In this document: one piece after another, positions 1-36,423 of the stretch
Layout: each line of letters begins with the position of its first letter
Numbering within the stretch: position 1 is the stretch's first letter
Assembly: GCA_002315335.1 (NCBI GenBank)
Contig: DCGW01000010.1
Coordinates: 1-36,423 of the forward strand
DNA length: 36,423 nucleotides
Reading direction: 5' to 3'
From: Firmicutes bacterium UBA1768
GTDB lineage: Bacteria > Bacillota > Clostridia > Peptostreptococcales > Anaerovoracaceae
The notes under the pieces: model-generated
The model's database searches: none
What the model was told of the DNA's origin: nothing
What the model saw: only the letters and a program-made list of their open reading frames with translations
Position numbers and translations under genes: made by a program

Positions 1-118
1 TGTCCCCCTTTGTCAACAAGTTTTTGTTGTTTTTCCAAAAGTTTTTTATATATCCTCGGTGGGCATTTTTCAAGCATTTTTCGACTTTGATTATGTCAAA
101 ATAATTGTGTTATTACCT

Positions 119-376
119 TTAATATTCGTCGTCAAATTCATCATCTATCGGGTACTCATTCAGCTCCGGAAAATCCAGGAATTCGCTCACAGTCATATTA
201 AATGTAACCGCAATCTGATGCAGCGTCCTTATTTTAGGATTTTTACTGCCGCCTCGAACGATATTATCCAAAGTGGATTGCTTTACTCCACTTAGAGTCG
301 ACAATCTGTTGATGGTATAGTCATACTCTTCACATAGCTCCATAATGCGCCTCGCATATATTTCGTAATACTCCAT
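119..376 (-). CDS. small XRE-family helix-turn-helix regulator
   Basis: An 85-residue protein made almost entirely of one Cro/CI-type helix-turn-helix (residues about 7-65). The recognition region reads roughly INRLSTLSGVKQSTLDNIVRG, followed by the family's usual IRTLHQIAVTFNMTVSEFL helices. The C-terminal 15 residues are very acidic (DDEFDDEY end). I chose the ATG at 374-376 because GAGGA lies five bases upstream; a longer in-frame start at 424 has no such site and would fall inside the leader. It sits downstream of comF with a 121-bp gap that holds a TATAAT box and an 18-bp palindrome, so it probably has its own promoter and may repress itself. No toxin, phage or transfer gene is adjacent. 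The fold assignment is secure; target genes are unknown. Confidence 0.85.
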   Translation of the reverse strand: MEYYEIYARRIMELCEEYDYTINRLSTLSGVKQSTLDNIVRGGSKNPKIRTLHQIAVTFNMTVSEFLDFPELNEYPIDDEFDDEY

Positions 377-445
377 ATTATCCTCGCTTTTCAATCTGTG
401 ACAATAATTTATGTGAAGTATCATAGCAAAGCCGCATATCCGCTT

Positions 446-463
446 TTACCCGTGCATGGGTAA
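446..463. promoter_or_regulatory. palindrome, candidate operator of the XRE regulator
   Basis: TTACCC-GTGCAT-GGGTAA is an 18-bp palindrome with perfect 6-bp arms and a nearly symmetric centre. It begins about nine bases downstream of a TATAAT on the minus strand, so it would cover the transcription start of the regulator gene. No T-run follows on either strand, which argues against a terminator. Binding by the neighbouring XRE protein is inference from position and symmetry. Confidence 0.5.
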
Positions 464-471
464 CGTTGCGC

Positions 472-500
472 ATTATAGATTAAAAAAAATTATTTAATTA
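472..500 (-). promoter_or_regulatory. probable promoter of the XRE regulator
   Basis: The minus strand has a perfect TATAAT at 472-477. The region one helical spacing upstream (495-500) is A/T-rich but a poor match to TTGACA, and overlaps the end of comF. An activator-independent but weak promoter is plausible; the -35 is uncertain. Confidence 0.45.
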
Positions 501-1295
501 AACATTATCGAATTTTTCCATCATAGGAGATGCAAAAGCGGCGAGAATAATCTTAGTCGCACCCTCATTTATTAACACCTTCGCGCAGGCATTAGCCGTG
601 CTTCCTGTAGTTACAAGGTCGTCTATCAGAAGAATTCTCTTTCCTATGAACATCTCGCCGTCTACAACAGCAAATGCTTCTCTAATATTTGTTCTCCTCT
701 CTTCTGCAGACAGACCGCTCATTGGTCTTGTCATTTTTGTCCTGATCAGCTTTCTTTTTAATACAGGCTTGTCTCGCAGGCGTCCGATTTCCTCAGCTAA
801 CAGCGTCGTCTGACAAAAGCCCCTCAGCTTTTCCTTTGCCCTGAACATCGGCACCGGAACTATCAGGTCAAAGCCGCCCGCTTCAACAAGTGCTCCATCC
901 ATAATTTCTGCCATAGGCCTTGACATCCAGGCATTGCCTCCATATTTATACTTATAAATGATAGACTTTACACCGTCCGTATACACGAGGCAGGCAAGGC
1001 CCTTGTCGAAAACAGGTTCATGAGCTCCGCAGTTTTTACACAGGTCACCGGTTTTTCCCTCAACAAAGCTGCCGCACCTCGGACACGTTGGCGGCCTCCT
1101 ATATAAAATACCCTCCCTGCAGCTATCGCAGAGAGAGTATTTTTCTTCCTTCTTTATGGGTTTTGAACAGCTGATACAATATAAGTTTTCCGGGAACAGC
1201 ACCTCAAAAATACTATTCCTTATTAATCTTTTTTTCAAAGCCTCACTCCTTCCAAAAAATGGAAAACAGGCGAATTTTCGTTCACCCGTCCTCAT
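498..1295 (-). CDS. comF: ComF family phosphoribosyltransferase-fold protein
   Basis: 265 residues, typical for ComF/GntX. The N-terminal third carries two zinc-ribbon-like cysteine sets (C40, C43, C56, C59 and C71, C74, C86, C89). The rest is a type I phosphoribosyltransferase fold with the PRPP-binding signature ILLIDDLVTTGST at 221-233. In Bacillus ComFC is needed for DNA uptake in transformation, probably on the cytoplasmic side with the ComFA helicase; the family also exists in species not known to be competent. No comFA is next to it. Instead it overlaps the end of recD2 by four bases (ATGA), so its translation is probably coupled to that helicase, which gives it a DNA-processing context. 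The ribosome site is weak, as expected for a coupled start. Confidence 0.92.
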   Translation of the reverse strand: MRTGERKFACFPFFGRSEALKKRLIRNSIFEVLFPENLYCISCSKPIKKEEKYSLCDSCREGILYRRPPTCPRCGSFVEGKTGDLCKNCGAHEPVFDKGLACLVYTDGVKSIIYKYKYGGNAWMSRPMAEIMDGALVEAGGFDLIVPVPMFRAKEKLRGFCQTTLLAEEIGRLRDKPVLKRKLIRTKMTRPMSGLSAEERRTNIREAFAVVDGEMFIGKRILLIDDLVTTGSTANACAKVLINEGATKIILAAFASPMMEKFDNV

Positions 1296-3508
1296 TCATA
1301 TTCTAAAAACACCTTTAACCTATCACAAAGTCCCGAGTTCCTGTGGGCAATAGTGTTATTGTTCACCATCATTTCCATAATTGCCGGATTTCCTACCAGA
1401 ACAACAAGCTGCTTCGCCCTGGTCACCGCGGTATAGAACAGGTTCCTCGTTGCCATTATCGGAGGGATCCACATCATCGGCATAATAACAACCGGATACT
1501 CACTGCCCTGACTCTTATGTACCGTTACCGCATATGCAAGCTCCAGTTCATCAATAGTCAGCGCATCATATACTGCAAGCCTGACCTCGTCAAAAACTAC
1601 AGATACTTCATTATATTCAGTATCTATGTTCATTATATATCCTACGTCGCCATTGAAAACACCCTTGCCGTCAGACATATCCTTCAGGTTTTTCCACTCC
1701 ATGTCGTAGTTGTTCCTGACCTGCATAACCTTGTCGCCGGGTCTGAAAACCTTGTTCTTAAACTCCTTTTCCGGAGCACCCGCCAGTCTCGGATTAAGAA
1801 CCTCCTGCAGCACCGCATTAAGATTGGCAGTACCAAGCGGCCCCTTTTTCACAGGACTCAAAACCTGACACCTGCGCACCGGATCAAAATCCTCCACGAA
1901 GGTTCCGAGTCTCCTTGTACAAAGCTGCTTTATGGTATCAACTATTTCCTCCGCTCCATTCTTTTTCAGAAAAAAGAAATCCTTTTCCTTCTCATTATAA
2001 TACGGATTCTCCCCACGGTTTATCCTATGGGCATTTACAACTATCAGGCTTTCCTCAGCCTGCCTGAATATTTTCTCCAATCGAACCGTAGTAATAATTT
2101 CACTGTCAATTATATCGCGGAGCACATTTCCCGCTCCCACCGGCGGCAGCTGATCGGCGTCTCCCACAAGCACAAGCCTGGCATCAGCCTTTACCGCCCT
2201 CAGCAATGCATCCATCAGAGAAATATCTATCATAGACGCTTCATCGATTACTATTACATCTTCATCAAGCGGATTGTCCGCATTTCTCGAAAACGACATA
2301 AAATCCCTACCGTCATCATCGTAGGAATATTCCAACAAACGATGAATGGTCTTAGCCTCATAACCCGAGGTTTCGGTAATTCGCTTGGCCGCCCTCCCAG
2401 TTGGAGCTGCAACCGCAGTATTGAAGCCGCCCTCATCAAACATCCTGAGAATGGTATTTATTATAGTAGTTTTGCCCGTGCCCGGTCCTCCCGTTATTAC
2501 ACAAACGCCGTTTTCACAGGCAGTTTTAACAGCATTTTTCTGCTCAGCCTCAAGCTTAATCGAAAGACTCGCCTCTGTTTTCGCGATAAGCCCCTCCACA
2601 TCGGCCATCACCGCTTTCTGTTTTCCGCCGTTAAGCCTCACAAGGTTTTTGCACACATGGGTTTCCGCAAGGTACAGCCCCATTAAAAACACGCAGTTTC
2701 TGCCATTGAGGTTTTCAATTCTGACCTGACCCTTAAACGGCAGGTTTTCCAGAACCTCTCCAATGCGTACGCTGTCAATATTCAAAACAAGTCCCGCCTC
2801 TTCGATAAGCTCCTCCGTTGCCAGAAATGTATGACCGCTTCCGGTTTCTCTCGTAAGAATATATTTAAGTCCTGACTCTATTCTAAAGTCGCTGTCCCTT
2901 TCTATCCCAAGCTTTTCCGCAATCGCATCGGCCATCTTGAAGCCAATCCCCCAAACATCATCAACCAATCTATATGGGTTTTCTTCTATTTTTGCAATCG
3001 AATCGGCACCATACTGCCTGTGAATCTTTGCGGCAAGAGAAACAGAAATTCCATGCTTCTGGAGAAACATAACAAGCTGCCTTAGTTCTATCATATCGCT
3101 AAAGCTTTCTGTTATGCGGGCAAGACCCTTTTCACCAATACCGCTCACCTCGAGCAGTCTTTCCGGTGTCTTTTCTATCACCTCAAAGGTTTCCTCACCA
3201 AAGGCCTCAACAATGCGGGCAGCCATTTTTTTGCCTATGCCCTTAACAGACCCCGAGGCAAGAAAAGCCTCAATCGCCTCAGCATCACCAGGCGCAGCCT
3301 CCTCATATGATTCAAAGGAAAACTGCTCTCCATATGTGGGATGAATTACCATTTTTCCCATTAATTGGTATTCACAACCCAGGCGCGGCATTATCATATT
3401 TCCGACAACAGTGATTTCGTCCCCGTCCTTGTCTCTGACTTCACCTACCATATAGTAGTTGTCCTTATTATAGAAGATAATTTCACTAAGCTTGCCGCTT
3501 AACTCCAT
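1292..3508 (-). CDS. recD2: RecD2-type ATP-dependent DNA helicase
   Basis: 738 residues, the usual RecD2 size; RecD2 acts without RecBC and moves 5'-3'. The N-terminal part (about 85-195) holds tandem helix-hairpin-helix elements (GSVKGIGKKMA, VSGIGEKGLA, VWGIGFKMA). The superfamily 1B motor follows, with Walker A GGPGTGKTT at 340-348, DEAS at 422-425, GDADQLPPVGAG at 449-460, and the late motifs AVTVHKSQGSE and FYTAVTRAK near the C-terminus. All motor motifs look intact. The family is linked to replication-fork and recombination repair. ATG at 3506-3508 is preceded by AAAGGAGAG. It begins 29 bp after yhaM and overlaps comF, so the three are likely co-transcribed. Confidence 0.96.
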   Translation of the reverse strand: MELSGKLSEIIFYNKDNYYMVGEVRDKDGDEITVVGNMIMPRLGCEYQLMGKMVIHPTYGEQFSFESYEEAAPGDAEAIEAFLASGSVKGIGKKMAARIVEAFGEETFEVIEKTPERLLEVSGIGEKGLARITESFSDMIELRQLVMFLQKHGISVSLAAKIHRQYGADSIAKIEENPYRLVDDVWGIGFKMADAIAEKLGIERDSDFRIESGLKYILTRETGSGHTFLATEELIEEAGLVLNIDSVRIGEVLENLPFKGQVRIENLNGRNCVFLMGLYLAETHVCKNLVRLNGGKQKAVMADVEGLIAKTEASLSIKLEAEQKNAVKTACENGVCVITGGPGTGKTTIINTILRMFDEGGFNTAVAAPTGRAAKRITETSGYEAKTIHRLLEYSYDDDGRDFMSFSRNADNPLDEDVIVIDEASMIDISLMDALLRAVKADARLVLVGDADQLPPVGAGNVLRDIIDSEIITTVRLEKIFRQAEESLIVVNAHRINRGENPYYNEKEKDFFFLKKNGAEEIVDTIKQLCTRRLGTFVEDFDPVRRCQVLSPVKKGPLGTANLNAVLQEVLNPRLAGAPEKEFKNKVFRPGDKVMQVRNNYDMEWKNLKDMSDGKGVFNGDVGYIMNIDTEYNEVSVVFDEVRLAVYDALTIDELELAYAVTVHKSQGSEYPVVIMPMMWIPPIMATRNLFYTAVTRAKQLVVLVGNPAIMEMMVNNNTIAHRNSGLCDRLKVFLEYE

Positions 3509-3537
3509 AAGCCTGCTCTCCTTTTGGGGGTGGTAAA

Positions 3538-4518
3538 CTAATCATTCAATACACTATCTTTAAACTTGTAGAGCTGCCTGTTTTCCATGCTCCATATTTT
3601 TTCCGAGAAGCTTCCCGGTTCAACGCCGCGAAGATTTTTCTCCACATCGTACAGCCTTGCATCCATCATGTCAAGGTGGTGCAGAAGCTCTGCCTCGGCA
3701 AACATAGGCTTTTTAGGGCTTCCGAATTCCGGCTCATAGTGGTGAGAAAGAATCATATGCTCTATTCCTATCTTCTTTTCCTCAGCCATTCCTATTTCAA
3801 CCGCAACCTCTTCTATCATTTTTATTCCCTGAATTATGTGCCCAAGCATCTGCCCCTCAAAGGTATAGGTTCCGGCAACACCGTTTTCGTCCGAATCAAT
3901 TTCATATATTTTTGCAATATCATGCAGAATAACGCCTGTGAAGATGTAGTCGCGCCTGATAACCGGATAAATATCGCATAAAGCCTCAGCCGAAAGAAGC
4001 ATTCTGTACACGTGATACATCAGGCCGCCTCTGATTGCGTGGTGGTTTTTTGATGCAGCAGGATAGTAAAGCAGCCTATCCTTGTGCCTGTCCATCATAG
4101 TAAGAGTCAGCTTCTTCAATTCCGTATCTGTTATTGTCTCAGCAGCCTGTCTTATTCTGTCAAACATTACACTTCCCTCAAGCGGCGCAGATGGAACCAT
4201 TTTGGACAGGTCCACAGCATCCTCCTCGGTAGGCATTCGGAATTTAATAATTTTCATCTGGTTGCTGCCGTTGTACTCGTTGATAAGCCCCCTGACCTTT
4301 ACAATGTCTCCCGCTTTGACATTTTTTATTTCAGCAGCCTCGGGAAGCTTTAAGTCCCACAGCATTCCCTGTATTTCTCCAGTTTTGTCTCCAAGAAATA
4401 CAGACGCATATTCACCGCCCTTGTTCGAAGTCCTTATAGTACATGACTTTACAAGGAGAAATGCATCAACCCTGTCTCCCGGCTTATAATCTATTATATT
4501 CTTTTCCATTAATTCCAT
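3538..4518 (-). CDS. yhaM: YhaM-like 3'-5' exoribonuclease (OB fold + HD domain)
   Basis: 326 residues. The N-terminal OB-fold (about 10-97) contains VRGLINEYNGSNQMKI. A metal-dependent HD domain follows, with H160, H169, the H199-D200 pair in GVILHDIAKIYEI, GH at 226-227 and the H259-H260 pair. This OB-HD arrangement and length match YhaM, a 3'-5' exonuclease of low-GC Gram-positives that trims RNA ends and also acts on single-stranded DNA. ATG at 4516-4518 is chosen because AGAGG lies just upstream; a second Met three codons in is less well placed. It heads the yhaM-recD2-comF group. Confidence 0.92.
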   Translation of the reverse strand: MELMEKNIIDYKPGDRVDAFLLVKSCTIRTSNKGGEYASVFLGDKTGEIQGMLWDLKLPEAAEIKNVKAGDIVKVRGLINEYNGSNQMKIIKFRMPTEEDAVDLSKMVPSAPLEGSVMFDRIRQAAETITDTELKKLTLTMMDRHKDRLLYYPAASKNHHAIRGGLMYHVYRMLLSAEALCDIYPVIRRDYIFTGVILHDIAKIYEIDSDENGVAGTYTFEGQMLGHIIQGIKMIEEVAVEIGMAEEKKIGIEHMILSHHYEPEFGSPKKPMFAEAELLHHLDMMDARLYDVEKNLRGVEPGSFSEKIWSMENRQLYKFKDSVLND

Positions 4519-4541
4519 AACAACCTCTGTTCTTTCAATAC

Positions 4542-4571
4542 ATTGTAATTATCATTCATATCATATCACAA
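4542..4571 (-). promoter_or_regulatory. possible yhaM promoter
   Basis: Minus strand TTGTGA (4566-4571), 18 bp, TACAAT (4542-4547), about 24 bases before the yhaM start. Both hexamers are imperfect, and the -35 lies in the T-tract of the terminator just upstream. Confidence 0.4.
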
Positions 4572-4598
4572 AAAGATGAGGCAATAAACCTCATCTTT
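4568..4598 (-). terminator. Rho-independent terminator of the YdbC-like gene
   Basis: On the minus strand a perfect 10-bp stem AAAGATGAGG / CCTCATCTTT (4589-4598 and 4572-4581) with a seven-base loop runs into TTTTTGTG. It lies 12 bases after the stop of the YdbC-like gene. Confidence 0.8.
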
Positions 4599-4610
4599 CT
4601 GTTTATCTTA

Positions 4611-4838
4611 TCATTTTGTCTCGGCTATTTCGTTTAGAATATCTCTTAACTTAGCCGCCTCTTCTTCGGAAAAGGTAAGTCCCTTTCCCATTTTCTTGTG
4701 GTCGGGAGCCCAGTCTCTTATGTCAAGCTTAGGCTCTCTTCCGTTCCAGCTGACATAATTGACCTCTTTTCTCCAGCCCTTATCGCCCTCATAAAGGACT
4801 CCTACATTTTTTGTGATTTCAAATCTGAATTCTTCCAT
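4611..4838 (-). CDS. YdbC/PC4-like single-stranded nucleic-acid-binding protein
   Basis: A 75-residue protein beginning MEEFRFEITKNVGVL. It has the YVSWNGREPKLDIRDWAPDHKKMGKGLTF core of the bacterial YdbC family, which shares the PC4/p15 coactivator fold; lactococcal YdbC binds single-stranded DNA. The C-terminal helix (EEEAAKLRDILNEI) is as expected. The start at 4836-4838 is supported by GGAGG four bases upstream. A longer in-frame opening to 4913 would run through a near-consensus promoter at 4885-4913 and is rejected. It is flanked by its own promoter and terminator, so it is probably monocistronic. The role in this organism is not shown. Confidence 0.88.
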   Translation of the reverse strand: MEEFRFEITKNVGVLYEGDKGWRKEVNYVSWNGREPKLDIRDWAPDHKKMGKGLTFSEEEAAKLRDILNEIAETK

Positions 4839-4884
4839 AGTTCCTCCGGTAATAAAAGACTCTCCGGCGATTTGCTGTTTCCAT

Positions 4885-4913
4885 ATTTTACCATTTATTG
4901 AAAAAATATGCAA
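4885..4913 (-). promoter_or_regulatory. promoter of the YdbC-like gene
   Basis: Minus strand TTGCAT (4908-4913), exactly 17 bp, TAAAAT (4885-4890), with TGG directly before the -10. A start near 4878 gives a leader of about 40 bases and fixes the short start of the gene. Confidence 0.75.
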
Positions 4914-4924
4914 CCACTTTTTCT

Positions 4925-6868
4925 CTATAAATCTATTCTGTCCTTGCCTATTCCAACTATGAAACCAAAATCGCTCACCGCAATATTATATGCTGCGATG
5001 CTCGCCATCACAAGCTGATTTGCCTGGTAAACCGAAATCTGAGCCTCTCTGACATCCGCCATAGTTGCCATTCCGTTTTCGTACATCAGACGCTTTACAG
5101 CATAGCCATCCTGTGCAAGCTCTGCTGTCTTGTTTGCAGACTCAACCGCATCATACTTATTAAGCATATCAATATATGCGCTTCTGACCTCTATCTCAAG
5201 GTTTTTAAGGAGGGCATCCTTTGAATTCTCAAGAGTTTTTACCGTGTTCTGAGCTGTCAGATAATCCGAACCCGACTTGTCGGTGTCTTCCTTGCCATCA
5301 AGGTGATTTAGATTAAGCGCTGCCATTTCGCAGCCGTAGTCAACAGCAAGCACGGTAAGACGATTTGCCTTTGCAGCACCGATGTATTCCTCAACAGACT
5401 TTGAAGGGAATTTTACCGCAGCCAGACTGTCTGTGAGCGAGATGTTGGTCTGAACATCATTCCCTAAGAGGATGTTGAAGCTCATAATTGCCTTTTCAAG
5501 GGCTGCCTTAGCCTCCTTGACAGTCTGCTCTGCCTGTATAACCGCGGCCTCCTGAGCCTTTACTTCTATTTTTGCGACAGTTCCCACCTCATACTTGAGG
5601 TTAATAATATCCATTAAATCGTTCTGAACCTCAAGGTTATCCTCATTTACCTTTAGATTTTCTCTTGCCTGAAGAACTCCGTAGTAAAGGGAAACAGCCT
5701 GGCTCTCAATAGCATTAAGCTCCGCCTTATTGTTGTTGTCAATGTTAGCCTCACAGAAGTCTCTCTGCCTGACCGCAAGCCCTCTGCTGAATTCAAGCTC
5801 CGGAATCTGTTTTTCGATTTCGGCGATCCCGTCCTGAATTGTCGGTATGCTTTCCTCGGCTTCTTCAAACTGGGACTTTGTATCGCTGTACTTTCCGGTG
5901 AAAAATGCTGCAACTAAAAGCAGCTTCTTCTTTGCCAGAGTCTCGTTAATAGTTTGCAGCGTTTCCTGAAGCTCTGCCTTTTTATCCTTCAGCTGCTGAA
6001 TGCCGTCATCAACATCGGCAATGTTCTCTTTATATTTGGCAAGCTTTGCCTCATCTGCCGCCTTATTTGCATTGGCGGTATCCGCAAGAACCCCCTCAGT
6101 CTGCATCAGCGAAACAGCTTTTATCAGGGAAAGCGAAACTCCGTCACCGTCAATCCACTCGTATCTTCCATCGTTATAAATATGCGCTTTGGTTGACGAC
6201 GCAGGCAAAGCCTTCTTTCCTTCTTCCTGCAGCCTTTCAAGAACAGCTGAAACCATCAGCGCAGCATCTCCTCTGGTTGCCGGAGCATTGTAGTTCAGGT
6301 CCGCATCACCGTTTTCTTCAAGCACGTTTAATACTTCCGTGTATATTCCAAGCTTTTCGGCCATAATCCGGTAGTTGTCCGGCCAGCTGCCTGCGAGGTC
6401 GTCCTCATCAAAGCCGCAGCCTCTTACCAGCATTGCAGAAAGCTCGTTATAGGTTACATTTGCAGATGGTTTGAAGGTTTTATCCTCATATCCGGTAATA
6501 ACACCCATTGCACTTGCATAATTGATACTCTCATAAGCCCATGAGTCTTCGGAAACATCGGAATATCCGCAATCCTTTGCATCATTCAGCTTGTCTGCAC
6601 TCGGGCCCATCGCTCTGGTTACAACGGCACAGATTTCTTCCCTCGAAATCGGGTTCCCCGGTTTAAAGCTTCCGTCAGGATAACCGCTTATTATCGATTG
6701 TTCGGCAAGCTTTTCAACCACAGTTTCGTACGGAGAACCATTCAGATCAGAAAAAGCTCCCGCAAAAGAAACAGTTGTCACGCTGAGCGACATGGTTATC
6801 ACCAGTGCTGCCGAGAGAAAAACCGCTATCGCCTTTCTTCCGGTTCTTGTTCCGCTAATACTCTTCAT
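4925..6868 (-). CDS. SLH-domain protein with TolC-like helical efflux-duct repeats
   Basis: 647 residues from the ATG at 6866-6868, which has AAGGAG upstream. A Sec signal peptide covers residues 1 to about 36 (cleavage near SFA|GAF). Three S-layer homology domains follow, at about 38-87, 101-150 and 162-211, with the motif position reading SREE, TYNE and TRGD. Long amphipathic helices occupy about 270-415, then two TolC-family repeats (about 382-468 and 551-641) with tip motifs YEVGTVAKIEV (426-436) and YENGMATMADV (596-606). These match the outer-membrane efflux family. At both points where TolC inserts membrane beta-hairpins there are only short loops (about 313-331 and 522-536). Known: SLH domains bind secondary cell-wall polymers. 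Inferred: a wall-anchored helical conduit for the RND pump encoded upstream. It is last in the operon, 51 bp after tetR; a small GCGGA-UUU-UCCGC hairpin (6884-6896) lies just before its ribosome site. No terminator is obvious after its stop. Confidence 0.88.
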   Translation of the reverse strand: MKSISGTRTGRKAIAVFLSAALVITMSLSVTTVSFAGAFSDLNGSPYETVVEKLAEQSIISGYPDGSFKPGNPISREEICAVVTRAMGPSADKLNDAKDCGYSDVSEDSWAYESINYASAMGVITGYEDKTFKPSANVTYNELSAMLVRGCGFDEDDLAGSWPDNYRIMAEKLGIYTEVLNVLEENGDADLNYNAPATRGDAALMVSAVLERLQEEGKKALPASSTKAHIYNDGRYEWIDGDGVSLSLIKAVSLMQTEGVLADTANANKAADEAKLAKYKENIADVDDGIQQLKDKKAELQETLQTINETLAKKKLLLVAAFFTGKYSDTKSQFEEAEESIPTIQDGIAEIEKQIPELEFSRGLAVRQRDFCEANIDNNNKAELNAIESQAVSLYYGVLQARENLKVNEDNLEVQNDLMDIINLKYEVGTVAKIEVKAQEAAVIQAEQTVKEAKAALEKAIMSFNILLGNDVQTNISLTDSLAAVKFPSKSVEEYIGAAKANRLTVLAVDYGCEMAALNLNHLDGKEDTDKSGSDYLTAQNTVKTLENSKDALLKNLEIEVRSAYIDMLNKYDAVESANKTAELAQDGYAVKRLMYENGMATMADVREAQISVYQANQLVMASIAAYNIAVSDFGFIVGIGKDRIDL

Positions 6869-6919
6869 TGTTTTCTCCTTGCCGCGGAAAATCCGCATTC
6901 TATCGGTCAATAATTAATA

Positions 6920-7564
6920 TCAGAATCCTATCCCTTTGACAATATAGTCCACTATCATTTCCCTGTCTATTGCAAGCCCCTTGGAGTAAATGGCTTCTCC
7001 GCTTCCGGCCTGCTTATCGTTAATAAGGTTAAGCATATATGATGCAATCAGAAGCACCGTGACTGAAGTTGCTTTTTCAACCGCCGCCTCATCCATGGGC
7101 GGCAGTCCCGACCTTTCTCTTCTTTTAGCCTCATCGCTTATTATTGTCCTTATTCTTTCCCACTGGTCATCGGTCATCTCCTTGACAACCTTCATTGCAC
7201 CTGCAGAATCCACATCGGTGTTTTCCACAACCTGATTAAAAAACATTTTTGCATAAAGACCATATCTCTCAATCATTTTTTCCGAGCCGCTCAGGTACAC
7301 ATCCAGTCGTTTTCTTATTCCGGCCTCTTCGGTCAGCATAGCCGCTTCCGAGTAAAACTCCATGTAATCTACAAGCACTATATCCTTGATAACATCAAGC
7401 ATAAGGTCCTCTTTGCGGGAAAAGTATTCATATACGGTTCCCTTTCCTATGCCAGCCCTCATTGCAATATCTATAATTCTGGTTCCGTCATAGCCCCGCT
7501 CCTTGAACAGGTCTATTGCAGCCTTCATAATCCTAAGCCGTTTATCACTTTTCAACTTCGCCAT
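6920..7564 (-). CDS. TetR/AcrR family transcriptional repressor
   Basis: 214 residues from ATG 7562-7564. The N-terminal helix-turn-helix (about 14-60) has the classic order: MKAAIDLFKERGYDGTRI, then IAMRAGIGKGTVYEYFSRKEDL. The C-terminal ligand-binding domain is divergent, as usual. The gene overlaps the end of the RND gene by 20 bp and precedes the SLH-TolC gene, so the repressor is made from the operon it probably controls; candidate operators lie at 11867-11880 and 11925-11938. The start is uncertain: AGGAGG touches this ATG directly, which is too close for normal use, whereas a TTG three codons later (7553-7555) sits nine bases from it. A much longer in-frame start at 7651 lacks support. 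Confidence 0.9.
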   Translation of the reverse strand: MAKLKSDKRLRIMKAAIDLFKERGYDGTRIIDIAMRAGIGKGTVYEYFSRKEDLMLDVIKDIVLVDYMEFYSEAAMLTEEAGIRKRLDVYLSGSEKMIERYGLYAKMFFNQVVENTDVDSAGAMKVVKEMTDDQWERIRTIISDEAKRRERSGLPPMDEAAVEKATSVTVLLIASYMLNLINDKQAGSGEAIYSKGLAIDREMIVDYIVKGIGF

Positions 7565-10500
7565 CCTCCTTTGCCCACTCAAGCTGGAGTGCCGCAGTTC
7601 TCTCTGCAATAAGCTTTCTTCTTTCCTTACGAGCAATCTCCTTATCATCAATAATCGAATAAATTACCGGTATAAGGAAAAGAGTTACTACAGTCGAAGC
7701 GACAAGGCCTCCGATGATGGAAATGCCCATAGGCGCCAGCATTTCTCCACCGTCTCCAAGACCAAGCGAAAGCGGAATCATTCCTATTACAGTGGTGCCG
7801 CAGCTCATCAATATAGGCCGCAGCCTCATCGCACCAGCCTGGACAAGCGCCTCATCTCTTCCCATAATTTTCTTATTTTGATTGATAAACTCTACAAGCA
7901 ATATCGAGTTGTTTACTACAGTCCCGACCAGAATAATGAGGCCGAGGAACGAAGTCATGGAAAGCGCTGTGTTTGTTACGAAGAGCGCCAGGAAGGCCCC
8001 CGACATGGCAAACGGTATGGCCATAACAACTATGAACGGCATAGTAATGCTTTCAAACTGAGCCGCCAATAAGAGGAATACCAACGCAACAGCTACAATA
8101 AGCGCTAACAGCATGTCGGAAAATACATCGTACATCTGTTCCTCAAGGCCCTCGGTATTATAATAGTAGCCCTCAGGGAAAACATAGTTTTCTACAACAG
8201 CATTTACCTTGTCAGCTGACTTGTTCAGGCTTCCCTTAACATCTACGTTGAGGCAGATATAGTTTGCCTGGTTGTTATGCTTGATTACCGACGGCGAATT
8301 ATCGTACTTAAAGGTAGCAATTTCGCTGACAGGAACGGCGGTTCCGTAGTTGCCGGTAATAAGAATCTGCTTCATGTTCTCGACAGACTCTGCATATGAA
8401 TCATCGAGTGAAAGCTTAACAGACATTGTGTCTTCATTTATAGTAACATCTGTACTCGATGTGCCGCTTAGCGCATTTGACAGACCTGTTGCAAGCTGGT
8501 ATGCGGTTACTCCGTACCTTGACGCAGCGCCTCTGTCTATAACAACCTGAATTTCAGGGTTACCCTCCTCGACATCGAGAGAAGCAGCATCAACACAGTC
8601 GAGCTTGCTAACCTCTGCAAGGAGTTCGTTTCCTATCTCATTAAGAGTTTCATCGCTCTTACCCATTATGTTATAGCTCAGGTCATGCGAAGCAAACATG
8701 GACTCAATGGAAGAGCTTCCGCTTACGTTTATTTCCGCTCCGGTAATGTCTTTACTCCACTTTTCTATCTGCTTTGCCACTTCCTTTGTTGACCTGTCTC
8801 TGTCACCAATATCCTTGAGAAGAACAGTAATAGTAGCTCCGTTTGATGCTGACAGCGCGGAGAGCGACCCGGTGGTAAGTGAAATATGATCAACCTCGTC
8901 TATTCCCATACAGTATTCTTCTACTGTTGTCATTATTCTGTCCTTGTCTGCAAGAGAGGTCCCATAAGGGGTGTTAACCGTAATCGAAACGGAACCTTCA
9001 TCCATTTCAGGAAGAAGCTCCCAGCCGACTATTACCACGAGCAGGCAGGACGCAAGAAACGCAATTACGCAGCCGATAATGAATTTCTTTCTGTGATGAA
9101 GCGCCTTGTCAACATAAACCTTGTAGTTTTCCTTCACCCTTTCGATAAAGTCCATGAACCTCGGAATAAACCTGTACTTGTAACGCTTTGTTCCTACCAT
9201 CAGGTACTTATTTGAAACGTTTGCCTCAAGCAGCTTGGAGCTGAACATAGGAACAACCGTAAGTGCAACCACCAGAGAAGCTAACAGCGCAATAATGATA
9301 GTAAAGCAGAAATCACTGAATATCAGTGAAGCCATTCCGTTGCTGAGTGCAATCGGCAGGAATACAAGTACCGTGGTCAGAGTCGAAGCTATTATGGCAC
9401 CGAAGATTTCCTTTGAGCCATCCATTGCGGCCTCTTTTGCACTGTTTCTCGACTGCCGCAGCCGGAATATGTTTTCCAAAACTACAATGGAGTTATCTAC
9501 AAGCATACCGACTACCAGAGTCAGTGAGCAGAGCGTTATCAGGTTTAAGGTCATTCCTCTCCACTGCATAAGAGCAAAGGTCGCAAGCAGGGAGGTTGGA
9601 ATTGAAATCGCAATTACCAGAGTGCTTCTCACATTTCCGAGGAAGAGGAGAACCACAAACACAGCAAGAAGCGCACCGATGAGGGCCGATTTGGCAACCG
9701 ATGATATTGAACTGTTGATATAGTCTGACCCATCGTAACCTACCGTAAAGGTTAAATCGGGATATTCTTTTTCTAACTCTTTTATGGTTTCTGCCACATT
9801 TTCGCAGACATCAACTGTATTTGCGTCAGACTGCTTGGAAACCATTATTCCTATGGCGGTATTTCCGTCAATTCTGGAAATATCCTCCTGGTCAGCATAT
9901 TCTCTGGTTATGGTTGCAACATCGCCGAGCCTTACTATCGAATAGTCACTGACCATAAGCGGTACATTCTTTATATCTTCTACGGAGTCAAACTCACCCA
10001 TGGTTCGCACTATCAGCTTGTTGTCTCCCTTTCCGACCTCACCGCTCGGCAGGTTAATATTTTCCGCAGCCAACAGAGATGCTACGGTTGTCAGGTTAAG
10101 ACCATATGAAGAGAGACTCTGCTGGTTAAATTCTATAGCTATCTCCTCATCAACACCGCCCTGCACGCTCACGCTTGCAACTCCGGAGCTCCTTTCAAAA
10201 TATGAAAGAAGGTCATCCTGAACTATAGTGTTGAGCCTCGAAAGGTCCATATCACCGGAAACATATATCTGCATTACCGGAAGCATGTTCATATCGAGCT
10301 TCATTATCATCGGCTCCGAGCAGTCGTCCGGCAGGTAGTCAGAAATCATTCCAACCGCCTCCCTCATATCGAGGGTGGCAAAATTCATGTCGGTATCCAC
10401 GTTGAATTCCAAGAGTACAATGGAAGAATTTTCCATCGAATAAGAAACCATCTCTTCGAGGTTTTCCACCGAAGCGAGGGCCTGCTCAACAGGCTCTGTA

Positions 10501-10688
10501 ACCATGGACTCAACCTCTGCAGGAGATGCCCCGCCGTATGTAGTCATTACCAGCGCATAAGGCATCTGGATATCCGGCATTAAATCCTTCGGAATCGACA
10601 CTAATGAGAATATTCCTACTACGACAACCATCAACGTCAGCATTATGGTCGCCACAGGTCTTTTTATAGCAATTGATGATAGATTCAT
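7545..10688 (-). CDS. RND family efflux transporter (AcrB/SwrC-like permease)
   Basis: 1047 residues, full length for a hydrophobe/amphiphile RND pump. It starts MNLSSIAIKRPVATIM, with the first membrane segment at about 12-32. A large porter loop follows (about 35-330), membrane segments at about 334-490, a second loop after FIIGCVIAFLASCLLVVIVG, and a C-terminal membrane bundle with VNNSILLVEF. The proton-relay motif in the fourth segment reads GMLVDNSIVVLEN: one aspartate (D398) is kept, while the second of AcrB's Asp pair is Asn (N399). The family exports drugs, bile salts, lipids or peptides using proton flux; the substrate here is unknown. It starts two bases after the adaptor stop codon (TAAAATG) and overlaps tetR, so translation is coupled along the operon. 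Confidence 0.95.
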   Translation of the reverse strand: MNLSSIAIKRPVATIMLTLMVVVVGIFSLVSIPKDLMPDIQMPYALVMTTYGGASPAEVESMVTEPVEQALASVENLEEMVSYSMENSSIVLLEFNVDTDMNFATLDMREAVGMISDYLPDDCSEPMIMKLDMNMLPVMQIYVSGDMDLSRLNTIVQDDLLSYFERSSGVASVSVQGGVDEEIAIEFNQQSLSSYGLNLTTVASLLAAENINLPSGEVGKGDNKLIVRTMGEFDSVEDIKNVPLMVSDYSIVRLGDVATITREYADQEDISRIDGNTAIGIMVSKQSDANTVDVCENVAETIKELEKEYPDLTFTVGYDGSDYINSSISSVAKSALIGALLAVFVVLLFLGNVRSTLVIAISIPTSLLATFALMQWRGMTLNLITLCSLTLVVGMLVDNSIVVLENIFRLRQSRNSAKEAAMDGSKEIFGAIIASTLTTVLVFLPIALSNGMASLIFSDFCFTIIIALLASLVVALTVVPMFSSKLLEANVSNKYLMVGTKRYKYRFIPRFMDFIERVKENYKVYVDKALHHRKKFIIGCVIAFLASCLLVVIVGWELLPEMDEGSVSITVNTPYGTSLADKDRIMTTVEEYCMGIDEVDHISLTTGSLSALSASNGATITVLLKDIGDRDRSTKEVAKQIEKWSKDITGAEINVSGSSSIESMFASHDLSYNIMGKSDETLNEIGNELLAEVSKLDCVDAASLDVEEGNPEIQVVIDRGAASRYGVTAYQLATGLSNALSGTSSTDVTINEDTMSVKLSLDDSYAESVENMKQILITGNYGTAVPVSEIATFKYDNSPSVIKHNNQANYICLNVDVKGSLNKSADKVNAVVENYVFPEGYYYNTEGLEEQMYDVFSDMLLALIVAVALVFLLLAAQFESITMPFIVVMAIPFAMSGAFLALFVTNTALSMTSFLGLIILVGTVVNNSILLVEFINQNKKIMGRDEALVQAGAMRLRPILMSCGTTVIGMIPLSLGLGDGGEMLAPMGISIIGGLVASTVVTLFLIPVIYSIIDDKEIARKERRKLIAERTAALQLEWAKEDGEVEK

Positions 10689-10689
10689 T

Positions 10690-11838
10690 TTAGTATACCT
10701 TTACTTCTTCGCCGTCCTTGACATACTGCTGTCCGGAAATTACTACTGTTTCTCCGGCTTTTATTCCGGAAAGAATTTCAACCTCTTCTCCGTTGTCTAT
10801 GCCCGTAGTAACCTTCACAATCTTAGGAATATTGCCGTTGAGTACAACCGCAACGCTTTCCCCGTTCTTAGTGAATACCGCCTGGGTCGGAACTGTTACA
10901 GCCTGCTCTACCCTATCAGTCTTTACCTTAACCTCAGCAAACATACCTGACTTAAGCGAGCTGTCGCCATTGTTGATGCTGATTTCCACAGGATAGGTGG
11001 CTCCTCCGGTCTCAGGAACCTGTCCAACCGAAATGATTGTTCCCTTATATGTTTTGTCAAGTGAGGATACATATATTTCCACAGTATCGCCAACGTTCAT
11101 CTTGAGCGCCATTTTTTCCGTAACCTTAGGGTTAATGCTCAAATCAGAGGTGTCCGAAATCGCACCTACCATTGATTGACCTACCACGCCTCCGACGGTA
11201 ACATTGAAGGAAGACAGATATCCGCTTATCGGAGCGGTTACCGTGTAATAGGCCTTTGAAGCCGAGGCCGACTTGTATCCGCTTGCCGCATTGTTGTAGG
11301 TTGACTTTGCAGCCTCGTATTCTGCGAGCGAAATAGCTCCAGCATCATAAAGCACCTGCATTCTGTCAAGGTTTGCCTTAGCCTGCTTAACCCCTTCCGC
11401 CGCCTGAGTTACCTGAGTGTCTGCAGCCAGGCTGTCTATAGTGAACAGAACCTGTCCTTTTTTTACATAATCTCCGTTCTTGGCATTAACAGAGGTTACC
11501 TTTCCGGCCATAAGCGGAACCACGTAGACCTGTTCTCCAGCCTCTATCGCCGCGGTTATTGGAGCTTCCGTGTAGATTTCGCTTTCCTGAGCCACGGCAG
11601 TTTTTACGCTTATCGCAGAAGTACCCGTATCCTCGTCTTCCGCAAAAAAGTGGTCATATACTCGCCATCCGATAAGCGCAAGCACCGCAATTATCACCAC
11701 TGCAATTATTATCTTCTTTCCTCTTTCCTTTTGAAGCTCTGCAAGAGCTGCCTGTGCCTGTGCAACTCCGCCCTGTGCTTCGCCTTCAGCTTTAGTGGTT
11801 TCCTCTATTTCAATATTGTTTAACTTTTCGTTATCCAT
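10690..11838 (-). CDS. RND membrane-fusion (periplasmic adaptor) protein
   Basis: 382 residues. An unusual 41-residue cytoplasmic tail, rich in Ala, Gln and Glu, precedes one membrane segment (about 43-60). Then come the barrel-sandwich half-motif YVVPLMAGKVTSVNAKNGDYVKKGQ (about 105-129), a short helical hairpin (about 138-195), the second half-motif VTAPISGYLSSFNVTVGGVV, and the beta-barrel and membrane-proximal domains. Within the hairpin R159, L163 and S170 fit RxxxLxxxxxxS exactly, the motif with which AcrA/MacA-type adaptors meet the tip of TolC. ATG at 11836-11838 follows AAGGAG. It is first in the four-gene efflux operon, behind a consensus promoter and flanking palindromes. Confidence 0.94.
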   Translation of the reverse strand: MDNEKLNNIEIEETTKAEGEAQGGVAQAQAALAELQKERGKKIIIAVVIIAVLALIGWRVYDHFFAEDEDTGTSAISVKTAVAQESEIYTEAPITAAIEAGEQVYVVPLMAGKVTSVNAKNGDYVKKGQVLFTIDSLAADTQVTQAAEGVKQAKANLDRMQVLYDAGAISLAEYEAAKSTYNNAASGYKSASASKAYYTVTAPISGYLSSFNVTVGGVVGQSMVGAISDTSDLSINPKVTEKMALKMNVGDTVEIYVSSLDKTYKGTIISVGQVPETGGATYPVEISINNGDSSLKSGMFAEVKVKTDRVEQAVTVPTQAVFTKNGESVAVVLNGNIPKIVKVTTGIDNGEEVEILSGIKAGETVVISGQQYVKDGEEVKVY

Positions 11839-11866
11839 CAGTCTTCTCCTTGTGGTTTATTAAAGC

Positions 11867-11880
11867 CGACCCACGGGTCG
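11867..11880. promoter_or_regulatory. operator-like palindrome 1 of the efflux operon
   Basis: CGACCC-AC-GGGTCG is a 14-bp palindrome with 6-bp perfect arms. It lies just downstream of the -10 box, at about +1 to +16 of the predicted transcript. It shares the core GACCC-NN-GGGTC with a second site at 11925-11938. A protein bound here would block initiation or escape. Recognition by the operon's TetR protein is inferred. Confidence 0.72.
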
Positions 11881-11888
11881 ATAATTAA

Positions 11889-11916
11889 ATTATATCCCCC
11901 GAAAAAGCAATGTCAA
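11889..11916 (-). promoter_or_regulatory. consensus promoter of the efflux operon
   Basis: Minus strand TTGACA (11911-11916), 16 bp, TATAAT (11889-11894). Both hexamers match the sigma-A consensus perfectly. The predicted start is near 11882, giving a leader of about 45 bases with AAGGAG before the adaptor gene. So strong a core promoter between two matching palindromes is typical of a repressed, inducible drug-efflux operon. Confidence 0.85.
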
Positions 11917-11917
11917 T

Positions 11918-11945
11918 AAAAAAATGACCCGCGGGTCATTTTTTA
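11918..11945 (-). terminator. hisC terminator that is also operator-like palindrome 2
   Basis: Positions 11919-11944 form a 26-bp perfect palindrome: six A, TGACCCGCGGGTCA (11925-11938), six T. As minus-strand RNA it folds into a GC-rich hairpin directly after the hisC stop and is followed by seven U, a standard terminator. Its core also matches the palindrome at 11867-11880, with centres 58 bp apart. It ends two bases upstream of the efflux -35, so it may serve as a repressor site as well. Confidence 0.78.
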
Positions 11946-12992
11946 CATTTCCTTAAGAGCCTGCACTACTGCTTCGTTTTCCCACTCACGCCCAACCGTA
12001 ATTCTTATGAAGGTGTGGTGGTTTGCAACAGATATGGATTTCTCTCGTAATTTTCTGCAGATTTCGTCCGCATCAGGGGTTCTGACAACCACAAAGTTGT
12101 TGTTAGAAGGGAGGATGTCCGTAAATATGTGCTTAGTCTCATTCATTTCCCTGAGATTTTTTTCCAGTCTGTCTCTTGACTCTATTATTTCCTTGGTGTT
12201 CTGTCTCAGGTGGTCCGGATATTTGAAAAGCCCTGTCCCTATGAGCTGTGCAGGGGTGTTCATGTTAAACGGAGCCTTAACAGACTTGAGGACAGTCGTC
12301 AGTGTAAGGTTCGCAGCAGCAAAGCCTATTCTTACCGCAGCAAGCCCAAGCGCCTTAGAGCAGGTTCTCAGTACAATGAGATTGTCATAATCGGCAACCT
12401 CCTGAATAAGCGACTGGTCATTGTCCCAAAAGTCCATATAAGCTTCGTCAAGAATAACCAAAGCATCTACGCTTTTGACGAGTCGTCTTACTTCGCTCTT
12501 AACTACTCCGAGAGAGGTCGGGTTGCATGGGTTTGAGAAACACAGAAGCCTTGCATTGTTATCGTTGCAGGCCTTTATTACAGCATCTATATCAATAGTA
12601 AAGTCTTCTCTCTTCTGAACCTGAACTATGTCCTTCTCGTTGAGCTCCCCATAAAACTGATACATAGCAAAATCAGGAGAGACTACAACCATTTTTTCTC
12701 CTTTATTGAGGAAATTGGCATTAATTGTACTGATAAGCTCATCCGAACCGTTTCCGGCAGTCACAAGCTCAGCGTCTATTCCATAATAATCCGCAAAACC
12801 CTTGCAGAGGTCGTAAGCAAACGGGTCGGGATAGCGGTTGAACTCCATTTTGCCTATCATTTCCTTAATATCTTCTATCATGTAGTCAGGCAGGTTTTTA
12901 TAAGATTCGTTTGCATCTAATCTTATTCTGCATTCGTTTGGAGCAGCAACAGCAGGTCTTAGCTTTGCAAGCCTTTCATCTAATTTATACAT
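11943..12992 (-). CDS. hisC: HisC-like histidinol-phosphate aminotransferase
   Basis: 349 residues, class I/II PLP aminotransferase of the HisC type: RLDANESYKNLP near residue 24-35, AGNGSDELI, FSNPCNPTSLG, and the PLP lysine at about 213 in RTCSKALGLAAVRIGFA. The start at 12990-12992 is supported by AAAGGAG six bases upstream; a start six codons earlier lacks one. Known HisC converts imidazole-acetol phosphate and glutamate to L-histidinol phosphate, and many also act on aromatic amino acids. No other histidine gene is in the window, so the assignment to histidine synthesis rests on sequence alone. It ends in the palindromic terminator shared with the efflux control region. Confidence 0.85.
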   Translation of the reverse strand: MYKLDERLAKLRPAVAAPNECRIRLDANESYKNLPDYMIEDIKEMIGKMEFNRYPDPFAYDLCKGFADYYGIDAELVTAGNGSDELISTINANFLNKGEKMVVVSPDFAMYQFYGELNEKDIVQVQKREDFTIDIDAVIKACNDNNARLLCFSNPCNPTSLGVVKSEVRRLVKSVDALVILDEAYMDFWDNDQSLIQEVADYDNLIVLRTCSKALGLAAVRIGFAAANLTLTTVLKSVKAPFNMNTPAQLIGTGLFKYPDHLRQNTKEIIESRDRLEKNLREMNETKHIFTDILPSNNNFVVVRTPDADEICRKLREKSISVANHHTFIRITVGREWENEAVVQALKEM

Positions 12993-13114
12993 AAAAAACT
13001 CCTTTATCACTTATGTACGTCAATGCGCACCATTCGATGATAAAGGAGAATTGTTCTCTTTAAAAGAAGCAAATTGTTTTATTTTTATGAGTACAGATTT
13101 TATCTTTTCTCTTT

Positions 13115-14062
13115 CTATAATCTGTCATCCTCTTCATTTTTCTCTGCTTCGTCCTCAGCCTCATGCTCTGCCGTCTTTGTCAGCGGCATGATATCGAAGT
13201 CCTCAAATTGTCCCGGCTTGGTCAGACGCCAGGCCCTGTTTACAACCATTCCTATTATGATAACATTTGATACTAAGAAGAACCACAGGACTATAATAAT
13301 AATACTTGTCAGTGCTCCGTAAAACAGGTCTCTGATGAAGAAGAACTTAATATAAATAATGAAGAATGCCGACGCAAACAGCACACCCACCGCGGTAACT
13401 ATTACGCCCGGCAGCACATCCAAAAGGCGTTCCCTTCTTGTAGGCATGAGCGCATATATTACAACGACTATGAGTATAATAGTGGCTACCGTTACAGGAA
13501 CCGTGAATATATTAAACACTATCTCAAGAACAGTTGACCACTTTCCTATATTCAGAGAGCCCTCGAAGAGCTTGAACAGGGTTCTGCCGAAAACCATCAG
13601 CACCAGGGCTATCATTATCAGCAAAAGCATCAGCATTGTAAGTACAAATGCCTTTAATCTTCTTCTTACATAATTCTTCGGAACGTCTGCAAAGGTTGGT
13701 GCCGCAAGATTATCTGCCGCATAGTCAGCAACCTTAATCAGCCCATACATCCCTCTGGAAGCAAGAAAGAGTGTGACCGCAAAAATAATAACAGACACAA
13801 CCAAAGACGCAGTGGTCGGTGTGCTGTTAAGCAGCGGGGTTATCACCTTGCTGAGATCCTCCGGCAAAACCGACATCAGGGTATTTACCACTACATTGTC
13901 CCCTACCAGAAAAAAATTGGCAAAATAACTGACCGCTATGATAATCGGTGCCAGGGAAAGTATAAAGTAATACGCCAGACTCGGAGCAACATTGATGTAA
14001 AACGGGTCCGACATATCTCTTATGACACATTTTACAATGTTTTTTATTCGTTCTTTTGACAT
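13115..14062 (-). CDS. YihY/BrkB family integral membrane protein
   Basis: 315 residues with six clear membrane segments (about 27-51, 84-108, 137-158, 185-205, 217-238 and 247-273). It has the family features PFYINVAPSLAYYFILSLAPIII near the N-terminus and YGALTSIIIIVLWFFLVSNVIIIG near the C-terminus. The last 25 residues form a highly acidic cytoplasmic tail (EAEDEAEKNEEDD). Members were once called ribonuclease BN or BrkB; the molecular function is not established. ATG follows AAAGGAG. It lies alone between hisC and the serA terminator, with no obvious functional partner. Confidence 0.9.
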   Translation of the reverse strand: MSKERIKNIVKCVIRDMSDPFYINVAPSLAYYFILSLAPIIIAVSYFANFFLVGDNVVVNTLMSVLPEDLSKVITPLLNSTPTTASLVVSVIIFAVTLFLASRGMYGLIKVADYAADNLAAPTFADVPKNYVRRRLKAFVLTMLMLLLIMIALVLMVFGRTLFKLFEGSLNIGKWSTVLEIVFNIFTVPVTVATIILIVVVIYALMPTRRERLLDVLPGVIVTAVGVLFASAFFIIYIKFFFIRDLFYGALTSIIIIVLWFFLVSNVIIIGMVVNRAWRLTKPGQFEDFDIMPLTKTAEHEAEDEAEKNEEDDRL

Positions 14063-14121
14063 CTCAGTCTCCTTTTACAACGAAAGTCATGATAAAAAGC
14101 ATTAAGCCCTTCACTTTGAAA

Positions 14122-14145
14122 CCGGCAGTCCTTTCGGACCGCCGG
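14122..14145 (-). terminator. probable terminator after serA
   Basis: The minus-strand RNA forms a 10-bp stem CCGGCGGUCC / GGACUGCCGG (one G-U pair) capped by a GAAA tetraloop, 42 bases past the serA stop. Only UUU follows directly, so termination may be incomplete. Confidence 0.6.
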
Positions 14146-14187
14146 ATACAAAATTTGACTTTCCGCTATATTATTGGCTGGAGCCTT

Positions 14188-15345
14188 TTATTTTACTACT
14201 CTCACTGAAATGAGACCTTCAAAGCTGATTTTCTTTGCTTCGTCAGCACTGAGACTTCTGTCTATATCGAGAAGAGTATATGCAACGTTGCCTCTTGTTA
14301 CAGCTGTCATGTTTTCAATCTTTACGCCAAGCCCGTTGCATTCTGCTGTGATATGTGTAATACCGTCGTTGCCGTTCTTGTGAATAACGGAAATTCTGCC
14401 TGCTGTTCTCGGTGCGCCCATGTTGCACTGTGGGAAGTTTACAGAATTTGTAATGTTTCCGTTTTCAAGGTAGTCAACGATTTCATCTGCTGCCATCATT
14501 GCACAGTTTTCTTCTGCTTCTTCTGTGCTTGCTCCAAGATGAGGGAGGTTGAGGACTGCCGGATTATCAAAGAACTTCTCTGTTGGGAAGTCTGTGATAT
14601 ACTTCTGAACCTTGCCTGATTCAAGAGCCTCCTCCATAGCTTCTGCTTCAACAAGCTCAGCTCTTGAGAAGTTGAGGAACTTAATAGGCTTATTGCACTT
14701 TGCAAAGAAATCCTTATTAATCATTCCCTTTGTATCGGCTAATGCAGGCACATGAATGCTGACATAGTCTGCATCCTTTAACAGCTCATCCATATCGTGA
14801 GTAACCTGTGTGATTGAATAAAGATGAAGAGCTGAATAAACTGACATATATGGATCGTAGCCTGTAACTACCATTCCAAGGTCCGATGCTGTGTTTGCTA
14901 AAGCAACACCGATAGCACCAAGGCCGATAACTGCGATTTTCTTGCCCTTGAGCTCTGTTCCAGCGAATGCCGACTTGCCCTTTTCAACCTTATCGGCAAT
15001 GCCGTCAGCGGTCTGTTCCTTTAACCATGCGTTTCCGTCGATGATATTTCTTGCATCTGCAAACATTGCTGCTAAAACAAGTTCCTTAACCGCATTAGCA
15101 TTTGCTCCCGGTGTATTGAAAACAACAATACCTTCGTCTGCACATCTGTCAAGAGGAATATTGTTTACTCCTGCGCCGGCTCTTGCGATAGCCTTGAGTG
15201 CAGGGCTGAACTGCATATCGTGCATTTTGAAGCTTCTTACGAGTATACCTTCAGCTTCATCAATATTTTCTACTACTTCGTAATTACTTCCAAGCTTCGC
15301 TAATCCTTTAGGCGAAATCTTGTTAAGTGTACCGATTTTAAACAT
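14188..15345 (-). CDS. serA: D-3-phosphoglycerate dehydrogenase
   Basis: 385 residues, the shorter SerA form. NAD-binding GLGAIG is at 141-146 after KKIAVI. The likely catalytic set is Arg228 (LNFSRAELVEAEA), Glu256 (TDFPTEKFF) and His269 (LPHLGASTEEAEEN). The C-terminal about 75 residues (from RTAGRISVIHKNGNDGI) form an ACT domain, the part through which serine feeds back on many SerA enzymes. It oxidises 3-phosphoglycerate to 3-phosphohydroxypyruvate, the first step of serine synthesis. It starts 12 bp after serC, with AAGGTG before the ATG, so the pair is one operon. A serB-type phosphatase is not present here. Confidence 0.95.
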   Translation of the reverse strand: MFKIGTLNKISPKGLAKLGSNYEVVENIDEAEGILVRSFKMHDMQFSPALKAIARAGAGVNNIPLDRCADEGIVVFNTPGANANAVKELVLAAMFADARNIIDGNAWLKEQTADGIADKVEKGKSAFAGTELKGKKIAVIGLGAIGVALANTASDLGMVVTGYDPYMSVYSALHLYSITQVTHDMDELLKDADYVSIHVPALADTKGMINKDFFAKCNKPIKFLNFSRAELVEAEAMEEALESGKVQKYITDFPTEKFFDNPAVLNLPHLGASTEEAEENCAMMAADEIVDYLENGNITNSVNFPQCNMGAPRTAGRISVIHKNGNDGITHITAECNGLGVKIENMTAVTRGNVAYTLLDIDRSLSADEAKKISFEGLISVRVVK

Positions 15346-15357
15346 TTTTACACCTTC

Positions 15358-16440
15358 TTATTTATTTTCTTTTTCAAATTTCTGCATAAAAGCAATCAGC
15401 TTATCAACGCCTTCTTCAGGCATTGCATTGTATATACTTGCTCTCATTCCTCCAACGGTTCTGTGTCCGCCGAGGTTTACAAGGCCTGCAGCCTTAGCTT
15501 CTGCAACGAATTTCTTATCCAAATCTGCATTTCCTGTTACGAAAACAACATTCATGAGAGATCTGTCTTCTGGGTTAACAGGGCAGTTAAAGAGCTTACT
15601 GTCATCAATTGCCTTGTAGAGCTTTGCTGCCTTTCTTTCGTTGATAGTCTGAAGAGCCTTAACTCCTCCCTTTGACTTGATCCACTCAAATACTAACTTT
15701 GCAATGTATATTGAATATGTAGGCGGTGTGTTGTAAAGCGAGTCGTTATCTGCCTGTGTCTTGTAGTTGAGCATTGCAGGACAATCTTCTGCGGCAAAAC
15801 CGATGAGGTCTTCTCTGATACATACTACAACAAGACCTGCAGGGCCGAAGTTTTTCTGTGCGCCCGCGAAAATGAGACCAAACTTGGAAATATCAACTTC
15901 CTGTGAAAGAATGTTTGAGGACATGTCAGCTACGAGAGGGATGTCTCCGGTTTCAGGGAAGTATGGGTATCTTGTTCCGTAAATTGTGTTGTTTGCAGTA
16001 ATGTAGATATAGTCTGCATCCTGTCTGAAGTCTTCCTTCTTGAGCTTAGGAATATATGTGTATACGTCAGGCTCTGATGAAGCTGCTGCCTTAACGTCTC
16101 CGAACTTCTTAGCTTCTGTGAAAGCCTTTTTTGCCCACTGACCTGTGATGATGTAGTCAGCCTTTTTTGAGTTTCTTAAAAGGTTTAAAGGAACCATAGA
16201 AAACTGAGTTGAACCGCCGCCCTGAACGAAGAGCACCTTGTAGTTGTCAGGAACATTCATGAGTTCTCTGAAGAGTGCTTCCGCTTCCTTAATTATATTA
16301 TCAAAATCCTTTGATCGATGAGACATTTCCATTACGGACATACCTGCCTCGCCGTAATTTACCATTTCTGCTGCTGCCTTTTCCAGTACCTCGAGTGGGA
16401 GCATTGATGGACCCGCTGAAAAATTAAATACTCTTTCCAT
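15358..16440 (-). CDS. serC: phosphoserine aminotransferase
   Basis: 360 residues from the ATG at 16438-16440, chosen for GGAGG six bases upstream over an ATG four codons earlier. It begins MERVFNFSAGPSMLP, the conserved SerC opening. It also has VQGGGSTQFSMVPLNL, VADMSSNILSQEVD and the PLP lysine at about 196 in FAGAQKNFGPAG. It transaminates 3-phosphohydroxypyruvate with glutamate to phosphoserine (and acts in the PLP pathway in some bacteria). It is the first gene of serC-serA and is divergent from the carboxypeptidase gene, with a 219-bp region between them. Confidence 0.96.
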   Translation of the reverse strand: MERVFNFSAGPSMLPLEVLEKAAAEMVNYGEAGMSVMEMSHRSKDFDNIIKEAEALFRELMNVPDNYKVLFVQGGGSTQFSMVPLNLLRNSKKADYIITGQWAKKAFTEAKKFGDVKAAASSEPDVYTYIPKLKKEDFRQDADYIYITANNTIYGTRYPYFPETGDIPLVADMSSNILSQEVDISKFGLIFAGAQKNFGPAGLVVVCIREDLIGFAAEDCPAMLNYKTQADNDSLYNTPPTYSIYIAKLVFEWIKSKGGVKALQTINERKAAKLYKAIDDSKLFNCPVNPEDRSLMNVVFVTGNADLDKKFVAEAKAAGLVNLGGHRTVGGMRASIYNAMPEEGVDKLIAFMQKFEKENK

Positions 16441-16659
16441 TTTATCCTCCATTTATATATATTTAGAATTTGCCTCCCAATCCTCAATCCAAACATCATG
16501 ATTTCATACTTATTTACTCAGGATTAAAAGACTATCCTTTATTTTAACAGAAATATCAAAATAATGGAATAACGAATTTGCAGGTTGGCAAAAAAATTTT
16601 TTTGTATTATAATCTTTTAAACAGCTTTAGGCTAATTTGGGCAAAGGATAGGTAGAAAT
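16441..16659. other. divergent intergenic region between serC and the carboxypeptidase gene
   Basis: 219 bp without a gene. It holds the GGAGG site of serC and, near 16540-16550, a possible minus-strand -10 (TAAAAT) without a convincing -35, which would leave a leader of roughly 100 bases on serC. The right part holds the plus-strand promoter at 16585-16613. I see no T-box, SAM or other known riboswitch signature. Confidence 0.6.
16585..16613 (+). promoter_or_regulatory. promoter of the D,D-carboxypeptidase gene
   Basis: TTGGCA (16585-16590), 17 bp, TATAAT (16608-16613). The spacer contains A7T7 (16590-16603), a perfectly symmetric A/T tract that should bend or stiffen the DNA. The start of the gene is 46 bases downstream of the -10. 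Confidence 0.82.
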
Positions 16660-18267
16660 ATGGCAAAAAACAAGAAAAAGAATAATAGCAAAACTTCTCG
16701 ACCGTCTAATGATTACTACGGCACGAGCAAGAAAAATTCTAAAATGGCCAAAATTCTCATCATTGTTTTGGCTGTGATATTAGCTCTGTCGATGGCAGGC
16801 ATCGGAACCATGACATTTGTCAACGGGATGCAGATTTCCGGTCAGATCAGCGGAGTTACAGACATAGAAAATCGGGGTGAGCTTCCTGAGCTCACGGCCG
16901 GTTCTGCTTACCTCATCGACGCCGATACAGGTCAGGTGCTTTTTGATAAAAACGGATATGCCGCTATGTTTCCTGCCTCCACAACCAAAATCATGACAGC
17001 CTATCTTACAATTAAGAACCTCGATATTAATTCCGAAGTGACAATAGATGCTGAAGCTGCCGGCACAGACGGCTCTGCAATTGATTTGAAAGAGGGCGAA
17101 ATAATTACGGTTAAGAACCTTCTGTATGCACTGATGCTGTTCTCAGCAAACGATGCGGCAGTAGCTCTTGCCAAGTCGGTTTCAGGTTCGGTCAGCGCTT
17201 TTGCCGACCTGATGAACGATACCGCGGTTGAAATGGGAGCAACAGGAACCAGGTTCGTCACCCCAAACGGGCTGCCTGATCCGGACCACTACACCACGGC
17301 ACACGACCTTGCATGCATTACTAAGTTTGCCATGACCAACGAAAGCTTCAGGGAGATTGTTGCAACCAGGGAATACACCATTCCGGCAACAAATATGAGC
17401 GAAGAAAGAGAGCTTATCAATTCAAACAGAATGCTTTGGGATAATAAGCCGAGATATGATATGGGCAACGGCGGCGACTTAGTACCGAATTATTATTCCG
17501 GTACAATAGGCGTTAAAACCGGCCATACCAACGAAGCAGGCAGCTGTCTTGTTTCCTGCGTCGAAAGAAACGGTCACACACTCATCGGGGTTACCCTCGG
17601 TTCGGAATATGAGCAGCACTACCTCGATATGATTAAGCTAATGGACTATGGCTACAACAATTACTCCATGGTAAGACTTGCTACAGCTGTCGAAAATTCA
17701 TATACTGTAAAGGTTAAGCACAGTGAAACAAAAAAGCTCGGAGCAGTTTTAGGGGAAGACGTCACTTTGACGCTTCCTTCCGGCAGCACCGCACCTGAAG
17801 TCACCACAGAGGAAACGCTCGAAAAGAAGTACGAAGCTCCTATCAAAAAAGGAGATGTTTTAGGCAGCTGTAACATTTACCTCGACGGCAGCCTGTATAC
17901 TACGGTCGATATAGTTGCCGCAGCAGATGCTCCTTACAAGAAGGGCATTGACTTTTTAGATCTGCTCTTAAAAATAGTTATTGTTCTTGCAATTATTCTT
18001 GTAATTCTTATCATACTGCTTCTTATAGTAAGGACTGTCAATAAGAACCGCGCAAGAAAACGCAGGGTATTAAAGGCAAGGCAGGAAGCGGCAGCGAAGC
18101 TGGAAACAGAAAGAAAAATCAGAGAAAGAGATGAAAGAATAAGACAGGATATGGAAGCCCGCAGAAAATACAACGAGAGCAAACGATATGAGTATCCTGA
18201 GGAATTCCGAAACTACAGAAACGACGCTAACAGGGAAACCCGTTTTTATAACAGGGACGACGATTAA
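16660..18267 (+). CDS. D-alanyl-D-alanine carboxypeptidase (S11 penicillin-binding protein)
   Basis: 535 residues. An uncleaved-looking N-terminal membrane anchor (about 31-55) follows a basic cytoplasmic head. The S11 catalytic domain has SxxK at S107-TT-K110 (PASTTKIM), SAN at 162-164 and KTG at 286-288, all intact. A C-terminal beta domain follows, then a second membrane segment (about 434-457). The last 78 residues form a highly charged, probably helical cytoplasmic tail (RKRR, then many R/E/K). Typical DacA/DacF enzymes have a cleaved signal and a C-terminal amphipathic anchor, so the two-pass layout with a long tail is unusual. It trims the terminal D-Ala of peptidoglycan stem peptides on the outer face. 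It is the only plus-strand gene and is monocistronic. Confidence 0.92.
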   Translation: MAKNKKKNNSKTSRPSNDYYGTSKKNSKMAKILIIVLAVILALSMAGIGTMTFVNGMQISGQISGVTDIENRGELPELTAGSAYLIDADTGQVLFDKNGYAAMFPASTTKIMTAYLTIKNLDINSEVTIDAEAAGTDGSAIDLKEGEIITVKNLLYALMLFSANDAAVALAKSVSGSVSAFADLMNDTAVEMGATGTRFVTPNGLPDPDHYTTAHDLACITKFAMTNESFREIVATREYTIPATNMSEERELINSNRMLWDNKPRYDMGNGGDLVPNYYSGTIGVKTGHTNEAGSCLVSCVERNGHTLIGVTLGSEYEQHYLDMIKLMDYGYNNYSMVRLATAVENSYTVKVKHSETKKLGAVLGEDVTLTLPSGSTAPEVTTEETLEKKYEAPIKKGDVLGSCNIYLDGSLYTTVDIVAAADAPYKKGIDFLDLLLKIVIVLAIILVILIILLLIVRTVNKNRARKRRVLKARQEAAAKLETERKIRERDERIRQDMEARRKYNESKRYEYPEEFRNYRNDANRETRFYNRDDD

Positions 18268-18291
18268 TAAAAATACTTTCCGAAAAAATAT

Positions 18292-18337
18292 CGCTCTTGG
18301 ATAATCACAGTGAAGGTGACCTCCAAGAGCGTTTTTT
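18292..18337. terminator. bidirectional terminator between the carboxypeptidase gene and rdgB
   Basis: Perfect 9-bp arms CGCTCTTGG (18292-18300) and CCAAGAGCG (18323-18331) are followed by TTTTTT on the plus strand. On the minus strand the same stem is followed by ATATTTTTTC. It therefore ends both convergent transcripts: the carboxypeptidase gene from the left and the rph-rdgB unit from the right. Confidence 0.88.
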
Positions 18338-18359
18338 ATTGTCCCATATGCTTTTCAGA

Positions 18360-18947
18360 CTATAGATCTTTCAGCTTCTTTTCAAGCTCTGCAAGAGCCT
18401 TTGCTCTATGACTGACAGTGTTTTTTGTTTCCTGAGTTATTTCCGCAAAGGTTTCATTGAGTCCGTCTGCGATGAACAAAGGGTCGTAGCCGAAGCCGCC
18501 ATTTCCTCTCGGAGCAAATATTATTTTGCCCGGGCATTCGCCTCTTGCCTGAACAACCTTGCCGTCCGGATATACCATTGTAACTACAGATACAAACCTT
18601 GCACTTCTGTCCGGTGCATTTTCCAGCTCCTTCAAGAGCTTATTGTTATTATCGAGGTCGCTCTTGTGCTCGCCGGCATATCTTGCGGAATATACTCCCG
18701 GTGCTCCGTTAAGGTAGTCAACAGAAAGGCCCGAGTCATCTGCTATACAGATTTTTCCGGAAAGCTTCATTATTTCATTTGCTTTTTTAAACGAATTTTC
18801 TTCAAAGGTTTCCCCGTCTTCGACTACGTCTATGTCACCGAAGCCTGCTTCCTTCTGAGATATTACCTCCATTCCGAACTGGCCTACTATTTCTCTGAGC
18901 TCCTTCAGCTTATGTTCATTTTGGGTTGCTGCAATTATTGTTAACAT
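18360..18947 (-). CDS. rdgB: RdgB/HAM1 non-canonical purine NTP pyrophosphatase
   Basis: 195 residues, normal for the family. Signatures: [10 protein letters not shown] near the N-terminus, [38 protein letters not shown] and the closing [10 protein letters not shown]. It hydrolyses ITP, dITP and XTP to monophosphates and so keeps deaminated purines out of nucleic acids. Its start overlaps the rph stop by seven bases, which indicates coupled translation; the rph-rdgB pair is common in Firmicutes. It is the last gene of the unit and ends before the shared terminator. Confidence 0.96.
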
Positions 18948-19654
18948 TGTTCCAACACACTCCTTTGTACTTCAAGCAGTTCCTCACAGCCTTTTTTTGC
19001 ATAGGCAAGCATCTGCGCAAGCTGTTCTCCATTAAAGGCCCCATCTTCTGCGGTGCCCTGAATTTCGACGTATTCTCCCTTGTCGTTCATTACTATGTTC
19101 ATATCGACTTCCGCAACCGAGTCTTCAGGATACGGAAGGTCGAGTCTGACTTCTCCGTCCACTATTCCTACGCTTATTGCGGAAACGAGTCCCTTCATAG
19201 GGATTTCGTCTATTATTCCCTGAGCCTTAAGCTTTTTAAAAGCAAGCATGAGGGCTACTGCAGCGCCTGTTATTGATGCTGTTCTTGTTCCGCCGTCAGC
19301 CTGAATTACATCGCAGTCTATTAAAATGGAAATTTCTCCCATTTTTTCCATTTCTACTATGCTCCTGAGCGCCCTGCCTATCAACCTCTGGATTTCCTGA
19401 CTTCTTCCGTCAACCTTCTTTCTTTCACGGGCTTTTCTGCTGCCTGTTGAACCCGGAAGCATTCCGTATTCTGCGGTTACCCAGCCCTGGCCGGTACCTT
19501 TAAGGTGCGGGGCTGTTCTGTCCTCGTAGGATGCGGTGCAAATTACTTTTGTCTGACCCATGGTTATGAGGACTGAGCCTGCGGGATGGATGATGTAGTT
19601 TGGTTCGATTGATATTCTTCTTAGTTCGTCGTTTTTTCTGCCGTCGTATCTCAT
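18941..19654 (-). CDS. rph: ribonuclease PH
   Basis: 237 residues. It begins [16 protein letters not shown] and contains [24 protein letters not shown], the [22 protein letters not shown] segment and [19 protein letters not shown], all conserved in RNase PH. This phosphorolytic exonuclease matures tRNA 3' ends and degrades structured RNA. The length is full and no key segment is missing. ATG follows AGGAG; it starts eight bases after the PurM/HypE-like gene and overlaps rdgB. Confidence 0.97.
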
Positions 19655-19662
19655 TTTTTCTC

Positions 19663-24934
<5,272 letters not shown>

Positions 24935-25032
24935 TGTTTTTGCCTCTATTATCAAGTTGTCACTAATTTGTCCCTGCACCCTCACCAGTACAGGCCATGG
25001 CATAGCCTTCTTTTCAACGTTGCTGCCCAAAA

Positions 25033-26697
25033 TCAGAACAGGCAGGTACCGCCTATAAACTCTCTCAGCAGAGAATTGTTGAGAATTGTACTCTCATCTG
25101 GTATTTCACAGAAAAAGTCCAAAAGCTTTAAGAGCCTCAGTGCTTCGCTGAAGTTTTCATCATCCGGCTTTACGCTTTCAAGCACCGGCTTCGCATACTT
25201 TTTTAAGGCCGAGAGCTCATACGGAAGAGCCGTGTTGAACATTTCGTCAGCATCCTCCTGGAACGGGAAAATATTCTTTTCCTCTCCAGCCCTTACTATA
25301 GGCCACGAACCGATAGTATCGCTGGCAGACTTGCCCCTCGTATGGCAGTCTCTTACTAACCTTCTGAACAGTCTCGCATCGCTGGAATATATCCTCGTAT
25401 GCTCGTTTATTGCGAGCGCAGTTAACGGGCTGATATAAATTTTGAACTTATCTCGGCTTCTTACTCCCGGAGTAAGCGCATCATTTAACCCATGTATACC
25501 CTCAATTATTATGGTTTCATCCGGAGAAAGTACGGTTGGCCTCCTTCCGAAAACCTTCTTCCCAGACAGGAAATCATATATAGGAATATCCACCTTCTCG
25601 CCCGCGAGCAGCGCATTGAGGTCCTTATTGAAAAGCTCAACATCTACAGCCTCGAGGTCTTCAAAAAGATAGTTTCCTTCTTCGTCCTTCTTAACAAATT
25701 CTCTGTCTATAAAATAGTCATCCGTGCTTATCGTGCAGGTTTTTATGCCATTAACATTAAGCTGAACTGACAGTCTCTGCGCAAAGGAGGTTTTCCCTGA
25801 GGAAGACGGCCCGGCGATAAGAATTATTCGCTTTCCCGTTTCTGAAATCGTATTGGCAATCTGTGAGATTTTCTTCTCCTGAAGTCCCTCTGAAACCTGT
25901 ATTATTCTCCTGTATTTGCCGAGCTCTATCGCCTTATTGAGGTGATAAACCGTTGGAACACCAATTATATTCAGCCACCTTTCCGTTTCTGCATATGTAT
26001 CTGACATCATTTTGTCGTGCTTAAACTCCGGAAGCTGATTCGGATTTTTGATAGAAGGAAGTCTTACAAGGACTCCCTTGTCTACATACTTCAGGTCAAA
26101 GACACTGATGTAACCGGTTGAAAGCGGCAGGTCATCAAGACAATAATCAGCCATCCAGCCTATACGATACATATTAACTACGGAGCTTGCCCACCTTTCG
26201 GCCTTGTTCTTGAAATACTCAGGATGAATGTCTACATCTTCATCGTCAATGCTTGTTACATATTTCACAAAAGGCTCGTCAGCAGCAATTATTTCATCCA
26301 TGCGCGCCTTGATTTCCGCAACTCTTTCTTCGTCCAGCCAGCCCTCGTATGGGTAAAGCTTTGAATAAACGCCCTTATCGAGAGAGTTTTCTATTGTAAT
26401 CCTTGATTTCTCGCCGCAGATCTCATATGCCGCTCTGAGATAGACCATAACAATTGCCCTCTCAAGTGACCTGAAGCCCTCGATGTGTTCAGCCGTATAA
26501 AAATCCAAACAGTCCCAGGACTCTCTTATTTCTCCCGAAAGCGGAGCATTTTTGTGAGAGGTTCCCGCAATAAGAATCGGAAACTCTCCATCGTTGTAGT
26601 CAGCCGCAATGTCCAAAATACGACTTTCTTCACCAACTTCTACTTCCCTTTTTTCTATAAATTTTCCGTTCTTTTTTATTGTCATTAATTTCTTCAT
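25033..26697 (-). CDS. nucleoside (uridine) kinase-like protein with ThrRS-like N-terminal region
   Basis: 554 residues. The N-terminal about 280 residues start with a TGS-like beta region (about 1-60), then a region resembling the second additional domain of threonyl/alanyl-tRNA synthetases (VYLRAAYEI... SLDKGVYSKLYP). The C-terminal half is a phosphoribulokinase/uridine-kinase P-loop domain: Walker A GPSSSGKTS (296-304), STDDYFIDRE, IIIEGIHGLND and a lid with RLVRDCHTRGKSASDT. This two-part architecture is common in Clostridia and usually annotated as nucleoside kinase; what the synthetase-like half does is not established. ATG 26695-26697 has only a modest GGTGA site. It is first in the unit leading to pcrA and ligA. 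Confidence 0.88.
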   Translation of the reverse strand: MKKLMTIKKNGKFIEKREVEVGEESRILDIAADYNDGEFPILIAGTSHKNAPLSGEIRESWDCLDFYTAEHIEGFRSLERAIVMVYLRAAYEICGEKSRITIENSLDKGVYSKLYPYEGWLDEERVAEIKARMDEIIAADEPFVKYVTSIDDEDVDIHPEYFKNKAERWASSVVNMYRIGWMADYCLDDLPLSTGYISVFDLKYVDKGVLVRLPSIKNPNQLPEFKHDKMMSDTYAETERWLNIIGVPTVYHLNKAIELGKYRRIIQVSEGLQEKKISQIANTISETGKRIILIAGPSSSGKTSFAQRLSVQLNVNGIKTCTISTDDYFIDREFVKKDEEGNYLFEDLEAVDVELFNKDLNALLAGEKVDIPIYDFLSGKKVFGRRPTVLSPDETIIIEGIHGLNDALTPGVRSRDKFKIYISPLTALAINEHTRIYSSDARLFRRLVRDCHTRGKSASDTIGSWPIVRAGEEKNIFPFQEDADEMFNTALPYELSALKKYAKPVLESVKPDDENFSEALRLLKLLDFFCEIPDESTILNNSLLREFIGGTCLF

Positions 26698-26742
26698 TTT
26701 TAATCACCGTTTACAAAAAACTGTACCCCTTCAAACTATGCT

Positions 26743-26771
26743 ATTATATCACAAAATCAAAAAATTGTCAG
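26743..26771 (-). promoter_or_regulatory. promoter of the kinase-pcrA-ligA unit
   Basis: Minus strand CTGACA (26766-26771), exactly 17 bp, TATAAT (26743-26748). The predicted leader is about 40 bases. No other good promoter is seen before the genes down to rdgB, so this may drive six genes. Confidence 0.78.
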
Positions 26772-26792
26772 GCAAGGCATTAGCGTTTTCCC

Positions 26793-27587
26793 TTAAATTT
26801 CAATTCTTACCTCTCCTGTCCCCAAGGTCTTTTCGCTTCCGTCAGCAAGCCTTACCATGAGCCTGCAGCGGTCATCAATTCCTACTGCGGTTGCGTATGT
26901 GAGGTCCTCTTCTCTGCCCTCTGCAATAGCTGCTCCGCTGACCACCTCAACCCTCTTTCCGATTACAAGATTGCGCTCCCTGTAGTATTCAAGGAAGGAG
27001 CTGTCATCAGGATCGGCTTCCATACTTTCATAAATCAAACGAAGCTCTCTGAGTATGGCTTCCAAAAGCCGCTCCCTGATTTTGGAGAGAAGCTCCTGCG
27101 AAGGAGCGGACGGCAGGAGGCCGGCGGCTTTTATGTTCCCGGGGAAGCCGCCGGCCGGCGGGCAGATATTAATGCCTATACCGAGCACCAGATACTTCAG
27201 CCCGCCGGCAGGGTCTGCGGCCGCCTCAGTCAGAATGCCGCAGACCTTGCCTCCTGCCGCATAGATGTCGTTCACCCACTTAATCATAGGCTTTTGCGGA
27301 AGGTGAACGACATCGCCGCAGGCCTCGATTCCCCTGCAGACCGCCACGGCGGCTGCAGGGGTTGTCAGGGCTGCGGCCTCCGCTCCAAAACTCGGCCTGA
27401 GCAGTATCGAAAAGTACAGCCCGCTCCCCTTCGGCGAGAAAAATGTCCGTCCCATTCTCCCCCTTCCCGCACTTTGCTCATTAGAAATAACGACGAGACC
27501 CTCGTCCTCGTCGTTATCTGCTCTTTCCTTTATTACATCGTTTGTAGACCCTATGGTCTCAAAATACTCGTATCTGTAAGCTTTCAT
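26793..27587 (-). CDS. birA: biotin-[acetyl-CoA-carboxylase] ligase, no DNA-binding domain
   Basis: 264 residues containing only the catalytic and C-terminal domains: ETIGSTNDVIKE, the biotinyl-adenylate loop GRGRMGR (41-47), GSGLYFSILLRP, the catalytic lysine region KWVNDIY (103-109), GKVCGILTE and LGIGINI. It lacks the N-terminal helix-turn-helix of E. coli BirA, so it should attach biotin to carboxylases without repressing biotin genes itself. It starts 17 bp after the cyclodeaminase-family gene. The central part of the gene is much richer in G+C than its surroundings (37 of 60 bases at 27121-27180) and holds a perfect inverted repeat (27119-27156). Confidence 0.94.
   Translation of the reverse strand: MKAYRYEYFETIGSTNDVIKERADNDEDEGLVVISNEQSAGRGRMGRTFFSPKGSGLYFSILLRPSFGAEAAALTTPAAAVAVCRGIEACGDVVHLPQKPMIKWVNDIYAAGGKVCGILTEAAADPAGGLKYLVLGIGINICPPAGGFPGNIKAAGLLPSAPSQELLSKIRERLLEAILRELRLIYESMEADPDDSSFLEYYRERNLVIGKRVEVVSGAAIAEGREEDLTYATAVGIDDRCRLMVRLADGSEKTLGTGEVRIEI
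27119..27156. repeat. 12-bp perfect inverted repeat inside birA
   Basis: GGCCGGCGGCTT (27119-27130) and AAGCCGCCGGCC (27145-27156) are separated by 14 bases that include CCCGGGG. A second hairpin, GCTCC/GGAGC around 27092-27107, lies beside it. Both are inside the coding region, in a locally GC-rich patch. No T-run follows. Confidence 0.75.
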
Positions 27588-27604
27588 CCTCTTGCCCTTC
27601 TCGC

Positions 27605-28627
27605 TTAAAGCGGAAGAATAGTTCCTACTCCTTTTTCCAAAGCCATCTCAATAACCGAAGGCGTTACGGCAAAGTCGTCAATCGCCATTCCCTGAGGGCT
27701 TGCAACTATGATATCGTCATCTGAGGTTCTTCCCGGATGCCTTCCCGCAAATATATCTCCAACCTCGCAGTCAGGCTCTTTGATTTCGTCGTAGAAATAG
27801 TGCTCCTTCACAAGGTCTTCCTGCTGAGACTTGCTGTCTACCACATAAAGAGCGCTTTCGTTAATAATAGCTCCCTCAAACTGAGTGTGGAGGTCTGTAA
27901 CTATTATTGTCTGACCCTTCGGAATCCACTCTTTTTTAATAGGCGGCTTCGGTGGGTAAATCTTGAAAAATGTTGCGGAGCAAAGCACGTCGCTGTTTCT
28001 TACAATATATTCTAACGAAGGCGCTTTTTCCATAGGTACAGGCACCTTATCATTAAAGTCAGCTATTGCGTTATCCATTGCTTCCTCGCTGATATCCCAA
28101 ACGAGGATTTTTTTGAGGTTCGGTAGTGCATCAGGCATTACAGGGAAATGGTTTCTGCCCTCTCTGCCAAGACCTATCATTCCGAAGACCTCGCTGTCCT
28201 TTCTTGCAAGCTCCTTTGCTATTACTGCTGCAATAGCAGGTGTTCTTGTTTCCATAATATGAATACCGTCCATGAAAGCAATCGGCCAACCGCTTTCATA
28301 ATCCGCAACTAAAATCATTGCCGATAATGATGCCAGCCCAAATTCCTTCACGTTGTTGTTATATGCGCTCACCCACTTGTGTCCTACAGAGCCGGTTTCA
28401 GGTATAAGGCCCGGCATACTGATATAACAACCGTTTTCATCAGGAAATATATGTGATTTTGGCGGCATCTGAGTTTCCTTGTTGCTGTACATTGTCAGTG
28501 CCTGCTTTACTTTTTCGTAAAGAACTTCCTTAGGAACTTCGAGACTTTTCACTTCGTCTCTTGTAAGGTAGAGAATTTCATGTCCTACGTTAAGATGTTT
28601 TCTTACTTTTTCGCTAAAAGCTTTCAT
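27605..28627 (-). CDS. ornithine cyclodeaminase / mu-crystallin family protein
   Basis: 340 residues. The substrate-site lysine region reads GHKWVSAYNNN (K84). The family motif after it reads FMDGIHIMETRTPAIAAVIA (R128, T129). The Rossmann nucleotide loop is GLGREGR (152-158), then VWDISEEAMDNAIADF. Known members use NAD(P) to turn ornithine into proline and ammonia, or reduce cyclic imines and ketimines. The divergent nucleotide loop (most have GxGxQA) and the 340-residue length fit a clostridial subgroup sometimes labelled tyramine oxidase subunit B; I cannot assign the substrate. AGGGAGG precedes the ATG. It is followed closely by birA, with no functional link obvious. Confidence 0.85.
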   Translation of the reverse strand: MKAFSEKVRKHLNVGHEILYLTRDEVKSLEVPKEVLYEKVKQALTMYSNKETQMPPKSHIFPDENGCYISMPGLIPETGSVGHKWVSAYNNNVKEFGLASLSAMILVADYESGWPIAFMDGIHIMETRTPAIAAVIAKELARKDSEVFGMIGLGREGRNHFPVMPDALPNLKKILVWDISEEAMDNAIADFNDKVPVPMEKAPSLEYIVRNSDVLCSATFFKIYPPKPPIKKEWIPKGQTIIVTDLHTQFEGAIINESALYVVDSKSQQEDLVKEHYFYDEIKEPDCEVGDIFAGRHPGRTSDDDIIVASPQGMAIDDFAVTPSVIEMALEKGVGTILPL

Positions 28628-28692
28628 TTCAAACCTCCCTGCATCGGCAGTTCAAAAGCACAGTTCAATTTTCTTCAATAACACTCAGACTG

Positions 28693-29310
28693 CTATAGTT
28701 GAATTCCTATCATCATCTGGCCGTTTTTAAAGCTTACTACAGTAAACACTCCGTTGGCATTTCCCCCACCAAAAAGATAGGTGCCACCGGAAATTGTTTC
28801 AGAAACATCATTGGTATACCCTGAGCTCATGAGGCCCGCCGCATATGACTTTGCATCAGAGATAGATACTCCTCCGAAAAGCATGCAATAAACACCGTCG
28901 GAAAAGCCTGTATCCTGTAAGGTTCCAACCGAAGGCTTCGGAACATTCTTAGTGTAATCGTTTGACGGCCAGGACATGGCAGGACTCTCTTCCTTCTTGG
29001 TATCCCCAGACGTCTTAGGCTGTGTCTTTTTCTGATTTTTCGGCTTCTCGTCATTGCCCTTTTTATCAGTCTGCTGAGCAGCATCAGAGCTTGCCTTTGC
29101 TGTATCTTCAGGGGTTGCCTCGTCGTTATTCTCAATGTCATTCGTATTTTCATCGTCAGGCTTAGCTGCTGTATCTACGCCGTTATCATGGTTTTCTACT
29201 ACCTGCTGGTTTCCATCATCTGATGCAGCTTCCTTTTTATCGGAACAGCCGCACAGGAACGCCGCCGCAATTACAGCTATGACCATGAAAAAAATTAACA
29301 ACTTTTTCAT
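28693..29310 (-). CDS. secreted lipoprotein of unknown function
   Basis: 205 residues from ATG 29308-29310 (GGTGA upstream). A hydrophobic signal (KKLLIFFMVIAVIAAAF) ends in the lipobox LCGC, so C22 should be lipidated and the protein held on the outer face of the membrane. Residues about 23-110 are a low-complexity linker rich in D, E, N, K, Q and T. A compact C-terminal domain (about 112-205) starts WPSNDYTKNVPKPSVG and is rich in Gly and aromatic residues (GGTYLFGGGNANGVFTVVSF). I do not recognise this domain with confidence. It has its own promoter. Confidence 0.85.
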   Translation of the reverse strand: MKKLLIFFMVIAVIAAAFLCGCSDKKEAASDDGNQQVVENHDNGVDTAAKPDDENTNDIENNDEATPEDTAKASSDAAQQTDKKGNDEKPKNQKKTQPKTSGDTKKEESPAMSWPSNDYTKNVPKPSVGTLQDTGFSDGVYCMLFGGVSISDAKSYAAGLMSSGYTNDVSETISGGTYLFGGGNANGVFTVVSFKNGQMMIGIQL

Positions 29311-29327
29311 AATAATCACCACAGGAT

Positions 29328-29356
29328 ATTATACCATTATTTCTGTCAAATGGCAA
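29328..29356 (-). promoter_or_regulatory. promoter of the lipoprotein gene
   Basis: Minus strand TTGCCA (29351-29356), 17 bp, TATAAT (29328-29333), with TGG before the -10. The start codon is only 18 bases beyond the -10, so the leader is very short and the ribosome site begins almost at the 5' end. Confidence 0.75.
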
Positions 29357-29366
29357 ATCCTACCGG

Positions 29367-30086
29367 TCAGACCCCCACCACTTTGGAAATTCTGTATGCT
29401 CTCTTAAGGTGCCCCACCACGTTCTCAATACGGCTCACATACCAGTCATCCGTGAGGTCCTTCTCGAGCTTGCCTAAGATTGTGTCCGGTCTCTGCTGAG
29501 TAAGAATGTCAAAAGCCTTTTCCTTTTTCAGCCCGCTCTTTATCTGTTCCTCAAACGCTTCGAGCTTTTCTACAGCTTCCTTTATTTCCGGTCTCCTGTA
29601 GGTTTTCTTATCAAGCTCAAGTCCCCTGTGAACGAAGAGATGCGTGCCCGGAACCTTGAGAATATTTGTGTTATAGTTCATTTTATAACGAATAGCCCCT
29701 GCAAACGGGTGAGTGGTTTCTATGTTAATATAGAAGTCATAGCGCCAGAAAACCTTGGAGTAATCGCCCTGAAGCAGAATTTTGCCTGACCTTGTAACAT
29801 CAAATTTGTTGTCTCCCTCAGTCCACCACTCGTCAACTTCAAGCCATACATCCTTTACCTGATCAAAGTCTATGACGAAAGGATTTCTCTCCTTAAAAGT
29901 ATCATCAGGGCCCTCAACCACAACAAAGGCCTTCATGTTTTCATCGTACATAAACTGCATAGCATCTGGATACTTCTTTATTCCCCACGATTTTGTGGGA
30001 GTGAATTCCTCAAGACGCTTTTTATTTTCTTCTCTTGCAGCCAATTCCTCGGGACTTACTTCCTTTTTTCTTGAAAACAAACCCAT
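29367..30086 (-). CDS. hypothetical cytoplasmic protein
   Basis: 239 residues, no signal peptide or membrane segment. The charged N-terminus (MGLFSRKKEVSPEELAAREENKK) leads into a beta-rich middle with many aromatic residues (VWLEVDEWWTEGD, VFWRYDFYINIETTHPFAG). The C-terminal 70 residues are helical and charged. The middle resembles the body of DUF4428-type proteins, but the N-terminal zinc ribbon common in those is absent, and I hold this comparison loosely. AAGGAGG lies well placed before the ATG. It has its own promoter behind the metH terminator. Confidence 0.8.
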   Translation of the reverse strand: MGLFSRKKEVSPEELAAREENKKRLEEFTPTKSWGIKKYPDAMQFMYDENMKAFVVVEGPDDTFKERNPFVIDFDQVKDVWLEVDEWWTEGDNKFDVTRSGKILLQGDYSKVFWRYDFYINIETTHPFAGAIRYKMNYNTNILKVPGTHLFVHRGLELDKKTYRRPEIKEAVEKLEAFEEQIKSGLKKEKAFDILTQQRPDTILGKLEKDLTDDWYVSRIENVVGHLKRAYRISKVVGV

Positions 30087-30148
30087 AAATCTTCCTCCTT
30101 GTCTTAATATTTCCGTTCTTTTTTGCGCAAAAACGCCTGCTTACTGTA

Positions 30149-30177
30149 ATTATATCATTTTCTCAGAGTTAAAACAA
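30149..30177 (-). promoter_or_regulatory. probable promoter of the hypothetical gene
   Basis: Minus strand TATAAT at 30149-30154 with a weak TTGTTT 17 bp upstream (30172-30177), which lies directly beyond the metH terminator T-run. Confidence 0.55.
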
Positions 30178-30215
30178 ACAAAAAAGAACCCGGAAATGAT
30201 TCAAAATCCGAGTTC
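30178..30215 (-). terminator. Rho-independent terminator of metH
   Basis: Minus-strand stem GAACTCGG / CCGGGTTC (30208-30215 and 30186-30193; one G-U pair) with a 14-base loop, followed by TTTTTTG. It starts 13 bases past the metH stop and closes the long right-hand unit. Confidence 0.85.
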
Positions 30216-30227
30216 AATTACAGCAAA

Positions 30228-32666
30228 TTATATCAGCTTTTCAGCCACTCTTACGGCTTCCATCCCGTCCTTAGAATAAGCGTCTGCGCCTATTCTTTCG
30301 GCATATTCAGGAGAAAGCACAGCACCTCCGACCATAACCTTAATTTCAGGGTCGGTTTCGTGAAGCAGCTTTATGGTTTCTTCCATAGCCGGAACCGTGG
30401 TTGTCATAAGGGCACTGAGCCCTACAAGCTTTATTCCGCTTTTGACTGCTTCATCTCTGATAACCTCCGGAGGAGTGTCCTTCCCGAGGTCGATGACGTC
30501 AAAGCCATAGCTTTCCAAAAGCACCTTTACTATGTTTTTACCTATATCGTGAACATCGCCCTTAACCGTTGCAATTATCACCTTCTTATCTGTATCAGCT
30601 TCGCTCTTAGGCAGCTTTTCCTTAACCTTTTCAAAGGCCGCATTAGCAGACTCAGCGCTCATCAAAAGCTGCGGAAGATATATTCTTCCTGCCTCATAGT
30701 CCGCGCCCACTTCATTAAGTGCCGGAATAATGAAGCTGTTAATAATTTCCAAAGGCTCACAGTTCGCCTGACTTCCCGATAAAAGCTCCGCCGCAAGGCT
30801 TCTTGCGTGCTCTGTCCTGCCCTTTATTATTGAGGTTTTAAGCTCGTCAGCCCCTCCATACAGAGCCGCTTTATCAGCTTCTGCCGCCTGTTTAACATCC
30901 GCCTTTACGCTTGCGGTTTCAACGACCTCTGCTCTCGCCTCAGCATACTCTATGTATTTGAGGCAGTTCTCATCGTAACAGTTAAGCGCCTTGAAGGCAT
31001 GATATGTATCCATCATTGGCGTTGAGCCCGGATTCATTATAGCCAGACTGAGCCCAGCAGCAAGCGCATTTGCGAAAAACACCTGATTAATAAGGTCTCT
31101 CTTCGGCAGACCAAAGGAGATATTGGATACCCCTAAAATGGTGTTTATGCCCTCCTTTTTCAGCTGCTTTATTACCTCTAAGGCAACAAGACCGCCCTTC
31201 TGGCCTGATGAAATTGTCAATGCCAGCGGATCGATGATAATATCCTTCTTTTCTATGCCGTACCCGGCAGCTTCTTCGACTATTTTATGGGCCAATTCTA
31301 TCCTGCCCTGAGCCGTTTCCGGAATTCCTTCCTCGCCTATAGTAAGACCGATTACCGCAGCTCCGTATTTTGCAGCCAGCGGCAATACCTCGTCCATAAC
31401 AGCCTGCTTTGCGTTTACGGAATTAAGCAAAGGCTTACCGTTGTAAATCCTCAGTCCCTTCTCCAGAGCCTCCGAATCCGAGGAATCTATCTGAAGCGGG
31501 AGGTCTGATACCGCCTGTATTTCCCTGACAGCCCTTTCCATCATGGCAGGCTCGTCTATTTCCGGAAGTCCTACATTAACATCGAGCACGTGAGCTCCGT
31601 TTTCTTCCTGCTTAACAGCTTCACCCAAAATATAGTCAATATCCTCGGCAATCAAAGCCTCCTTGAGCTTTTTCTTGCCCGTTGGGTTGATTCTCTCGCC
31701 TATGAGGACAGGCTCATTTCCGATTTCCACGTGGTGTGTATATGACGCAATTATGGTCTTATTTTTCTTCTCAGGAAGCTTGTACGGAATATCTTTTACC
31801 GCTTCGACCATAGCCTTTATGTGATCAGGGGTTGTTCCGCAGCAGCCGCCTAAAAGCGTTCCGCCCTGCTCCGCAACCTTAACCATATACTGAGAAAACT
31901 CTTCCGGTCCCACATCAAAAACTGTTTTTCCGTCTACTACCTTAGGAAGTCCTGCATTTGGCTTGAATATCAGCGGAACTGATGCAAAGTCGGTAAAATC
32001 GTTTATGGTTTCGAGCATTTTATCTGGTCCAAAGGAGCAGTTCATTCCGATTGCAGAAACCCCGAGCCCCTCAAGCATTGCTGCCATTGCCTGAGGAGTA
32101 GCTCCCGTCATAAGACGTCCTCTTTCGTCATAGGCATTTGACACCATAATCGGAAGATCAGAGTTTTCTCTGCACGCCAGGACAGCCGCCTTGGTTTCAT
32201 ACATATCGTTAAAGGTTTCTATAAAGAATATATCTGCTCCGGCTTTTACGCCTGCGCGAACATTAGCGGCAAAGATTTCTACAGCCTCTTCAAATTTAAG
32301 GCTTCCGAGAGGCTCCAACATCATTCCCGTAGGACCTATGTCCATGGCAACAAATCTCTCCTCAGGATTTGAGCCTCCAACAGCCTCTTTTGCAGCAGTT
32401 TTAACACACTCAACCGCCCTTTTTATCATTTCCTCGTAGTTATCATATTTTATACAGTTTATTCCAAAAGTATTGGAAGGCACAATATTTGCGCCGGCTT
32501 CATAGTACCTTTTATGCAAATCTGTAATCTTTTCCGGATTCGTCATGCACCACAATTCTGACGCTTCTCCCGCCTTCAGCCCCATAGCCTGAAGCATGGT
32601 CCCCGTTCCTCCGTCGAGGAAGAGTCTTTTTTCTTTTATAAGCTTTTCAAATCTACTTTTTTTCAT
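30228..32666 (-). CDS. metH: cobalamin-dependent methionine synthase lacking the reactivation domain
   Basis: 812 residues. Homocysteine domain (about 5-295): LFLDGGTGTMLQ, MNCSFGP with C210, and GGCCGTTPDH with C275-C276 as zinc ligands. Pterin domain (about 318-575): IGERINPTGKKKLKEA, VLDVNVGLPEIDE, NISFGLPKR. Cobalamin cap (about 600-690) and Rossmann domain with the cobalt-ligand motif DVHDIGKN (704-711; H706) and VMVGGAVLS. The S-adenosylmethionine-binding reactivation domain of E. coli MetH (about 1,200 residues in total) is missing and is encoded by the gene just upstream. The ATG at 32664-32666 has GCAGGT eight bases before it; an in-frame GTG at 32693 is less likely. It transfers the methyl group of methyl-tetrahydrofolate to homocysteine. 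Confidence 0.95.
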   Translation of the reverse strand: MKKSRFEKLIKEKRLFLDGGTGTMLQAMGLKAGEASELWCMTNPEKITDLHKRYYEAGANIVPSNTFGINCIKYDNYEEMIKRAVECVKTAAKEAVGGSNPEERFVAMDIGPTGMMLEPLGSLKFEEAVEIFAANVRAGVKAGADIFFIETFNDMYETKAAVLACRENSDLPIMVSNAYDERGRLMTGATPQAMAAMLEGLGVSAIGMNCSFGPDKMLETINDFTDFASVPLIFKPNAGLPKVVDGKTVFDVGPEEFSQYMVKVAEQGGTLLGGCCGTTPDHIKAMVEAVKDIPYKLPEKKNKTIIASYTHHVEIGNEPVLIGERINPTGKKKLKEALIAEDIDYILGEAVKQEENGAHVLDVNVGLPEIDEPAMMERAVREIQAVSDLPLQIDSSDSEALEKGLRIYNGKPLLNSVNAKQAVMDEVLPLAAKYGAAVIGLTIGEEGIPETAQGRIELAHKIVEEAAGYGIEKKDIIIDPLALTISSGQKGGLVALEVIKQLKKEGINTILGVSNISFGLPKRDLINQVFFANALAAGLSLAIMNPGSTPMMDTYHAFKALNCYDENCLKYIEYAEARAEVVETASVKADVKQAAEADKAALYGGADELKTSIIKGRTEHARSLAAELLSGSQANCEPLEIINSFIIPALNEVGADYEAGRIYLPQLLMSAESANAAFEKVKEKLPKSEADTDKKVIIATVKGDVHDIGKNIVKVLLESYGFDVIDLGKDTPPEVIRDEAVKSGIKLVGLSALMTTTVPAMEETIKLLHETDPEIKVMVGGAVLSPEYAERIGADAYSKDGMEAVRVAEKLI

Positions 32667-32685
32667 GTTTTTTACCTGCAATTTA

Positions 32686-33315
32686 TTATTCACTAAATCC
32701 CATAATAGAGGTTATCGACTTTGACGGACTCATAAAGCAGTGGTCATTCAAGCTGATTCCGAGGTTTTTTTCGCCCTCTATGGCCTTGAGAAAAGCCCTC
32801 TGATTTTCTATGGAGCAGTCTCCGTATCCCGGACTGTATCTCTGTCTAAAGCTGCAGCTTTTGACCTCATTTAGGTTATTTCTTGCAAGCTCTTCCACCC
32901 GATCAGCTGCCGTATCTACCAACGCAGAAGCCAAGGCATCCGTTATGAAGTGCTCCGATTTTGAGGTTATGCTCAGCCTCTTCAGCAGCCTGTCCGCTTC
33001 CGCACCCAAGGTTACTCCCATGAGCACAGCACCCGTACTTCCCTTGAGGTTTTTTGCAAGGTCGACGCTATCAATAGAGAAAAGCTCGAGATTACAGCTT
33101 CTATCTCCTTCAATATCCGCTTCTACTTTCAAAAAAGCGTACCTGATACAGCACTCTTTCTTCAAGGTCCTTTCGCACCTTATCAACACATCGCTGTATT
33201 CGTACTCATTCTCCTTGCTCAGCGTCCCCGCCGGAAGGTGAAGGCGAAGCTCCAGCTGACGCTGATTTATTTTAAGCCCATCGGCTTCTATTACCCCTGA
33301 TTGAATAATTTTCAA
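32686..33315 (-). CDS. MetH reactivation-domain-like protein (stand-alone)
   Basis: 209 residues matching the C-terminal activation domain of methionine synthase: RYSPGYGDCSIENQ near 163-176 and the closing SPSKSITSIMGFS, both conserved around the S-adenosylmethionine site. In split systems such a protein reductively re-methylates inactive cob(II)alamin MetH. It begins with TTG, not ATG: AGGAGG is seven bases before TTG 33313-33315 and no nearby ATG is in frame. It lies 19 bp upstream of metH and 36 bp after metF, which strongly supports the split-enzyme reading. Confidence 0.9.
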   Translation of the reverse strand: MKIIQSGVIEADGLKINQRQLELRLHLPAGTLSKENEYEYSDVLIRCERTLKKECCIRYAFLKVEADIEGDRSCNLELFSIDSVDLAKNLKGSTGAVLMGVTLGAEADRLLKRLSITSKSEHFITDALASALVDTAADRVEELARNNLNEVKSCSFRQRYSPGYGDCSIENQRAFLKAIEGEKNLGISLNDHCFMSPSKSITSIMGFSE

Positions 33316-33351
33316 AGCTCTGCCTCCTGTCTCAACCCGCTATCCTCATTA

Positions 33352-34212
33352 TTATTTGATAATTTCCGATAAGTTCTGCTTAATTGCTTCGGCAACATCG
33401 GGTTTATTCATCGAATATACATGTACTGCGTTTATTCCGTTTGCAAAGAGGTCAATAATCTGCGCAGTAGCATAGGCAATTCCGGCCTGCTTCATTGCCT
33501 CAGGCTTATCCCCGTACTTGTCAACCAGCCTCATAAACTTCTGAGGCATTGCTGTTCCGCTCATTGCAATAGAAGCCTCAACCTGCTTGACGTTGGTTAT
33601 TGGCATTATTCCCGCAACAACCGGCACGTCTATACCCTTCCTGAGCATTCTGTAAAGGAAGTTGTAAAAAATATCGTTGTCAAAAAACATCTGAGTTGTA
33701 AAGAACTGACAGCCGGCCTCAGCCTTAATCTTTAGATATTCAAGGTCCTTATCTATGTTCTCACTCTCGGGATGCTTTTCAGGATAACAGGCCCCGCCTA
33801 TGCAAAAGCCGCCATAGTCTCTTATTTCCTCTATAAGCTCACATGCATATCTGTACTCCATCTTTGACTTGTCAAAGCCCTCAGGAATATCTCCCCTCAG
33901 GCCGAGTATGCTTTCTATTCCGCGGCTTCTGAGCTTGTCAAGCTCTGAATGAACCCTTTCCTTTGTTGAAGAAATGCAGGTGAGGTGCGCCATGGAAGGC
34001 ACTCCCAGGGCAGACAGTCTTTCCGCAATTTCCGCTGTATAGTCTGAGGTTCCGCCGCCAGCTCCGTAGGTTACACTCATGTAGCTTGGATTAAGCTTCG
34101 CAATGCTTTCTGCAGCCTTCATTACATTATCAAAATTACTTACCTTTTTTGGAGGAAAAACCTCAAACGACAGGCTCGGTTTTTCTCCGGTAATTACATC
34201 AATTATCTTCAT
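33352..34212 (-). CDS. metF: 5,10-methylenetetrahydrofolate reductase
   Basis: 286 residues, a typical bacterial MetF TIM barrel: SFEVFPPK with the catalytic Glu17, VTYGAGGGTSDYT (47-59), ILGLRGDIP with Asp108 near the flavin, FFTTQMFFDNDIFY, VVAGIMPITNVKQ and the closing GINAVHVYSMNKP. It reduces methylene-THF to methyl-THF, the methyl donor for the MetH encoded next to it. No metV or ferredoxin partner is beside it, so the electron donor is not evident. AAGGAG precedes the ATG. It lies between the aryl-CoA ligase and the reactivation gene with gaps near 35 bp. Confidence 0.96.
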   Translation of the reverse strand: MKIIDVITGEKPSLSFEVFPPKKVSNFDNVMKAAESIAKLNPSYMSVTYGAGGGTSDYTAEIAERLSALGVPSMAHLTCISSTKERVHSELDKLRSRGIESILGLRGDIPEGFDKSKMEYRYACELIEEIRDYGGFCIGGACYPEKHPESENIDKDLEYLKIKAEAGCQFFTTQMFFDNDIFYNFLYRMLRKGIDVPVVAGIMPITNVKQVEASIAMSGTAMPQKFMRLVDKYGDKPEAMKQAGIAYATAQIIDLFANGINAVHVYSMNKPDVAEAIKQNLSEIIK

Positions 34213-34245
34213 GTCCGGTCTCCTTAATTATGGATCATGTATTAA

Positions 34246-35481
34246 TTAATATCTGTTGTCAAATACTCTTGTGCTCTTCTTTTCACTTCTTGGCAGGTCA
34301 CCGAGGTCAACAGGCTTTACTATAGGTGTCATTCCGATTTTTGACTTAAACGCTGCGGCGAGTTCATTTTCTACCTCGTATTTATTTGCACCTTCAGTTG
34401 TTTCAACAAAAATAGTCATAATATCCTTGCCGTTCATGTGGTCAATCATAATCTGGAATTCACTTGACGCACCCTCAACATCCTTGAGCAGCGAATCAAT
34501 CTGGCTCGGGAAAATATTTACGCCCTTAACCTTAACCATATCGTCGGTTCTTCCCATTATTGTGTCTATCCTCGGATATTTTGAGCCGCATTTGCACTCG
34601 CCAGGAATTATTCTTGACAGGTCGTGGGTTCTGTATCTGATAAGAGGCGCACCCTCCTTCTTAAGCGTGGTGATTACGATTTCGCCCAGCTCTCCGTCAG
34701 GGAGGTTTTTACCTGTCTTTGGGTCAATTATTTCAATATACACGTAGTCGTCCCAATAATGCATTCCCGCTTCATGCTCGCAGCTGATTGCAATGCCTGG
34801 GCCATATACTTCTGTAAGTCCATAGACGTCAAAAAGCTGTACTCCAAGCTCATTTGCAATTCTCTTTCTCATCTTTTCGCCCCAGCGCTCCGAGCCGATT
34901 ATTCCCTTTTTCAGGAAAATCCTGTTGCCTATTCCACGCTTTTCAATTTCCTCGGCAAGAAGAAGTGCGTATGATGAGGTTGCGCAAAGTACTGTTGACT
35001 TCATATCCTGCATCATTCTCAGCTGCTTGTCTGTGTTTCCCGGCCCCATTGGGATAGTCATAGCACCCAATCTTTCAGCTCCGTTCTGGAAGCCAATTCC
35101 CGCTGTCCATAGACCATAGCCCGGAGTGATATGAATTCTGTCGAGATTTGTTACTCCCGCCATCGCATAGCAACGGGCAAACTGAATTGCCCAGTCCTCA
35201 ATATCCTTCTTTGTATATGGAATAATAACCGGCGTGCCTGTCGTTCCCGAAGAAGAGTGAATTCTGACAATTTCTTCCTCCGGAACAGCCATAAGACCCA
35301 GCGGATATGCGTCTCTCAGGTCGCTCTTCTGTGTAAAAGGAAGTGTTCTGAAATCTTCTTCGTTTTCTATTCCCGCAACATCTATTCCCTCAAGCTTTTT
35401 CTTATAGAAGCAGTCTCGACCAGTCAGGTTCAGCATCTGTTCTTTTATTATATCAAATTGTAAATCCGTCATATTACTCAT
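34246..35481 (-). CDS. phenylacetate/arylacetate-CoA ligase (PaaK family)
   Basis: 411 residues of the ANL adenylate-forming superfamily. P-loop SSGTTGTP (77-84), GSERWGEKMRK, DVYGLTEVYGPG (218-229), YRTHDLSRI with Asp287, a Cys pair (C296, C298) and GRTDDMVKVKGVNIFP (310-325) before the C-terminal domain all match PaaK. It joins an arylacetate to CoA with ATP. It follows iorB by 37 bp. IOR makes aryl-acetyl-CoA from aromatic 2-oxo acids, so the two together suit aromatic amino acid fermentation or, run in reverse, synthesis from arylacetates. Phenylacetate versus indoleacetate specificity cannot be read here. AGAGGT precedes the ATG. Confidence 0.93.
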   Translation of the reverse strand: MSNMTDLQFDIIKEQMLNLTGRDCFYKKKLEGIDVAGIENEEDFRTLPFTQKSDLRDAYPLGLMAVPEEEIVRIHSSSGTTGTPVIIPYTKKDIEDWAIQFARCYAMAGVTNLDRIHITPGYGLWTAGIGFQNGAERLGAMTIPMGPGNTDKQLRMMQDMKSTVLCATSSYALLLAEEIEKRGIGNRIFLKKGIIGSERWGEKMRKRIANELGVQLFDVYGLTEVYGPGIAISCEHEAGMHYWDDYVYIEIIDPKTGKNLPDGELGEIVITTLKKEGAPLIRYRTHDLSRIIPGECKCGSKYPRIDTIMGRTDDMVKVKGVNIFPSQIDSLLKDVEGASSEFQIMIDHMNGKDIMTIFVETTEGANKYEVENELAAAFKSKIGMTPIVKPVDLGDLPRSEKKSTRVFDNRY

Positions 35482-35518
35482 TTTTTACCTCTTCAATTAC
35501 CATCAATATACTGCTAAC

Positions 35519-36091
35519 TTAAATTGCCATTCTCAGAGCTTTTCGGTTAAGCTCGTGAAGCTTTTCGGGCAGCCTGTTAAGCAAAGCAGCTTCGGCTTCC
35601 TCAAGGCTTATTCCGAGAGCGCCGCTTGAAATTGCCGCTCCTAAAAGAATAACGTTTAGAACCTTGTCTGAGCCGCACTCCCTGCAGAGCTTTTCGCCGT
35701 CCACTACGATCACATTATCATAGTTCTCTTTCAGCCAGGAAACCATGTCTCTGCCATCGTACTGAGTTCCCATAAGCGCCGCGGTAACAGGCATTACTTC
35801 CTTAGATGCAGTTATTATTGTTCCGCCTTCCTTCAGGTAATCTATGTTTCTTACAACCTCTCCCGGCTCAAAGCCTATTATTACGTCTGCGCTTCCCAGC
35901 GGAATGATAGGGGAATGAACCGCCTGACCCGTTCTTACATATGAAGTAACAGGTCCTCCTCTCTGAGCCATTCCTATGGTTTCGGTAGTTTTTACCTCTT
36001 CACCCCTCGCAATAGCAGCGGCGGCCAGAACCTTTGCTGCGAGTACGGTTCCCTGACCACCTACCCCGCATAACAGATAATTCATATTCAT
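35519..36091 (-). CDS. iorB: indolepyruvate ferredoxin oxidoreductase beta subunit
   Basis: 190 residues of the pyruvate-ferredoxin-oxidoreductase gamma type: MNYLLCGVGGQGTVLAAKVLA with the nucleotide-like loop GVGGQGT, TIGMAQRGGPVTSYVRTG (about 38-55), and IIGFEPGEVVRNIDYL. The start ATG overlaps the iorA stop by one base (TAATG), with GGGAGG 11 bases upstream; another Met two codons later is possible. A longer opening to 36163 lies inside iorA in another frame and is rejected. With IorA it oxidatively decarboxylates indolepyruvate and phenylpyruvate to acyl-CoA, reducing ferredoxin. Confidence 0.94.
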   Translation of the reverse strand: MNMNYLLCGVGGQGTVLAAKVLAAAAIARGEEVKTTETIGMAQRGGPVTSYVRTGQAVHSPIIPLGSADVIIGFEPGEVVRNIDYLKEGGTIITASKEVMPVTAALMGTQYDGRDMVSWLKENYDNVIVVDGEKLCRECGSDKVLNVILLGAAISSGALGISLEEAEAALLNRLPEKLHELNRKALRMAI

Positions 36092-36423
36092 TATTTTTCG
36101 CCTCCCTGCTTTGCAATCGCTCCCACAGGACAAACATCCATGCAGACTCCGCAGCCGAAGCACATCGACTTTTCTATGGTTACGCTTCCGTCCTTAATAA
36201 CTATTGCAGGGCAGCCAAGCTCTTTTATGCAGACCTTGCAATTAATACATTTATCTTTTTCTATTTCAACCGGTTTGGAAGGCTTTGTGACCGCCACGCA
36301 AGGCGACTTGAAGATTATAGCCTTAACTCCCTCCGCTTCAGCCGTCTTCTTTACTACTTCTATGGAAGTATTCAGATCAAGTGGGTTCACCGTTACTACA
36401 GTCTTTACTCCGAGACCTTTAAG
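36091..36423 (-). CDS. iorA: indolepyruvate ferredoxin oxidoreductase alpha subunit (C-terminal part)
   Basis: The reading frame runs off the right edge; 110 residues are visible, starting LKGLGVKTVVTVNPLDLNTS. The C-terminal ferredoxin-like domain has two 4Fe-4S motifs, CINCKVCIKELGCP and CFGCGVCMDVCPVGAI. These are placed as in IorA, where they carry electrons from the thiamine-diphosphate site to ferredoxin. The thiamine-binding body lies outside the window. An internal GTG at 36390 is not the start. It ends in TAATG with iorB, so both subunits should be made together. Confidence 0.92.
   Translation of the reverse strand, partial: LKGLGVKTVVTVNPLDLNTSIEVVKKTAEAEGVKAIIFKSPCVAVTKPSKPVEIEKDKCINCKVCIKELGCPAIVIKDGSVTIEKSMCFGCGVCMDVCPVGAIAKQGGEK

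Follow-up and report, generated by a model that had tools for sequence, protein, structure and literature searches.

The window analysed here, a 36,423-nucleotide stretch of DNA from Firmicutes bacterium UBA1768 (contig DCGW01000010.1, positions 1 to 36,423; contig C92 among those of the host genome), carries on its reverse strand a gene whose product joins an SLH triplet to a TolC-type OEP domain. The likely start is the ATG at 6868, an aligned ATG also being used by full-length close relatives (alignment A1). Residue numbers below are those of the longer ORF, in which this ATG is residue 15; the original prediction for this gene counted from the ATG. The features of the gene are:

4925..6868, minus strand: SLH-TolC gene, encoding 647 aa when read from the ATG at 6868 and 661 aa from the TTG at 6910 that opens the ORF
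6761..6868, minus strand: putative signal-peptide-like N terminus, residues 15-50, with a low-pLDDT hydrophobic helix at 25-41
6224..6760, minus strand: SLH triplet, residues 51-229 (PF00395, 92 bits)
4943..6139, minus strand: TolC/OEP domain, residues 258-656, alpha body only
5876..5932, minus strand: hairpin-1 site, residues 327-345 (KKKLLLVAAFFTGKYSDTK), a coiled-coil tip with a turn at 339-340 and no strand
5786..6004, minus strand: coiled-coil insert around the hairpin-1 site, about residues 303-375 (bounds approximate)
5573..5587, minus strand: repeat-1 tip loop, residues 442-446, in VGTVAKIEV
5261..5305, minus strand: hairpin-2 site, residues 536-550 (HLDGKEDTDKSGSDY), with a loop at 539-547
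5063..5077, minus strand: repeat-2 tip loop, residues 612-616, in NGMATMADV

By sequence and fold the protein belongs to the OEP family, without that family's outer-membrane barrel. Its PF02321 score (72.3 bits) is above the Pfam gathering cut-off of 22, and it has the two repeats of paired helices, the inner tip loops and the TolC fold of an OEP, with 321 residues matched onto TolC in a VIA alignment; its scores against TIGR01844 (TolC family outer membrane proteins, 42.8 bits) and TIGR01845 (NodT, 42.9 bits) are under the NCBIfam cut-offs of 225.15 and 210.05, respectively. The helical body is conserved, as are the tip loops of both repeats. Three SLH repeats with the known fold are present; as read from the sequence, not all of their motifs are TRAE, which we take to be the canonical form. 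Compared with E. coli TolC of AcrAB-TolC (1ek9), the protein has no beta-hairpin in either repeat, and has two additions: an N-terminal SLH triplet, and a coiled coil that lengthens repeat 1 at its outer end.

The absence of both outer-membrane beta-hairpins, the central claim of the original prediction, is borne out by predicted helices and by residue counts. A single-chain AlphaFold2 model, built from a shallow alignment of 15 rows, has a mean pLDDT of 83.1, with means of 76-97 for 10-residue blocks from residue 261 on. Site 1 is helix-turn-helix (helices 274-338 and 341-441, turn 339-340), as is site 2 (helices 518-538 and 548-611, loop 539-547), so that the second site is the short loop between helices that had been proposed at residues 522-536 of the shorter numbering. 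The only strands of at least three residues in the TolC part, 258-260 and 490-492, lie outside both sites. The model of an SLH-less relative (L013) had the same outcome at higher confidence (pLDDT 88.9, pTM 0.80). The suggested check for beta-strands at the two positions thus found none in either protein, and the idea of short amphipathic strands hidden at these sites was rejected on this ground. The two hairpins that each protomer would contribute to an outer-membrane barrel are absent: there are no strands, site 2 is too short, and site 1 is helical.

The counts were made between fixed helix anchors on either side of each site, in an alignment of 84 rows, and repeated with the tandem rows described below added. 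At site 2, the window group, made up of fusion proteins and close relatives, has 34-41 residues in each of its 24 rows, the SLH-TolC protein itself having 41, and all 28 measured OEPs from Omp85-negative Bacillota have 31-41; the numbers are 75-118 in 30 Omp85-positive OEPs (L038-L067, the 30 best PF02321 scorers, and so a set biased towards full-length hairpin proteins), 76 in two other controls, and 90 in E. coli TolC. Across the 84 rows the two groups of lengths do not overlap, and the shortness of site 2 is not chance. The 28 come from 30 genomes searched, leaving out L083, whose ORF is cut at 240 aa, and L068, with no match by the local profile at E 0.01; in L051, L052, L058 and L067 the best local-profile match fell on a second ORF of 212-242 aa, truncated by the end of the locus, and the longer ORF was measured.

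Site 1 was also expected to be a short loop, and here only the absence of the hairpin stands: the SLH-TolC protein has 115 residues between the anchors, against 78 in E. coli TolC, because the coiled-coil insert sits there, and since this insert is helical, the hairpin is still absent despite the long span. The insert varies in length among relatives and is missing in P0007-P0009, which accounts for the wide range in the window group (63 to 147 residues, with 63-67 in the smallest fusion relatives). Omp85-negative rows have 47-62 residues in 24 of 28 cases, the remaining four having 67, 70, 83 and 116, and Omp85-positive rows have 75-116. Could the missing hairpins be an artefact of the alignment or of the AlphaFold2 input? 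The 15 rows of the latter are few enough to raise the question, but it is scarcely credible given that the conserved tip-to-tip distance, which is independent of any model, is 170 residues in the SLH-TolC protein and 218 in E. coli TolC, and given the clean separation of the site-2 lengths. In the model, helix 341-441 exceeds helix 548-611 by 37 residues, which with a rise of 1.5 Angstrom for each residue would come to about 55 Angstrom. The apex of the coiled coil (residues 327-345) is strongly hydrophobic (LLLVAAFFTG), as it is in P0002, and could be a membrane- or protein-contact tip.

Is there an outer membrane for such a protein to cross? The host genome is a 1.53 Mb draft in 94 contigs, 90.65% complete, so that absences from it are not absolute. 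Profile searches of it gave no match to Omp85 or LpxC, and no other OEP gene over the cut-off, leaving SLH-TolC as the sole one; they did find a CsaB pyruvyl transferase (TIGR03609, 275.6 bits over a cut-off of 213.1). CsaB modifies the wall polymer bound by SLH domains. In the host's family, Omp85 is matched in one of 99 genomes, a 550-contig draft, and in none of the 56 genomes of at least 90% completeness and at most 5% contamination. LpxC is the weaker of the two markers, matching 4 of 14 control genomes compared with 7 of 14 for Omp85. These results point to a monoderm envelope. That an outer membrane exists, missed through the incomplete genome or unusual proteins, with the barrel formed in another way, is very improbable: the draft state of the assembly, the single family genome with Omp85 and a marker search of two markers leave some room for it, but 98 of the 99 family genomes, including all the good-quality ones, gave no Omp85 match, LpxC has no match in the host, and neither modelled protein has a strand at either site.

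Upstream of the SLH-TolC gene, on the same strand, are a regulator gene and the other parts of a predicted pump:

6920..7651, minus strand: TetR-family regulator between the RND and TolC genes (PF00440, 55.8 bits); start codon uncertain, ORF overlapping the end of the RND gene
7545..10688, minus strand: full-length RND permease of the AcrB/AcrD/AcrF family (PF00873, 800 bits, profile positions 2-1020 of 1021)
10690..11838, minus strand: membrane fusion protein (MFP), or periplasmic adaptor (TIGR01730, 186.9 bits, cut-off 94.9)
11329..11364, minus strand: RLS-type hairpin-tip motif of the adaptor, RMQVLYDAGAIS, adaptor residues 159-170

The adaptor and permease genes thus adjoin the duct gene, and as in pumps of the AcrA/AcrB type (TIGR01730, PF00873) a full-length permease and an adaptor with an RLS-type tip lie in one gene run; unlike in those pumps, the host has no Omp85 or LpxC match, and the permease scores under the NCBIfam cut-offs for multidrug RND permease subfamilies. 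The order MFP-RND-TetR-TolC is common to L005-L009 (with a truncated TolC gene in L008 and L009); L004 starts inside the RND gene. More widely, when one locus was taken from each of 20 of the 30 Omp85-negative genomes, 12 of the 20 had MFP and RND genes beside the hairpin-less OEP. The same test gave no RND match in the other eight, four of which have an adaptor-like ORF, one (L116) with a tip-type motif. Nor was there an MFP or RND match in the roughly 8-10 kb upstream in the close relatives L011 and L012, which lack SLH domains. The role of the duct is therefore not fixed to this operon.

The RLS-type adaptor motif has a role in docking to TolC. E. coli K-12 AcrA has RYQKLLGTQYIS at 128, with spacing equal to that in the host adaptor, and the pattern R-x3-L-x6-S occurs in all 18 RND-linked adaptors (the window, five fusion loci and 12 others), compared with 4.2% of shuffled sequences. 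Adaptors from OEP-negative genomes (20 listed genomes of the 84 without an OEP match) have it in two of 20 distinct ORFs, one of them (L140) with a sequence unlike the tip motif, in a control that is not like for like, adaptor types being mixed and many not RND-linked; among the three RND-linked adaptors of this set one has the motif (L148). This locus (G123:C52, 569-7548) combines RND pump genes, an RLS-type adaptor and a TetR gene in a genome without an OEP match, so the motif does not strictly need TolC. No TolC gene was found on the L148 contig; downstream there is a secreted-looking 415-aa ORF with a signal-like start, a DUF5667 protein, which might stand in for the duct.

Taken with the domain make-up, these observations suggest a single-membrane bacterium whose RND efflux pump probably has the SLH-TolC protein as its wall-anchored exit duct. 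As a trimer the protein would form a TolC-like helical tube without a membrane barrel, its inner tip loops docking tip-to-tip on the alpha-hairpins of the upstream-encoded adaptor, which in turn would sit on the RND permease. The SLH triplet is predicted to bind pyruvylated secondary wall polymer; the wall or S-layer, taking the place of an outer membrane, may then hold the tube, which would open through it. Our guess is that the coiled coil added at the outer end, which relatives have in different lengths, sets length or wall contacts.

Another possibility is that the TolC domain is no longer a channel and instead fastens the RND-MFP complex to the wall, as an anchor or as a stabiliser of the adaptor, with substrate leaving at the adaptor. 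The SLH domain is itself an anchor type, the outer-end insert might plug a tube, and many Gram-positive transporters need adaptors though an outer membrane is typically absent, according to the accessible text of one paper (PMC4338810). This seems unlikely all the same: a pure anchor would need neither the two conserved tip loops and helical body, nor the 321 residues alignable to TolC, nor the adaptor tip motif in 18 of 18 cases. A barrel-less partner would explain, where present, the conserved hairpin of Gram-positive adaptors, called puzzling in the same text (PMC4338810).

The SLH fusion is a local variant. Alignment A1 (n = 15) has OEP in all members and SLH in 14, the exception being a partial protein (P0013) without precomputed SLH, whereas none of the 28 OEPs from Omp85-negative Bacillota (A3) has SLH. 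The A1 profile matches 54 of 99 genomes of the host's family, some in the SLH part only. In one of the 28 A3 members a hairpin-less OEP is fused with Cu_amine_oxidN1, which may be a further type of surface domain.

The hairpin-less OEP is far more widespread. OEP was found in 215 of the 299 genomes of a phylum sample and Omp85 in 74; about 143 genomes, by a comparison made by eye, are OEP-positive and Omp85-negative, and 30 of these (29 family codes) were picked by hand. In 29 of the 30, OEP matches begin only after about profile position 62, past most of the hairpin region, the exception being one weak piece (profile 1-35) in G109. The remaining genome, G176, the source of L068, has a hairpin-less match on contig C340 and also a full-length one on C160 (L151), beside an MFP-like ORF, MacB-like ABC ORFs and LytS/LytR-like ORFs; from its sequence, C160 is a probable contaminant.

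Hairpin loss nevertheless proved not to be exclusive to Omp85-negative genomes, an idea overturned by low-scoring matches and by the profile ranges of Omp85-positive genomes. OEP is present in 19 of 20 Omp85-positive genomes with OEP matches that scored low or fell outside the matches listed, and 20 loci (L182-L201) in 18 of the 19 were opened, G281 and some further match clusters being left unopened. All 20 loci pair a hairpin-less with a hairpin OEP, which is not an unselected rate: they were picked after the match table had been seen, and most already showed both kinds. The hairpin-less members have 37-41 residues at site 1 and 37-39 at site 2, and the hairpin members 54-147 at site 2, the class limit there being set at 50. 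The paired genes overlap, often by a few bases, or lie within 50 bp of each other in 19 of 20 loci; in L191 they are separated by 2.4 kb. In 16 loci the hairpin-less gene comes before its partner. Two examples, L185:4719-7384 and L184:4405-7042, both come with an RND gene, and most of the 20 have an adaptor nearby. Among the higher-scoring Omp85-positive genomes, 6 of 14 picked by hand also have an ORF that is hairpin-less by profile range. The cut second ORFs of L051, L052, L058 and L067 (family f52) are OEP-like and lie beside a hairpin OEP; that of L051 (G211) is hairpin-less by profile range, making another tandem. The hairpin-less form is thus spread more widely in Bacillota and does not single out monoderms. 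The original prediction was right that the helical body is kept while the barrel hairpins are gone; its explanation, which ties this to the lack of an outer membrane to cross, is only partly supported and needs correcting, barrel-less OEPs also occurring beside barrel-bearing ones in Omp85-positive Bacillota.

When did the two kinds separate? A tree of 75 rows (9 of 84 dropped as near-copies) needs a single hairpin change, with an SH-aLRT of 99. Adding the tandem partners gave a tree of 106 rows (19 of 125 dropped as near-copies) with nine changes, in which long branches meet, and a single hairpin clade was rejected (p-AU 0.0009). The smaller tree, contradicted by the larger one and its AU test and with long branches present, was accordingly dropped as proof of a single split: one ancient split is not established, and repeated loss is possible. 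It is possible, and compatible with the exit-duct reading, that barrel-less OEPs are an old paralogous line already at work in diderm Bacillota next to barrel-bearing OEPs, where they may have formed a duct segment in the periplasm, with monoderms keeping only the barrel-less line, so that the hairpins were not removed by loss of the outer membrane. The pairing in the opened loci, 19 of 20 of them overlapping or within 50 bp, the six higher-scoring genomes with a hairpin-less ORF and the one-change tree speak for such an origin; the selection of those loci after their matches were seen, and the nine changes, rejected clade and meeting long branches of the larger tree, speak against it. Extending the idea, we tentatively picture barrel-less TolC homologues as an ancient Bacillota duct module, which diderms encode head-to-tail with barrel OEPs as if the duct segment and outer-membrane port were separate parts, and of which monoderms may have kept the duct only; by fusing an SLH anchor to it, the window lineage might have let the pump outlive the loss of the outer membrane, membrane insertion being swapped for wall anchoring.

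Part of this picture is already in print. As far as the accessible text goes, Stubenrauch et al. (2022; PMC8809574) described 12 TolC-like proteins from five families of monoderm Firmicutes, many in operons with other pump parts, noted an "intriguing omission" in the barrel of a modelled C. difficile TolC-like protein together with the absence of BAM, and proposed an S-layer site; one figure legend mentions an operon with two putative TolC-like genes. OEP family membership, hosts without BAM and, in many cases, an operon with the other two pump parts are common to those proteins and ours. Their Phyre2 model, of one protein, is still described as having a hydrophilic barrel part, whereas length counts and model alike show the SLH-TolC protein to lack both hairpins. 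The present work also measures the pattern in many families, and our protein carries a fused SLH triplet, a fusion not mentioned in the text accessible to us. The SLH fusion, the measured Bacillota pattern and the barrel-less OEPs beside barrel-bearing ones in Omp85-positive Bacillota are what is added here; no report of an SLH-TolC fusion or of a barrel-less/barrel OEP tandem was found in the literature searched, whose coverage takes in few subscription papers. OmpM of diderm Firmicutes similarly uses an SLH domain to tether a channel protein to the envelope, judging from the sections available (PMC5007114), but there the SLH domain is joined to a C-terminal outer-membrane porin, and in the present protein to a barrel-less TolC, in a host that gives no sign of an outer membrane. 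Available portions of other papers name a PF02321 protein as one of the transporter proteins in the surfaceome of Desulfotomaculum reducens (PMC4137172), describe HAE-1 pumps as of Gram-negative origin (PMC8277102) and place the TolC proteins of V. parvula in its outer membrane (PMC5491611).

Transitions between one- and two-membrane envelopes are an open question in bacteria, and a pump with its outer-membrane part absent, a wall-anchor domain in its place and its gene set otherwise intact would be a gene-level trace of such a change. With the tandem OEPs of Omp85-positive Bacillota, phylogeny and structure can be used to test a particular order of events. In annotation, a TolC-family call in a Gram-positive genome is not to be taken as evidence of an outer membrane.

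Downstream of the TolC gene (1292-4518 and 4611-4913), the window has genes for a RecD2-like helicase and an OB-fold/HD protein, which come after the TolC gene in an order shared by L004-L007 and L014. In the window, a small PC4-domain gene (PF02229, 44.2 bits) lies in between.
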